A stretch of 64,000 bases of DNA from Sulfurovum sp. (GTDB lineage: Bacteria > Campylobacterota > Campylobacteria > Campylobacterales > Sulfurovaceae). Both the position numbers and the translations under genes were made by a program. Below the pieces are notes generated by a model, which saw only the letters and a list, made by a program, of their open reading frames with translations, ran no database searches and was not told the origin of the DNA. This document shows, piece after piece, positions 1 to 64,000 of this stretch. The DNA lies in NCBI GenBank assembly GCA_002733215.1, contig NVUY01000005.1, positions 65,057-129,056 on the forward strand, given 5' to 3'. Positions within the stretch are counted from its first letter, which is position 1; each line of letters opens with the position of its first letter.

Positions 1-1299
1 TTTAGAAATGCCCATACGTTGATGGATAGTGTAAAAAAGAGGACGCTCTTCATTTTTTTCATTTAAACAATCATCTCTAAGTGTTTCCAGTTTCTCTCTT
101 CGCTGATGGTCTGATCTGTCATTTTGAGAAAGCAGGAGCATCTCTTCGACCAGACAGCCAAAAGCACGTACCTCCAAACGCTCTAAAGCATTACGTACTT
201 TTACTTCTTTAGGCTCATAGTATGAAGCCCCACCAAAATCACCAAGTATATTCTTAGCCTCTTTGTCTATCATGATGTTATGCGCGTAAAAATCACCATG
301 CATGATACCTCTCTCATGCATATGTACAGCAGCATCAGCCATGCCTTGGAGTATTTTGATAGCTTGGTTGAGGGTTAGTGTAAAATCTTCTGGATACACA
401 TCACGTGAACATGTCTGAAGTGTAGGAGGCAGACCCAGGTTGAAAAATGAAGAGGGTATGAGTTCCAGCATTAAGACATCTTTCCCTTCAGGATGCCCCG
501 TAACTCGTGCAAGTACATCCACAAGATGGTCATGATGCCCCATAGAGATGTTAATATCCATCTCTTCTTCAGGTAAACCATCAGAAGTGATGTCACCCTT
601 AAAGACCTTTACCGCTACTTCTTTACCCTTGTAGAGAGCTTTAGAAATGAGTCCTGATGCACCTTCTCCTAGTACTTTTCCTAGTACCAAGTCGTTCCAT
701 GCTAACTCTTTTAGTGGCGTATCGCAGGCAGGGTGCTTTGCACAAAATGGATTACCTCCGTATGCCAGCCATGAGAGTTTTGGCAGTTCTAAAAGCATTT
801 TGGGTAACTCTGTAAATGCATTGACAGCAATGCGTAAGAGTTCTAAGTTTTCGCAGTGCTTCATGCTTGTTGGCAGATGGGTAAGTTGATTGCCCGAGAG
901 CATACACTTTTGTAAAAGTGTCAAGTCTCCCATAGAGTCAGGTAATCTTTCTAAAGCATTGTCTGTGAGTATCAGCCAACGTGTTGTAAGTGGTAGAGCA
1001 TTTTCCTCAACAGTATTTATCTGGTTATTTCTAAAGCCTATCATGGAGAGTTTAGGACATTTGGCAAGTACAGAAGGAAGTACTGTAAAATTATTGTTAG
1101 ATAAAAAGAGGATCTTCAAGTTTTTTAAACAGTGAAAATCATCGGGTAAAGAAGATAGTTCATTGTCAGTCATGTCCAAACGCTCTAAACTGTCTGCTAA
1201 AGTATAGACCTCTTTGGGAAAGTCTGTGAGTCTCACTGTCAATGTTAGCTCTTTAGCTCCTGCAAGTTGTCCTGATTTGAGTTGTTCTAGTGTTTTCAT
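1..1299 (-). CDS. Leucine-rich-repeat protein fused to a Ser/Thr-kinase-like domain (3' end truncated by window edge)
   Basis: Open minus-strand frame from ATG (rc of cat at 1297-1299) to the window edge; N-terminal LRRs (LERLDMTDNELSSLPDDF, LKILFLSNNNFTVLPSVL) then kinase-like VLGEGASGLISKALYKGKEVAVKVF and MHGDFYAHNIMI...LGDFGGASYY. Missing from the ORF track because it has no stop in the window. Confidence 0.8.
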   Translation of the reverse strand, partial: MKTLEQLKSGQLAGAKELTLTVRLTDFPKEVYTLADSLERLDMTDNELSSLPDDFHCLKNLKILFLSNNNFTVLPSVLAKCPKLSMIGFRNNQINTVEENALPLTTRWLILTDNALERLPDSMGDLTLLQKCMLSGNQLTHLPTSMKHCENLELLRIAVNAFTELPKMLLELPKLSWLAYGGNPFCAKHPACDTPLKELAWNDLVLGKVLGEGASGLISKALYKGKEVAVKVFKGDITSDGLPEEEMDINISMGHHDHLVDVLARVTGHPEGKDVLMLELIPSSFFNLGLPPTLQTCSRDVYPEDFTLTLNQAIKILQGMADAAVHMHERGIMHGDFYAHNIMIDKEAKNILGDFGGASYYEPKEVKVRNALERLEVRAFGCLVEEMLLLSQNDRSDHQRREKLETLRDDCLNEKNEERPLFYTIHQRMGISK

Positions 1300-1348
1300 G
1301 CTGGTATTGTATCTCAATGAAGCAAATTTTAGTAAGTTTTGCTAAAAT

Positions 1349-2185
1349 TTGCTAAAACTTTTTAGAAATGGACACAAAATGATTAAATTTAGGAAATGGA
1401 TAGTTTTAGCAATCACTTTAGTATTGTTTTATTATATCTTTATCGTCAATATATTTGTAACACTTGCAGTGATAGCTTCTTTGTATGTGGCATTTAAACT
1501 CTATAAAGTTTATGCCATAAAAAAATTAAATAGGTTATCAACTTCTAAAGTCTTATTTAGAGAGAGTGAATTAGGCCATTTTATTGCTCTTGTGGCAAAA
1601 GTTGCCAAGGCAGATGGAAGAGTAAGTGAACTGGAAGCGCAACTTATCTCTATGATGTTTGATGATATCTCTAAAATTTTTATAGAAAAAGAGAAAACAA
1701 GAAGTATTTTAAAAGAGATATTTAATGAAGAAAAAGAGAGAATTGATGATACAAAAGAGCTAGCACACTCTTTAAACAAACTACTCGGACGCAGCAGGTT
1801 AAAACGTAGACAGTTTATAGAGTTTTTAATGCAACTTGCTTTTGTAGATGATGGTCTTACTTCTGATGAAGACAAGGTATTACGTACTATTGTGGCTGAA
1901 TTAAATATCGCACCTGGTGAATATGAAGCTATGCTGCATAAATTTGAGAACATGATAAAAAACCAAGCTCAAACTATGAGTCTTGACGAAGCCTGTAAAA
2001 TATTAGGTGTAAATAAAAGTGATGATATGAACAGCATCAAAAAGACTTATAGAAATCTTGTACGAGAGTATCATCCTGATATCATGATATCACAAGAGAA
2101 AGATGCAGCTTACATAGAAGAAGCAACGGCTAAAATGCAGGAAATAAACCAAGCTTATCAGATTATTAAAGAGGCAAAGAAATAG
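1349..2185 (+). CDS. TerB-like plus C-terminal J-domain protein (DjlA-like co-chaperone)
   Basis: VAKVAKADGRVSELEAQLI (TerB-like), C-terminal J domain LGVNKSDDMNSIKKTYRNLVREYHPDI with HPD motif; real start may be 1379. Confidence 0.8.
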   Translation: MLKLFRNGHKMIKFRKWIVLAITLVLFYYIFIVNIFVTLAVIASLYVAFKLYKVYAIKKLNRLSTSKVLFRESELGHFIALVAKVAKADGRVSELEAQLISMMFDDISKIFIEKEKTRSILKEIFNEEKERIDDTKELAHSLNKLLGRSRLKRRQFIEFLMQLAFVDDGLTSDEDKVLRTIVAELNIAPGEYEAMLHKFENMIKNQAQTMSLDEACKILGVNKSDDMNSIKKTYRNLVREYHPDIMISQEKDAAYIEEATAKMQEINQAYQIIKEAKK

Positions 2186-2194
2186 CCCTTCATG

Positions 2195-2785
2195 TTAATC
2201 AAGATCTTTAATTAGCATGCTCTCTTCTTCGACTGAAAGGTAACGCCACTTACCGCTTTGGATGTTAAGTTCAAAGCTGCCAATACTGATTCGTTTTAAC
2301 TCTAAGACCTTTAAGGGCGTCCCAAATTTTGGATCCCTTAAAGCCCCAAAAAGTCGGCGTATGTGACGATTCTTTCCCTCATCAATGACTATTTTGAGTT
2401 TTGTTTTCGCGCCACCCATACCTATCTTTTCGACTACAAGAGCTTTCAATAGACCATGCTTACTTTCCACTCCTTTCAGAGCCGTTGCAATATGTTCGTC
2501 TGTTACGTGACCCCTGACCCAGATCTCGTATACCTTGATGCAATTCCCAGGTTTGGTCAACGCATTGCCGATTTTCCCGTTGGTTGTAAATAATAAAAGC
2601 CCCTTAGATTCTAGATCAAGGCGTCCGATAGGCATCCATCCGTCATGAAAAACCCAATCGGGTAAAAGATCATAAACTGTTTTTCGCCCAAGTTCGTCAG
2701 ATCGTGTGACCATATAGCCCTTAGGCTTATTGAGTGCTAGCAGGTTTTTAGAATCATTCTTGGAATCGTTCGTTGTTCTGTTCAT
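2195..2785 (-). CDS. RsuA/RluB/RluE-family pseudouridine synthase
   Basis: LNKPKGYMVTRSD, IGRLDLESKGLLLFTTNG, EGKNRHIRRLFGAL motifs. Confidence 0.9.
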   Translation of the reverse strand: MNRTTNDSKNDSKNLLALNKPKGYMVTRSDELGRKTVYDLLPDWVFHDGWMPIGRLDLESKGLLLFTTNGKIGNALTKPGNCIKVYEIWVRGHVTDEHIATALKGVESKHGLLKALVVEKIGMGGAKTKLKIVIDEGKNRHIRRLFGALRDPKFGTPLKVLELKRISIGSFELNIQSGKWRYLSVEEESMLIKDLD

Positions 2786-2840
2786 TAGGTGTATTCTTTA
2801 GATGTTTTAGCTTGAGTCCAAGGTAACGAGTACATTAATT

Positions 2841-3176
2841 TTAAGAGCAGCCGCAACCAGTCTCACAGCTCTCATTATGAGAGTTATCAGTAGATTCAAG
2901 AGTCCAATCATCAGTAGAGCCACAACCCACATCACAAGAAATACCCGTACTACAACCAGAGACATAAGTAGCATTTATAGCGACTCTAATGACAAAACTA
3001 TCACCTTCAGCTCTTTGAGAATAGAAAGTATGTTTACCACAGAATTCTTCATTCATAAGTTCAGCTACAATATTTGCATAATTGTATGCATCTTGTTGCG
3101 TTTGAAATGAATTATTATTTGAGTATTCACTTTTTTTAAAACATCCACATTCTTGTTCCATTTGTACTGTATACAT
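2841..3176 (-). CDS. Small cysteine-rich protein of unknown function
   Basis: Cys-rich ECGCFKKSEY...FCGKHTF...CSTGISCDVGCGS...CETGCGCS. Confidence 0.65.
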   Translation of the reverse strand: MYTVQMEQECGCFKKSEYSNNNSFQTQQDAYNYANIVAELMNEEFCGKHTFYSQRAEGDSFVIRVAINATYVSGCSTGISCDVGCGSTDDWTLESTDNSHNESCETGCGCS

Positions 3177-3607
3177 AAGGCATTTCCTTTAATTTATTAA
3201 ATTATGAAAGTATGATTACTATACCTCAGATAGCTTTATCTAGAGAATAAAGTTGTCTCATTTTAATACACCAGGCAATGTTGTGCGAACACTATATCAT
3301 ATAAAGCCTGACTTGTATTATTATCTATCACGTAATATGTACTAATAATGCATTGTTTCATTCTAGAGGGTATTTGAACTTAATAATGTGGTTATTACTC
3401 AAAAAACAGTCTATTTCATTAACTTAAGAAAAACTATTAGCAAGATATATGACGTTATTTGAAAATTGTGTTAGATAATTATTAATAACTAGGGTATTAA
3501 TTAAGAATTTGAGATGAGGGATGTAAATGTATTGCTTAAAAGTGCTTCTATTTTTGAAAAAAGCAAAACCGTGACATCCCAAACTTTTCGATTAATACTT
3601 TTATGAA

Positions 3608-3895
3608 TTAAGTACGGGCTTTAGCTACTGCTTTACCAGCTTCAGCATCTTCTAATACTGGTGTAACTTCAAATTTAGCTACAGGTGACCATTCCGCTAT
3701 GAACTCGGCAAGATAACGTGGATTCTCAGTTTCGCATACCACCCAACCCTTACTCGATCCAGGAGCATGATAACGACCTAGTGAAGTAAGCCCTTCGGGC
3801 ATCGGTGCTCCGCTCTTTAGAAAATTATCCATTGCAACTGTGTAGTTTTCTGGTCCAATTGACCAACAAATCATGTATTTCATCTCTCTCTCCAT
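3608..3895 (-). CDS. DUF3303-like small protein
   Basis: MKYMICWSIGPENYTVAMDNFLKSGAPMPEGLTSLGRYHAPGSSKGWVVCETE; likely start MKYM just inside the ORF. Confidence 0.65.
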   Translation of the reverse strand: MEREMKYMICWSIGPENYTVAMDNFLKSGAPMPEGLTSLGRYHAPGSSKGWVVCETENPRYLAEFIAEWSPVAKFEVTPVLEDAEAGKAVAKART

Positions 3896-4429
3896 ATTAC
3901 TTAGTTATATGTTGAATAGCTAGATTTTTTATGCTAGCTAAATGTAGCCGACTATTTAGTACGTACTTAGTATAACATAAATAGACATCAAATGTATTAT
4001 TATTTATAATAATAATACATTTGCTTGGGAATTTATACTTTTATTATTGTTTTTAGATTGTTGTATTGAAGTAAACACTCCAAAGCAAAGCATGGGAGCG
4101 AGCAAAATCTGTATATGTAGATGATGAGACCACAGCACAACAAAACCCCTTCATCTCCCTCTTCTAAATCCTAATTTTCAAAAATATCTTCATAAATTTT
4201 CATCTTAACTCTACTTTTATCTTGAATTCTAATCGAATTTACTCTGTTTTTCTCTATCTTTTTCATCTATTTTTCACTTTTTGTGCTTTTGTCTGTTTGT
4301 GGGCAAATAGTTTTAGGTTTGCAGCCATACAGGTTATGGTGAAATTTAAGTGATTCCTGAGTAATCCTATAAACCTTGTAGTGGATTGTTTCATTTGGAT
4401 TTTTATAAGAGCAAAGGTATGTTTTTCTC

Positions 4430-4452
4430 GTTCCCACGTTGTACGTGGGAAC
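4430..4452. repeat. REP-like palindrome, left copy flanking RAYT
   Basis: GTTCCCACGT-TGT-ACGTGGGAAC, perfect 10-bp stem and 3-nt loop. Confidence 0.85.
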
Positions 4453-4543
4453 GCATACTGAAGTTAGAAATTAAATGACAATATGACATATTTTTACACT
4501 CCAAAGTTTTTATAAACTATAATACAAGAAAAAAGATAAAACT

Positions 4544-5077
4544 ATGGGCAGAAGCAGATACAAGATTTATGAGCCAACCCATCCACACTTCATCACATGT
4601 ACCGTACTTCATTGGATACCTCTCTTTACCCGAAAAGAAAGTGTAGAAATACTACTTGAAAGCTTTAGATACCTACAAGAAATAGATAACTTTAAACTCT
4701 ATGCCTATGTGATACTTAAAAACCATATACACATAGTAGCCCAAAGTGACGATATAGGTAAAAGTATGGCAAAGTTTAAAAGACATACTGCCAGAAATCT
4801 CATTATGCTTTTACAAAAAGAAAATGTAAAAACCATACTAGAGCAACTAGCCTTCTACAAAAAGAACCATAAAGGAGATAGAGAGTATCAGCTATGGCAA
4901 GAAGGCATACAGCCAAAACTTATACAAACAGATGTCATGATGATAAGCAAGATTAAGTATATCCATCATAATCCTGTCAAGCGTGGATACATAGATGAGG
5001 CATCACATTGGCGATATTCTAGTGCTAGAGATTATGAAGGAGTGGATGGGCTATTGGAAGTTGAGCGTTTTTGGTAG
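4544..5077 (+). CDS. REP-associated tyrosine transposase (RAYT, Y1/IS200-like)
   Basis: MGRSRYKIYEPTHPHFITCTVLHW...YVILKNHIHIVAQ (HIH), ...IHHNPVKRGYIDEASHWRYSSARDYEG. Confidence 0.92.
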   Translation: MGRSRYKIYEPTHPHFITCTVLHWIPLFTRKESVEILLESFRYLQEIDNFKLYAYVILKNHIHIVAQSDDIGKSMAKFKRHTARNLIMLLQKENVKTILEQLAFYKKNHKGDREYQLWQEGIQPKLIQTDVMMISKIKYIHHNPVKRGYIDEASHWRYSSARDYEGVDGLLEVERFW

Positions 5078-5127
5078 TTTAGATTGGAGTACTCAAGGGC
5101 ATTTGTCCCTTTGGTTGGGCATATGCA

Positions 5128-5149
5128 TTCCCACGTACAACGTGGGAAC
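5128..5149. repeat. REP-like palindrome, right (inverted) copy flanking RAYT
   Basis: TTCCCACGT-ACA-ACGTGGGAA; reverse complement of the left copy with its flanks except one base. Confidence 0.85.
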
Positions 5150-5156
5150 GAGGAGG

Positions 5157-5242
5157 GAGCGGTTGCGTGCAACTATTTATTAGGGGAACACTTTGTCCCA
5201 CTATTACTTTATTTTCATATTAAGAGTATACAAAAAATGTCC
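5157..5242 (-). repeat. Leader repeat copy 1 (truncated after GTTGCACGCAACCGC)
   Basis: Reverse complement reads GTATACTCTTAATATGAAAATAAAGTAATAGTGGGACAAAGTGTTCCCCTAATAAATAGTTGCACGCAACCGC, matching 12817-12901 and 42561-42645. Confidence 0.8.
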
Positions 5243-5426
5243 TGCTATTACAAGAAGTATGTCAATTTGAGATACTTTTGGTACTTCTTTTGAAAAAATT
5301 ATACAATTATTAAGATTGCTTATGTCCTTTTAGTAGGGTATGAGCCAATATTGGGACAAAGTGTTCCTCTATTTATTGATTTCTGGCAATAGAGGACAAA
5401 ATGTCCTGTTACTTTCAAAAAAACAA

Positions 5427-6335
5427 TCAATCAAAAAAACCATAAAATGCCTTCATCTCCTCTTGTGCATCTTCAAGAGAGATATGCTCAAACTTTACTG
5501 TAGCACCTATAGGTAATTGAGACAGTTTAAAACAGTCACTAGGTAATACTGAACCCATCTTAGGGTACCCACCTATAGTCTGTCTCTCTTTGAGTAGGAT
5601 GATGGGTTGTCCGTCCGGGGGTATTTGTACGGCTCCAAAGCTAATGCCTTCGGAGATGATGCCGTCGGAACTACTACTATCATGATTTGGTATGATGTCT
5701 TCTCCTTGTAGTGTGTAGCCCATACGGTTCATTTTTGGGGTGAGTGTGTACTTTGAAGAGAAAAACTTCTTTTTTTCTGATGTACTGAAGTTCTTGTGTT
5801 GATAACCAAGTACGATGCGTAGTGTCATATGGGTAGGGTAGTTTGGGATGTATTTGTCTGATACACGTTTTACTTCACTACTTTGAATTGCATGATAGGG
5901 AAGGGTATCACCCGTTTTAACTTGTTTACCTTTATGCTCTTTGAGTGTTGTGGAGAAGCTGTTTTCATACTTTTGGACACTAAAGCCACCTTTTACAGCA
6001 AGGTAGGCTCTCATGCCTGATTTTCTTTCTTTAAAAGAAAGTATGTCATCCTCTTTTATGTTGTAAGTTTGCCAGATGGGTTTTGAGATGCCATTGATGC
6101 AGAAGTCTAAATCTGCACCACATACAGCTATGGTAGTGAGTGCTGTGGCTTGTAGGGTAAGACCACCTAGGAGTATCTCTAAAGCATTTCCATCTACATC
6201 AGCAAGCAGTTTTTGGCTCCATCTGTGGGCATACTCATCCATCGCACCAGATGGGGTAATGCCTAGATGGGTGTAGCCTTGTCGTCCCAGGTCCTGTATT
6301 GTAGTGAAGATGCCAGGAGAAAGTACTTTAAGCAC
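5427..6335 (-). CDS. pxpC: 5-oxoprolinase subunit C (KipA-like)
   Basis: MLKVLSPGIFTTIQDLGRQGYTHLGITPSGAMDEYAHR; adjacent to pxpB and pxpA. Confidence 0.92.
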   Translation of the reverse strand: MLKVLSPGIFTTIQDLGRQGYTHLGITPSGAMDEYAHRWSQKLLADVDGNALEILLGGLTLQATALTTIAVCGADLDFCINGISKPIWQTYNIKEDDILSFKERKSGMRAYLAVKGGFSVQKYENSFSTTLKEHKGKQVKTGDTLPYHAIQSSEVKRVSDKYIPNYPTHMTLRIVLGYQHKNFSTSEKKKFFSSKYTLTPKMNRMGYTLQGEDIIPNHDSSSSDGIISEGISFGAVQIPPDGQPIILLKERQTIGGYPKMGSVLPSDCFKLSQLPIGATVKFEHISLEDAQEEMKAFYGFFD

Positions 6336-6352
6336 ACGCCAACCTTTTTAAT

Positions 6353-6433
6353 GGTGTTGTGAGGACACAACACCCTACAGGGATTTTAATTTGTAGATAT
6401 TTTTTTTGTAGGGTGTTGTCTCCCGACAACACC
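6353..6433. repeat. Pair of inverted REP-like palindromes between pxpC and pxpB
   Basis: GGTGTTGTGAGGACACAACACCCTAC (6353-6378) and GTAGGGTGTTGTCTCCCGACAACACC (6408-6433), each a hairpin and inverted relative to each other. Confidence 0.8.
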
Positions 6434-6452
6434 GATTTTAATATCAATATGC

Positions 6453-7064
6453 TCATAACGCTATAAACCTTACTCTGTCACCTATCTCAAATGAAGTATA
6501 ATTATCAAATTCTGTATGTCCGATGATATTCCAACCTCCGGCACTCTCTTCTGGATAAACAGCTGTTTGTGTCTCTGCTATAGCTACCGAACCTTTAGGG
6601 ACTTTTGCACGTGGTGTACTAAGTCTTGCTGTGGCTATAGCGTCATCTACTTTTGCAAGGTAAGCAAACCCTACCATGAAGCCTACAGCATAGACGCGGT
6701 AGGTCTGAGCTGTATGTTTCGCTATCACCTCTGCAGGTGTGAGACTATGTAACTGTGCTATACGTTCTATGTCCAGACCTTTGCTGTAATCTACAGGTAT
6801 CTCTATGAGTTTTCCTTGTCTGTGTGCATCGAGACTGGGTTCAGAGTCTATGGCTTCTTCTATGACCCGCGTAAGAGAAGCGGTATCATGTGTGTAGATA
6901 TCATACTCTATGAGGATGGAGTGGTAAGAAGGTGTAAGGTTGATGATGTGGGGGAGTTTTTTTAATGCATGGTAGGCATGTTGCACTTTGTCAAGTACCT
7001 CTTCACAGATATGCTCTTCAAAGTAGAGTATGAGCGAGTCTACAGACGCTGTTTCAATGTGCAT
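6453..7064 (-). CDS. pxpB: 5-oxoprolinase subunit B (KipI-like)
   Basis: VDYSKGLDIERIAQLHSLTPAEVIAKHTAQTYRVYAVGFMVGFAYLAKVD. Confidence 0.92.
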   Translation of the reverse strand: MHIETASVDSLILYFEEHICEEVLDKVQHAYHALKKLPHIINLTPSYHSILIEYDIYTHDTASLTRVIEEAIDSEPSLDAHRQGKLIEIPVDYSKGLDIERIAQLHSLTPAEVIAKHTAQTYRVYAVGFMVGFAYLAKVDDAIATARLSTPRAKVPKGSVAIAETQTAVYPEESAGGWNIIGHTEFDNYTSFEIGDRVRFIAL

Positions 7065-7803
7065 GGTTTAATTTGTATAAAGCTTGTATGATGCTTAGAG
7101 CCTGGGCATTGTCTCCATGTACACAGAGTGTATCTGCTTGAAGGAGGAGCTTTTTTCCGTTTATGGTCTTGATGCACCCTTCTTTTTGGAGTAGTTTGGC
7201 TCTTTGTACTATCTCTTCCTCTGAACTGAGTACAGCACCTTTCATGGAACGGGGAACAAGAGTTCCATCATCTTGATAAGCTCTGTCTGCAAAGACTTCG
7301 TAGAGTAGGGAGATGCCGTATTTATCAGCCATGCTGGCATACTCATCATTATGTGCAGTAGAGAGTATCATGAGTTTTATGTTTTTGTTGTACTTGGAAA
7401 CAGCTTTGACAATGGCTTTAAAGACTTCCATATCTTTCATCATGCTGTTGTAAAGTGCACCATGGGGTTTGATGTAGTCTATCTTGACATCATAACTTTG
7501 ACAGAGGGCATTCAAAGCACCAGACTGGTAGATGACAAGAGAAATGATCTCTTCAACTGAACAGTTCATCTCACGTCTGCCAAAACCTACGAGGTCAGGG
7601 TATGAAGGGTGTGCACCGATGCTTACGCCGTTTGCTTTAGCTTCTTTGATGCTTTGGTGCATCGTTACAGGGTCACCGGTATGAAATCCACAGGCAAGGT
7701 TTGCCATGTCGATATAAGGCATGATCTGCTCATCTAAACCCATTTTGTGTACCCCGAAACTCTCGCCCATGTCACAGTTTAGTTTGATGTTCTTATGGTT
7801 CAT
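7054..7803 (-). CDS. pxpA: 5-oxoprolinase subunit A (LamB/YcsF family)
   Basis: LNCDMGESFGVHKMGLDEQIMPYIDMANLACGFHTGDP...CVHGDNAQA. Confidence 0.93.
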   Translation of the reverse strand: MNHKNIKLNCDMGESFGVHKMGLDEQIMPYIDMANLACGFHTGDPVTMHQSIKEAKANGVSIGAHPSYPDLVGFGRREMNCSVEEIISLVIYQSGALNALCQSYDVKIDYIKPHGALYNSMMKDMEVFKAIVKAVSKYNKNIKLMILSTAHNDEYASMADKYGISLLYEVFADRAYQDDGTLVPRSMKGAVLSSEEEIVQRAKLLQKEGCIKTINGKKLLLQADTLCVHGDNAQALSIIQALYKLNHAH

Positions 7804-7861
7804 GGCTTACTCCTGGGACTACTTTATCCGCTATCTTTGTTTTCCTTGCCGCAGCCTGAGG

Positions 7862-8317
7862 TTATTTTATTATTTTTACAGGAGCTGGAATTGTTTTTAC
7901 GGGTGTTGCCGCTGCTTTAGCAGGAACTGGAATTGTTTTTACAGGTACAACAGTTGCTTTAGCAGGAGCTTTCTGCGGCAGTTTTACAGGAGTTACCGGA
8001 GTTTTAGGTGCCGTAGAAGTTGCAGGTTTTAAGGATTCTGAAGTTTTTAGAGGCGTTGCAGGTTTTGCAGGAGTGGCAGGAGCTGCAGCTTTAACCGATG
8101 TTGCAGGCTTTGCAGGAGCGACAGCTCCTACAGAGCTTACAGGTTTTACAAGCGTTGGAGTTTTTACGGCTGTCTCGGATTTCTTTAGTGTTGGGGTTTT
8201 TAGCGATGTTGCAGCTTTTACAGGTGTTGCAGCTTTCTTAAGAGTTGGAGTTTCTGCAGAAACAGTGATGGTTAGCAGTGTTGTCGCAAGCACTGAACTT
8301 AGTAGTATTTTTTTCAT
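7862..8317 (-). CDS. Secreted low-complexity Ala/Lys/Pro/Thr-rich protein
   Basis: Signal-peptide-like MKKILLSSVLATTLLTITVSAE followed by TPVK/TPTLKK/PAK repeats. Confidence 0.7.
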   Translation of the reverse strand: MKKILLSSVLATTLLTITVSAETPTLKKAATPVKAATSLKTPTLKKSETAVKTPTLVKPVSSVGAVAPAKPATSVKAAAPATPAKPATPLKTSESLKPATSTAPKTPVTPVKLPQKAPAKATVVPVKTIPVPAKAAATPVKTIPAPVKIIK

Positions 8318-8378
8318 TTTTTTCCTTTATTTATAAAAAATTTATATATATTATAACAGCATAACATAATATCACTTA

Positions 8379-9488
8379 TTACAGGTTTGAGATCTCTCCC
8401 GAAAAGTGTCCCGAAGAGTGTCCGAAAGAAACACCCAGTCCCACATCTTCGGACAAGATTATCTCACTCTCATTAAAGACTATACTTGTCTCTACAGGGT
8501 GAGAAGCCAACAAACTCACAGCATCGAGGTCAAGCATAGTAATGATATCCGCCTTAGCCGAAGCTACGTGTACACCGGCAGCAACCGAGATAGGACCTTC
8601 CAACATACAGCCTATCATACACTTGACGCCAAATTCTGCTGAGAGATCAGCCAGCTCAAGAGCCTGTGTGATACCTGCTGTTTTGGCAAGCTTGATATTG
8701 ACGTAGTCTATAGCTTCCATCTCAAGCAGTTTACGCGCATCTTTTACGGAGAAGATACTCTCATCAGCGAGTAGGGGAGTTTGTACCCTCTCTTTGATGT
8801 ATTTGAGACCTTCGATGTCATCTGCTGCAACGGGTTGCTCTATGAACTCTGCGATGATGTCTTGTTTTTCCAAAGCATGAAGAAGCGTTACACTCTCTTG
8901 CGCCGTCCACCCCTGGTTTGCATCCAGTCTCAGGGCTATGTTTTCATCCAGTGCAGCATTTATGGCTATGATGCGTTCCACATCTTTTTGCGGATCGTCA
9001 CCGATCTTTATCTTCAGGGTATCGTAGCCTAGATCTACGGCATCAAGAGAGTCTGCTATCATCTTGTCTGTGTCACCCATAGAGATAGTAATGTCTGTTC
9101 TGAACTTTGTCTTTGTTCCGCCAAGCATCCTAAAAAGAGGCTGTTTAGCTGCTTTTGCTTTCAAGTCATAAAGGGCTATTTCAAGTGCAGATTTTGCTGT
9201 GGTATTTTTAAGTATCTTTGTATGTATATTATTTAATATTAGTTCAAAGTTTTCTATCTCTAAACCTGTTATAAAAGGTTTGATATACTCGATGGCAGCG
9301 ATCATAGAGCCCATCGTCTCTCCGGTGATAATAGGAGTAGGCGCACCTTCACCATAGCCCACAGAACCATCATCACATTCAAAGATAACCACAAGATCTT
9401 CAAGCGCATCTACACGACGCAAAGAAGTAATGAAAGGGTTTTTGAGAGGGGCTTTGAGGATACTGGTTCGTATGTTTGTGATCTTCAT
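8379..9488 (-). CDS. Dipeptide epimerase (enolase superfamily, L-Ala-D/L-Glu epimerase-like)
   Basis: TLKIKIGDDPQKDVERI, LRLDANQGW, EQPVAADDIEGL, LLADESIF, DYVNIKLAKTAGI. Confidence 0.88.
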   Translation of the reverse strand: MKITNIRTSILKAPLKNPFITSLRRVDALEDLVVIFECDDGSVGYGEGAPTPIITGETMGSMIAAIEYIKPFITGLEIENFELILNNIHTKILKNTTAKSALEIALYDLKAKAAKQPLFRMLGGTKTKFRTDITISMGDTDKMIADSLDAVDLGYDTLKIKIGDDPQKDVERIIAINAALDENIALRLDANQGWTAQESVTLLHALEKQDIIAEFIEQPVAADDIEGLKYIKERVQTPLLADESIFSVKDARKLLEMEAIDYVNIKLAKTAGITQALELADLSAEFGVKCMIGCMLEGPISVAAGVHVASAKADIITMLDLDAVSLLASHPVETSIVFNESEIILSEDVGLGVSFGHSSGHFSGEISNL

Positions 9489-9491
9489 CTC

Positions 9492-9731
9492 TTATGCTTT
9501 TGTTTCTATTGTTTCTATTGTTTCTATTGCACGTATTTTAGCACCCAGAGTTTTTATTTGGAGAGCAAGCTTTTCTCTTTTTTCCATGACAAAACCTTTA
9601 TCTACATCATTATCAGCATACTCAAGGTCTTGAGCATAAGATTTATAGGTATGCAGCAGTTTTGCTTTTTGCTTTATATACAGGTTCTTGTTTTCAACTT
9701 CTGCTTTTTCTTCATCTGTTAATGTACTCAT
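9492..9731 (-). CDS. Hypothetical protein
   Basis: 79-aa ORF immediately upstream of the epimerase on the same strand. Confidence 0.5.
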   Translation of the reverse strand: MSTLTDEEKAEVENKNLYIKQKAKLLHTYKSYAQDLEYADNDVDKGFVMEKREKLALQIKTLGAKIRAIETIETIETKA

Positions 9732-9853
9732 ATTCTCGTAATCCTATTGCATGTTTCGGGTTGAATTATATCTTCTTCAGCTTTCATAAATTTGAACCGC
9801 CTTAAGAAGTAACGTGTTCAAACATATCTAAAACCTTTTTTAAGATATGATTT

Positions 9854-10129
9854 TCATTTCCAAGGCGGGGTATATATTTGGTACATCTCCCACCAGTTCG
9901 CAAGATCACGTGCTTCTTTTGATTGTGAATTATTTACAATTTTTTCGAAAGTATCACTATCTAAGCCTTTAAGTACTTGGGATAGCTTTGCTACACAGTC
10001 TACAGGGTAGTCATAAGAGTCTGCACACTCTTGTATCTCTTCTGGAACTTCTTTACCTTGTGATACCAGTACATAGGCATAAAGCTGACAGGTTTTACGT
10101 AGTTGTACTTCTCTATTGGTGGGGCTCAT
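9854..10129 (-). CDS. Hypothetical protein
   Basis: 91-aa ORF with ordinary composition; no recognised domain. Confidence 0.5.
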   Translation of the reverse strand: MSPTNREVQLRKTCQLYAYVLVSQGKEVPEEIQECADSYDYPVDCVAKLSQVLKGLDSDTFEKIVNNSQSKEARDLANWWEMYQIYTPPWK

Positions 10130-10252
10130 GGTTTATTATCCTTTTTTAAAGTTGACAGTTTAACCGTTATTTTTTGGATTTCACTTGAAAGTAAAGAATA
10201 CTTATTTTATATCCAAAATTTTAATTTTAACTAAAATTGCGATTATTTTTAC

Positions 10253-11158
10253 TTATACTATCTTTAGCTTATAAATAGAGAGTATACTCTCTTTGGCATC
10301 TATCTCTTGTCGGACTATGTGTCTGATGGCAACAAAAAGTGGATACTTCTGCCACTCAAATCTATTAAACTTCTCCACCATAAAAAGGGTATGTACTCCC
10401 TCTCCTTTTAGATCAGAATAATCCCCACGAGCCATCTTTTTCCCCAGAGTGTGATGGTGCGAGTTCTCACTGCTTCCTGTTGTGATCAGATCGCCCAGTC
10501 CTGACAGACCATAGCTGCTTGCAGCATTTCCTCCAAAACTCTTTACAATGCCATCAAGCTCTTCCAGAGCCGTCACTGTCAAAAAACCTTGTACATTTTT
10601 GCCCAGATCAAGTTCATCTATCATACCAAAGGCCAAGGCATAAACATTTTTAATGATCACTGACCAGCTGATGCCTCTGATGTCATTTGAACTTTTTAGA
10701 TAGAGGCGGGTCTTTTTAAAAACCTCTTCTATGGTCTCATAGTGCTCTTTATGAGAACATCCAAACTGTGCAAACCCCATCTTCATGCTACATATCTCTT
10801 CTGCGATCATAGGACCGTAGATAAGGGCGTAATTTTTTAGCTTCTTTTCAAATATCTCTGCAGCAGTTTGGGCTGATTCATTGAGACCCTTGGCAATGCT
10901 GATGCAGAGGGTGCTGCTCCTTATGATCGGGAGGAGAGTATTTAAAACGGGATCGTGGGCATTTACGGGGAGACAAAAAATGATGACCTCTGCTTTTTGG
11001 GCTGATTGTTCCAAGGGAACGAAGGTTTTGCCTCTTATGTTGGAGCGGTTCCAGACAGTAACGTCATGGCAGGGTGTTAAAAGGCTTTGAAAAGCGTGCC
11101 CCATTTCACCATAGCCTAAAATAAGTACTTCTTTTTTTCCAGACATGCTAACTCCCAA
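10253..11158 (-). CDS. gpsA: NAD(P)H-dependent glycerol-3-phosphate dehydrogenase-like
   Basis: VLILGYGEMGHAFQSLL, NVYALAFGMIDELDLGKN, GLSGLGDLITTGSSENSHHHTLGKKMARG. Confidence 0.85.
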   Translation of the reverse strand: MGVSMSGKKEVLILGYGEMGHAFQSLLTPCHDVTVWNRSNIRGKTFVPLEQSAQKAEVIIFCLPVNAHDPVLNTLLPIIRSSTLCISIAKGLNESAQTAAEIFEKKLKNYALIYGPMIAEEICSMKMGFAQFGCSHKEHYETIEEVFKKTRLYLKSSNDIRGISWSVIIKNVYALAFGMIDELDLGKNVQGFLTVTALEELDGIVKSFGGNAASSYGLSGLGDLITTGSSENSHHHTLGKKMARGDYSDLKGEGVHTLFMVEKFNRFEWQKYPLFVAIRHIVRQEIDAKESILSIYKLKIV

Positions 11159-11234
11159 TATATGAAAAAGCAGAGCTTTTCCCTCGTTATTTTACTTATC
11201 ATCATAGCATCTGTTTGCATAAGGGAACCTCCCC

Positions 11235-11442
11235 ATGCCATTAAGTTAAGCACTTTTGGAGCAGCGACTTCAGTCGCTGACATGCGACTGAAGTCGCATC
11301 CCCTTACTACATTAAGCTAATAAATTATCCTGCTTGGTCGATAAATCGACCCTACGTGACATATGTTTGTTATATCCGCGTAGGGTCGGTTCACCGAGCA
11401 ACTTCAGAATGACAAAGTAGAAACCGCTTAACTTAATGGCAT
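11235..11442. repeat. Nested palindromic element bounded by a 17-bp perfect inverted repeat
   Basis: ATGCCATTAAGTTAAGC (11235-11251) ... GCTTAACTTAATGGCAT (11426-11442); internal GCGACTTCAGTCGC-TGACAT-GCGACTGAAGTCGC (11264-11297) and CGACCCTACG...CGTAGGGTCG (11347-11388). Confidence 0.85.
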
Positions 11443-11473
11443 TGATGGTCACCTCTAAAAACGAGAGAGGTAT

Positions 11474-12721
11474 TTAACCTAACTTGCCAGCCAAATACCC
11501 AGAGGCAAAAGACCACTGCAAATTATAGCCGCCACAAGGACCATCTAAGTTCATCACTTCCCCACAAAAGTAGAGTCCGTTTATCTTCTTACTTTGCATA
11601 GTGTAAGGGTCTATCTCTTTGAGATGTATGCCTCCACGGGTGATCATCGCCATTTTGAAGCCGTCATGTCCGTTGATGGTAAGCGGTGTCCATGCGAGGA
11701 GTTTGATGAGTTTGTCTCTGGCAACACCTGTTTGTTGACCTAGAGCCAGGGCAGGGTCAACTTCTGCGAGCTTGCAGAGTTCACTACTTACAGACTCAGG
11801 AAGTAAGCTTTGGATTAGTTGCAGTGTATTACAGTGGGGGTCTTTGAGCAGTTCTTTTTTAAAGTGTTCACGTATCTGCTCTTCATTCATCCCCTTGGTA
11901 AGGTTTGCTAAAATAGGCACTTCCTCAAACTTAGATAAAAGTGGTGTGATCTCTCTTGAAAAATCCAAGACCACAGGACCGCGTATACCACCTTTTGTAA
12001 AGATGAGATCTCCGATGGCAGAGAGTTTTTTATATTTTTTCATATCAACGTGCATGGCGACCTTTGCAATGGTATCTGCTCTACAATTTCCCACCCAGGT
12101 CTCTTTCACTTTCAGAGGCATCATGGCAGGGTAAAGGTCAGTCACTTTGTGTCCCACAGACTCTGCCATAGGGTAACCGTCTCCTTCCGCTCCAAGTACC
12201 GGGTACCCCATACCTCCAGAGGCTATGACAACGGCAGATCCATAAAAAGTATCGCTCTGCGTATGTACACCGGTCACTTTAACGCCATCATGTTCTAACG
12301 TTTCTACTTTTTGAGAACAGAGTACCTTGATGCCTAAGTGTTGCATTTCCTGTTCCATGGCATTAATGATAGTAGAGGAGCTGTGTGTCACAGGAAAAAC
12401 ACGGTAGCCGTCAGGTGCATGACTCTCCACACCGATCTCTTTAAAAAATGCCATGAGTGCCTTATGGTCCAAGGCTTCAAGAGCAGGGGTCATAAAACGT
12501 CCGTCACGTCCAAAACGTGCCATAAAATCTTCATTTGAAAGGGTATTTGTCAAATTACAGCGTCCACCACCCGTAGCCTTAAGCTTTGCGCCTATCTTTG
12601 AAAGTTTTTCCAAAAGAAGTACAGACTTACTAGTATTAGTATTTGCACGTGCCGCAGTAATGGCAGCCATCATCCCCGCTGCTCCTGAACCTATAACGAT
12701 AAGATCATACTTTTCAAGCAT
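11474..12721 (-). CDS. HI0933/YhiN-family NAD(P)/FAD-dependent oxidoreductase
   Basis: MLEKYDLIVIGSGAAGMMAAITAA, GAKLKATGGGRCNLTN, C-terminal GLYFCGEVMNLDGPCGGYNLQWSFASGYLAG; start set to MLEKYD rather than the 12778 ORF start. Confidence 0.9.
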   Translation of the reverse strand: MLEKYDLIVIGSGAAGMMAAITAARANTNTSKSVLLLEKLSKIGAKLKATGGGRCNLTNTLSNEDFMARFGRDGRFMTPALEALDHKALMAFFKEIGVESHAPDGYRVFPVTHSSSTIINAMEQEMQHLGIKVLCSQKVETLEHDGVKVTGVHTQSDTFYGSAVVIASGGMGYPVLGAEGDGYPMAESVGHKVTDLYPAMMPLKVKETWVGNCRADTIAKVAMHVDMKKYKKLSAIGDLIFTKGGIRGPVVLDFSREITPLLSKFEEVPILANLTKGMNEEQIREHFKKELLKDPHCNTLQLIQSLLPESVSSELCKLAEVDPALALGQQTGVARDKLIKLLAWTPLTINGHDGFKMAMITRGGIHLKEIDPYTMQSKKINGLYFCGEVMNLDGPCGGYNLQWSFASGYLAGKLG

Positions 12722-12816
12722 AGCTTTCCTTTGCGTAATGATAGCAAAAAGTAGGGGAATATTGTACCACAAGGACATTTCCTCCCGTTAGTCAGGTCAT
12801 ATATTTTAGAAATAGT

Positions 12817-12887
12817 CAGACACTTTTGTTATACTACTAATATGAAAAATAAAGTAATAGTTGGACAAAGTGTTCCCTTAATAAATA
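12817..12887 (+). promoter_or_regulatory. Leader repeat copy 2: promoter/attI-like segment upstream of cassette array 1
   Basis: Contains TATACT (12830-12835) and GGACAAAGTGTTCC, ends AATAAATAGTTGCAC; near-identical to leader copies 1 and 3. Confidence 0.55.
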
Positions 12888-12920
12888 GTTGCACGCAACC
12901 GCAAAGCGGATGCGTGCAAC
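12888..12920 (+). repeat. 33-nt hairpin at head of array 1
   Basis: GTTGCACGCA-ACCGC-AAA-GCGGA-TGCGTGCAAC; 10-bp exact terminal inverted repeat. Confidence 0.85.
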
Positions 12921-13003
12921 GGGCGTGCTGATCACTGAACGTGACCAACCAATGCGAAACTAAAGTTTCTCATCGGCTGTCGCTTACCCACGTCCCCGTT
13001 ATC
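12912..13003 (+). repeat. attC-like site A
   Basis: R''-like GCGTGCAAC, L''-like CGTG, VTS-like hairpin CCAATGCGAAACT-AA-AGTTTCTCATCGG, L'-like CACG, R'-like GTTATC. Confidence 0.6.
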
Positions 13004-13028
13004 ATACAAATGAATATATTGGAAATGA

Positions 13029-13157
13029 ATGGCATCTGCTCAATCTTATGAAATTACTTTAAAAAACAATACGACAGAAAAAGAAGCTATTCTATTTTTA
13101 TTAGAAAACGATCCATCTTTTATTGAGCCAGATAAAGAAAGTAGAAAAGTGGGATAG
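13029..13157 (+). CDS. 42-aa small ORF in cassette A
   Basis: MASAQSYEITLKNNTTEKEAILFLLENDPSFIEPDKESRKVG; the only sensible ORF of the 12998-13223 cassette unit. Confidence 0.4.
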   Translation: MASAQSYEITLKNNTTEKEAILFLLENDPSFIEPDKESRKVG

Positions 13158-13215
13158 AAGACATTACAAAGAATAAACGCATTCAATATCAAATTAACTT
13201 ACAAACTAAACCAAC

Positions 13216-13288
13216 ATGATAACAAGTACGTGGAACGCGATATTTTACCCAAGGGCGGGTAAAATATCGCTCACGACGAACGTTATAC
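13216..13288 (+). repeat. attC-like site B
   Basis: ATGATAAC-AAGTA-CGTG-GAAC-[GCGATATTTTACCC AAGGGC GGGTAAAATATCGC]-T-CACG-ACGAAC-GTTATAC; 14-bp perfect apex stem, CGTG/CACG and ATAAC/GTTAT arms. Confidence 0.7.
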
Positions 13289-13305
13289 ACAAAAAAGGAG
13301 TTATA

Positions 13306-13722
13306 TTGAATCCAAGAATTAGCATGATTACTCTGGGAGTAAAAGATATAGTTCAGTCAGTAAGATTTTATAGAGATGGTTTGGGTTTTCCTCAGAGGGA
13401 TTCACCACCTGAGGTTGCATTTTTTACGCTCAATGGTTCTTGGCTTGGACTCTATAACAAAGATGATTTAGCTAAAGATGCGTCTGTTTCACCTAAAGGT
13501 GAAGGTTTTAATAACTTTACACTTTCCCATAATGTCGAATCAGAAAAAGAAGTTGAAAAGGTTTATGCACAAGCACTAGATGCTGGTGCAACTTCTGTAA
13601 AATCTCCACAAAAAACTTCATGGGGTGGTTTTCATGGATATTTTAAAGACTTAGATGGACATCTTTGGGAAGTAGCATACAATCCATTCTTTTGGGTAGG
13701 ACCTGAAACCAAAGATGTATAA
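13306..13722 (+). CDS. VOC (glyoxalase/bleomycin-resistance) family protein, cassette B
   Basis: AAGGAG RBS then TTG start: (M)NPRISMITLGVKDIVQSVRFYRDGLGFPQRDSPPEVAFFTLNGSWLGLY...GYFKDLDGHLWEVAYNPFF; stop codon lies inside the GTATAAC motif. Confidence 0.9.
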   Translation: MNPRISMITLGVKDIVQSVRFYRDGLGFPQRDSPPEVAFFTLNGSWLGLYNKDDLAKDASVSPKGEGFNNFTLSHNVESEKEVEKVYAQALDAGATSVKSPQKTSWGGFHGYFKDLDGHLWEVAYNPFFWVGPETKDV

Positions 13723-13765
13723 CAAAAACGAGAAACGCACTAATTTACCCTGCGGGGAAAGGAAC
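13717..13765 (+). repeat. Partial attC-like site C (left half plus apex)
   Basis: GTATAACAAAAACGAGAAACGCACTAATTTACCCTGCGGGGAAAGGAAC; left arm resembles site B, no L'/R' right arm seen. Confidence 0.5.
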
Positions 13766-13768
13766 TAA

Positions 13769-14245
13769 ATGCTAGAAGAAGCCTTATACCGTATAGAAGT
13801 AACTAAAAAAGAGAAACTCGGTTATCTTGACTTAAGAGGTCTAGAGCTCTTAAGCATTCCACAAGAGATACTGGAAGTGCCTTGGATTGGAGCACTTTCC
13901 TTGTCAAATAATAAAATATCGGATCTTAATATTCTTTCTCAAATGAGACAGCTCCACAAGTTGGCACTGACGAATAATTGTATAGAAGATATTTCTGTTT
14001 TAAAATTGATGCCAAAATTACGATTTATTTTTTTAGGCAATAACCTCATTAAAGATATTAGTAAGATCAGTACCCAGGAAAGACTAAAAAAGCTGGTTTT
14101 AAATAGCAATAAAATCGCATTTCTTCCTGATTTAAGCCATCTCAGCCTTTTAGCATATTTAGACATTGATGACAACCCATTAACCCCGCCTAGCGTGGAA
14201 GAAATAAAAAGTATGTTGCCTTCTATCAAGATTTATAAATATTAA
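13769..14245 (+). CDS. Leucine-rich repeat protein
   Basis: LDLRGLELLSIPQEIL, LSLSNNKISDLNILSQM, LALTNNCIEDISVLKLM, FLGNNLIKDIS, LVLNSNKIAFLPDL. Confidence 0.85.
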   Translation: MLEEALYRIEVTKKEKLGYLDLRGLELLSIPQEILEVPWIGALSLSNNKISDLNILSQMRQLHKLALTNNCIEDISVLKLMPKLRFIFLGNNLIKDISKISTQERLKKLVLNSNKIAFLPDLSHLSLLAYLDIDDNPLTPPSVEEIKSMLPSIKIYKY

Positions 14246-14468
14246 TTAGCATTCCCAGTAAATAATACAGGTAGAAATACCCAGTTTACATTGAGTTCAC
14301 ATTGGGTCAATATAATACTCACAATCCTTCCTAATAAGAACTTGTTGTCTCCCAAAGTTATAAACATTTTTCTTTCCCTTTTAACACCTAGGAAGGACTA
14401 TCTTTCTGTAAATCTATCACTTCATACAAATGTGTTAAAATAATGCCATTATACAGTTAAGGTTCTCG

Positions 14469-15395
14469 ATGACATTCATGCAGCACAGTATGCAAGATAT
14501 ACTTTCATTATTGCAAAATACACTTCAAACAGACAATACTGTTATTTTTAATGTACTCAACCCAGATCTAGGTGAGGGCTATGCAGGTAATCAGATAATC
14601 ATAGATAAGCTTACATATATATACAGAGGCTATAAGACATGGACAGACCTTGCAGAACTTCTAATGTGTAGGATGCATACGCCCAAAGAAGCAGAGCACC
14701 CCTTAGTCACACTCAGGTTTGAAAAGTTGGACACCCAAAGTTCTTTTCATCATGAGACAGAAGATCCCAGAGAAGAGAAGTATGGTGTAAACTCTCACTT
14801 TTCACAGATCAACAAAATGGAAGAACCCGCTTTTCTCTACTACTATCAACAGGCACTGCACAATGCCAAGTTAAATGAAAAATCAAGAGTCTTAAATCTT
14901 GGTATCAATACCGGTGATGAGTTTTCAGTCATAAAAAACAGCTTAGATACTCAAAAATATGAAAATATGGAACTTATAGGCATAGACCATTCAAAAACAG
15001 CTATAACACAGGCAAAGGCGTGCTTTAAAGAAGAAAATGTAAAACTCTACTGCCATGACATCAACAAATTGGATACTCTTGATCTGGGAAAGTTTGATTT
15101 GCTCATCAGTATAGGGACACTGCAGAGTCCAAGTATCAACTTTAAACCTTTTTTTATGTCTTTAGTACAAAACTATTTAGAAAAAGATGCTGCCATCATT
15201 TTGGGCTTTCCAAACTCCAGATGGGTAGGGGGAGAGATGATCTATGGTGCCAAAGCGCCAAATTATGCCATGAGTGAAATGTCACTACTCTTTAACGATG
15301 TCATCTTTTGTAAAAAATATCTGCAACAACATAAGTACAGGGTAACACTTACCGGGAAACAGTACATATTTCTCACTGCAACAAAAATAGTTTAA
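14469..15395 (+). CDS. SAM-dependent methyltransferase-like protein
   Basis: SRVLNLGINTGDEFSVIKN, MELIGIDHSKTAITQAKA, FDLLISIGTLQSPSINF. Confidence 0.65.
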   Translation: MTFMQHSMQDILSLLQNTLQTDNTVIFNVLNPDLGEGYAGNQIIIDKLTYIYRGYKTWTDLAELLMCRMHTPKEAEHPLVTLRFEKLDTQSSFHHETEDPREEKYGVNSHFSQINKMEEPAFLYYYQQALHNAKLNEKSRVLNLGINTGDEFSVIKNSLDTQKYENMELIGIDHSKTAITQAKACFKEENVKLYCHDINKLDTLDLGKFDLLISIGTLQSPSINFKPFFMSLVQNYLEKDAAIILGFPNSRWVGGEMIYGAKAPNYAMSEMSLLFNDVIFCKKYLQQHKYRVTLTGKQYIFLTATKIV

Positions 15396-15455
15396 GCTCT
15401 TTAAATCATAACCTGAACAAATTATAATTTAGGATAATCATGAAAATAAACACAC

Positions 15456-16064
15456 TTACTTCAATCCTGTCATTAAAAAGACGGTGAATTCACGGTGAGG
15501 TTTGTTGATCGTGCTGGCAAGTTCAAATCCGATCTCTCTAAATCCAACTTCTCTTGCCTGTTTTTCCAATATTTCTCTCTCAAAACCATGATGAAATACA
15601 CCGGTATTGTCACTATGGAAGCTTCCATCCTCAGAGTCCAGATCTGCTATGGCTATAAATCCGCCTTCATTTAGCATGTCATAGAGTTTTGAGAAGAGGG
15701 CTTTTGTATCTTCTAAATGATGAATGGTCATGGACGAGATAATGCCGTCAAATCTTCTCTCTAAGAAATCATTACTCAGATCTTTTTCTATTACTTCTGT
15801 TTCACAAGAGAACTCATCACATTTATTTTTAAACTCCAAAAGCATAGAAGGGGAGTTGTCTACGGCTGATATTTTAGAGACATATGGTGCAATAAAATAA
15901 CTCAAAAGCCCTGTACCTGCACCAAAATCCATAAGTTCCATAGACTTGTCTATCTTTATATTTTTTACTATTAACTCAGCTATACTTTTTGCATTTCCTA
16001 CTCTTTTGGAGTTCATATCCCATGATTTTGACTTATGGGCAAAGTGATCAGTATTGCTTTTCAT
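15456..16064 (-). CDS. Class I SAM-dependent methyltransferase
   Basis: MELMDFGAGTGLLSYFIAPYVSKISAVDNSPSML...FDGIISSMTIHHLEDTKALF. Confidence 0.88.
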   Translation of the reverse strand: MKSNTDHFAHKSKSWDMNSKRVGNAKSIAELIVKNIKIDKSMELMDFGAGTGLLSYFIAPYVSKISAVDNSPSMLLEFKNKCDEFSCETEVIEKDLSNDFLERRFDGIISSMTIHHLEDTKALFSKLYDMLNEGGFIAIADLDSEDGSFHSDNTGVFHHGFEREILEKQAREVGFREIGFELASTINKPHREFTVFLMTGLK

Positions 16065-16147
16065 TATATTCCTTTATTATTTAATACTATTTAATATCTC
16101 ATGCTAAGTATATAGTTATTAATATTTTAATATTATTTAGTATATAC

Positions 16148-16801
16148 CTAAAACAAGCTCTCTCGCTTAACTATTCTAATGTTGTCCCAAAAATGATCTA
16201 CATGTTTTTCGAACATTGAAACTAGCGAAGAGGTCGACTTTTTATCTAATTTTAGCAAAGAAACCTGCATCTGATAGAAAAAGAGGGGTGAGAAGAATTC
16301 ATTTGCAAGGAAAAGGGGATCTGAAGACTTGATCATATCTTCCTGCATCATTGCAAAGAAGAGACCGGAGAGCTTTTTAACGTTCGCCTGGTAAAAATGC
16401 TCGTTATAGATCTCTCTGATACGTTCATTTTTGTATATCTCCTGCATAAGCATCTTCAAAAGCGCCTCATTTTGGACGTCAAAGCCTATAAGCTTGAAAG
16501 TAGTGGCAATGGACATCAACAAAGACTTTCCTTGTTTATGAAGCTCCTTAGCCTCTTTATCGTCAAATAAAGTCACTATGGCTGAAGAGGTCAGGTTACC
16601 TATAAGTGTTTCGAGTATCTCATCTTTGTTCTTGAAGTGGTTATAGAGGGCACTTTGCTTGATACCTATAGCTCCTGCTATATCTCTTACCGTGGTCGCC
16701 TTATATCCTTTACTTGAAAAGAGTTTGAGTGAAGTTTTAAGTATTTTGTCTTTTGTTTTACTTCCTTTTGATGGGGGAGAAGTAACGCTCTGCTCGGTCA
16801 T
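16148..16801 (-). CDS. TetR/AcrR-family transcriptional regulator
   Basis: TKDKILKTSLKLFSSKGYKATTVRDIAGAIGIKQSALYNHFKNKDEIL. Confidence 0.93.
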   Translation of the reverse strand: MTEQSVTSPPSKGSKTKDKILKTSLKLFSSKGYKATTVRDIAGAIGIKQSALYNHFKNKDEILETLIGNLTSSAIVTLFDDKEAKELHKQGKSLLMSIATTFKLIGFDVQNEALLKMLMQEIYKNERIREIYNEHFYQANVKKLSGLFFAMMQEDMIKSSDPLFLANEFFSPLFFYQMQVSLLKLDKKSTSSLVSMFEKHVDHFWDNIRIVKRESLF

Positions 16802-16825
16802 AGTGGCTCCTTTGATGACATTATA

Positions 16826-16967
16826 GTGAACAACTGTTCATTTGTCAAGTCACTTCTTCCCCAAAAGGTGAACATTTGTTCACTAAGTAAAATAAAGAGA
16901 AGAGCACTAAAGAACAACTGTTCACTTATTTTAAATATATAAGGACAACAAAAGAACGTTTGTTCAT
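16826..16967. promoter_or_regulatory. Four phased TetR-type operator palindromes
   Basis: GTGAACAACTGTTCAT (16826), GTGAACATTTGTTCAC (16868), AAGAACAACTGTTCAC (16910), AAGAACGTTTGTTCAT (16952); start-to-start spacing exactly 42 bp. Confidence 0.8.
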
Positions 16968-17390
16968 ACAACTACCCTCAAAGCCCCTCTTGTTGGGCTC
17001 TGCAAGACATTGGATTATCTAAAGAAATACTCCAAAGATCTATGCAGAGAAATAGGGCGATATTAATACAGAAAATATTATATTTTACTTCTTTTGCTCT
17101 ATATTCACTATAGAGCAACTGAAAAAATAGATAAAACAATATAGAACTATTTTTCAAGACAACTATTATTGTCATACTTTTCATTTCCAGATCCATCTTT
17201 ACGATATTTATTTTTCTTACGCAAAACTCACAATAATAAATGTACAAACAAATATTTCACCAGTTATTTCAAAATTCATATTTCAAAAAAACATCAAAGT
17301 TAGATACAAATACACACAAGAGGAGAGATCTACTTTTTTGATAGAATTTATATTATGTTAACCAAAATATATTATTACTACGGATATGGC

Positions 17391-17972
17391 TTATTTTAGT
17401 GATTTAACAAATATCTTCTCCATCAAATCTAAATTACCTCTTGCACCATAGATAGATGCTTTTAGCATTTCATCTGCACTTGTATCTCTAAAACTCAATT
17501 CATATCCTGCATCTTTAGCCATATACTCCATGAAGATTCTTTGCACGCGTCCATTGCCTTCTCGGAAAGGATGCATTATGTTAAGTCCATTCATAAATAC
17601 AGCTGCACTTTTAGCAAAACCTTCTTTATTTTGCCCCTTAAAGTAATTTTCATTTTTGAGTGCATCAAATAACTGTTTGGCAACTATAGGTAGTTTGTCA
17701 TAACCTGTAAAAAATGTTGTGCCTTTTCCAAATTCGGCTGTAATATTGGCTTCATGACGATCTTTCCCTGCCCAGGTATAAATATCTGAAAACAAAAAGC
17801 AATGTATGGCTTTAAGATGCACATAGTCTAACTGCCCTACTATGGGGTCATTTTGTAGTGCTATCATTTTAGCATTTGTGAGTGTTTTTTCTTTTTCGTA
17901 AAGTTGTGTAAGTGTTTTTGCTTCTAGTAAATTTGAGGCTAAGAGTTCTCTGTCAAAGTCTGTTTGAGACAT
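17391..17972 (-). CDS. Fic/DOC family protein (putative AMPylase)
   Basis: Canonical motif HPFREGNGRVQRIFMEYMA. Confidence 0.92.
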   Translation of the reverse strand: MSQTDFDRELLASNLLEAKTLTQLYEKEKTLTNAKMIALQNDPIVGQLDYVHLKAIHCFLFSDIYTWAGKDRHEANITAEFGKGTTFFTGYDKLPIVAKQLFDALKNENYFKGQNKEGFAKSAAVFMNGLNIMHPFREGNGRVQRIFMEYMAKDAGYELSFRDTSADEMLKASIYGARGNLDLMEKIFVKSLK

Positions 17973-17975
17973 AGG

Positions 17976-18227
17976 CTAAGAGGCTTTTGCTAATGCTACT
18001 ATCTCGTCCATTGTTATTTCATTTCGCAGTTGTGCGATGCTTAAAAGTATATCTTTTTCATTAAGGTAAATGCTTTCTAATGCATGACTACACAAAGAGT
18101 TGAGTATGGTTTCATACTCTTGTATACTAAGCTCTGACTTGTAATACTCAAGTATCTGTATAGCTTCAGTCTTACTATGGGTATCTGGGTAGTCATTTTT
18201 TACTAAATGCAAATAGCTCATACACAT
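17976..18227 (-). CDS. Small protein upstream of fic (possible cognate partner)
   Basis: 83-aa ORF 3 bp upstream of fic, same strand. Confidence 0.5.
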   Translation of the reverse strand: MCMSYLHLVKNDYPDTHSKTEAIQILEYYKSELSIQEYETILNSLCSHALESIYLNEKDILLSIAQLRNEITMDEIVALAKAS

Positions 18228-18357
18228 ACTCCTTTGTAATTTTATATACCATTATAACATACTTTTTGCTACACTGCTCTACCCCCTTAGAAATAGTGGA
18301 TATTAAACTAACCTGTCCCCATTAATTCCATTGGTTTATATGTATAAGTAGAAAAAG

Positions 18358-21300
18358 TTACGAAGCAACCAAATACTCCTCATTCCTCATCTCTGCCAAA
18401 TGAGCAATATGTTCAAACACCTTTTTATTTTTAAGCATAAAGAGTTCTCTATTATATGAACTTGGTAACTCTTTATCGAGTACACCTCGTATCTCTGCTT
18501 CTACTTTTTCTACTTCTTGTTTCTCTTTATACCAAGGGTCTCTAAAAAGTTCTTCTCGTTTTTCTTTTAGTCTAGCCAATAGTGCCACTGCTGCTTGTTT
18601 TACTTCAGATTTTTCTTTTTTACTTAACTTCTCTTTTTTGAGCAAGTCAAATATCTCCAGCTCTTGTTCACTTAATCCTTCCCTTGCGGCTCTTGTATCT
18701 TCCTCATCCATTTCACCAAAAAGCCCAAGCAACTCATCATATTTTTCTTCTATGGTCATGCTGCCGTTATTGTACTCTTCTATGATAGCTTCAAACTTCT
18801 CTAAAAACTTACCACGTGTTGCATTGGCTGCCATCATCTGTTTTAGCTTTATCTCCATCAGCTCTTTTAGGTTGCTGTATGCGATGTTCTTATGCTCTTT
18901 TTTGGGGAACTCTTCTTTGAGCTTTTCTATGTCAAGCTTTGCCAAGTCTATCTGCTTGTATTCGGTTATCTTTGCACCCTCACCGTCAAGGTCACCTTCT
19001 CTTACTACAGACTCATCGAGCAGTTTATCTAAATCTACTCTGGCTTTTTGAAGTTCATCATCTTTGTCTAGCTGACGGCTAATGATATCTTTTAAATACA
19101 GTAGCACATCTCGCTCTTTTTTGAGCTGTGCTTGTGCAAATACTTCTGGCTTAGCAGAATCAAACAAACTTACGATGGTATGCACATACAGGTTAAACCC
19201 TTTACGTTTCTCTTCGCTTACCAACACTTTATCGGCATAGTCAGTAAAAAGTTCTATCTCTCTAAAACCTTTTTCTTCCATCTGAAGTATGGCATCTATA
19301 TCTACATCCAACTCTAACAAAAATGACTTACACTCAACTATGGCTTGTGCCAACAAATCCAAAAGTGCATCAAAATCCTGTACAGGCATCTCGTCTTCCC
19401 CCTCACTAGAACCTTCTGCATAGTCACTCAATGCCTTTTTCAAGTTTCTAAATACACCAAAATAGTCGATAATAAGCCCATTTTTCTTCGCCTCAAAGAC
19501 TCTGTTGGCTCTGGCAATGGTTTGCATGAGATTATGGTTTTTCATGGGTTTATCTAGGTAAAGTGTAGAGACTGACGGTGCATCAAAGCCTGTCATCCAC
19601 ATGGCAGTAACAAAGACTATACGGTAAACATTGTCAGGGTCTTTGAAGTAGTCTTCTATGTCTCGTCCGTCTTCATCTGGACGATCCATTAGCTTACGGT
19701 GAGGACGTATGTCTAGTCCTTTTTCATCAAACTTTTCTCTTTCATCTTTGTCAGACCCTTCTTGACTGATCACCACTGCCATCTTTGTCTCTTTGAGAAA
19801 GTCTATCTCATCTTGTATCTCTCTTTTTATAGAGGCATCTCTTTCTTTAGACTTTTTCTTGTTTAGTTCACGTATCTTTTCTGAGACATAACGTTTTACC
19901 ATCTCATACATCTTTACAGAGGTAAATTTATTGATAGAAACAACCATGGCTTTCATGGGTTTTCTATTGCCCTCTTCATCTTTTACATTGAGACGTTGTG
20001 GGAAATGGTTTACGATGTGCTGGGCTATCTCTTCTAGTCTGTCTTCTCTTGTAACCACTTTGACTAAAGTACTGTACTCTTTGTCTAGTTTCTTTTTAGC
20101 ATCATCTTCAAGGTCATATTTATCTACAATGTCCGCTGCTTCATATATGAGGTCTTCATTGACATTCTGTACTCGGGGGACTGCTTTTTTGTAAAACAGT
20201 GGCACGGTAGCACCATCTGCGATGCTTTGTGCGAAGTTATACTCAGATACATAGTCACCAAACCACTCTTTGGTGAGAGAGTTTTTAAGTATGGGTGTTC
20301 CTGTAAATGCTACTCTCTGTGCCTTTGGTAAGGCTATACGCATGTTTTCACCTAAGCTTTTGTAGTTGGTACGGTGTGCTTCGTCTACTATGAGTATCCA
20401 GTCGTCTCTGTCAGACTTTTGGGTATAGGTTTTTCCTTTGGCGATGCCGAAGTTAAAGATGGTAGTAAAGAAAAAAGACTTGTTCGTCCCCAATGCCTCT
20501 GCTAGTTGTTTTTTGCTTCCGTTTCCTTTGGCTCTGTATTGGTTTTTGGTTGACTTCTCTTCACCTGAAAGTGCCAAAGTCTCCGTGTCTAAAAAGTTTT
20601 TAAATATCTGGTCATCCAAGTCATTTCTATCTGTGACTATAAGAAAAGACCAGTTCCCTACCAACTTACGGTTCACTTTCTTAGAGAAAAATATCATCGA
20701 GTAAGACTTTCCAGAACCCTGTGTATGCCAAAATGTCCCTAATTTACCAGAACCGTCACGGTTCTTTAAAGACTTTACCGTTGCATTGACACCCAAGTAC
20801 TGATGGTTTTTAGCGATGATTTTTGTCTTTTTTCTGTGGTACAGTACGAAGTTTTCTATATAGTCTAACAGTACTTTAGGACTACACAAACTCTCTGTGG
20901 CTATCTCTAGTGAGAGTTTGTTTCCCTCTGCTTCTATTTGTTCTAAGGTTTTTTGTTTGCTGTTTGTACTACTGTCTTCTGTTCTTGTCCATGTAAAAAA
21001 GTGTTCCCACTGTGCAGTAAAGCTTCCTATGCGTGTTTGTATGCTGTTGGAGATGAGTACAAAGACGTTGTAGTAAAAAAGCTGTGGTATGTCTGCTCTG
21101 TAGTTTTGCAGGTTGTCATCGTAGCCGTCTTTTACTTTTTTACTGGCATTTTTGAGTTCTACCATGACCAGTGGCAGTCCATTGACATAAAGTATAAGGT
21201 CGGGTCTTCTTCGTCTGTTGTTTCCCAGTTGTTCTATGGTGAGTTGTGAGACAACATGGTAGAGGTTTTGGCTGCTGTCGTTGAAGTCTAAGACAGAGAC

Positions 21301-21627
21301 TTTTGTACTCTCTTCTTTTCCTTCATCGTTGCTAAAGCTTACAGGTACACCCTCTTTTATGAGTGTGTAGACTTCTTGGTTGGCTTCCATCTCACTGAGG
21401 CTTACACGTTTTTGGGTGAGTTGGGCTATGGCATCGTCTATGCTACTCTTGGGTAGTGTGGGATTAAGGTGGGTTAGTGCTTCACGAAGTTTGTCTACAA
21501 GCACTACATCTTTAAGACTTTTGCGTCCTACGAGCTTGTCTTTCCATGCATCTATGTGTTCAAAGCCTACTTCTTCAAACAGTGCTATGTCTGCTTCTTC
21601 GATGTCATTTTCGCTAATGTGTGCCAT
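18358..21627 (-). CDS. hsdR: Type I restriction endonuclease subunit R
   Basis: RPDLILYVNGLPLVMVELKN (nuclease), WHTQGSGKSYSMIFF (Walker A), ILIVDEAHRTNY, RVAFTGTPI. Confidence 0.95.
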   Translation of the reverse strand: MAHISENDIEEADIALFEEVGFEHIDAWKDKLVGRKSLKDVVLVDKLREALTHLNPTLPKSSIDDAIAQLTQKRVSLSEMEANQEVYTLIKEGVPVSFSNDEGKEESTKVSVLDFNDSSQNLYHVVSQLTIEQLGNNRRRRPDLILYVNGLPLVMVELKNASKKVKDGYDDNLQNYRADIPQLFYYNVFVLISNSIQTRIGSFTAQWEHFFTWTRTEDSSTNSKQKTLEQIEAEGNKLSLEIATESLCSPKVLLDYIENFVLYHRKKTKIIAKNHQYLGVNATVKSLKNRDGSGKLGTFWHTQGSGKSYSMIFFSKKVNRKLVGNWSFLIVTDRNDLDDQIFKNFLDTETLALSGEEKSTKNQYRAKGNGSKKQLAEALGTNKSFFFTTIFNFGIAKGKTYTQKSDRDDWILIVDEAHRTNYKSLGENMRIALPKAQRVAFTGTPILKNSLTKEWFGDYVSEYNFAQSIADGATVPLFYKKAVPRVQNVNEDLIYEAADIVDKYDLEDDAKKKLDKEYSTLVKVVTREDRLEEIAQHIVNHFPQRLNVKDEEGNRKPMKAMVVSINKFTSVKMYEMVKRYVSEKIRELNKKKSKERDASIKREIQDEIDFLKETKMAVVISQEGSDKDEREKFDEKGLDIRPHRKLMDRPDEDGRDIEDYFKDPDNVYRIVFVTAMWMTGFDAPSVSTLYLDKPMKNHNLMQTIARANRVFEAKKNGLIIDYFGVFRNLKKALSDYAEGSSEGEDEMPVQDFDALLDLLAQAIVECKSFLLELDVDIDAILQMEEKGFREIELFTDYADKVLVSEEKRKGFNLYVHTIVSLFDSAKPEVFAQAQLKKERDVLLYLKDIISRQLDKDDELQKARVDLDKLLDESVVREGDLDGEGAKITEYKQIDLAKLDIEKLKEEFPKKEHKNIAYSNLKELMEIKLKQMMAANATRGKFLEKFEAIIEEYNNGSMTIEEKYDELLGLFGEMDEEDTRAAREGLSEQELEIFDLLKKEKLSKKEKSEVKQAAVALLARLKEKREELFRDPWYKEKQEVEKVEAEIRGVLDKELPSSYNRELFMLKNKKVFEHIAHLAEMRNEEYLVAS

Positions 21628-21654
21628 CTTTTCCCTGCCCTTTCCTCTTGTTAG

Positions 21655-22923
21655 TTAAATTATATCTAAATCCTCTACTTTTAACTTGCCTGACATTAGG
21701 CGTGGGAGGAGTAGGTCTCGGATTTCTCTAAGTTCATCATTTTTTAAGTTTAATATATCTATTTCTTTTAAGATTGGTACAAGTATTTTTTCAAATTTAA
21801 TTTGTAAGTTTTTTGGAGGGGTAATCACTTTTTGTAAATATATCATATCAGGTGTTAAGTGCAAGACATTAACTCCATTTGCAAATTCTTTTAGCAATAA
21901 TCCAATAGTCGAAAATCTTAATAATGCATATAAAAAGTCTTTTTCAATATTAAGAGGTTCAATCTTTACCAAGTCCATAGATACAATATATTTATCTTGA
22001 TTCATGGCAGGAACTTTTGCTACTCTTCCGACAATAGCTCTATCTTGAGTCATATCTGTGACTGCCATAACAATATCACCTTCATAGGCAACATTAGTTT
22101 CTTTATATTCACCATTAAAAACTTTTATACCATCACGTCTAAAACCACCATTTCTATTGATACATTTTAAATTGATAAATGGTAACCCTGTATCTCCTGC
22201 TATATCTTCTGATGAATACGATTTTCCTCTATGATATTTTAAATACTTACTGAGCTTATCTCTCTCCCATCCCACAGGCAACCCATCCACCACTTCCACA
22301 TTTTTATACCCAGGAAAACGAAGCCGTACAAACCACTCTTTATACATCTCCTCTGCCATAGACTCTAAAAGTTTGATGCGTTGGCTGTTGTTTTCTATGA
22401 GTTTGTCGTAGTTTGAGAGGAGTGATGCTATTTTTTGTTGGGTATTTAGAGGTGGGTATAAAAAAGAAAACTTTTTTAATTCACCTAAAGCCATCCGCAC
22501 TTGATTTGCACTACCTTGTGCCCTTGATTCAATATGATGTTTAAATAGAATTGTTTTAGTTAAATAATTAAAAAAAGTTTGACAAATTCTTTTATCAGTA
22601 ATTCGGATACATACCGCATTTTGATTTAGTAGTGCAGTATGAAATTCTTTTGGAACAATAGATGTACGTCCAACAACAGAACCTTTTTGAGAAGGGTGTG
22701 AACCAACTGTGGCAACAATTAAATCATTTTCATAAAGTATATGCTTTTGATATTTTTGATAACTTTTTTTTGATAAAAAATTATCATTTCTTGACGCTAT
22801 AGAGCCATTTATCATATTTGTAACTTTAACAACTTTATATCCACTATCAACATATTCAGTATCAGACCAAGCACCACCATTAATAAAATTTGATATTTCT
22901 CCTAATTTCAACTCTAAGTGCAT
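21655..22923 (-). CDS. hsdS: Type I restriction specificity subunit S
   Basis: Two TRD-like halves, LSNYDKLIENNSQRIKLLESMAEEMYKEWFVRLRFPGY, LLPRLMSGKLKVEDL. Confidence 0.93.
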   Translation of the reverse strand: MHLELKLGEISNFINGGAWSDTEYVDSGYKVVKVTNMINGSIASRNDNFLSKKSYQKYQKHILYENDLIVATVGSHPSQKGSVVGRTSIVPKEFHTALLNQNAVCIRITDKRICQTFFNYLTKTILFKHHIESRAQGSANQVRMALGELKKFSFLYPPLNTQQKIASLLSNYDKLIENNSQRIKLLESMAEEMYKEWFVRLRFPGYKNVEVVDGLPVGWERDKLSKYLKYHRGKSYSSEDIAGDTGLPFINLKCINRNGGFRRDGIKVFNGEYKETNVAYEGDIVMAVTDMTQDRAIVGRVAKVPAMNQDKYIVSMDLVKIEPLNIEKDFLYALLRFSTIGLLLKEFANGVNVLHLTPDMIYLQKVITPPKNLQIKFEKILVPILKEIDILNLKNDELREIRDLLLPRLMSGKLKVEDLDII

Positions 22924-25025
22924 TATTTATTACTTAATAATATATTTACATTTTTATCTATACTTTTTTCAATCAAATGTGCCTCATCATTCAACCCCAT
23001 CAAAACCTCATGCTTCTCCAAAAGCAAAGCTTTAAATTCCTCTTCTGTAAGATTATCCTCTTCCAACGCGATACCCACATAACGCCCAGCGTTAAGAGAG
23101 TAGTCCTGTTCATCGGCATACTCTTCTCTGTCTGCCAGTTTACATAACCCCAACACATCAGCATACTTAGCCTCAGGAAAACGACTCTGTAGCCACGCTA
23201 TGTTTGACTCCCAGTAAGAAAGCACATCTAGCTTCTCTTTGAGTAGAGACATATGAGACTCTAGCCCTCTTTTATGCCCTGCATCCCAAGACTTGTCACC
23301 TTTAACACGTAGTAACTTTTCACCCTCTTTAAAAAGTGCTAGAAGTACCGTTGCTTTAGGTGTGAGTGTTTTTATGGACTCCTGCAACGACTCTAGGGTA
23401 GATGCTATCTCTTTGGCTACCGTATGTTGCTTGTCATTGTCCAACAGTGCTACATCAAAACTGGCTATGTTTTTTACATTTGGCAGTTTTACACTTTTTA
23501 GAGCTTCACACACATCTAACCTAGCTAACAGTCCAGAGTCATCTAATACTTTTTGTTTATCTGCTTTTCTTTTGTCTTTGCTCTCATTAGCGTAGTTTTG
23601 TAGTCCGAGTACCAAGGCATTGTACTGCTCTACATAGCCAGTAAACATCGCTAACGGCGTACTAAGGTTTTCTTGAAACTTCTCTATGTAGTCTGCAACT
23701 GTTTGTAAAAACACATCACCTTCTCCACGGCGAAGCTTCACTATGCACGCTAGGTTTTGCACCTGTTCCTCGCTCCACTCACGGTGTGCTCTGTCTATCT
23801 GTGTGTAGACCGAACGTGCATCTATGAAAAGTATCTTCTCTTTGTCTTGTTTTTGTTTGTCGAAAAACCATAGCGTAGCAGGTAGAGTTACTGTGTAAAA
23901 CATGTTTGAAGGTATGCTCACCATGCAGTCTACTATGCCAGAGTCCACTAGCTTTTTGCGTATCTCATACTCAGAGTTTCTTGCATCACTCGCAGAGTTG
24001 GGCATGACAAATCCAGCACGTCCTTTGTCGTTCAGCGAAGTAGCGAAGAGCGATATCCACAAGTAGTTGGCATCGGTGATTTTGTCATCTTTCTTGCCCT
24101 TGGCTTTAGGTAGTCCATAGTGCGTAAACCGTGTATCATTTTTGACCGTACTCTCTTTGACACCTTTCACATTAAAAGGAGGGTTCGCCATGACAAAATC
24201 AAACTGGTTTTCACTCTTGTAGCAGTCATCTTCATAAGAGTTGGCTTTTCGTATCTCACCTTTTAAGTTGTTTACAAGTAGATTCATCTTGGCTAGTTTG
24301 ACGGTGGACTGTTCATGCTCTTGTCCGTATACACGTATGGCATCTCTGTTTTTATGGTACTTCTCTATGAAGTTTGCAGACTGCACAAACATCCCACCAG
24401 ACCCACAAGCAGGGTCAAATATCTTGCCCTTGTAAGGCTCTATGGCTTCCACGATGAACTTTACCACAGAAGTAGGCGTAAAGAACTCTCCACCCTTCTG
24501 CCCTTCACTCAATGCAAACTTACCCAAGAAGTATTCATATATCTTTCCAAACACATCACCCGAAGCATTTTTAGGAATGTCCGAAAAGTTTTTAAGAAGT
24601 TCTGGGAGTATCTCAGCATTGTTCGCTTCTATCTGAGCATAAGCATCTGTAGGTAAAATATCTTGGAACTGTGCATCTTGATGAGACTCTATGTCTTCCA
24701 TAGCTTTTTTGATGGCTGTTGCTAGGCTTTGGTCTTTGGGGAGGTTAAGCAGATACGCATAACGAGACTCAGCAGAGAGGTACAAACCACAATGTTTTAT
24801 AGCAAGTTTTTCCATACTCACTTCTGCACGTGTACCCTTATGCTTTTCATACTCTTTTTTTATATCATCTTCTACCACAGCATACTTGTTGTCAGCAAAA
24901 CGCAAAAAGATAATGCCAAGTACAGGCACAGCATAATCAGCAGACTTTATGCCCCCTGTAGCCCGTAAAGTATTGGCAGAGTCCCAGAGGTTATCTTCTA
25001 GTTTTTTAAGTTCTTCTTTTGTCAT
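22923..25025 (-). CDS. hsdM: Type I restriction DNA methyltransferase subunit M
   Basis: GEFFTPTSVVKFIVEAIEPYKGKIFDPACGSGGMFVQSANFI, MANPPFNVKG. Confidence 0.95.
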   Translation of the reverse strand: MTKEELKKLEDNLWDSANTLRATGGIKSADYAVPVLGIIFLRFADNKYAVVEDDIKKEYEKHKGTRAEVSMEKLAIKHCGLYLSAESRYAYLLNLPKDQSLATAIKKAMEDIESHQDAQFQDILPTDAYAQIEANNAEILPELLKNFSDIPKNASGDVFGKIYEYFLGKFALSEGQKGGEFFTPTSVVKFIVEAIEPYKGKIFDPACGSGGMFVQSANFIEKYHKNRDAIRVYGQEHEQSTVKLAKMNLLVNNLKGEIRKANSYEDDCYKSENQFDFVMANPPFNVKGVKESTVKNDTRFTHYGLPKAKGKKDDKITDANYLWISLFATSLNDKGRAGFVMPNSASDARNSEYEIRKKLVDSGIVDCMVSIPSNMFYTVTLPATLWFFDKQKQDKEKILFIDARSVYTQIDRAHREWSEEQVQNLACIVKLRRGEGDVFLQTVADYIEKFQENLSTPLAMFTGYVEQYNALVLGLQNYANESKDKRKADKQKVLDDSGLLARLDVCEALKSVKLPNVKNIASFDVALLDNDKQHTVAKEIASTLESLQESIKTLTPKATVLLALFKEGEKLLRVKGDKSWDAGHKRGLESHMSLLKEKLDVLSYWESNIAWLQSRFPEAKYADVLGLCKLADREEYADEQDYSLNAGRYVGIALEEDNLTEEEFKALLLEKHEVLMGLNDEAHLIEKSIDKNVNILLSNK

Positions 25026-25107
25026 ATATTGCGTTATCCCTCAGCTTATTAATGAAGGATATTTTACCGTAAATGTAATATATGTTTGATTTGTTTAAAT
25101 ACGTAGA

Positions 25108-25209
25108 GGCAGAATCCATTTCTGCCCTTAATTCAATCACGCAATCAATATTTTATGGTATTTATGTTTATATTTGTATCATGGTAAAGGGCGGATATGG
25201 AATCCGCCC
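25108..25209. repeat. Two REP-like palindromes downstream of the second RAYT
   Basis: GGCAGAA-TCCAT-TTCTGCC (25108-25126) and GGGCGGAT-ATGGA-ATCCGCCC (25189-25209). Confidence 0.7.
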
Positions 25210-25216
25210 CTATGGG

Positions 25217-25789
25217 TTAATTTTTCGATAACACATCATCATCCCAGGTTGATGGATTATTTATAATATATGTGGCAATACGATCATAATCCACATCATC
25301 ACGGATAATATGTTCATAATAATTACGTTGCCAGATGCGTTTGTCAAATGGTGGTAATGTACCGTTTTTTACCATTTTTATGTATGCGTTGGTGGTCAAT
25401 GATTTATACACCCCAATAACATTTCCAACCGTAGGGGCACCCTTCATGGGTGCCCTTTTATCATGGATACCAACCGCACTCGCCACATCAAGGGCACCCA
25501 CGAGGGGTGCCCCTACATTATCAACGATTTCAATAATCCCATGAATATGATTTGGCATGATGATAAATTCATGTAACGCAATATTTGGAAAATCATTGAT
25601 AATTTCATACCACAATTTATTTACCATTTTCCCCGCAACACCCAAAACCATCATATCATCCACAATCTCACCAAACAAATGTAAACGATTTTGGGTACAA
25701 ATGGTAATGAAATAATACCCTGCCCTTGAATAATCATAATGTGGCAAACGCAATGAACAACGATTATGTAAGTCTCTTAATGCGGTCAT
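25217..25789 (-). CDS. REP-associated tyrosine transposase (second RAYT)
   Basis: RLPHYDYSRAGYYFITICTQNRLHLFGEI...IIMPNHIHGIIEI...YEHIIRDDVDYDRIATYIINNPSTWDDD. Confidence 0.93.
   Translation of the reverse strand: MTALRDLHNRCSLRLPHYDYSRAGYYFITICTQNRLHLFGEIVDDMMVLGVAGKMVNKLWYEIINDFPNIALHEFIIMPNHIHGIIEIVDNVGAPLVGALDVASAVGIHDKRAPMKGAPTVGNVIGVYKSLTTNAYIKMVKNGTLPPFDKRIWQRNYYEHIIRDDVDYDRIATYIINNPSTWDDDVLSKN
25431..25516. repeat. Inverted palindrome pair inside the RAYT coding sequence
   Basis: GTAGGGGCACCC (25431-25442) / GGGTGCCCCTAC (25505-25516) with inner GGGCACCC-TTCAT-GGGTGCCC hairpin. Confidence 0.8.
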
Positions 25790-26298
25790 TTTAAAAACCC
25801 CATCACCTTCATATCTGCCACTTCAGAAGAAGCTATAAGTTCATCGAGTGCTTTTTTCAGTTCTTTGTACTGTTTGTCACTCTTTTTTTCGACTTCCATT
25901 ATTTTCTTTGCTAGAGCGTTGTAATGCCTGCTAAACTCTCGTAGTTTTGTGAATGTTCTTATGATGGCAATATTTACTTCAGTGGCTACATCACTTTTTA
26001 AAACAGTTGCCAACATATAGACACCTTGCTCAGTAAATGCATATGGATTTACTGAAGAGTGCTTTAACTTTTTAAACCGGTCACAATTTGTGACCAGTTC
26101 ATTTTTCTCATCATTATTTAACTGAAATAAGAAATCACTTGGAAATTTTTTTATATTTCTTTTTACTGCTTGATTTAGTACTTTTGTCTCCACTTTGTAA
26201 AGTTCTGCCAAGTCTCTATCTATTAGTATTTGTTTGTTTCTCATTGTAAATATACGGGAACTTATCTCACCCTGCACTACCAACTCATCCATTTGCAA
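25786..26298 (-). CDS. ORF6N-domain-containing protein
   Basis: RIFTMRNKQILIDRDLAELYKVETKVLNQAVKRNIKKFPSDFLFQLN...YAFTEQGVYMLATVLKSDVA. Confidence 0.88.
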   Translation of the reverse strand: MQMDELVVQGEISSRIFTMRNKQILIDRDLAELYKVETKVLNQAVKRNIKKFPSDFLFQLNNDEKNELVTNCDRFKKLKHSSVNPYAFTEQGVYMLATVLKSDVATEVNIAIIRTFTKLREFSRHYNALAKKIMEVEKKSDKQYKELKKALDELIASSEVADMKVMGFLK

Positions 26299-26352
26299 AC
26301 TCCTCTTTGTCTTCTAAAATTATTGTATCTAAGAAAAACAATACTAGATAAA

Positions 26353-26373
26353 AATATGTCAAATTGACATATT
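26353..26373. promoter_or_regulatory. 21-bp palindrome upstream of the ORF6N gene
   Basis: AATATGTCAA-A-TTGACATATT, perfect 10-bp arms. Confidence 0.6.
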
Positions 26374-26433
26374 TTTTAAATGTGCAATTAAAATTGTGCC
26401 ATCACGAAGGGGAAGAAGAAACAGAACCTGATT

Positions 26434-27099
26434 TTAGAAAGATTCTTTTTCTACAATATCAGCATCTACCAGTTCATCATCATTCTCATGATCGGCTACA
26501 TCATTAGCCAACCCCATCTGTGGCAATTGATGTAGTTTTGTTGATGCATAATGTTCTTTTTCAAGTTCTAACTCTTTTACACTCTCTTTTAATATGTCTA
26601 TCTCCCGTCTTTTAGGTTCCAGTATTTCAAGACAGTTGATACGCTCGAGTTCATGCTTAAGTGTTGTGAGTTCCAGCTCTTCGATCTCATCTTGTACTTT
26701 GTGTAGTTCTTTTGTTTTGCCTGTGAGTAGTTTTGTATATCCTGCTTCATCTATCACATCTTTATATTCTGTGTTGAGTTCTTCTATAGAGTAGAGTTTT
26801 TGCATAAAGTTGTCTTGAAGGCCTTCTAACAGTCTAGTATCTATAGCCAACTCCTGTTCTGCTGCCAAGAGAGCCTTTTCTTCTTTTTGCTTGTCGTTTA
26901 CTGCTTTTTCTATGCTATTTAACAGTTTTTCTATCTCTACTTTGTACCTGCTTATCCCCTCTGCATAGGCAAGTGTACCTTGTCTATAATAGTTGTCTAT
27001 TTCGTTGATGATCGCTGGTATACTTGTATCCTGAGATACTGTGTGGACAAGTGCTTTTTGTATATTTTCGCTTATATCTTCTTTCTTATCTTTCATCAT
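26434..27099 (-). CDS. Coiled-coil hypothetical protein
   Basis: Long Glu/Lys/Leu-rich helices, no recognised catalytic motif. Confidence 0.55.
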   Translation of the reverse strand: MMKDKKEDISENIQKALVHTVSQDTSIPAIINEIDNYYRQGTLAYAEGISRYKVEIEKLLNSIEKAVNDKQKEEKALLAAEQELAIDTRLLEGLQDNFMQKLYSIEELNTEYKDVIDEAGYTKLLTGKTKELHKVQDEIEELELTTLKHELERINCLEILEPKRREIDILKESVKELELEKEHYASTKLHQLPQMGLANDVADHENDDELVDADIVEKESF

Positions 27100-27100
27100 A

Positions 27101-27541
27101 TCAACCTAAATTTACACGTTTGCGCTGTTGATCTCTTTTATTTTTATACTCTTCTAATTTAGCTACTACCTGATTTTTAGTACCATCATTTATTTTCTCT
27201 TCCAAAGTAGTGATCGTGTGCTCGAATTCTAAAAATTTTTTTTCATTAGTATGATTTTTTTCTGTCTGCTTGTACTCATATTCTGCATGAGTCTGGCGTA
27301 AAAATTTTATTTTTTCTTCATATTCCAAAATAAGTGAGTTTTTATGCTTAAATGTTGTTCTCTGTTTAAAAAAGCTGTAAACTAAAACCAATAATACAAA
27401 GAAAACAACAAGACCTATAGGCAGCATGTATATTTTAGGCAAAGTGACTATATTTTCATTTTCTACAGAAGCTTCCAGTATACTTGACACTAATGGAAAC
27501 AAACTCATTTTCAAAGCCATTTTATTTCTTATATTTTTCAT
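27101..27541 (-). CDS. Membrane-anchored coiled-coil hypothetical protein
   Basis: TM segment MLPIGLVVFFVLLVLVYSFF followed by coiled coil. Confidence 0.5.
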   Translation of the reverse strand: MKNIRNKMALKMSLFPLVSSILEASVENENIVTLPKIYMLPIGLVVFFVLLVLVYSFFKQRTTFKHKNSLILEYEEKIKFLRQTHAEYEYKQTEKNHTNEKKFLEFEHTITTLEEKINDGTKNQVVAKLEEYKNKRDQQRKRVNLG

Positions 27542-27654
27542 CTTATAATTGTATCAAAAGTTTTTGTGTATTTATATAATGAAAAAAAAGATTCCTGATG
27601 ATACATACCACAAACGAGGTTTCTTAAAGTATCATAAGGAGAGTTAAAAACACC

Positions 27655-28116
27655 CTACCCGACCAGCAAAGCGTTCTTTTTTGCTACATCACGCAGGTTT
27701 TGTAAAGTCTTTGTATCTAAAGATGTCTGTTTGATCTTGGAAACCATTGCGATCAACTGATCGTAAGAGTCAAAACGAACATTTTGTCTATGAAGTGCTG
27801 CCGTACTCAAATATTCTAACACTTCTTCCCTACTTACAATACTGCATACCTCTTCCAGATTTTGCATCATTGCCAATAACGTTTCATCTTCTTCTAAAAG
27901 ATTATTAGATATCTCTTCTGCTGTCTCTTCATCTATTCCTCTATGATGTAAAATGGAAGCAATACTCGCCGAGATCGTGTGGTTTGTGCTTTGTGTTTGA
28001 GTAGCACGTTTTACTGTTGTATTTGCGATGAGCGGGTTTAATGCCAACCCTGAGATGATCAAAGTAATACTGATAAAATGGTGTTTCTTCATTTTTAAAT
28101 CCTTTGACCAAATCAT
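27655..28116 (-). CDS. Hypothetical exported protein
   Basis: Signal-like MKKHHFISITLIISGLALNPLIANT. Confidence 0.5.
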   Translation of the reverse strand: MIWSKDLKMKKHHFISITLIISGLALNPLIANTTVKRATQTQSTNHTISASIASILHHRGIDEETAEEISNNLLEEDETLLAMMQNLEEVCSIVSREEVLEYLSTAALHRQNVRFDSYDQLIAMVSKIKQTSLDTKTLQNLRDVAKKNALLVG

Positions 28117-28222
28117 AGGCTAATAAGGTTAACCATTTTTATGAAATTACTAAATCGCTAAAAAATATATACCCGAATCTAATTCGTAATTGGATATGAT
28201 TATTTTAATAGGAGAATGCAAT

Positions 28223-31057
28223 ATGCAAACTTTTCAACATAAAAACCGATCTGATAAAAAAACAGAAAAACTGCTACAGGTTGTCCATACTCTTGTCACA
28301 GAGGTGCATGCACAGCATTTTCCTGCAGAACGCATTACCCTTGACAGTAGCTTTGACAAAGATCTCGAACTAGACAGCCTCTCACGTGTTGAGCTGATCG
28401 CCCGGGTAGAAACAGCTTTTAATCTTGCACTGCCGGAACGTATCTATGTAGAAGCTGAGACACCACGGGATCTGCTGCGAACACTGCTTGGCACAGAAGT
28501 CTCTTATATGAGCCGGACGGCTTCAGAGATCTCTACGCCGGAAATGGGTGAAACCGTAGCTGCCGCCACCGAAGCGCAGACCCTGATGGAAGTGCTTAGA
28601 TGGCATGTGGCACGGCATCCGGACCGACCCCATATCCAGCTCTACCGGGACGATGGCAACGGTAAGGTCATCACCTACGCCGAACTCGAAGCCGGCGCTG
28701 AAAAAGTGGCAGCCGTTTTGCAGCAGCACAAGCTAAAAGCTGCTGAGCCCGTTGCGATCATGCTTCCCACCGGAGCAGATTACTTTTTCAGTTTTTTTGG
28801 TATTTTGATGGCCGGCGGCATACCGGTACCCATCTATCCCCCGGCACGACCCTCAAAGCTTGAAGATCACATGCGGCGGCATGCCGCCATACTGGACAAC
28901 TGCCGTGCAACTATACTGATCACCGTACCCGAGGCCAAACATGTCGCACAGCTTCTAAAGTCACTGGTTCCTAACCTTAAAGAGATCATATCGGTTTCCG
29001 AATTGAAAAAATCTTCAGCCGAAGCAATATTCCCGACTTTGCATGCCCTGGATACCGCATTCTTGCAATATACATCAGGCAGTACCGGAACCCCTAAAGG
29101 CGTGGTTCTGACACATGCCAACCTGCTTACAAATATCCGTGCTATGGGAGAGGTCGTCGATGCGGGATCTGAAGATGTCTTTGTCTCTTGGCTGCCTCTT
29201 TATCATGACATGGGCCTTATCGGTGCATGGCTGGGAAGCCTCTACTTTGCCTCACTTTTTGTGGTGATGTCGCCACTTGACTTTCTGTCCAAACCAGAAC
29301 GCTGGCTCTGGGCGATCCACCGCTACCGAGGTACACTCTCCGCATCACCTAACTTCGGATATGAATACAGTTTACACCGCCTGAAAAATAGTGATCTGTC
29401 AGGGCTCGATCTTAGCTCATGGCGTGCAGCATTCAACGGCGCGGAAGCAGTCAGTCCGGAGACACTGGAGCAGTTCAACAAACACTTTAAGGCATACGGA
29501 TTCGATGAAAAATCAATGATGCCGGTATACGGCTTGGCTGAATCTTCTGTCGGACTGGCATTTCCACCCATGAAACGCGGTGTACGCATCGACCGTATTG
29601 ACCGGGACACTTTTACCCGTTCCGGGAGAGCTGTACCTGTCAAAGAGGATGAGAGTAACGCTTTAAAGTTTGTCTCCAACGGACTCCCCATTCCGGGGCA
29701 TCAGATCAGGATCGCGGATCCTTCGGGGCAGGAACTGCCTGAGCGCCAGCAGGGACGGTTGGAGTTTTGCGGCCCCTCTTCCACCAGCGGCTACTATCGT
29801 GATGCCGAAAAAACACAACATCTTTTTAACGGAAAATGGCTTGACACAGGCGATCTGGCTTACATCGCCAAGGGCGAACTCTATTTGACCGGACGCATCA
29901 AAGACATCATTATCCGTGCAGGACGCAACATCTATCCTGATGAACTGGAAAAAGCAGTGGGAAATGTTCCGGGTATCCGTAAAGGCTGCGTTGCCGTATT
30001 TGGCAGCATGGATCAAAAAACACAAACTGAACAACTGATTGTTTTGGCAGAAACTCAAAGTGACGATCCTGATACATGCCATACAATATATAACAAGATC
30101 AATACACTATCAGTCGATCTAACAAGTATACCGCCTGATAAGATCGTGTTGGCAGCACCCGGCAGTGTTCTAAAGACCTCAAGCGGCAAGATCCGACGTG
30201 CTGCATGCCGTGAACTCTTTGAAAAAGACTTGATCGGGAAAGGAAGCAAAAGTGTACCTTTGCAGGTGATCCGTCTGGCGCTTGACGGCATCATCCCCCG
30301 ACTTCGCCGCACAAAACAGTACCTGGGTACCCTCTTCTTTGCTGCTTACTCTTGGACCATTCTTGCTCTGATCGCACCGATCGTCTGGATATCTGTGGCA
30401 CTACTGCCGAAGTTTTCTATGCGATGGGACGTAATGCGAAGATCTGCCCAAGTGCTTGCCTATGCAACCGGCACAGGAATTAAGATAAAAGGCATAGAGA
30501 ATCTCCCAACAGACGGGCGCGCCTGTGTCTTGGTGGCGAACCATGCCAGTTATCTGGATGGCTATGCTCTCTTGGCAGCATTGCCGGGGTATTTTCGTTT
30601 TGTTGCCAAGGCTGAACTCTCCCAAACCTTCATTACCCGCATACCACTCAAAAATATCCATACGGAATTTGTCGAACGTTTTGATATCTCTAAGAGTGTG
30701 CATGATGCGGAGCATCTCCAAACTGTGCTTGATGCGGGTCATACACTGCTCTTTTTCCCCGAAGGCAGTTTCAGCCGGGTTCCCGGTCTGATGTCCTTTC
30801 ACCTGGGTGCTTTCTCTGTGGCGGCACAAGCAGGTGTACCCGTCGTCCCTATTGCGATCAGAGGCACACGCTCCATATTGCGGGCTGAATCCTGGCTACC
30901 GTATCGTGGTGCCATCACGATCGAGATCGCTAAGCCTGTCGATCCGAAAAAGATCGCAGCCGGGACAGATAAAAAGCAATGGGACGTGGCGATAGAATTA
31001 CGCAATCAAAGCCGTGAACTAATCCAGAGGCATTGCGGTGAACCTGATCTTTCATAG
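28223..31057 (+). CDS. Trifunctional fusion: acyl carrier protein - fatty acyl-AMP ligase/acyl-CoA synthetase - PlsC-type acyltransferase
   Basis: ACP DLELDSLSRVELIARVE; AMP-binding LQYTSGSTGTPKGVVLTHANLL; PlsC VLVANHASYLDGYALLAALP and LFFPEGSFSR; ATG at 28223 follows GGAG. Confidence 0.9.
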   Translation: MQTFQHKNRSDKKTEKLLQVVHTLVTEVHAQHFPAERITLDSSFDKDLELDSLSRVELIARVETAFNLALPERIYVEAETPRDLLRTLLGTEVSYMSRTASEISTPEMGETVAAATEAQTLMEVLRWHVARHPDRPHIQLYRDDGNGKVITYAELEAGAEKVAAVLQQHKLKAAEPVAIMLPTGADYFFSFFGILMAGGIPVPIYPPARPSKLEDHMRRHAAILDNCRATILITVPEAKHVAQLLKSLVPNLKEIISVSELKKSSAEAIFPTLHALDTAFLQYTSGSTGTPKGVVLTHANLLTNIRAMGEVVDAGSEDVFVSWLPLYHDMGLIGAWLGSLYFASLFVVMSPLDFLSKPERWLWAIHRYRGTLSASPNFGYEYSLHRLKNSDLSGLDLSSWRAAFNGAEAVSPETLEQFNKHFKAYGFDEKSMMPVYGLAESSVGLAFPPMKRGVRIDRIDRDTFTRSGRAVPVKEDESNALKFVSNGLPIPGHQIRIADPSGQELPERQQGRLEFCGPSSTSGYYRDAEKTQHLFNGKWLDTGDLAYIAKGELYLTGRIKDIIIRAGRNIYPDELEKAVGNVPGIRKGCVAVFGSMDQKTQTEQLIVLAETQSDDPDTCHTIYNKINTLSVDLTSIPPDKIVLAAPGSVLKTSSGKIRRAACRELFEKDLIGKGSKSVPLQVIRLALDGIIPRLRRTKQYLGTLFFAAYSWTILALIAPIVWISVALLPKFSMRWDVMRRSAQVLAYATGTGIKIKGIENLPTDGRACVLVANHASYLDGYALLAALPGYFRFVAKAELSQTFITRIPLKNIHTEFVERFDISKSVHDAEHLQTVLDAGHTLLFFPEGSFSRVPGLMSFHLGAFSVAAQAGVPVVPIAIRGTRSILRAESWLPYRGAITIEIAKPVDPKKIAAGTDKKQWDVAIELRNQSRELIQRHCGEPDLS

Positions 31058-31215
31058 AGATACCCATAATTTACTTAAACACTTCCCAAAACTCTTCAAA
31101 CTCAAAGGTTCCCGACATCAGCTACATATTTATCTCGCATGATGGGGTCCTTTTTTATGCGTAGTTTAACATAATGAGGTATCATTGTGTAGATAATTGA
31201 GAAAGGATCTCAGCA

Positions 31216-32241
31216 ATGAAACATAGATACATAGGAAAAACCGGGCTTCGCGTGTCACCCATCTGCATGGGGACGATGACCTTTGGGACACAGTGTGACA
31301 AAAAAGAAGCTTTTGCCATTATGGATAAAGCCTATGACCACGGGGTGAACTTCTATGATACAGCAGAACTCTACCCTGTCCCGCCCGATGGAAAACTTGC
31401 GGGTATCACCGAAGAGTGGGTGGGTGAATGGATGCAGACCAAAGAGCGTGATTCTATCATCCTGGCTACAAAAGTTGCGGGAGCTGCGAGTGGCTGGTTT
31501 GTACCTCCTATCCGTCATGGATTGACTGCCATCGACAGGTTTCACATCGAACGTGCGGTTGAAGGAAGTCTTAAAAAACTGAAAACAGACTACATCGACC
31601 TCTATCAAATGCACTGGCCCGATGCCATCGTTCCCATTGAAGAGTCACTTGAAGCGTTTGACAGACTTGTAAAAGCAGGAAAAGTGCGTTATATGGGAAC
31701 CTCAAATGACACGGCATATGGTACTTCCAAAGCACTTATGACTTCCCAATACAAAGGTTATGCACGTTTTGAGTCTATACAAAATAATTTTTCTCTGCTC
31801 AACCGAAGATTTTTAGATGAACTCTCCGCTCTTTGTCAAAATGAACAAGTCTCGCTTCTGCCCTACTCACCACTTGCCGGAGGTGTACTCTCAGGAAAAT
31901 ACAACCAGGGACTCAAACCGGAAGATGCCGAGGGAAGATTTGCAACCTATCTGAAATCACCCGACCAAAGACAGCGGCAGATGGCAGAACGTTTCATGAA
32001 TACCAAAACCCTTGCCTCCACACAAAAATACCTAAAAATAGCCGCTGATGCAGGCTTGCATCCTGTGACCCTGGCAACAGCATGGTCAAAACAGTTTGAT
32101 TTTGTGGCTTCCACCATCATAGGAGCAACGCATACAGATCAACTCGATGCTTCACTTGCCGCCATGAACCTTACACTCAGCAATGAAGTGCTCCAAGCTT
32201 GTGACAAAGTACATGAAGAGATCCTCTATCCTATGGGGTAA
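31216..32241 (+). CDS. Aldo/keto reductase
   Basis: MKHRYIGKTGLRVSPICMGTMTFG, FYDTAELY, DYIDLYQMHWPD. Confidence 0.95.
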   Translation: MKHRYIGKTGLRVSPICMGTMTFGTQCDKKEAFAIMDKAYDHGVNFYDTAELYPVPPDGKLAGITEEWVGEWMQTKERDSIILATKVAGAASGWFVPPIRHGLTAIDRFHIERAVEGSLKKLKTDYIDLYQMHWPDAIVPIEESLEAFDRLVKAGKVRYMGTSNDTAYGTSKALMTSQYKGYARFESIQNNFSLLNRRFLDELSALCQNEQVSLLPYSPLAGGVLSGKYNQGLKPEDAEGRFATYLKSPDQRQRQMAERFMNTKTLASTQKYLKIAADAGLHPVTLATAWSKQFDFVASTIIGATHTDQLDASLAAMNLTLSNEVLQACDKVHEEILYPMG

Positions 32242-32367
32242 TAGCTTCAAAGTGACGTATTTATTCACTTTTTAATGAATTCTCCGTGTATCATTTGTAT
32301 TTAATACAATTAACGTGTACAATAAGTTACGGGTATATCTATATAGTTTTATTTAAGGGGTTAAAGA

Positions 32368-33510
32368 ATGTATTTACAAAGTCATACTATCATGCAAAAA
32401 TTGGACAACTGGCTAAAGATGCTGATCGAAGTAGAAGGTGCGGATCTGCACATTAAAAGCAACAGCAGCATACGTGCACGGGTTAAAGGTGATATTGTGC
32501 CCTTATCGAAGGAAATCATAGAAGCAGAAGTGATAGAGGAACTGGTCAAAGCATTAACAGGTGATGCTTATGCAGATTTTCAAAAGAGCAAAGAGTTTGA
32601 CGGTGCTTATCAACTTGATGAAAATAACCGTTTCCGTGTCAATATCTTTGTGCATCTAGGTGGTTATGCGATCGCCTTGCGTCTCATTCCTTCAACCATT
32701 AGAACAATTGAAGAGTTGAACCTCCCCAAAGCTTTGCATAAACTTGCCCATCTTCGACGTGGTCTGGTACTTATCACAGGTACTACGGGGAGCGGGAAGT
32801 CTACTACTCTGGCAGCTATTATAGAAGAAATCAATAAAACCTATAGTCACCATATCATTACCATTGAAGATCCTATAGAGTATGTACATAAAGATGATAA
32901 ATCCATCGTTGAACAACGTGAATTGGGAACACATACTCAAAGTTTTTCCAGGGCATTACGTGCCGCACTGCGTGAAGACCCCGATATTATCGTTGTCGGT
33001 GAGATACGTGACCTTGACACTGCCGAGAGTATTTTACAGGCAGTGAACACAGGTCATCTTGTTTTCTCAACCGTGCATACTTTAGATGCCCGTGAGACGA
33101 TCGACCGCATGATCGCTATTTTCCCTAGCAATGAACAAAACCGTGTGCGGGCAACCCTTGCATCTACTCTTGAAGCAGTGATCTCGCAGCGTTTGATCAA
33201 AGGAAAAGACGGCAATATGGTTCCTGCTGTCGAAATGATGTTCAAAAGCCCTCTTGTCCGAGAGCTTATCCGGACCAAACGTGATAATGAAATTTTAGAT
33301 GCCATTGAAAAAGAAGGTATCTCTTTTGACTCGATCACCTTTAACCGTGCACTCTTTGAACTCACTTTGGCGGACATGATCACAGAAGAGCAGGCCTATC
33401 AATTTGCCACCAGTCCTTCTGATCTTAAATTACTCTTTACTATGAGCCAAGACTATGAGAAAAAAGTGAAACAAAATAAAAGTGAAGATGATCTTTTCTT
33501 GAAAGCTTAG
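32368..33510 (+). CDS. PilT/PilU-family type IV pilus ATPase
   Basis: GLVLITGTTGSGKSTTLAAIIEEIN, HIITIEDPIEYVH, REDPDIIVVGEIRDLDTAESILQAVNTGHLVFSTVHT. Confidence 0.94.
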   Translation: MYLQSHTIMQKLDNWLKMLIEVEGADLHIKSNSSIRARVKGDIVPLSKEIIEAEVIEELVKALTGDAYADFQKSKEFDGAYQLDENNRFRVNIFVHLGGYAIALRLIPSTIRTIEELNLPKALHKLAHLRRGLVLITGTTGSGKSTTLAAIIEEINKTYSHHIITIEDPIEYVHKDDKSIVEQRELGTHTQSFSRALRAALREDPDIIVVGEIRDLDTAESILQAVNTGHLVFSTVHTLDARETIDRMIAIFPSNEQNRVRATLASTLEAVISQRLIKGKDGNMVPAVEMMFKSPLVRELIRTKRDNEILDAIEKEGISFDSITFNRALFELTLADMITEEQAYQFATSPSDLKLLFTMSQDYEKKVKQNKSEDDLFLKA

Positions 33511-33513
33511 CAC

Positions 33514-33542
33514 GAAAAAAAGATAGGAACTGCGTTCCTATC
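33514..33542 (-). terminator. Rho-independent terminator for the entericidin-like gene (possibly bidirectional)
   Basis: Minus strand reads GATAGGAAC-GCA-GTTCCTATC-TTTTTTT. Confidence 0.8.
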
Positions 33543-33553
33543 CTGCCTAAGCA

Positions 33554-33697
33554 TTATGCTGTTGCGTTATGTACTGCTTTTTTTGAGGTATTCCAGGCTT
33601 TACCTGTGTCATGTTTGACACCACTCCATGTTTTTGAACACCCTGACATGAGCAAACTTAAACTCATCAATACAACGAACATACTTATTTTTTTCAT
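33554..33697 (-). CDS. Entericidin-like small lipoprotein
   Basis: Read from sequence, not in ORF track: MKKISMFVVLMSLSLLMSGCSKTWSGVKHDTGKAWNTSKKAVHNATA with lipobox LMSGC. Confidence 0.75.
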   Translation of the reverse strand: MKKISMFVVLMSLSLLMSGCSKTWSGVKHDTGKAWNTSKKAVHNATA

Positions 33698-33735
33698 ATT
33701 AAAATCCTTTTGATATATAATGGGTACCTCTAATA

Positions 33736-34056
33736 TTACTCAGCCTCATCTTCACTTGATGCAAGGTCTTCTTTTACCGGTTTATCTACGACTTTTGCAA
33801 GTATTTCAACATAACATTCTGTAGCACCCGTTGCTTTTACCGCGTCCAATGCTTTGATAAGTGTTTCAAACTCTACTACTTCCGCACTCTCTGCTGTTGC
33901 ACCTACTTTACAGTCGAAATCCCAGTATGTCATTTTTGCATCTGCGAGTTTCTTTTTCTTTTCACGTTTGATATACTTTCGTATATCGTTCTTTACTGAT
34001 TCAAGTACACGGTCTTCATGTTTTTTTTCATCTGTTAGTTTAAATATTTTTTTCAT
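33736..34056 (-). CDS. Hypothetical protein
   Basis: 106-aa ORF, Lys/Glu-rich, no recognised domain, directly downstream of the DEAD helicase. Confidence 0.6.
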   Translation of the reverse strand: MKKIFKLTDEKKHEDRVLESVKNDIRKYIKREKKKKLADAKMTYWDFDCKVGATAESAEVVEFETLIKALDAVKATGATECYVEILAKVVDKPVKEDLASSEDEAE

Positions 34057-34061
34057 GTTTT

Positions 34062-35369
34062 TTATCCTTCTGATCTGTTTCTATTACGATTTCTACTTCT
34101 AGCACCATCACGGCTACCACCGTTGTTGGCATGTGAACTATTGCTACGAGGTTTGTTGCGTGAGTTTCCTCCGACATTACCACGACCTCTTCCTCCGCCT
34201 CTACCATTTTGAATAGGTTCAGCCTTAATATTCGGGTCTGGTCTAAATGCTTCAATGTCTACTTTTGTAATGGCAGACTTAGTAAACTTTTCAATGTCTT
34301 TAAGCAATTGATGTTCATCTACACATACAAGTGAAACGGCTTCACCACTCTGCCCTGCACGTCCTGTTCTACCTATACGGTGAACATAATCTTCCGGTAC
34401 ATTTGGCAGTTCGTAGTTTACCACATGCGGAAGCTGCTCTATGTCTATGCCTCTTGCTGCGATGTCTGTAGCTACAAGTACACGGATTTCATTTGCCTTG
34501 AAAGATGCCAAAGCTTTTGTTCTTGCCCCTTGGCTTTTATTACCATGTATAGCAGCTGCCGAAATGCCATACTCTTCAAGTTGTTTAGTCAGTTTATTTG
34601 CACCATGTTTAGTACGTGTAAAAACAAGAACCTGCTTCCAGTCTTTTGCCTTGATAAGCTGAGAAAGTAATTCTCTCTTGCGCCCTTTATCAACAAGGTG
34701 TACCACTTGAGATATTTGATCTGCAGTCTTGTTTTGGCGTGCCACTTCTACAAGAACAGGATTCTTGAGAAGTCCTGATGCCAACTTTTTGATCTCAGGT
34801 GAGAATGTTGCTGAAAAAAGTAATGTTTGTTTTTTCTGTGGCATGAGTTTCATAAGTTTTTTGATGTCATGTATAAACCCCATGTCCAGCATACGATCTG
34901 CTTCATCAAGTATGAGACATTCTAATTTAGAAAAGTCTATACCCCCTTGCCCTGCAATGTCTAGCAATCTACCTGGCGTTGCAATGACAATGTCCACACC
35001 CTTACGAAGCGCAGCCAATTGAGGATTAATACCTACCCCACCAAAGATAACCATAGCACGATAAGGCGTATACTTACCATAGTCTGTAATACTTTGAGCG
35101 ACTTGTGCTGCTAGTTCACGTGTCGGTGTCAGTACCAAGGCACGTATTTGTTTTTTGTGCATGTGTGGTTGTTTCTGAGAAAGTCTTTCAAGTAGTGGAA
35201 GCGTAAATCCAGCTGTTTTCCCCGTACCTGTTTGTGCAGCAGCCAAGACATCTTTTCCTTCTATAACGAGAGGAATGGCTTTTTCTTGTATGGGTGTAGG
35301 AGTATCATATCCCTGTGCTTTGATAGCTTTTAAAAGAGGTTCAGATAACCCCAAGTTTGTAAATGACAT
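34062..35369 (-). CDS. DEAD-box RNA helicase (RhlE-like)
   Basis: Q motif [59 protein letters not shown], Gly/Arg-rich tail. Confidence 0.95.
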
Positions 35370-35609
35370 GTATTATATACCTTATGAACGAGCCTACCAT
35401 CTGTAGTATGAGGTCGGTCTTAGGCTAAGTTAGTTGTTTTATTTTATTGTAGTACCCCAAGGGCATTTTTCCCTATAGTCAGGGTAAATAGAAGTCGTTG
35501 ACCGATGTACGCTTAAATTGTTTGGCATTATAGCGTAATTACATGCGATATAAGTAAACTTAAATGAAGGACCTCAATAGAAGATAACAGACTTTTAAAC
35601 GCGCGCTCT

Positions 35610-36299
35610 TTATCCGTCTGACTTTTCTGTGAGGATCACTACTTTTTTACTATTTTTAGGCGCATGAAAAACAAAGTCACTGTCTTGGATACTTCGGTTT
35701 ACATCCCAGGTGATCTTTGTCTTTGTGGTGACGTAGGGATGCTCACCTGTATCTTTGATTTTATACGCTTTTATCTGAGGTCTGTCACCTTTAGTGACCC
35801 AAACATGTATTTCACTATGCTTACTTTTAAAGAGAAGATAGTCACAAAGCACACCGTCAACGTTCTTTGTACCAAGGTATTGATCGTGATGAGATGTAAC
35901 ACGTTTAGCCATATCACTGTAAACGAGTGAAGCCAAAGGCTCTTTGATGTCATATTTGGTCAAAATACTCTCAATGGCTTTATCTGTGTTTTTAGATACG
36001 GAGAGTTGACTGTAAGTATTATCACTATGCCTCATGATAGTAAAAAGTCCATTGTCGATCGTAATACTTCTATTTAAGAACTTACTTTTTGTGTCGATAC
36101 GCAATTGTCCCGGTCTTTTGACTTTAACGGAGGTAATATATGTATAGGCAATAGAAGTTCCATCTTCCTGCTCTTCATCTTCAACGATATTCGCAGTAAA
36201 TGCATAGGTATTTAGACTGGAAGTATATTGCAAGGCTTTGTTAATGATGTCTAAAGCAGAATTGTCCGCTGCTGTAAGTGAGGATGCCCCAAGGAGCAT
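35610..36299 (-). CDS. DUF2092-like / LolA-fold exported protein
   Basis: INKALQYTSSLNTYAFTANIVEDEEQEDG...KVKRPGQLRIDTKSKFLNRSITIDNGLFTIM. Confidence 0.6.
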   Translation of the reverse strand: MLLGASSLTAADNSALDIINKALQYTSSLNTYAFTANIVEDEEQEDGTSIAYTYITSVKVKRPGQLRIDTKSKFLNRSITIDNGLFTIMRHSDNTYSQLSVSKNTDKAIESILTKYDIKEPLASLVYSDMAKRVTSHHDQYLGTKNVDGVLCDYLLFKSKHSEIHVWVTKGDRPQIKAYKIKDTGEHPYVTTKTKITWDVNRSIQDSDFVFHAPKNSKKVVILTEKSDG

Positions 36300-36481
36300 A
36301 GAAACGCTAAGAAGGGTGAAGATTTTTTTGTATGCAAGTATGATATTTAATCCTTTTGAAAATATTCTTGCATGAAATGTACCATTGTTTTATTAACCAA
36401 GGGTTAGTAGTAATATTTGGATTTATCCATATGAAATTATTATTTGATACAATATAATACTATCAATAATTAGGAGATAAG

Positions 36482-36856
36482 ATGTCAGATGAACAGTTTA
36501 TAACACTTGAAAGAATTGTATACGACAATGACTTAGACGCATTTAAAAAAGAATTTGAGAACGGAACAGATGTGAACCTTCAAAACTACTATGGATGGAC
36601 TCCTCTTCATGTCGCCATTAGGCGTGACCGAAGAGACATGGTTGCTTACCTCTTGGAAAAAGGTGCAGATATCAACAAAGTAGATGGTGTAGGATGGACA
36701 CCGCTTATGGAAGCAGTGATGGATGACATGCCGGAACTCTGTGCCTTCCTTCTGGAAAAAGGTGCTGACGTTACTATTAAGAATGAAAGAGGTGGAACAG
36801 CAGGAATGCTTGTTCAAAAATTTGGACGTGAGTCAATGGTAAAATACTTCCAATAG
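36482..36856 (+). CDS. Ankyrin-repeat protein
   Basis: YYGWTPLHVAIRRDRRDMVAYLLEKGADINKVDGVGWTPLMEAVMDDMPELCAFLLEKGAD. Confidence 0.92.
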   Translation: MSDEQFITLERIVYDNDLDAFKKEFENGTDVNLQNYYGWTPLHVAIRRDRRDMVAYLLEKGADINKVDGVGWTPLMEAVMDDMPELCAFLLEKGADVTIKNERGGTAGMLVQKFGRESMVKYFQ

Positions 36857-36862
36857 TATCAC

Positions 36863-37780
36863 TTGATGTCACATTCTCATAACCATCATCACCATGAGAT
36901 AAATAACTATAACCGTTCCTTTGCCATAGGCATTGCCCTCAATGTGATCTTTGTGATCATTGAGATAAGTTATGGCTTAGTTGCAGATTCTCTCGCACTT
37001 ATCGCAGATGCCGGACATAATTTAAGTGATGTGCTGAGCCTCATGCTTGCATGGGGAGCCTACTACCTGGCAAAAAAACACCCTACCCAAAAAAGGACCT
37101 ACGGTTTACGTAAAGTCACCATCATGGCTTCCCTGGTCTCTTCAGTTTTACTTTTTGTTGCTTTGGGTGCTATAGCCTGGGAATCTGTAGAACGTCTCTC
37201 CTCTCCACAGCCTGTAGACGGTATGATCATCATAGCGGTCGCAGCTATTGGCGTGCTTATCAATACTGCCACTGCCCTACTCTTCGTAAAAGGTCAAAAA
37301 CACGATCTGAACATCAGGGCAGCCTACCTTCATATGGCAGCAGATGCAGTCATATCTTTGGGCGTTGTCATTGCTGGTGTGGCCATCATAGTAACGGGTT
37401 GGTTATGGCTTGATCCGCTCATCAGTCTTTTCATTGTTGTAGTTATCTTGCTGAGCACATGGGGTTTACTCAGAGACTCCATCAATCTTTCTATCGATGC
37501 CGTACCACAAGGTATAGATGTAAATGAAGTGCAAGCGTATCTGCTCAATCTAAGTAATGTCTCTGATCTGCATGATCTGCACATTTGGGCGCTCAGCACC
37601 ACAGAAAATGCCCTGACTGTGCATCTTGTCACCACAGATGCCTTGATATACAACCATTTTACACATGAGATCCAGGAACACCTGCATCATCATTTCAACA
37701 TCGCACATGCTACCATTCAAATGGAAAAGGAAGAGAGTGCCTTTCTCTGTGTGCTGGATCGGGATGGGTGTAAGTTTTAA
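36863..37780 (+). CDS. Cation diffusion facilitator transporter (CzcD/ZitB-like)
   Basis: MSHSHNHHHHEINNYNRSFAIGIALNVIFVIIEISYGLVADSLALIADAGHNLSDVLSLMLAWGA. Confidence 0.95.
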   Translation: MMSHSHNHHHHEINNYNRSFAIGIALNVIFVIIEISYGLVADSLALIADAGHNLSDVLSLMLAWGAYYLAKKHPTQKRTYGLRKVTIMASLVSSVLLFVALGAIAWESVERLSSPQPVDGMIIIAVAAIGVLINTATALLFVKGQKHDLNIRAAYLHMAADAVISLGVVIAGVAIIVTGWLWLDPLISLFIVVVILLSTWGLLRDSINLSIDAVPQGIDVNEVQAYLLNLSNVSDLHDLHIWALSTTENALTVHLVTTDALIYNHFTHEIQEHLHHHFNIAHATIQMEKEESAFLCVLDRDGCKF

Positions 37781-37848
37781 TAAAACGTACAGATAAATAT
37801 CTACCCAAGACAAATAGACTTTTAGCTATAATTCCTCCTCTATCTAAA

Positions 37849-37924
37849 GTCCTCATCGCTTAACTGGATAAAGCAGTGCCCTCCTAAGGCGTAGCTCGAG
37901 GTTCGAGTCCTCGTGGGGATACCA
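37849..37924 (+). tRNA. tRNA-Arg (anticodon CCU), CCA encoded
   Basis: GTCCTCATCGCTTAACTGGATAAAGCAGTGCCCTCCTAAGGCGTAGCTCGAGGTTCGAGTCCTCGTGGGGATACCA folds as a cloverleaf. Confidence 0.92.
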
Positions 37925-38001
37925 TCATAAAACTTGTATATACGGTACTTTCAAGCATATCAGAGGTACTAGGTGTCACTTATAGCGGATCTCCAATACT
38001 T

Positions 38002-38397
38002 CTATTTCTTTATTGTTCCATCTGTTAATGGGTTCCAACTATTGTCTATTAATAAATTTTTATCACATTTATTCAACTCGAACTTCTTTAACTGCTCTTC
38101 AGTCTTCCTCTTATCCATTTCATATTCCTCTGGATTATTGTTATTTTCCGAGCTAAAGTATCTTAGGGCTTTTATGTAGTCTGCCGTCTTTTCACATGGT
38201 GTTTTGATTATTTGTGCATAGCTGGTGCTTTTGATTTCCGGTAGTATCACAAACATTAAGAGCCCTATTGAGATTACAGGAAGCAGCCAAGCAAGTAATG
38301 ATCTTTTTACTGGTTGTCGTTCTCCACAATGTGGACATACTTTTGCCTTTTGGCTTACTCCCCTACCACACTCTTTACATATATATAATTTTACCAT
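38002..38397 (-). CDS. Zinc-ribbon membrane protein
   Basis: YICKECGRGVSQKAKVCPHCGERQPVKRSLLAWLLPVISIGLLMFVIL. Confidence 0.75.
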   Translation of the reverse strand: MVKLYICKECGRGVSQKAKVCPHCGERQPVKRSLLAWLLPVISIGLLMFVILPEIKSTSYAQIIKTPCEKTADYIKALRYFSSENNNNPEEYEMDKRKTEEQLKKFELNKCDKNLLIDNSWNPLTDGTIKK

Positions 38398-38725
38398 TCC
38401 TTATCCTTTGATATTTTAAATATCAAACTATACCTAATTTAAAAATACAAGAAGGTCATATTTATAATCTTTGTTTTCTATTTTATGCCTAAACCCTTGC
38501 ATTTTTTAGGAGGGCGCAAGGTTTTAAGCTCTCACCACCTTTTCTATGCAGTCATATTATATGGTCATATTTGTAAATCTGTTTGAGTTGCATCATTATA
38601 GTTTTAAAATAGTCAAGAGCATTATTACGCATTACATAGACGCTTACTTTCATGTACCCTATGCTCCCTTCTCCATAGTAATGTCAAAAAGTAGTATAAT
38701 ATAGATGTGTGAGAAAGGATACAGC

Positions 38726-38935
38726 ATGACACCTCAAGAACAAGAAATAAAAATGATGCGCGGTGAGATCACAAAAGAGATGAGAGCAGTCTTTAAAGTA
38801 AATATGAAAGTGTTTGACTGGGATATACCAGAAAATGACGATAGAAGATCTGCCGAGCTGATATTGAGAGTGATGCAGGATGCTTTAGATAACTTAAAAA
38901 CAGAAATTTCAAACGGAAAGTATGATAATTATTAA
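38726..38935 (+). CDS. Small hypothetical protein
   Basis: MTPQEQEIKMMRGEITKEMRAVFKVNMKVFDWDIPEND; co-oriented with next ORFs. Confidence 0.5.
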   Translation: MTPQEQEIKMMRGEITKEMRAVFKVNMKVFDWDIPENDDRRSAELILRVMQDALDNLKTEISNGKYDNY

Positions 38936-38952
38936 AATAAAAGGGAGTTAAA

Positions 38953-39159
38953 ATGAGTACAAGCAATTTAAAACATTTGGAACTGATCAAAGAGAATGTT
39001 GACAGATCAAATTCATTAAGCGAAGAAGAAAAAAGTGACTCTATGAAACGCATCGAACAGTGGTATGCTGAAGATCAGACCTGGGGTACGTTCATCTCTG
39101 AACTGAGTGAAATATCACCCAAGGTCAAATCTATCTTAGCGAACCTGGGGCTTCTTTGA
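38953..39159 (+). CDS. Small hypothetical protein
   Basis: AGGGAG RBS upstream; 68 aa. Confidence 0.55.
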   Translation: MSTSNLKHLELIKENVDRSNSLSEEEKSDSMKRIEQWYAEDQTWGTFISELSEISPKVKSILANLGLL

Positions 39160-39245
39160 TTTGAAAAATATGACAATATGACATATTTTTACTGCTATAT
39201 CTAAAAACATACTATGATAACCCTATACAAATCAGGAGGTACAAG

Positions 39246-39572
39246 GTGGAAGGTATGATAAAAGTGAGTTACACAGTGATGTGTAGAAATGATGTGAGCA
39301 AAGAAGTAAGTCTGGTCGATATACTTGCCAATGAAAAGGTGATGAAAGCCATCAAGAGTGAATTTGCTGCGGGACTTAGAAATCTGGTACTCTCACAAAA
39401 AGAAGAGACACAGGTCTTTATCAAAACCCAGAAAGAAGTCTTTGAATTTTCTGCAAGCAAGAATGACTTCGCAGACTTACTGGAATTTGCAGAAGAAGAT
39501 GCACGTAAACATAAACGGCTTAAAAAAGAGTGTGATGGTGTGGAGTTGGTAGATATAATTACAGTAGATTAA
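39246..39572 (+). CDS. Hypothetical protein (GTG start)
   Basis: AGGAGG RBS upstream of GTG; 108 aa. Confidence 0.55.
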   Translation: MEGMIKVSYTVMCRNDVSKEVSLVDILANEKVMKAIKSEFAAGLRNLVLSQKEETQVFIKTQKEVFEFSASKNDFADLLEFAEEDARKHKRLKKECDGVELVDIITVD

Positions 39573-39586
39573 GATATACTTTTACT

Positions 39587-42409
39587 ATGGCAAAGAAAAA
39601 TAAAAAATATCTTATAAAACTTAACAATAAAATACGAAACTACTTTAATGGTCAACCTTTTGATGAAGGCATAGCCACGCTTGATGAAGACAAACTCATA
39701 GAGCTCATCATGCTCCTTGAGATCACCCTTCCCGCTCATACACGTGAAGATATGGTACGTACACTTAGGCGTATCTGGAGTGAAGAAGGTGCGGGCACAA
39801 GAGAGATGATAGTCTCCTACTTAACACAAAGCTATAAGTCTGTACATCACGGAGGCAGAGAAAAACGCCCTTTGGACAAGGTAGAAAAAATACTTCAACT
39901 CTTGGAAGGTGTTGATCATAGCAGTCATGAAGAGAACTTACTTCTGGAAGCATTTATAGACATCAAAAGCTCCAAGATAACAGAAGAAAAAGTACGCTCC
40001 AAACTTGCTTATTTACGTATCAAGACAAGACTCCATTCACTTGAAAAATCTTTAGAAGTACAGTTCAATTCAACTAATGAAATGGAGTTTTACCACAGCT
40101 TTACTTTTGAGCTGAAAAGCTTTGACTTTAATAAATTACTTTTATGTAGAACCGAGTCACTGGGGATGGATGATCTATGGGAATTAAACGAAAAAGAAAT
40201 CACTGAAAACCTGGAGGCTCTAAAAGTAAAAACTATCGCCAAAAAGACTCTGGAATTAAATGATTTTCTAAACCATTTAAAAAGTATTGAACACCCTTAT
40301 TTAACGGAGAAAGAGATAAATACTTCACTTAAAAGTATGTCTCCTGATTCACTACTCTACCATGCCCCTGTTGAACTGGAAAGTATTGAAAAGATATTAA
40401 TTAATATTAGTGATAAATATGAAGTCTTTGAAAGTACGGATCACATCATTATAGAGAAAGAAAAAAATCATGATCTCTTTGGTACTACACTCTATTATGA
40501 CACTTCTGTTTCCTACGAAAAACCTTTCTTTTACAGCCTCATTTGGAGGGGTGAAGATCTTCCTGTAAAAGAAGATATCAACAGAGTAAATGATGATCTT
40601 TTGGCACACTTTAAAGTTGCTATCGATGATGTGTTGGAAGATATGAAAGAAGAGAGTGAAAAACTGGAGTTGGAAGAAGAAAAACTGCATGAGTTCATCG
40701 TACGTTTTGTAGAACCGCAAATACGTTCCTCTACCACTCTGAAATTTAAAGAAAAAAGTAAGCGTCGTATACTCTTTCACTTTGGTGAGTATATCAAACC
40801 CTTGCTTGCCAAACAAAAACGTGAAGAACTGCTTGCCAAGACCATCCGTGATTTTAAAAACCTCTTCCCTCTTGCACGTGAACTCAAACGTAAAATAGTT
40901 TTCCATGTAGGGCCTACCAACTCAGGGAAAACTTATACGGCACTCAAAGAGTTGGAAGCTGCAACGACAGGGTATTACCTTGCACCACTGCGTCTCCTCG
41001 CCCTTGAAGGCTATGAAAACCTGAAAAAAGAAGGCGTGGCAGTATCACTCATCACAGGAGAAGAAGAGATCATAGACGAAGAGTCCACCCATATCTCTTC
41101 CACCATAGAGATGATGAACGGTGCCGTTGATGTCGATGTCTGTGTCATAGACGAGATACAGATGATATCTGACCGTGACAGAGGTTGGGCATGGGCCAAT
41201 GCACTGATGGGTGTCCCTGCCAAGAAGGTTATACTTACGGGATCAAGTAATGCCTTGCATGCTGTAGAAGAGTTGTGTGAGTACCTGGGTGAAGCGTTGG
41301 AAGTGATTCATTTTGAACGTAAAAATGAACTCGAAATGATGAGTAGACCTACTTCTATGAAAAAGATCGAACCTCAAACCGCAGTCGTAGCCTTTTCCAG
41401 GCGTGAAGTACTCTCACTCAAACAACAACTTTCAGAAAGATACTCAGTCTCTGTAGTGTATGGAAATCTCTCTCCTGAGGTCAGACGTGAAGAAGCCAGA
41501 CGATTTAGGGAAGGTGAAAGCCAGATACTCGTCTCCACTGATGCCATAGCCATGGGGCTCAACCTCCCTATTAAAACTTTGCTCTTTGCCAAAGACAACA
41601 AGTTTGACGGTTTGCGCCGTCGTGAACTTCTCCCTAGCGAAGTGGCGCAGATATCGGGTCGTGCAGGTCGTTACGGTTTTGAAGAGAAAGGCTATGTAGG
41701 TACACTCGAAGAGAACGCCTTGGAGACCATCACCAAAGCCTTTTATGCTCCCCTCCCGGACATTGAACTGCCCGTTTCTGTTATGGCAAGTCTGGAGCAT
41801 GTCATGCTCATAGGTGAGATCCTGGAAACTGATGACATCATGGATATCCTGACATTTTTTGCAGACAACATGGAGTTTGAAGGCCCTTTTGTGGCGGCGA
41901 ACATAGACTCCATGCTTGAGATAGCTACCATCGTCAGTGAATACACCCTTGATCTGAAAACACGTTTTTTCCTCTCCTGTGCTCCTGCAAGTATCTCCTC
42001 GCCGTACATAGAGTCTGTATTTCACCGTTACATCAAGCAGATCGAAGCTGGAGATAAAGTACTCTACATCCCTCCACGAGACCTGCCTGCATTTGCCCAA
42101 ACCAATGATATGCTGCTCAACGCAGAAGACAGAGTCAGAGAGATCTCGCTTTATCTTTGGCTCTCATTCAAATTCCCTGACATTTTTGAAGACACGGAGA
42201 AAGCCATACAGGCCAGAGTAAGACTCAACAACTTCATAGAAAACTCACTGCGTCAAGGACACTTTACAAAGACTTGTAGAAGATGTGGGAAAGTACTTGA
42301 TTTTTCTTACCGTTTTTCCATCTGTGACAGCTGTCATGGAAAGAATAAACGCGGAACAGGCGGCTCTTCTTCTCCACGGGGTGGGTATAGAGGTCGAAGA
42401 AGAAGGTGA
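39587..42409 (+). CDS. SUV3-like (degradosome-type) RNA helicase
   Basis: KIVFHVGPTNSGKTYTALKELEAATTGYYLAPLRLLALEGYENL, VCVIDEIQMISDRDRGWAWANALMG, DAIAMGLNLPIKTLLFA, QISGRAGRYG. Confidence 0.88.
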   Translation: MAKKNKKYLIKLNNKIRNYFNGQPFDEGIATLDEDKLIELIMLLEITLPAHTREDMVRTLRRIWSEEGAGTREMIVSYLTQSYKSVHHGGREKRPLDKVEKILQLLEGVDHSSHEENLLLEAFIDIKSSKITEEKVRSKLAYLRIKTRLHSLEKSLEVQFNSTNEMEFYHSFTFELKSFDFNKLLLCRTESLGMDDLWELNEKEITENLEALKVKTIAKKTLELNDFLNHLKSIEHPYLTEKEINTSLKSMSPDSLLYHAPVELESIEKILINISDKYEVFESTDHIIIEKEKNHDLFGTTLYYDTSVSYEKPFFYSLIWRGEDLPVKEDINRVNDDLLAHFKVAIDDVLEDMKEESEKLELEEEKLHEFIVRFVEPQIRSSTTLKFKEKSKRRILFHFGEYIKPLLAKQKREELLAKTIRDFKNLFPLARELKRKIVFHVGPTNSGKTYTALKELEAATTGYYLAPLRLLALEGYENLKKEGVAVSLITGEEEIIDEESTHISSTIEMMNGAVDVDVCVIDEIQMISDRDRGWAWANALMGVPAKKVILTGSSNALHAVEELCEYLGEALEVIHFERKNELEMMSRPTSMKKIEPQTAVVAFSRREVLSLKQQLSERYSVSVVYGNLSPEVRREEARRFREGESQILVSTDAIAMGLNLPIKTLLFAKDNKFDGLRRRELLPSEVAQISGRAGRYGFEEKGYVGTLEENALETITKAFYAPLPDIELPVSVMASLEHVMLIGEILETDDIMDILTFFADNMEFEGPFVAANIDSMLEIATIVSEYTLDLKTRFFLSCAPASISSPYIESVFHRYIKQIEAGDKVLYIPPRDLPAFAQTNDMLLNAEDRVREISLYLWLSFKFPDIFEDTEKAIQARVRLNNFIENSLRQGHFTKTCRRCGKVLDFSYRFSICDSCHGKNKRGTGGSSSPRGGYRGRRRR

Positions 42410-42560
42410 AGGACAAAATGTCCTTTTATTGGGCTATTTGACAAATCAAGGAACACTTTGTTGAAATAACGGCTATTATCTGTCTAAAATGACATTAGTA
42501 ATTATTATAATACTCTACATATCCATGATATAACTTCTATTTTGGCTATTTGCATCATTA

Positions 42561-42630
42561 TCAGAACATTTTGATATACTCCTAATACGAAATAACGTAA
42601 TAGCAGGACATTGTGTTCCGTTAATAAATA
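42561..42630 (+). promoter_or_regulatory. Leader repeat copy 3: promoter/attI-like segment upstream of cassette array 2
   Basis: Contains TATACT (42575-42580), GGACATTGTGTTCC and AATAAATAGTTGCACGCA; homologous to 12817-12887. Confidence 0.55.
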
Positions 42631-42663
42631 GTTGCACGCACCCGCGGAGCGGATGCGTGCAAC
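42631..42663 (+). repeat. 33-nt hairpin at head of array 2
   Basis: GTTGCACGCA-CCCGC-GGA-GCGGA-TGCGTGCAAC, homologous to 12888-12920. Confidence 0.85.
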
Positions 42664-42697
42664 GGGCGTGCTGATCACTGAGCGCGCCCGTTGTGTG
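42657..42697 (+). repeat. attC-like site D
   Basis: GTGCAAC-GGGCG-TGCTGATCACTGAGCG-CGCCC-GTTGTGTG. Confidence 0.6.
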
Positions 42698-42779
42698 ACT
42701 AAATAAACTTTAAATCAACCTTCAGCTAAAATACCAAATATAAACTTTACAGATATAATAAAAATACATTGGAAAACAG

Positions 42780-44822
42780 ATGGCACAATCAATAGAACCA
42801 AATATTACAGAGTTAGCAAATGGCTGGCTAAAATCTTATGGGTTAGATTATAAACTTGAACAAGAATCTTTTAATTCAAACCTTACAAATGAGCATCAAA
42901 TAGATAAAGCTCTTAAAGAGTACGAATCAAAAGGTGGAGGAAAAGGGGGTAACAGACCTGATACAAAACTATTAAGAGCAGATAAAAATTCAAATTACTT
43001 TCCAATACTCATTGAATACAAAGGGCTTAAAGGTAAATTAGAAAAGCTTAACTCTGATGCACAAGTTGAAAATAAAACAGCCAAAAGTGAACCAAATTAT
43101 AAAAATATAAAAGAGTTTGCTGTAAATGGTGCAGTTCATTATGCAAATGCACTCTTACATCATACTAGCTACACTGATATTATTGCTGTTGGTATGACGG
43201 GCCATACAGATGCAAAGGGTGACATTCAACATCAAATCGGTGTCTATTTTGTCTCAAAAAGCAACCTCGGAGTTGGACAAAAAGTTGGAGATTTTTCAGA
43301 TTTTTCTTTTTTAGCAGATGAAAATTTTGATAGCTTTATTGAAAAAGTAAAAAACTTACATCTCTCGTCAGATGAGCTAGACGAACTCAAAGCACAAAAA
43401 GAGAAAGAGATTGATGCTAGTTTAGTGAAACTAAACAATCACATCTATGAAAATGAAAAAGGCTTGGGAGAAAATGACCGTGTTTATCTTGTGGCGGCTT
43501 CCATTATCGCTACTATTGGCATACCGAACAAAGTTCCTGTTCTTGAAAAAGATGATTTAAAATCACAAACATATTCTGGTGGAACAGATGGTGATATTAT
43601 CATTCGTAGAATTACCGCTTTTTTAAACGAAAAGGGCATTCCTCAAGAGAAGAAAGAGTTAATTATAAGAACACTTTCTAACACACTTTTAACTGAAAAT
43701 ATCAATAAAGTACAAGATGGTGAGAGTCAACTTAAACGAGTATTTTCAAAAATTATGGATGACATAGGGATATATTATAAAATTGGTTTAACAACTGACT
43801 TTACGGGCAAACTATTTAATGAGATGTATGGATGGCTTGGTTTTACACAAGACAAACTCAATGATGTAGTTTTAACTCCCTCTTATATTGCTTCTACCTT
43901 AGTAAAGCTTGCAAGAGTAAACAAAGACTCTTATGTGTGGGATTTTGCCACAGGTTCAGCTGGACTTTTGGTTGCGGCCATGAATGAGATGTTAATAGAT
44001 GCCAAAAATAGTATTACTTCACCTGATGAACTTACTCAAAAAGAGATGAAAATAAAAGCAGAACAACTTCTAGGCTTAGAGTTACTCTCTAGTGTCTATA
44101 TGCTGGCAATCTTAAACATGATTTTAATGGGTGATGGAAGCTCCAATATTTTAAACAAAGATTCATTGGTAGATTTTGATGGAAATTATGGTTTTGGAAA
44201 AACTGATGAAAAATTTCCAGCGAATGCCTTTGTCTTAAATCCTCCATACTCAGCAGATGGAAACGGTATGGTTTTTGTCCAAACAGCGCTTAACATGATG
44301 AACAGAGGATATGCCGCAATCATCATTCAAAACTCAGCTGGTTCTGGAAAAGCAAAAGAGTACACTCTAAAAATACTAGAGAAGCATACCTTAGTAGCTA
44401 GTATCAAAATGCCCATAGATATATTTATAGGAAAGGCTAGTGTGCAGACCAATATTTATGTTTTTAAAGTAGGTGAAAAGCACCACAAAGATGAAATGGT
44501 AAAGTTTATAGACTTCTCAAACGATGGCTACGCAAGAAGTAATCGTAAAAAAGCAAGCAACAACTTAAAAGACACAGGCGATGCAAAAGAGCGATACAAA
44601 GAGCTAATAGACTTAGTGCGTTTTGGGAAGAGTAAACTCAATATTTTTAGTGATAAAGAGTACTACGAGGGTAACATAAACCCAACAAGTGGTGCAGACT
44701 GGAATCAATCAGCACCCATAGACACTAAGCCTACTTTGGAAGATTTTAAAAAAAATGTAAGTAATTACTTAGCGTGGGAAGTCTCTACTCTTTTAAAACA
44801 AAGAGGTGATGAGGGAAAGTAG
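42780..44822 (+). CDS. BcgI-like fused restriction endonuclease-methyltransferase (type IIB/IIG-like)
   Basis: N-terminal PD-(D/E)xK-like RPDTKLLRADKNSNYFPILIEYKG; MTase VWDFATGSAGLLVAAMNEM and NPPY (AFVLNPPYSADG). Confidence 0.82.
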   Translation: MAQSIEPNITELANGWLKSYGLDYKLEQESFNSNLTNEHQIDKALKEYESKGGGKGGNRPDTKLLRADKNSNYFPILIEYKGLKGKLEKLNSDAQVENKTAKSEPNYKNIKEFAVNGAVHYANALLHHTSYTDIIAVGMTGHTDAKGDIQHQIGVYFVSKSNLGVGQKVGDFSDFSFLADENFDSFIEKVKNLHLSSDELDELKAQKEKEIDASLVKLNNHIYENEKGLGENDRVYLVAASIIATIGIPNKVPVLEKDDLKSQTYSGGTDGDIIIRRITAFLNEKGIPQEKKELIIRTLSNTLLTENINKVQDGESQLKRVFSKIMDDIGIYYKIGLTTDFTGKLFNEMYGWLGFTQDKLNDVVLTPSYIASTLVKLARVNKDSYVWDFATGSAGLLVAAMNEMLIDAKNSITSPDELTQKEMKIKAEQLLGLELLSSVYMLAILNMILMGDGSSNILNKDSLVDFDGNYGFGKTDEKFPANAFVLNPPYSADGNGMVFVQTALNMMNRGYAAIIIQNSAGSGKAKEYTLKILEKHTLVASIKMPIDIFIGKASVQTNIYVFKVGEKHHKDEMVKFIDFSNDGYARSNRKKASNNLKDTGDAKERYKELIDLVRFGKSKLNIFSDKEYYEGNINPTSGADWNQSAPIDTKPTLEDFKKNVSNYLAWEVSTLLKQRGDEGK

Positions 44823-44881
44823 AGTCCCCACTTAACGAAAAATTAGAAAATGTTGAGTGGGGAGAATTTAGATTAGGGGAT

Positions 44882-45946
44882 TTGTTTGAGATTTTGACAA
44901 CGAAAAAAAAGTTCAATGCAATTGATGTGCAATTTGGTGGTAAATACAGATATATTGCACGTGGAGAAAAAAATAATGGTATTCGAGGCTATATTACAAA
45001 AGATGTAAAATATCTAAATGAAGCCAATACAATTTCATTTGGGCAAGATACAGCTACAATGTTTTATCAAAATAAGCCATATTTTACTGGTGACAAGATT
45101 AAAATATTTCACCCTAAAAATCATATAAAACTAAATAAAGATAATGCACAATTATTTATAACTACTATGAATAAAACTTTTTCAAGTTTTAGTTGGGGAA
45201 GTAGTTCATATAATGTTTCCATTTTAAATGAAACTAAAATCAAACTTCCCATTGAAAATGGGGAGATAAATTTTTCTTTTATGGAAAACTTTATAAAAGA
45301 ACTAGAATCAGAACGAATAGCCCAGCTAGAAGCCTATCTATTAGCTAGTGGATTGAAAGACTACACTTTAACTGCACAAGAACAAAAAGTATTAGATAAT
45401 TTTGAAAATATTGAATGGGAGGAGTTTAGACTCGGAGCTTTATTTGAAAAAATAAAGACAAAAAAATTATCTTTCAAAGCAGATGAACTACCAAAACAGA
45501 TAATAGGAAAATATACACTTCCCTGTCTCACATCTAGCTTCCAAAACCAAGGATTAAACTATTTTGCACCTAAAGATGGGGCAACTATTTTAAAGAATGT
45601 AATTTCGATTCCTTCAAATAGCGATATTTATCGAGCTTACTTCCAATCAAATGAATTTACAGTTTTATCTGATGCTTATGCAATTAATTGGGTTTATGGT
45701 GATGCACAACTATCTCCTAATCAGTATTTATTTACAGTTCCATGTATCAATAAAGTAACAGATTTATCTATATATTCATACAAAAATAAATTGGGTGGTT
45801 GGAATGTTGTAAGAAATAAACACATTCAATTACCTATCAAAAATGATAAACCTGATTATAAAATAATGGACACTCTTATTTCTGCCATTCAGAAATTGAT
45901 AATCAAAGATGTTGTTTTATACACTAATAAAAAAGTAGGTACATAA
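44882..45946 (+). CDS. BcgI-like specificity subunit S (true N-terminus probably upstream; see findings)
   Basis: FGGKYRYIARGEKNNGIRGYI, TISFGQDTATMFYQNKPYFTGDKIKIFHPK; second half repeats FENIEWEEFRLGALFEKIKTKK. Confidence 0.85.
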   Translation: MFEILTTKKKFNAIDVQFGGKYRYIARGEKNNGIRGYITKDVKYLNEANTISFGQDTATMFYQNKPYFTGDKIKIFHPKNHIKLNKDNAQLFITTMNKTFSSFSWGSSSYNVSILNETKIKLPIENGEINFSFMENFIKELESERIAQLEAYLLASGLKDYTLTAQEQKVLDNFENIEWEEFRLGALFEKIKTKKLSFKADELPKQIIGKYTLPCLTSSFQNQGLNYFAPKDGATILKNVISIPSNSDIYRAYFQSNEFTVLSDAYAINWVYGDAQLSPNQYLFTVPCINKVTDLSIYSYKNKLGGWNVVRNKHIQLPIKNDKPDYKIMDTLISAIQKLIIKDVVLYTNKKVGT

Positions 45947-46956
45947 TGAAAAACTTAAGCATAAAAGATGAACTAACAGAATTTTTACTTTACACAACTA
46001 AAGAGAGTGATGTAAAAGTAGAGATTTTTATGCATAACGAAACTGTTTGGCTACCTCAAAAGAGAATGGCTGAACTTTTTGGAGTGGATGTTTCAACTAT
46101 AAATGAGCATCTTAAAAACATCTATAAAAGTCATGAACTCGAAGAAGAAGGAACTATTGGGAAATTCCCAATAGTTCAAACTGAGGGCAAGAGAGAGGTA
46201 AAAAGAGAAGTTAATGTCTATAACCTAGATGTTATTCTTTCTGTTGGTTATAGAGTAAACTCATCTAAGGCTACACAGTTTCGTATATGGGCTACAAAGA
46301 TTTTAAGAGAGTACATCATCAAAGGTTTTGCCATGAATGATGACAGACTTAAAAATGGTCAACACTTCGGAAAAGACTACTTTAGAGAACTTCTTGAACG
46401 AGTTCGTTCTATTCGAGCAAGTGAAAGACGAATCTATCAACAAATCACAGATATATTTTCTGAGTGTAGTTTTGATTATGATAAAAATTCCCAAACTACA
46501 AAAGATTTTTATGCAACTGTGCAAAATAAGTTTCACTTTGCCATTACAGGTAAAACTGCTGCTGAAATTGTATATGAAAATGCTGATATTAAAAAACCAA
46601 ATATGGGTTTAACTTCTTGGGAAAACTCGCCAGATGGAAGAGTGCTAAAATCAGATACAAGCATAGCAAAAAACTATCTTCAAGAAGATGATATTAAAAA
46701 ACTTGAGAGAACTATAGGTGCGTACTTTGACTATATTGAAAGAATTATTGAAAATAGACAAGAACTTAGTATGAAAGCTGTAAGTGAATCAGTCAATAAA
46801 TTTTTAGAATTTAATGAGTTTAAAATTCTGGAAGGAAAAGGTAAAATATCCCATTTACAAGCTAAAGAAAAAGCTTCGAAAGAGTATGAAGAGTTTAATA
46901 AAATACAAAAAATTGAATCTGACTTTGATAAAGAGATGAAGAAGTTACTGAGTTAA
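45946..46956 (+). CDS. RhuM-family protein
   Basis: VKVEIFMHNETVWLPQKRMAELFGVDVSTINEHLKNIYKSHEL...KREVNVYNLDVILSVGYRVNSSKATQFRIWATKILREYIIKGF. Confidence 0.93.
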   Translation: MKNLSIKDELTEFLLYTTKESDVKVEIFMHNETVWLPQKRMAELFGVDVSTINEHLKNIYKSHELEEEGTIGKFPIVQTEGKREVKREVNVYNLDVILSVGYRVNSSKATQFRIWATKILREYIIKGFAMNDDRLKNGQHFGKDYFRELLERVRSIRASERRIYQQITDIFSECSFDYDKNSQTTKDFYATVQNKFHFAITGKTAAEIVYENADIKKPNMGLTSWENSPDGRVLKSDTSIAKNYLQEDDIKKLERTIGAYFDYIERIIENRQELSMKAVSESVNKFLEFNEFKILEGKGKISHLQAKEKASKEYEEFNKIQKIESDFDKEMKKLLS

Positions 46957-46960
46957 AAGA

Positions 46961-47005
46961 CACACAACAAATACGAGGAACGAATAATTTACCTAAAGGA
47001 CAATA
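46961..47005 (+). repeat. Partial attC-like site E (left half plus apex)
   Basis: CACACAACAAATACGAGGAACGAATAATTTACCTAAAGGACAATACC; CACACAAC is the exact complement of GTTGTGTG at 42690; arm resembles sites B and C. Confidence 0.5.
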
Positions 47006-47102
47006 CCTCATGAATATTTTTATTTTTTAATATGAGTTATTCACACTTAATTCACAAGGTGAAAGTGCTAGACTCAATTTGACTGCAAAAAAAATCTCAT
47101 AT

Positions 47103-47131
47103 TTGACATTTTGCACTATATATCGTATAAT
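47103..47131 (+). promoter_or_regulatory. Perfect-consensus sigma70-type promoter
   Basis: TTGACA (47103-47108) - 17 bp - TATAAT (47126-47131). Confidence 0.85.
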
Positions 47132-47157
47132 AAATACTATACGTCACAGGAGTCAAT

Positions 47158-47400
47158 ATGTCAAGTAAATTAACACTTTATATAGAAGATGAACTGATCA
47201 CTTACGTTAAAAAATATGCAAAAGACCATAAACTCTCTGTTTCTAAAGTGGTCAATAACTTTCTAAATTCTTTACAACAAAAACAAGAAGACAGTACCCC
47301 TATTTCAACACCCATTACCGACTCACTCCTTGGATCAGTTGCTACCTTGGATACAAGTAAAGACGCATACCATAATCATTTAGATGAAAAATATTCATGA
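47158..47400 (+). CDS. DUF6364-like antitoxin
   Basis: MSSKLTLYIEDELITYVKKYAKDHKLSVSKVVNNFLNSLQ; GGAG RBS. Confidence 0.75.
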   Translation: MSSKLTLYIEDELITYVKKYAKDHKLSVSKVVNNFLNSLQQKQEDSTPISTPITDSLLGSVATLDTSKDAYHNHLDEKYS

Positions 47401-47440
47401 AAATTCTGTACTTTATAAATCTGATGTAAGGTTTAAATTT

Positions 47441-48418
47441 ATGAAACAATTAAATAATTATATACTCATATTATTCATATTATTCACGGTACTTGCGCAT
47501 TCCTATGCCGATGATCATTTATTGGGTCATAAGGATTCCAATCTTTCACTTCGAACCGTTGATATCGTTGCTCCGGATGAGATCAAGCTAAGAAAAAAAT
47601 CAAAAAGTATATATAGAAAATTTAAAGATCTATTTTCTGATTATGATGGTACCATGATCGAAGATATGATCATTTACCCTGTAGATATCATGATGCCTGA
47701 TGAAATGATACGTGCTGCCAAAGATGTGGTCGATAACAGAAAGAAGAAAGATTTTGACTCTCAAGCCAAACATATAGCAAAGATGTTGGGTAACGATGCC
47801 TATAACATCATGTGGACAAGTGCGTATTATTATATGCAGGACATTTCCCGCATTAGCAAGGCATCATGGGAAGACGATGTATGTGATCCTGATATGTTTA
47901 TCTATCAAACAGAGAGAGAACCGCAAAAGCCTTTATTGGATCTAAAAGCAAACGATGAAAATGCAAGAGGTGTGAGTAAACATGGCGTTGTTTTACCCGT
48001 TAATGATAATTTTCCTAATGCTTTTTACCCTTATGCATCAAAACCGGACGGATGCAGTGCAGAAGGACTTCAAAAACTCTATGATCAGGCCAATGACCTC
48101 TCTGACGATGACAAATGGCTCTCTCAGGCTTGTGATGCGCATGACAGATGTTATTATACGCTTGGCACAAGTGCAACAAAATGTAATGAAAGATTCATTA
48201 TAGATTCTATAGATTCCTGTAACCAGATTTCCGGACGGAACACCCTGCTTTACCTGGGGTCAAAAAATGCTTTTTGCGGATTCAAGGCTTTTGCCGTAGC
48301 TACTGGTGCAAATGCCTGTGCACAGAAATATTTTGATAAGGCACAAAGAGAACAGATGCTTTATGAGCAATGGATCGAACGCTACGAAAAAGAGTATAAT
48401 AAAGCAAAGAAAAAATAA
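47441..48418 (+). CDS. Secreted phospholipase A2-like protein
   Basis: Signal peptide MKQLNNYILILFILFTVLAHSYA; PLA2-type CDAHDRCYYTLGTSATKCNERF. Confidence 0.7.
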   Translation: MKQLNNYILILFILFTVLAHSYADDHLLGHKDSNLSLRTVDIVAPDEIKLRKKSKSIYRKFKDLFSDYDGTMIEDMIIYPVDIMMPDEMIRAAKDVVDNRKKKDFDSQAKHIAKMLGNDAYNIMWTSAYYYMQDISRISKASWEDDVCDPDMFIYQTEREPQKPLLDLKANDENARGVSKHGVVLPVNDNFPNAFYPYASKPDGCSAEGLQKLYDQANDLSDDDKWLSQACDAHDRCYYTLGTSATKCNERFIIDSIDSCNQISGRNTLLYLGSKNAFCGFKAFAVATGANACAQKYFDKAQREQMLYEQWIERYEKEYNKAKKK

Positions 48419-48428
48419 AGGATAAAAT

Positions 48429-48674
48429 ATGTATTCATTTGATCTCATACAGACATTTCTAGGTTGGTGTTCCGTGATCAGCATTGGATTATTACTTTTT
48501 TCAGCACTTACAGTCATGCTGTTTCGTGATCAGGTATCAGAACTTCATGCCAAGATATTTAATTTGAAAAAAGAAGATGTTTTTCGTGCGTATTTCCAGT
48601 ATCTGGCACAAATGAAGATACTAATCATCGTACTTAATATCGTTCCGTACTTTGCGTTACTCATAATGAACTAA
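48429..48674 (+). CDS. Small membrane protein (possibly DUF6868-like)
   Basis: 81 aa with two TM segments; 10 bp after the PLA2-like gene. Confidence 0.55.
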   Translation: MYSFDLIQTFLGWCSVISIGLLLFSALTVMLFRDQVSELHAKIFNLKKEDVFRAYFQYLAQMKILIIVLNIVPYFALLIMN

Positions 48675-48697
48675 TACCTACTCAAATAAGGCACAAT

Positions 48698-49570
48698 ATG
48701 GCACAACAATACAGAGTAAAACAGAGAGGAAAACTTTTAGAGTTCCTTTTTGCCAACCTTAATGACTGGTCTAAAAAGAAAGTCAAACAGCGACTACAAG
48801 GCTCAAGCGTTGCAGTTAATGGTGTAGTAGCGACCAAACATGACTTTATACTTAACGTTGATGATGTTGTAGAAGTAGGCGTGATTCAAAAAAGCGGGAC
48901 AGCTGCACAGACTACACAGAAACTGGAGATCATTTATCAAGATAAAGATCTCATAGCCATCAACAAACCTGCAGGACTTTTATCTGTAGGCACGACGCAG
49001 GAGAATAAACAACATGCCCTGGCTCTACTTCGTACACAACTTTCTCGTGGCAAAAAAACCAATAATGGAAACGCTGTAAAACTTTGGCCTGTACATAGAC
49101 TCGACAGAGATACATCAGGCATCTTGCTTTTTGCAAGCTCCAAAGAGATGAGAGAAGCGGTGATGGCAAACTGGGGTAAATCTGAAAAGGTATACCTCGC
49201 CATAGTTAAAGGCAGACCAAAAGAGAAAAAAGGCACCATAGACGAACCTTTGCGACTGGATGATAAAGAGTACCGTATGCATGTAGGAGAACATCACAAT
49301 GCAAAACCTGCCATCACCCATTATGTTGTTCAAGAAAGTACGGAGCAGCGATCTTTGCTCAAAGTAAGCATTGAAACAGGCAGACAGCATCAGATACGTG
49401 CACATTTAGCTTGGCTGGGGCATAGTATCATCGGAGATGAGCGTTATGGAACAAAAGGTCCAAAAATGGGACTGCACTCAAAAAAACTCTCTATTGTTCA
49501 TCCTAAAACTAAAAAGAATTTACATTTTGAAGTGGATGCTCCGAGAGATTTTTACTCTCTTTTGAACTAA
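48698..49570 (+). CDS. RluA-family pseudouridine synthase with S4 domain
   Basis: WSKKKVKQRLQGSSVAVNGVV (S4), AINKPAGLLSVGT, VHRLDRDTSGILLFA, GRQHQIRAHLAWLGHSIIGD. Confidence 0.95.
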   Translation: MAQQYRVKQRGKLLEFLFANLNDWSKKKVKQRLQGSSVAVNGVVATKHDFILNVDDVVEVGVIQKSGTAAQTTQKLEIIYQDKDLIAINKPAGLLSVGTTQENKQHALALLRTQLSRGKKTNNGNAVKLWPVHRLDRDTSGILLFASSKEMREAVMANWGKSEKVYLAIVKGRPKEKKGTIDEPLRLDDKEYRMHVGEHHNAKPAITHYVVQESTEQRSLLKVSIETGRQHQIRAHLAWLGHSIIGDERYGTKGPKMGLHSKKLSIVHPKTKKNLHFEVDAPRDFYSLLN

Positions 49571-49617
49571 TACGCTATAATACGCATAATATATAGCGTC
49601 ACTACCAAGGAAGAACC

Positions 49618-50901
49618 ATCAAAGCATTTGAAAAACTAAACTTACATCCCGATATTTTAAAAGCCGTTGCCTATGCAAAATATGAGCAGACTACTGCCAT
49701 ACAAAACAAGGTTGTACCCGCAGCGATGAAAGGTATAGATATTCTTGGTGCATCAAAGTCTGGTACGGGGAAAACAGCAGCCTATGTACTACCGCTACTG
49801 AACAAGCTTCAAAAAGTAGTGAAAAAAGATCAAAAGGTTTTAAGAGCACTTATCATCGTGCCTACCATCGAACTTGTAGACCAAGTCTCACGTACCATCT
49901 CTGAGCTGAGCAAATATCTCGATATCAAAAATGTGAAGATACAAGGAGGGGTACCCAAGAGTACCCAGCTTGTCAGACTCTCTCAGGGTGCGGACATCGT
50001 TGTGGCAACTCCCGGACGTTTGCAAAGTTTTATAGATGACAAGAAGATCAACCTTGAACATGTCAATACAGTCATACTTGATGAAGCAGATACCATGCTT
50101 GAACTCGGTTTTTTAGGTGAGATAAAAGCGATCTTAAAATACTGTAAACAGCCAAGACAAACCATGATGTTCTCTGCGACCATTTCACAGAATATCAAAA
50201 GACTTGCTAAAGAGTTTATGCGTGATGCTGCCATCGTTGAAGTGAGTCACAGACGTGATGTTGTTGACTTCATCGCACATCGTGCCTACAAAGTAGACAA
50301 AAAAAGAAAAGATGAATTGGTAGCCAAACTCATACAGGACAAGGCCTTGGACCAGGTACTTTTATTTGCGAGTACAAAAGAATCTGCGAACAAGATATAT
50401 GAATACCTCAAAGCTCAGAACATACGTACTTCCATCATACACGGGGACATCAACAGAGGAGCCAGAGCAAAATCTCTGGCACTTTTGAAGTCTGGGAAAA
50501 CACAGGTTCTCGTTGCGACAGACATTGCCGCACGGGGTATAGACATCAAAGAACTTGGCATGGTCATCAACTATGATATGCCCGAGGGTACAGATGAGTT
50601 CACGCACAGAGTAGGAAGAACAGGACGTGCCAACCATAAAGGTTCGGTCATCTCCATCTTAACCATACGCGACTATGATTTCTTTACAAAAATGGAGAAG
50701 CACTTAAAGCTTAACATCAAAAGAGACATTTACGAAGGCTTTGAACTCACAGACAAACAACCCAGACAAAAACAGCCAAAGAAAAAGTCACTCATAGAGA
50801 GAAAAGGCGGTTATGATTTTCATAAAAAGAGAATGCAAAAGAGAGGACAGACAAAGTCACCTCAAAGAAAGAAGAAACAGGATACTCAGAAAAAAAAGTA
50901 G
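49618..50901 (+). CDS. DEAD-box RNA helicase, probable non-canonical ATC start (ORF track starts at 49726)
   Basis: In-frame upstream KAFEKLNLHPDILKAVAYAKYEQTTAIQNKVVPAAMKG completes the Q motif; ASKSGTGKTAAYVLP, DEADTMLELGF, HRVGRTGRANHKG. Confidence 0.88.
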   Translation: MKAFEKLNLHPDILKAVAYAKYEQTTAIQNKVVPAAMKGIDILGASKSGTGKTAAYVLPLLNKLQKVVKKDQKVLRALIIVPTIELVDQVSRTISELSKYLDIKNVKIQGGVPKSTQLVRLSQGADIVVATPGRLQSFIDDKKINLEHVNTVILDEADTMLELGFLGEIKAILKYCKQPRQTMMFSATISQNIKRLAKEFMRDAAIVEVSHRRDVVDFIAHRAYKVDKKRKDELVAKLIQDKALDQVLLFASTKESANKIYEYLKAQNIRTSIIHGDINRGARAKSLALLKSGKTQVLVATDIAARGIDIKELGMVINYDMPEGTDEFTHRVGRTGRANHKGSVISILTIRDYDFFTKMEKHLKLNIKRDIYEGFELTDKQPRQKQPKKKSLIERKGGYDFHKKRMQKRGQTKSPQRKKKQDTQKKK

Positions 50902-50960
50902 TTATGCACTAAGTCTCACCTTCTATCTCTAGGCAGAAGATAAGATATTTAATCCATATA

Positions 50961-51509
50961 TTATTTGTATAGATGTACGATAGCTAAGGCTATACGTGAA
51001 GCATCAGCGATAGCTCTTGCAGACATTGTTGCACCGGAAATGGTTGCAATACCTTTGCCGGCAAAGAGATTATCGGATATCCTTTTGCCTTTAAATGTAT
51101 TTTTCCAGGCTTGTTTAGGTTTATACTCCTGGGGTTCCATAAATGCTACTATTTCTATGCTTTTTATGCTTTCTTGAGGTGAAATTACATAAAGGACTGC
51201 CGCTTTTTTTGTTCTGACAACTTGCAGTAGAAGCACAGCATACCCCTCTATATCTTTTCCTTTTTTGACAGTATAAAAACGAATGACATTTGTATCAATT
51301 TTAGCCTTTGCACTTTGTTGTACCTTCTTAAGTTCTTTTGGTTTGAGTGCAAACTGCTGCTTACTCACAACTGCCCCTTTAGAAAAAGAAGGCAGTATGA
51401 GTTTTGCAACATCCACACCACTTTTAGCTTGGAGTGATACTGCACTCATTAGAAACCATAGACAAAGTTTTTTTAGCATCTTCATTTTCCTACTTGATGA
51501 GATGTTCAT
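50961..51509 (-). CDS. FMN-binding-domain protein
   Basis: SGATMSARAIADAS motif near C-terminus, signal peptide; last gene of the iron operon. Confidence 0.75.
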   Translation of the reverse strand: MNISSSRKMKMLKKLCLWFLMSAVSLQAKSGVDVAKLILPSFSKGAVVSKQQFALKPKELKKVQQSAKAKIDTNVIRFYTVKKGKDIEGYAVLLLQVVRTKKAAVLYVISPQESIKSIEIVAFMEPQEYKPKQAWKNTFKGKRISDNLFAGKGIATISGATMSARAIADASRIALAIVHLYK

Positions 51510-52761
51510 AACGTTTGTCAGTAAGCGTTTTCAGAAAAGCTTCCAAAGCTTCAATTGCCCTGTCATCTAGCTCTAGTCCTGTTCTTAATACTGCATGGTT
51601 TATAGTAGCATTGTGATCATTGTGACCCCATGCAAGTCCCGTTTCTGGGTTTATAGGATGGTTTCCTTGTCCATGAATATGGTCATAAAACTCAAGTACA
51701 GTTTTTAAGTTTTTAAAGACGCCATTATTCATATAAGGTCCGGTGACTGCAACATTTCTAAGAGTTGGGACTTTACCTTTTCCTAAATGTGCAGATTCAT
51801 TCACAAAACCGCCAAGCCCTTTAAACGTTGCATTGGCATCTTGAAGTCCAAGTGCTGCTCTTGTGTCCATCGCAGCTATGTTTCTTGGTGTACCTATGTT
51901 CTCATATTCAAAGTTTGTAAAGAGTTCTTTTGAAGGTGCTTCACTTTTAGAATTGATTGTGTGACACGTTGCACAATTTGTATTTGCTTCTGAGAAGAAG
52001 AGAGACATACCTAGATCTTCATCAACTGTCCAATTGTCTTTTTGTAAACATTCAGAAGTTCTTCCTCCCCCTTCTCTACATTGCTTAAATCTGTCATATT
52101 TGGAATCAAACGGTGCAAACTCATCTGTTTTTTCAAATTTGGCTATGGCTTCACCCATGGCCTGATAAGAGGCATCGATATCATCAAAAATATCTGTACC
52201 GTAAAGTAATTTAAAGGATGCCACATAGTCCGGGTTCTCTTCTATGCGTTCGATGACGGACTGTTCGTCGGGCATCATCATCTCTGCGCCGTCAAGCGGA
52301 GGTCTTGTGGCTTGATCTTGAAGTGTAGTTGCCCTTCCGTCATGAAATTGTCCGCCCACATAGACACCTTTACTGTTTTTACCAAAAGTAGGATTGAACA
52401 AGGCATATGCTGCAGTTGGCGTATTGCGTCCGCCTAAAGCTGAACCGTCATCACCTACAGAAAATGCACCATGTATAAATACAGTTTGATCAACAGCACT
52501 TTTTGTAAATCTGGCATCTATAAAAGCATGGTCGGGGTCATGACATGTGGCACAGGAAGTCTTTCTATTTAGTGATAAGTTTTGATCAAAAAAGAGACTT
52601 TCCCCCAACTTTTCTTTGCTGTAAAACTTGGGATCTTTAGTACCGATGTCCGGGGTACTGCCACCATCACTAATGCCGGAGATGCTGCTTCCTCCACCGC
52701 CACCACAGCCTGCCAGCAAGCCGACTGTGACTACTGTGATCATTATATTTTTTTTATTCAT
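51490..52761 (-). CDS. Di-heme cytochrome c peroxidase / MauG-like protein
   Basis: CxxCH sites SCATCHDPDHAF and NCATCHTINS; lipobox LLAGCGGGGG; SLNRKTSCATCHD, VPTLRNVAVTGPYMNNG. Confidence 0.93.
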   Translation of the reverse strand: MNKKNIMITVVTVGLLAGCGGGGGSSISGISDGGSTPDIGTKDPKFYSKEKLGESLFFDQNLSLNRKTSCATCHDPDHAFIDARFTKSAVDQTVFIHGAFSVGDDGSALGGRNTPTAAYALFNPTFGKNSKGVYVGGQFHDGRATTLQDQATRPPLDGAEMMMPDEQSVIERIEENPDYVASFKLLYGTDIFDDIDASYQAMGEAIAKFEKTDEFAPFDSKYDRFKQCREGGGRTSECLQKDNWTVDEDLGMSLFFSEANTNCATCHTINSKSEAPSKELFTNFEYENIGTPRNIAAMDTRAALGLQDANATFKGLGGFVNESAHLGKGKVPTLRNVAVTGPYMNNGVFKNLKTVLEFYDHIHGQGNHPINPETGLAWGHNDHNATINHAVLRTGLELDDRAIEALEAFLKTLTDKRYEHLIK

Positions 52762-52813
52762 TTTTTTGCCTCCTGGCAGGGTGTCTTCTTAGACCACCCC
52801 ATTTTTTGTAATT

Positions 52814-54277
52814 TTAAAATATGAATCCAAGAGCAGCAATAAATGACTCCTCATCTGCAAGTCGTGAACCACTGCGATAGTCTCTCCAGGTATAATCCGC
52901 TTTTATGACAACTTTCGGGTCAGGAAAATAAGCAAACCCAAATGTATATTCATTGTATTTATAATCGTCCGGATTCACTGTCCTGTTATCCGCATCAAGG
53001 TCAAGCCTTTCTACTTCTCCTACAACATAAAGTTGATGGGACGTATTTCTGTTGTGTAAAACATCATAGCCTACCGTGAGGTACTGTCCATTGACTTCAC
53101 CGGAGATATCGCCATGTTCTATGAGCTGCTTATAGTCATCACCCAGACTCCCGTACACTGCCAGAGCCTGGACATTCCAGCCGTCATATTTGTAGTTTGC
53201 GTGTGCTTCAGCCATGAACATGGAAACATCAATGTCAGAAGTGGGAAGTAATAAATGGGGGGTAGTACCTTTCCCGTAAAACAGAGAGCCGCCTGTTTCT
53301 ATGCCTTCAAAACCTTTATAGCTCACTCTTGCGACACCTGAGACGTCATCTGTCAACTGTTTAGCTCCACGCCTTCCCTGCTGTATGAACCTGCCTTCCG
53401 TGAAGTTTCCGGGATCGGGTGAAGTGATGATCCCTGCATAGTAGTCAAAATCTTCATAGGTACCAAAACCAAGTATTCCGTTCGTATGCCAGGTTGAAGG
53501 GATGATTAATGATTCTACCAGTGGTCTCTGTGACGTCAAGAATGCTACAGGTTCATGGTTGAGGTTGATATTACCAAACGGTACAAGGACGTGACCGGCT
53601 CTTACATTGTATTTTTCATCAAGTAAAAAATCCAGGTAGGAGAATTCAACGATGGCGTATTTATAGTTTTTTGTGCCGTCAGACCTGGCACCGCCGTCTT
53701 CAAACTCTATCTCTGTGTTCATGATGATCCAGTCATTGAATTTATATCCTATATAGGGAACAAAACGAACCACGTTGGTTTCAGACTTTCTTCTAAGCTT
53801 GTTCGCCGAGGGAGAGGAAAAATTTTTAAAATTGGTAAACTTTCTGTACCTGTATTCACCGTAACCGCCTATGGAGAGGGCAGATTCGGAATTATACACT
53901 TTAGAGGCAGCGAGACCAAGGTCTGAAAAACTCTCATAAGTATCTGTGCTTACTACGTCGGAAGTTGTAGGCATAATGTTTGCACCCTCACTTGAGAAGT
54001 CGTTGTTGTCCATGGCAACAAGTGTTTCCTGTTTCTTCTCTTTTTTTGCAACTGTTGTTTTTTTCTTGTTGGTTTTCGGCGTAGACTTTTTGTTGTCACT
54101 GCTTACCGAGAGCTTCTTTTCCAAAGAAGCGATCTTTTTCTCCTGGGTCACCTTGTACGTACCAAAGTCTTTTTGAAGTTTGATGAGCATTGCCTCAAGC
54201 TCTGCATTACTGGCTGACATTGCAGGCAGTGTAAATGCCGCTACCAGACTGAGTGCGATTTTTTTACGACTCGGCAT
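52814..54277 (-). CDS. Outer-membrane porin-like beta-barrel protein
   Basis: Signal peptide, N-terminal coiled coil, alternating beta-strand C-terminus ending in aromatic FIAALGFIF. Confidence 0.75.
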   Translation of the reverse strand: MPSRKKIALSLVAAFTLPAMSASNAELEAMLIKLQKDFGTYKVTQEKKIASLEKKLSVSSDNKKSTPKTNKKKTTVAKKEKKQETLVAMDNNDFSSEGANIMPTTSDVVSTDTYESFSDLGLAASKVYNSESALSIGGYGEYRYRKFTNFKNFSSPSANKLRRKSETNVVRFVPYIGYKFNDWIIMNTEIEFEDGGARSDGTKNYKYAIVEFSYLDFLLDEKYNVRAGHVLVPFGNINLNHEPVAFLTSQRPLVESLIIPSTWHTNGILGFGTYEDFDYYAGIITSPDPGNFTEGRFIQQGRRGAKQLTDDVSGVARVSYKGFEGIETGGSLFYGKGTTPHLLLPTSDIDVSMFMAEAHANYKYDGWNVQALAVYGSLGDDYKQLIEHGDISGEVNGQYLTVGYDVLHNRNTSHQLYVVGEVERLDLDADNRTVNPDDYKYNEYTFGFAYFPDPKVVIKADYTWRDYRSGSRLADEESFIAALGFIF

Positions 54278-54313
54278 TTAGTGCCTCCTTGTACTGATCT
54301 TTAGTTCTTGTAT

Positions 54314-55207
54314 TCATAGTTTTATTCCTTTTATAAATGGGTTGAGCAGTGCCCCTGTGAGCGAATGTATTGTTTCCCCCGTAGGCAGACCAAAATCTAA
54401 ATTTTTAGACTTTGATTTACCTAAAGTAAGTGTGCCGAACCATCTGTCCCAAACGGCAAGATAGCTTCCAAAATTTCTGTGTGAATATGTTCTGCTGTGG
54501 TGTAACTGATGTTGCAGTGGCGAGATGAACCATTTTTCAACTTTATTACCATAACTAAGCGGTATGTGTGAGTGTCTTAAGTTCGACCCCAGCAGTAGAA
54601 ATACAAATACCAATGCATTTACGCCCAAAAACTCTATGAGTCCTATACCTGCACCAAAAAAGTAGATGAAGACAGCAGTTACAAAACCTGTTGTAAATGC
54701 ATAGCGCAATCCAAAAAGAATATTTTCTACAGGATGTACTCTGTAAAATGTCAGTGGGTTTAAGACTTCTGCAGAGTGGTGTATACGGTGAAATCTCCAC
54801 AAAAGAGGTACAAGGTGCATAAATCGGTGAAGCCAGTACCTTGTAAAGTCATTGACAATGAAAAGCACAACAGTATAACTCAGCAAAAGCCACTCTTTAG
54901 ATACTCTTGTACGCTCTACATAACCAAAGGTATCTTGCATTTGTAAGACAATCCAAAGTATGACATCATTGACACCGATCAGTAGTGGAACAATAATCAC
55001 TATCTTGATGAGTGAGACAAGCACAAAATAGCTATAGTCAAGTTTTGCAGAAGCGTGCAAAAGCACCTCTTTTGAAAACTGCATTTTTAAAACAGATTTC
55101 TGCTTCCAAAAAAAGAGCAGGGCGACGAGCAGTGCAGAGAGCATATAGAGCCAGTAGATTCTTTTTGAACTATCATAAAAATACTCTAGACCTAGATACT
55201 CAAACAT
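54314..55207 (-). CDS. Sterol desaturase/fatty acid hydroxylase family membrane protein
   Basis: His boxes HRFMH, HRIHHSAE, HQLHHSRTYSHRNFG. Confidence 0.92.
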   Translation of the reverse strand: MFEYLGLEYFYDSSKRIYWLYMLSALLVALLFFWKQKSVLKMQFSKEVLLHASAKLDYSYFVLVSLIKIVIIVPLLIGVNDVILWIVLQMQDTFGYVERTRVSKEWLLLSYTVVLFIVNDFTRYWLHRFMHLVPLLWRFHRIHHSAEVLNPLTFYRVHPVENILFGLRYAFTTGFVTAVFIYFFGAGIGLIEFLGVNALVFVFLLLGSNLRHSHIPLSYGNKVEKWFISPLQHQLHHSRTYSHRNFGSYLAVWDRWFGTLTLGKSKSKNLDFGLPTGETIHSLTGALLNPFIKGIKL

Positions 55208-55209
55208 CT

Positions 55210-56322
55210 TTAGTCTCCGTCTGCTTCGATGATCTCAGCGGTAAGGTCAAGTGCCTGTATGAGGGATTCAAAATAAAGATCCTGTAAGACCTTGATGGTA
55301 GTGTAAAGCGTGTTTATCTTTGGGTCTACGGAAGTTGTTGTGATGAGTTCTTCTATAGGTTTGCCGAAACTCTGAACGATACTTTCTGCCTCATCAAGTT
55401 TTTCCAGTATCTTTTTTACGACGACTGCGGCACCGTTTTGAGATGCAAAAGTACCAAAGTTAGCATAACTCTGCTTCCCCATGACACTTTGATGGGCCTC
55501 AAGTATAGATTCTATGGCTTCTGTAGAGAGTACACTCTTAAAATATTCAAGTCTTTCGGGATCCGGGTCGTCTTTGAATTTGATTGATATACCTGCAGAT
55601 TCTCCAATGCGCCACTCTTTGAGTTTAAAAGAGCTGTCTATAAGTACATTCACTATAGAGTTTGCTGCATCCTCTTCATTACTGCTGAACTGTATATCAT
55701 TTTTATAGAAATCAGCTATTTTTGCCGAGAGCCCTTTAAGGTTTGCAAGTACAACTTCCAGTGCGCTTATCCTTCTTCTTTTGTCTATATTCATCAATTC
55801 TGTCATTTCAGCCACACTTTGGGAATATCCAAAAAGAAGGTACTCAAGTGCAGTGATACTTTTGCTTGAACTTTTGAAAAGTGCATCTTCAATACTGCTG
55901 CTTGAAGCCAAAGCCTGATCGATATCGGCAGGAACGTCCAGTTTTTTACCTGTATGATAAAAATCAAAAAGCTGTGGTATATCTATCATGGCATTGTCAT
56001 AATCTGCGGCGACATACGTATTCTGCACGCTTTTCCATGCTTCCATCAGCTCTCTAAAGGTGTTTTGCATCTGTTTGACATCACTTTGAGTGAGATCCGT
56101 ATCGAAACTTTCTACTTGCGTTTTGAGTGTTGTGACAGACGAGAGCAGAGATTCGGAATCCTTGATGAACACATTCTCTTCAAGTGATGCAAGCGCATTT
56201 CCCTTGCTTGGAGCAGTTTTCGGACTTATGACCCCGGTACCATTGTAGGCATTGTCTCCGCCGCATCCGCTTAGAAGCAGAGCTACTGCCAAAACAGATA
56301 CTTTTGCGATCTTTTTTATCAT
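55210..56322 (-). CDS. Imelysin-family lipoprotein
   Basis: Lipobox LLSGCGG; MEAWKSVQNTYVAADY, FYHTGKKLDVPADIDQAL, ALEYLLFG. Confidence 0.88.
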   Translation of the reverse strand: MIKKIAKVSVLAVALLLSGCGGDNAYNGTGVISPKTAPSKGNALASLEENVFIKDSESLLSSVTTLKTQVESFDTDLTQSDVKQMQNTFRELMEAWKSVQNTYVAADYDNAMIDIPQLFDFYHTGKKLDVPADIDQALASSSSIEDALFKSSSKSITALEYLLFGYSQSVAEMTELMNIDKRRRISALEVVLANLKGLSAKIADFYKNDIQFSSNEEDAANSIVNVLIDSSFKLKEWRIGESAGISIKFKDDPDPERLEYFKSVLSTEAIESILEAHQSVMGKQSYANFGTFASQNGAAVVVKKILEKLDEAESIVQSFGKPIEELITTTSVDPKINTLYTTIKVLQDLYFESLIQALDLTAEIIEADGD

Positions 56323-56332
56323 TTTTTTCCTT

Positions 56333-57745
56333 TTATATTGAGTTCAGAAAGCGCAAGACTTTCTCTCTTGAATTTTTATCTAAAGCCATGAACTCTTTTT
56401 TTGACTTTTCTGCTTCACCGCCATGCCAAAGGATCGCCTCTTCTATACTTCTGGCTCTTCCATCATGCAGGTAGTTGGCTTCTCCACTTACTTTTTGATG
56501 AAGACCTTTTCCCCATAAAGGTGCTGTACGCCACTCAGAGCCGGTTGCCAAAAATTCTGAACGTCCATCAGCCAAACCTTCACCCATATCATGAAGTAAC
56601 AAATCAGTATAAGGTTTTATTTCTATGTCTAACGCAGTTTTATAGCTAGGCACATGACAGGCTGTACAGTTTAAACTTTTAAATAACTTTGCACCTTCAA
56701 AGTGCTTTTTAGGCTCTCTTTGTTTAGGTACGGCTAAATTTGAAAGATAAAATGTAATTGCGTCTAAACGCAAAGCCGGTAAATCAAGTGCATGTCTCGC
56801 TTTTTTTGCTTCGTTGAGACAGGCTTCTTGTTTTTGTGTACAATTATGCTGAGGGAAAAGTGGATTAGAAAGTCCCATGTCATTATGTGCAGCTCCTGCA
56901 CTTTGATGTTTTACACTCACGGCAGATGCCTTCCATGTAAAACGTCCTAGTTTAGTGGTATTTGTCTCAGGATCAAAAGCATAATTTGCTTTTCCTGAAA
57001 TGCCGTCACCGTTTTTATCTTCCACATCTTCATGGACTAAAATATCTTTTTCCGTGATGTTTTCTAAAAGTCCCAAACCTACCAGTGCAGAACCTATACG
57101 TGCTGCGATAATAGTTTCTTTATCAAAATTTCCATACCCCAGATCTACCACAGAATAATGTGGCTTTCGCAGAATATAGTTTGTACCATCCGGGTATATA
57201 CCATTTATATCTTCGTAAGTGACTAGAGATTGTCCTTCTGCAGGTACTTTGGCATTACCGTTACGACTTAATTGCGCTCCATACATGGAGTCTGGTTCAA
57301 ATCCTACAGTTTTTAACAGTTTGTGATTGGTAGATGTTTTATGTGAGAGTCTTAAAAGATAGGAGCGTGTCATCTTTCCTTCTTTGTCTACCGCGATACC
57401 TGCACCATGATTTGGGTGACAATGCATACAGGTATTTGCAGAAAACAAGGGCCCCAAACCATCTCTTGCTGTGGTTGCGGCAGGAGCCTCTACCCATGGG
57501 ATACGAAAAAAACTTTTACCCAAAACAAACATATCTTCTTCTTCATAATTTAATCCCTTAACAGGATGTGAAAAAGCTTTTTTACTTTTGTCTTGGGTAA
57601 AATAATTTTTAGTTTTAGCTGTCTTTTTTAGAGTAATATTTTCTTCTGTTGTTTTTGAATTTGTCTCTTGTTTTGTTTCTGAACACCCCACAACCACAAG
57701 GGTTGTAAGTGCTGTAAATGCTGTGATTACTGCGTATCTTTTCAT
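56333..57745 (-). CDS. Di-heme oxidoreductase-like protein (DUF1111)
   Basis: CxxCH sites NTCMHCHPNHG and LNCTACHVPSY; GLGPLFSANTC, AHNDMGLSNPLFP, YLHDGRARSIEEAILWHGGEA. Confidence 0.9.
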   Translation of the reverse strand: MKRYAVITAFTALTTLVVVGCSETKQETNSKTTEENITLKKTAKTKNYFTQDKSKKAFSHPVKGLNYEEEDMFVLGKSFFRIPWVEAPAATTARDGLGPLFSANTCMHCHPNHGAGIAVDKEGKMTRSYLLRLSHKTSTNHKLLKTVGFEPDSMYGAQLSRNGNAKVPAEGQSLVTYEDINGIYPDGTNYILRKPHYSVVDLGYGNFDKETIIAARIGSALVGLGLLENITEKDILVHEDVEDKNGDGISGKANYAFDPETNTTKLGRFTWKASAVSVKHQSAGAAHNDMGLSNPLFPQHNCTQKQEACLNEAKKARHALDLPALRLDAITFYLSNLAVPKQREPKKHFEGAKLFKSLNCTACHVPSYKTALDIEIKPYTDLLLHDMGEGLADGRSEFLATGSEWRTAPLWGKGLHQKVSGEANYLHDGRARSIEEAILWHGGEAEKSKKEFMALDKNSREKVLRFLNSI

Positions 57746-57754
57746 TTATTACTA

Positions 57755-59092
57755 TTATAGACCTGTTGTCTCATCTGGATCGGTGACATCACCATCACTC
57801 AGCTTCACACCATATTCTGCGGCAACAGCTATCATCTCATCACCCAAGTCTCTCATTTCATTTTTTGCATCAACAATATTTTGTAACTTACCATTTACTG
57901 CAACGATTTGGTAGTCAAAGTGATAATCAGATTTTGCTGTATCATTTATGCTTTTAACTTTTGTATCGATAGAAGTTTCCAAACCTGTTATCTCTGTTTT
58001 TTGCTCAGGACTTAAATTTGTTTCAAAGATGTCAAGTATATTTTTAAACCCTATATAGTTTGTATCAATATCTCTGTGCGTGTTATCAGAGAAACAAGAA
58101 TGTTCATCTTCTTCTGATGGCGTGAGTGCTGCAACGGCCATTCTTTCATTTGCAAGTTCAGATTTTAAGAATACACCCATACCTCCCATGATTTGTTTTA
58201 AAGCAACGTCTTGAGCAATAGCATTTGCCCCATCACCAATCAGTGCAGACTTGTAGCCACCTATTGTCCATGCATCTATCATACTTTGAAGATCATCAAC
58301 AATGAGTTCAGCTGCTGCTGAAAGGTAATCTTTTCGTCTCTCTTTATTTGCATCCGTAGTATAGTCTGTAAATGGTCTTTCCCCTGCTGTTGTTTGACCA
58401 TGTGTTACATTGTCAGCTATAAAACTTGCATAATCTTGATCTTGCCCCCAGAGTAAGAACTCTACGGCATGGTACCCTGTAGCTACATTGGCATCTCCAC
58501 CATTTTCATTTAGGTCTGCAATTACATCTTTAGTAATGGTTGTTGCATCTACAGGTGTTCCACCATCTGGAGTGAAAGAACCTGCCGTATCGATGATATT
58601 TCCAGCTGTTGGAGCTCCACCACTTGCAGGAGTTGTGTAGTCAATCATGTTTTCATCCAACGGCCAAGCGTTAAGTTGTCCTTCTGGAGCACCAAATGAA
58701 GCTGGAAATCCAGCTTCAGCATCTATAGGACCATTTGAAAGTCTCAAGATCTCTGTAATCCCATAAGACTCACGAGAAGCCAACCATGCAGTTTTAGCAG
58801 CATCAAGTGTTGCCTGAGAAGGATTAGCGATAAATGCATCAACAGCAGCTTTTAAAGCTAGGGCATCTGCATGAGATGCTGTATATTTTGATATAGCATA
58901 GTCTGCATATTTCGTAAGTGCCGCTTTGATCACTGCTTCTTTTTCAGCTGCTGGTAGATCTTTAACTTGCGTAAATGTTGGTGTTGTTGGTAGTCCCTGT
59001 GGAATGTTAGAGCCACCGCCTCCACCGCCACAACCTGATAATGCTAGTGATGCCGTAATTGATAATGTAATAAGTGTGTGTTTAAATGTCAT
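57755..59092 (-). CDS. Imelysin-family iron-regulated lipoprotein (IrpA-like)
   Basis: Lipobox LALSGCGGGGG; AWLASRESYGITEILRLSNGPIDAE, GYHAVEFLLWGQD. Confidence 0.92.
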   Translation of the reverse strand: MTFKHTLITLSITASLALSGCGGGGGGSNIPQGLPTTPTFTQVKDLPAAEKEAVIKAALTKYADYAISKYTASHADALALKAAVDAFIANPSQATLDAAKTAWLASRESYGITEILRLSNGPIDAEAGFPASFGAPEGQLNAWPLDENMIDYTTPASGGAPTAGNIIDTAGSFTPDGGTPVDATTITKDVIADLNENGGDANVATGYHAVEFLLWGQDQDYASFIADNVTHGQTTAGERPFTDYTTDANKERRKDYLSAAAELIVDDLQSMIDAWTIGGYKSALIGDGANAIAQDVALKQIMGGMGVFLKSELANERMAVAALTPSEEDEHSCFSDNTHRDIDTNYIGFKNILDIFETNLSPEQKTEITGLETSIDTKVKSINDTAKSDYHFDYQIVAVNGKLQNIVDAKNEMRDLGDEMIAVAAEYGVKLSDGDVTDPDETTGL

Positions 59093-59169
59093 GGTATAAC
59101 CCCTATGTTTTGTTAATCTGAAAATGATTGTCGGAATACTATAGAAACATGACTTGTTTCTTTATAAAA

Positions 59170-59193
59170 GTGACAATCGTTATCGTTTATCAC
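59170..59193. promoter_or_regulatory. Putative Fur box upstream of the imelysin operon
   Basis: GTGACAATCGTTATCGTTTATCAC, imperfect Fur-type palindrome. Confidence 0.55.
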
Positions 59194-59426
59194 TTTTTAG
59201 AAGACGATATTCTCTTATAAAGTAAATACTGTTAGCTTTAGAGTGTCTCTTCAGCACCATGTGTATATATTTAAAAAAGGTGTGTAATATGTTTGACATA
59301 AGCTATCCTTTTTCTAAATTTTATATTTTGAGTAAAAACTCAAAGGAGGGAAGAAGAGATAAAGGGGTACAATGAAAATTGCAATAAAACACTGTTAACT
59401 TCTCTTTTTCCCTCTTTTGAGGTTTT

Positions 59427-59846
59427 TTAGCGGTATTTACATTTTTCACATCTTTTATGCAGGGTAATGAATTCACTACTTTTTAAATGGTTTAATATCG
59501 CTTCCATATGATCTACTTCGCTAAGCACCGAAACATCATTACATTTGGGACAAAGAGTAAATACCCTCGCTATGGTTGTTGTCAAAATATAGTAAGATTT
59601 TTTAAAATCATCTTGCACTACAACTGCTAGCCCACATTCAATAAACAGGGTTAAATGTCTATAAACTGTATTGAGAGAAACTTTTCTAGAACTACTCTCT
59701 TGTATTTTCCTCATGATCTCTGAAACACTTAAACACTCTTTCGAGTCCAACAAAACATTATATATAACTTCGCGTGCATGTGAGTTATTGACTTTCTTTT
59801 GTTTAATACATTCATAAAATTTGTTCATACTCATTTTCACCCTCAC
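59427..59846 (-). CDS. Fur-family transcriptional regulator
   Basis: VIYNVLLDSKECLSVSEIMRKIQESSSRKVSLNTVYRHLTLFIECGLAV; CPKCN and CEKC metal-site cysteines. Confidence 0.9.
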   Translation of the reverse strand: MRVKMSMNKFYECIKQKKVNNSHAREVIYNVLLDSKECLSVSEIMRKIQESSSRKVSLNTVYRHLTLFIECGLAVVVQDDFKKSYYILTTTIARVFTLCPKCNDVSVLSEVDHMEAILNHLKSSEFITLHKRCEKCKYR

Positions 59847-59856
59847 CCCTATTACC

Positions 59857-59871
59857 TGATAGTTATTATCA
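59857..59871. promoter_or_regulatory. Putative Fur box upstream of the fur-family gene (autoregulation)
   Basis: TGATAGTTATTATCA, 11 bp upstream of the start codon. Confidence 0.55.
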
Positions 59872-59921
59872 ATCTTATTTTAGATTGCGAAGTATCTCAT
59901 TAAACAACTTAAAATATATTA

Positions 59922-59995
59922 AAAATGATAATCATTGTCATATATACCATAATTTAAGGTTTCTTATTTTATAATACTAAAAATCATTATCAAAT
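59922..59995. promoter_or_regulatory. Two putative Fur boxes upstream of the DUF2325 operon
   Basis: AAAATGATAATCATTGTCATA (59922-59942) and AAAATCATTATCAAATA (59979-59995). Confidence 0.7.
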
Positions 59996-60007
59996 AAAGG
60001 ATATAAA

Positions 60008-60364
60008 ATGTCAGTTTTAATACTTGGTGGAGACAAAATAGGCTCCATAAGAAAAATACTTATGGAACTAGGCGTGAGTGATATTATTCACTGGACTGCA
60101 AGAAATCAAAAAAATGGTCGTAAAAAAGATAAAGTCATACCTTTAAAGGTCAATATGGTGCTAATGCTTACTAATTTTTTGAATCATAATGCTATGAAGC
60201 ACTATAGAAGTGAAGCAAAATCTAAAGATTTACCCATCGTTTATGCAACTAGAAACGTTGAGTGCGTGAAAGAAGCATTCATCAAAACACTTTCCCAATT
60301 AGACCAAGATTCAGAAATATGTAAACAATGTGAATATCATTCAAATTGTTATAAAAATAAATAA
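60008..60364 (+). CDS. DUF2325-family protein
   Basis: MSVLILGGDKIGSIRKILMELGVSDIIHWTARNQ...VNMVLMLTNFLNHNAMKHYRSEAKSKDLPIVYATRN; C-terminal CKQCEYHSNC. Confidence 0.85.
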   Translation: MSVLILGGDKIGSIRKILMELGVSDIIHWTARNQKNGRKKDKVIPLKVNMVLMLTNFLNHNAMKHYRSEAKSKDLPIVYATRNVECVKEAFIKTLSQLDQDSEICKQCEYHSNCYKNK

Positions 60365-60376
60365 GGAGAAAAGAGT

Positions 60377-60625
60377 ATGGAAGATTTTTTCATTATTCCA
60401 AATCATAAGATTGAACCTGCTTGGAACCCACCTGATAAAAGTCTGGAACTTTTTGTTTTAGACTATTGTGAAGAGGTTTTAGATATTCCTCTTTATGTAA
60501 TAGCAGATGCCTCCTATACTCATGAGGGTATAGAACTAGATTTATGTAATTTAGTAGATTTTATGGCAGGTGAAGATTGGTATATCAATCTTTTTAGAAT
60601 TTCGAACTACGCAAGAGCATCATAA
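60377..60625 (+). CDS. Hypothetical protein in Fur-associated operon
   Basis: AAGGAG RBS; 82 aa acidic. Confidence 0.65.
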   Translation: MEDFFIIPNHKIEPAWNPPDKSLELFVLDYCEEVLDIPLYVIADASYTHEGIELDLCNLVDFMAGEDWYINLFRISNYARAS

Positions 60626-60635
60626 GGAGACTAAA

Positions 60636-60899
60636 ATGACTGCACCAATATTTTTAGATAGAAAAGAAGAAACAAAAGAAGAGACAACAACCCTACGCAC
60701 ATCTGCATATCGTCTACTGGATGCCATAGATGATAATAACATTGAACAGGTAGAGACAACAATGAGCCAAATATTGAAAAATGATGTTCCTGAAGTATCT
60801 ATACGACTTTTTTATAATTATGCAAAAGCAAAAAATAAAATAAAGGTATGTGAATATTTTAGCCTTGTTTTAGTAGCTACATATAATACAACACGATAG
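60636..60899 (+). CDS. Small MTAP-leader protein of unknown function
   Basis: Start reset from 60570 to 60636: AAGGAG then MTAPIFLDRKEETKEETTTLRTSAYRLLDAIDDNNIEQVETTM. Confidence 0.65.
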   Translation: MTAPIFLDRKEETKEETTTLRTSAYRLLDAIDDNNIEQVETTMSQILKNDVPEVSIRLFYNYAKAKNKIKVCEYFSLVLVATYNTTR

Positions 60900-60912
60900 C
60901 AAAAGGTTTAGT

Positions 60913-61323
60913 ATGACAGCACCACTACAATACATTCATTATAAAAATACAAGAACGAAAATATGTTTAGATTTTTTACAAACGGTTCAGAGTAACCATT
61001 TACTCGAAAAAGACCTTATGCCTTGGGCTGATACCAATCAAGAAGATACCTTTGGATTTACCGCACTCTATTGGGCTATTTCACATCACAATATGCATAA
61101 CCTTAAACTTCTCATTGCGTATGGTGCCACACTAAAGGTTACCTCAAGTATGAATGCACTTTTTTATGCCATTGATTGTGACAATTTAGAAGCTTTAAAA
61201 TATTTTATAGATAAAGGCATTGATAAAGACATAGTGTACACACGCAGCTATGACCAAACATATACTTTATATGCGTATGCAAAAAAGCGTGATCGCAAAG
61301 TCATTCTTGAATATTTAAATTGA
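60913..61323 (+). CDS. Ankyrin-repeat protein, MTAP leader
   Basis: MTAPLQYIHYKN...DTFGFTALYWAISHHNMHNLKLLIAYGATLKV...NALFYAIDCDNLEALKYFIDKGID. Confidence 0.8.
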   Translation: MTAPLQYIHYKNTRTKICLDFLQTVQSNHLLEKDLMPWADTNQEDTFGFTALYWAISHHNMHNLKLLIAYGATLKVTSSMNALFYAIDCDNLEALKYFIDKGIDKDIVYTRSYDQTYTLYAYAKKRDRKVILEYLN

Positions 61324-61490
61324 TAATGATTATTGTATTAAAAACTATTTAAGTTTACTTCGACTATCATCTCGAAGTAAACAAGTTATTTTAGTTAAGC
61401 CCTTCTTTAAAGATATTTATTGAACCTCCTTCTTGAATACACTTTTGAAACTTAAAGAAGGGTTGACCTAAAAAAACATAAGGCAAAAAC

Positions 61491-62024
61491 ATGACAGCAC
61501 CACTCAATAGACACGCACAAGCACACCTTATAGATATGGTTAAAGAGAAACTGTTACTTGAACGCATAGTACTCAATAATGTTGATGTAAACCCTAGAGA
61601 TATGGAAGGCAGAAATGCACTCTACTGGGCAATAAAAAATAAAAGTATATATAATGCCAATCTACTTATAGTCTTTGGATCTAGTCTTGTTGTTGCAAAG
61701 AATACACATGCCCTATTTCATGCTATAGCATGCAAAAATCATGCCATGGTTGTACTGCTCATAGACAAAGGACTCGATGTAAACTTTATAGATGAAAAAG
61801 GGAAAACAGCACTTATGTATGCCATAGAAGCTGAGGTAGTTGATACTGTGAAATTTCTCATTAAGAAAGGTGCAGATATATATTTGATGGATGATGAATT
61901 CAATATGGCAGAAAATTATGCCAAATCTACTAACTCTAATATAATTAAATCTTACCTACAACATCTTATCTACATAGATATGCAGGAAGCTTCTTGTAGT
62001 CAAAATAAATGTAACTGTGGATAA
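61491..62024 (+). CDS. Ankyrin-repeat protein, MTAP leader
   Basis: MTAPLNRHAQ...DMEGRNALYWAIKNKSIYNANLLIVFGSSLVV...EKGKTALMYAIEAEVVDTVKFLIKKGADIYL. Confidence 0.88.
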   Translation: MTAPLNRHAQAHLIDMVKEKLLLERIVLNNVDVNPRDMEGRNALYWAIKNKSIYNANLLIVFGSSLVVAKNTHALFHAIACKNHAMVVLLIDKGLDVNFIDEKGKTALMYAIEAEVVDTVKFLIKKGADIYLMDDEFNMAENYAKSTNSNIIKSYLQHLIYIDMQEASCSQNKCNCG

Positions 62025-62264
62025 AAAAATAGGCATACAATACGTAGACTTTACAAAGACCCTTTTATGTTTGTAGGTAAACTCATAGAATTGATTTATG
62101 CAAAAGAAGGTCTTTCTTTACGGATGGGTCAGGAAACATATCAACATAAAACTGCCCTAGCAGACAAAATCCAAGGGAGATAAGTATATGGTAAAAGTGA
62201 CACCCTACTCTTTTTCATTTTGTGACAAATCAAGCAGAAAGAAACAAATACACACATAATCTTA

Positions 62265-62312
62265 GCACCTCTACAAACTCTAAAACCTGTAGTTTAGGGT
62301 TTGTAGAGGTGC
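62265..62312 (+). promoter_or_regulatory. 20-bp stem-loop in the 5' leader of flavodoxin
   Basis: GCACCTCTACAAACTCTAAA-ACCTGTAG-TTTAGGGTTTGTAGAGGTGC; fully paired in RNA with one G-U. Confidence 0.8.
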
Positions 62313-62344
62313 AATATCTCAAATTTACACATGAAGGCAATAAA

Positions 62345-62848
62345 ATGGCAATAGGAATATTTTACGGCAGTAACGGAGGAGCAACAGAAACTGTTGCAGA
62401 AAAAATAAAAGATAAATTAGGGGTAGAAGCAGACTTGCATGATATTGCAAATGTAGATATGGATAAATTTGATGAATATACACAAATTATTATAGGGACA
62501 TCTACTTGGGGTGAAGGTGAATTACAAGATGATTGGGAGAAGTGTTTTGAAGATTTTAAAAATGTAGACTTCGCAGGTAAAACGGTAGCATTTTTTGGCT
62601 TAGGTGATCAAGATGAGTATGGAGAAAATTTCTTAGATGCCATGGGTATCCTCCATGATGCCGCTGTTGAAAAAGGAGCAAATATCGTAGGAAATGGATG
62701 GCCAACAGGTGGGTATGACTACGAAGAGTCTACAGCGATTGAAGATGGGTTATTTGTAGGCTTAGGAATTGATGATGACAATCAATTTGATTTGACGGAT
62801 GAACGTGTCGAAAAATGGGTAGAGATAATAAAACCTAGTCTTACTTAA
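62345..62848 (+). CDS. fldA: Flavodoxin
   Basis: MAIGIFYGSNGGATETVAEKIKDKLG, GTSTWGEGELQDDWE, FFGLGDQDEYGENF; start reset from 62222 to 62345. Confidence 0.94.
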   Translation: MAIGIFYGSNGGATETVAEKIKDKLGVEADLHDIANVDMDKFDEYTQIIIGTSTWGEGELQDDWEKCFEDFKNVDFAGKTVAFFGLGDQDEYGENFLDAMGILHDAAVEKGANIVGNGWPTGGYDYEESTAIEDGLFVGLGIDDDNQFDLTDERVEKWVEIIKPSLT

Positions 62849-62962
62849 TCAAAATATATTCGTCACACACATCTTGAGTGTGTGACAGACCATTTAGCCT
62901 CTTGCTCTTAATATGTTGGCTATTTCTTTGTCTACCATATGTAAACCTTCTCGTACTCATAA

Positions 62963-63709
62963 TTAACTCTTTTTCCTAAACCTTGCAAAAAGCGGGTTAT
63001 GGTCAGAAAGTCCATGATCCCTGTCGACTGAAAAATCAACTATTTCCACACCTCGATAAAAGATGAAATCCAAGTGGTTTCCCATAAAAGACTTTACTTT
63101 ATCGGTCTGTTTAAAAGGTACTGCCTGCAGCGCCAGTTTTTCCCTGACTTCATGAAGTCTTCGCATACGTTTTTTGTTCCAGGAGTTAAAATCACCTGCA
63201 ATGATCATCGGTCCTTCATGATGACTCATCAATTTCAAAAAGCGTTCCAGTTCTTTATGGTAACCCTGATTTTCACGAAAGTTTATCGCATGAATATTTA
63301 GTATCAGAATTTCAGATCCATCTTCAAAACTGTAGGTACTCACAAGTAAACTCTTATGTGGCCCTATCAGGCTCTCTCTTCCTTCGGAAAGATAAGCCTG
63401 TGCATCCTTAGACTCTGCTCTGCTTGCAGATAACACCCCATAAAATTCACCTCTATACTCCAGGTTGGCTGCCGCGTCAAAAGCAAAATTTGGCAGTGTA
63501 AAATGATTATCATCTTTGAAATTGGCTTCCTGAAAAAGTAAAAAATCGATCTTTTTCTCTTCGATCATTGTTTCAAGGAAAGGTTTAAATATGAGATTTT
63601 TAGTATTTTTCTTATGCACATTCCAGCAAAGTACTCCAAAAATATCAGGCACAAATGGGCTGCAGGAAAAACGGCAGGAACGGTGATGGAGTACAGAAGG
63701 AACAAACAT
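62963..63709 (-). CDS. Endonuclease/exonuclease/phosphatase family protein
   Basis: LCWNVHKKN, LLFQEANF, MIIAGDFNSW, DHGLSDHNPLFARF. Confidence 0.9.
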   Translation of the reverse strand: MFVPSVLHHRSCRFSCSPFVPDIFGVLCWNVHKKNTKNLIFKPFLETMIEEKKIDFLLFQEANFKDDNHFTLPNFAFDAAANLEYRGEFYGVLSASRAESKDAQAYLSEGRESLIGPHKSLLVSTYSFEDGSEILILNIHAINFRENQGYHKELERFLKLMSHHEGPMIIAGDFNSWNKKRMRRLHEVREKLALQAVPFKQTDKVKSFMGNHLDFIFYRGVEIVDFSVDRDHGLSDHNPLFARFRKKS

Positions 63710-64000
63710 CAGAGCAGAGGGGCAAACACTTTCATAATATTTTCAAGCGCTTCACGTACTGTAGGTGGATATTAAGTTGTAAAGGTGTGATGTCGATGGG
63801 AACTCCTCTACATTGATTATATCATTATTTTTTTTCGATACGTCTGCTTACCTTATAATTTGTTATGTTAATATTAGAGATCCCCTGTATTCAATATAAA
63901 AGCCAAAATTTAAATCTGAAGTGCAATTTTTGAAAATTTGAAAATTAAAAGTTGTAAATTTAGATTTGAAGAGGTTAAATGCTAGAATCTTACTTCAAAT

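Follow-up and report, generated by a model that had tools for sequence, protein, structure and literature searches.

Within a 64,000-nucleotide stretch of DNA, here called the window (C28:65057-129056), a short run of genes is laid out in the manner of integron cassettes. The window belongs to a 2.65-Mb Sulfurovum-like draft genome in 47 contigs that is 85%-complete. We asked whether this locus is a genuine integron array and, if so, what heads it and where its enzyme is encoded. The original prediction, made from the window alone, took it for a CALIN, a cluster of attC cassettes with no nearby intI, and considered such a locus unexpected in a Campylobacterota-like genome. The latter view does not hold, as integrons and CALINs have already been reported there, including in Sulfurovum sp. 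NBC37-1 (two CALINs) and Sulfurimonas autotrophica (PMC10295459; also PMC8618304). We find a real array of integron cassettes here, one that has no adjacent intI and is headed by an attI.

Anatomy of the cassette array

The array consists of the following features, in window coordinates.

12811..12890, plus strand: attI core (short version), ending in ...GGACAAAGTGTTCCCTTAATAAATA|GTT; equals C28:77867-77946, scores 66.9 bits with profile R1, which was built including this site, and aligns with intI-adjoining attI
12888..12920, plus strand: ORF-less hairpin 'mini-cassette' of 33 bp, GTTGCACGCAACCGCAAAGCGGATGCGTGCAAC, read from the sequence
12914..13004, plus strand: site A, attC-like; R'' GTGCAAC ... 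GGGCGTG / CACGTCCC ... R' GTTATCA
12998..13281, plus strand: cassette 1; its sole ORF, of 42 aa (about 13029-13158), has no function assigned
13217..13288, plus strand: site B, an attC of classical form; L'' has an extra G and the VTS stem is 14 bp long; matches attC model R2 and folds as attC
13282..13723, plus strand: cassette 2, bounded by the pair GTTATACA / TGTATAAC
13306..13722, plus strand: ORF of cassette 2, glyoxalase/VOC family protein with a TTG start (PF00903, E 6.9e-16)
13716..13757, plus strand: third attC, truncated; R'' plus part of the stem

The recombination point of the attI core would be the G|TT at 12888. Hairpins equivalent to the mini-cassette also lie 3' of the attI at both intI loci of this genome, on contig C37 and at window 42631. 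We call the third attC truncated because its R'' is present and its R' is missing.

The original prediction rested on three inverted R'/R'' pairs, all of which are present: GTTGCACGCA at 12888 with TGCGTGCAAC at 12911, GTTATCAT at 12998 with ATGATAAC at 13216, and GTTATACA at 13282 with TGTATAAC at 13716. The stop codon of the VOC gene, TAA, does lie inside its own R'', as predicted. Such pairing had been regarded as the hallmark of an integron, but by itself it is no commoner than chance would have it. Of single 8-bp GTT/AAC pairs no more than 1.2 kb apart, the window has 33 and dinucleotide shuffles give 33.2; of two-cassette chains it has four, for a shuffle mean of 2.2. A three-cassette chain appeared in 50 of 400 shuffles (12.5%). 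We thus dropped pairing as sole proof of an integron. If pairing were the whole case, chance inverted repeats with no integron behind them would suffice as an explanation. We find that hardly credible given the homology of the attI to intI-linked sites, the match to the attC model and the presence of IntI in the genome. It is on these three grounds, together with the adjacency of the flanking genes in relatives (below), and not on pairing, that we regard the locus as integron-derived.

Sites A and B had both been said to fold like attC. To search for attC by covariance, as was proposed with the original prediction, we used a model (R2) of 11 attC, taken from contig C8 of the same genome and from related genomes, with site B left out of the build; the training attC show covariation in the L box and an extra-helical base. 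The sole match in the 64-kb window was site B (18.9 bits, E 0.084), in which the R and L boxes pair, the extra-helical base lies in L'' and the predicted long stem is present (13-14 bp, GCGATATTTTACCC). Site A gave no match to R2 in the window search and carries the extra base of its L box on the opposite side. In a DNA search, site A and the attC that adjoins intI on C28 matched at 91% identity across 57 bp. A regular-expression scan for attC, with too strict a pattern, returned nothing in the window, and Rfam matches in the window comprised one tRNA and no integron model. A CALIN is defined by two or more attC with no intI in the vicinity; by that measure the array has one attC supported by the model and one by position and similarity.

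The array is flanked by a gene for an FAD-dependent protein (11474-12778) and a methyltransferase-like (SAM) gene from 14469. In many Sulfurovum genomes these two genes are adjacent, or nearly so, and the array is absent. The closest empty site is that of G129, whose FAD protein is 90% identical; there, 63 bp separate the aligned blocks, with no attI and no cassette. A target-site duplication is not definable at the window insertion against G129, as that genome is too diverged at the junctions. The LRR gene at 13769-14245 may be native to the site: in G087, too, an LRR gene lies close to this locus. The original prediction had named findings that would count against it, and none was obtained in full: an attC match exists, the genome has related sites at other places, and the flanking synteny conserved in relatives is without cassettes.

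Part of this region occurs twice in the assembly. C41:191-3871 (L059) is a near-identical copy (3.7 kb, 99.6%) of window 10046-13726, and its right edge is an IS30-like element that abuts the truncated third attC exactly. The copy may be a strain variant, a duplication or an assembly effect. At the contig end (window 63903-64000) lies IS30-like terminal sequence common to C41, C30 and C18.

Solo attI sites and two distant integrases

A DNA search with the array start as query revealed that its first ~60-80 bp are repeated across the genome. The core ...GTTCnnTnAATAAATA|GTT also stands at the end of the intergenic region that lies upstream of each intI gene, and adjoins intI in relatives (e.g. 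G086, G108 and G082); the window core and the intI-linked sites have the core ...GTTCnnTnAATAAATAGTT in common, with G|TT at the cassette junction. Because its core recurs at both intI and beside intI in relatives, we describe the array as attI-headed. With profile R1 we count 11 solo and two intI-linked sites in this genome, three of the solo sites being in the window.

C28, solo attI (R1): 34448, 70227, 77867 (the window array), 107613
Other contigs, solo attI (R1): C37:2352, C8:2258, C8:6544, C38:71475, C43:30001, C44:28855, C6:59694
Further R1 matches: C41:2956, the near-identical copy of the window array; C38:94951, at a contig end with intI-upstream sequence
Window 42411..42633, plus strand: second solo attI, a long unit that starts, immediately behind the stop codon of the gene upstream of it, with the palindrome GGACAAAATGTCC; R1 match C28:107613-107689
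Window 42631-42663, then 42657-42697: hairpin and short attC-like site 3' of the second attI
Window 5171..5406, minus strand: third solo attI, a long unit; R1 match C28:70227-70305, 74.1 bits

At the third attI the mini-cassette is broken by a REP-like repeat element. The interruption lies within window 4427-5158, where REP-like hairpin repeats (CGTTCCCACG...CGTGGGAATGC) flank a likely REP-associated transposase.

Several solo attI have cassettes on their 3' side, with first genes for an Mrr-like nuclease, an AbiTii-domain protein, an OLD-like ATPase, a pentapeptide-repeat protein, a DUF1643 protein and an N6-methylase (type I). Some of this cargo (AbiTii, OLD-like ATPase, Mrr-like nuclease) looks defence-related. 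The second window attI is directly followed by N6-methylase (type I-like) and specificity-like genes (window 42780-45946), and a type I restriction-subunit-like ORF (window 18358-21627) lies 21 kb from them on the other strand. Of 37 attI (solo and linked), 8 have an exact R-box match together with an attC-like stem no more than 2.5 kb downstream; among control GTTs the figure is 26 of 1480 (1.8%; p 6.5e-7). On C37, a solo attI heads at least three cassettes and the array ends in a mini-cassette/attC segment. This 98-bp segment is 99-100% identical among the C37 solo array, the C28 intI locus and the C30 intI locus, which suggests exchange between the solo array and the intI loci, although gene conversion is also possible.

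Where, then, is the enzyme? The window itself is free of integrase, as predicted: PF00589 has no match in its 64 kb, and in a genome-wide search no intI adjoins the window attI. The wider search recommended at the outset showed, however, that the genome is not without one. Two full-length integron integrases, 97.5% identical to each other, lie at C28:885-1850 and C30:353-1321, the former on the same contig as the array at a distance of ~76 kb. They score 414.9 bits (C28) and 418.6 bits (C30) with TIGR02249, for which the curated cutoff is 265. Their closest solved relative is Vibrio IntI4 (2a3v, E 8e-87), with residues 9-321 aligned through the patch region, and their PF00589 matches carry an insertion of about 30 aa. 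Genome-wide, PF00589 matches fall at C28:1206 (outside the window) and on C30, C11, C23 and C18. No LexA was found above cutoff in the 85%-complete genome, which makes the usual SOS control of intI doubtful. A palindrome, AAAAGTATGTCAATTTGACATACTTTT, recurs in the intI-attI spacer (L001:707-739, L002:178-209) and at about 5255-5290 in the window; it is possibly an operator.

A distant IntI would likely use the solo attI in trans. In such a scheme, IntI made elsewhere in the cell would recombine folded attC with a solo attI, and several chromosomal sites would capture cassettes and express them from a putative attI-borne promoter. The fit between these enzymes and the solo sites may be imperfect. 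The attI beside the two intI score 42-47 bits with R1, versus 64-74 for solo attI, and they are without the GGACA half, differing from solo attI in the outer half of the GGACA palindrome; hence this genome's own IntI may serve the solo sites poorly.

A distant integrase could also have placed cassettes into attG-like genomic sites off target. Insertion by an IntI encoded elsewhere is one proposed origin of CALINs (PMC8618304), and this genome does have a distant IntI. We nonetheless judge this very improbable here, as the array starts with an 80-bp attI-homologous sequence and not with unrelated genomic DNA.

How solo attI may have arisen

Across the Sulfurovaceae, R1 matches occur in 103 of 176 genomes and an IntI-like match, often a fragment, in 63 of 176. 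The attI copies outnumber intI, and multi-copy solo attI recur even in genomes with no detectable intI, such as G090 (13 copies at E <= 1e-4), G138 (9) and G067 (8; closed, 2,562,277 bp). No intI was detected in G067, G090, G098 or G138, which are closed or near-closed, despite their solo attI; many solo attI may thus be relics. G067 is presumably Sulfurovum sp. NBC37-1, and the CALINs reported for that strain (PMC10295459) may be of the attI-headed kind. The attI motif was absent from viral contigs. At some attI junctions (L098, L099, L119, L161), GATGCGA...TCGCATC takes the place of GTT...AAC, with a matching R''.

These observations raise the possibility that the window array was left behind when an ordinary complete integron lost its intI, that it is now inert, and that the many solo attI record independent decays. 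Such loss does occur: the rpiB locus reads rpiB-intI-attI in G108 and rpiB-attI in G067, small intI remnants adjoin the attI at L094, L097 and L098, fragmented or frameshifted intI copies are frequent among the Sulfurovaceae, and there are genomes with many attI and no intI. Yet an intI remnant is missing upstream of most solo units, and in relatives the FAD and SAM genes flanking the window array are adjacent with no integron at all. Nor would random decay give the single sharp left boundary common to solo units with unrelated flanks. In eight such units homology starts at the palindrome GGACAnnnTGTCC, 220-234 bp before the GTT, and identity across this boundary is 32% upstream versus 68% inward. 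At intI-linked loci the same palindrome immediately precedes the intI start. Decay of complete integrons is thus a serious contender as a general account, though one that we are inclined to doubt. We read part of the solo attI as products of intI loss; others, with their common sharp boundary, look like a discrete, dispersed unit with GGACAnnnTGTCC as its left end.

Some units have further palindromes around them. A 33-bp family, AAACCTTATAA-N11-TTATAAGGTTT, occurs as a lone palindrome at one flank and, at the other, as a module of two that lie 81 bp apart (L206-L212, L217 and L221; in this genome C6:59648, C43:29815, C8:2532 and C39:79657). The reversed pattern, used as a control, had no match in any of seven genomes. 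These palindromes bracket single genes with or without attI, and they look like the ends of an undescribed non-autonomous mobile unit. As for an autonomous transposon behind them, none was identified; the loci bracket various single genes.

Solo attI might accordingly be passengers of a non-autonomous MITE-like element, with integron recombination incidental to their spread. In several genomes the solo attI are bracketed by AAACCTTATAA-N11-TTATAAGGTTT, with the palindrome at a fixed 108-110 or 259-265 bp upstream and the two-palindrome module after the cassette, a pattern seen also at C6 and C43 of this genome, and the same palindromes bracket genes that have no attI. One attI-bearing unit stands next to different flanks in G091 (C1:517000-526000) and in G098 (C1:682000-690500 and 1079000-1098000), with the junction at such a palindrome. 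The bracketing palindromes are absent, though, from all three window attI, and the search yielded no transposase and no defined target-site duplication. For the sites described here we consider such an element unlikely to be the explanation.

Our preferred explanation, which we hold to be probable, is that the locus is a small attI-headed array at one of about eleven solo attI, served by IntI in trans, the solo attI stemming from intI loss together with the spread of a discrete unit. The observations that carry it are the attI homology, one attC by covariance model, the cassette anatomy, the presence of IntI genes elsewhere, and the fact that the orthologous site in relatives lacks the array. 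Against it stand the failure of site A in the attC model, the truncation of the last attC and the draft state of an 85%-complete genome. The solo sites would have arisen partly by local loss of intI and partly by the spread of an attI-bearing unit with GGACAnnnTGTCC at its left end.

Scattered attI and known integron systems

Integrons are typically described with one attI close to the integrase (PMC9024848). The window array is like a CALIN in having attC cassettes and no nearby intI, and unlike one in being attI-headed; the label 'CALIN' understates it, since the array has an attI. As in a sedentary chromosomal integron, IntI, attI, cassettes and attC occur within one genome, but here about 11 extra attI are found on different contigs or at distances of tens of kb, where textbook integrons typically have one near the integrase (PMC9024848). 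Delta-attI-type cassettes of mobile integrons carry displaced attI sites that are recombinogenic for IntI1 (PMC12901181). They resemble our sites in placing attI-type sites away from the usual single position, and differ in that theirs are inside class 1/2 cassette arrays, whereas the Sulfurovum attI units are dispersed across the chromosome. MITE-flanked integrons and integron mobilization units find a parallel in those solo attI units of relatives that are bracketed by short palindromic repeats; the window copies, in contrast, are unbracketed, with no transposase or target-site duplication found. We found no published description of dispersed, multiple or orphan solo attI in a search confined largely to openly accessible papers. 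Integrons in Campylobacterota and CALINs in Sulfurovum were known already; what is unexpected is the presence of many scattered attI docking sites in one integron-bearing genome.

In the textbook integron, good expression is limited to the one or few cassettes that directly follow its single attI. We tentatively suggest, while giving it somewhat less than an even chance, that the Sulfurovaceae have a distributed integron, in which one or two IntI would serve many scattered solo attI, each of which would take up and express a first cassette of its own, and in which attI would spread without intI as a short discrete unit with GGACAnnnTGTCC as its left end. If this is true, about a dozen attI would amount to about a dozen first-cassette positions at once, with the capture sites separated from the enzyme. 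Such attI would be missed by present tools, as IntegronFinder 2.0 detects no attI outside class 1 (PMC9024848). Since current integron finders do not see solo attI, some loci now classed as CALINs may in fact have an attI at their head, which bears on how CALINs originate.
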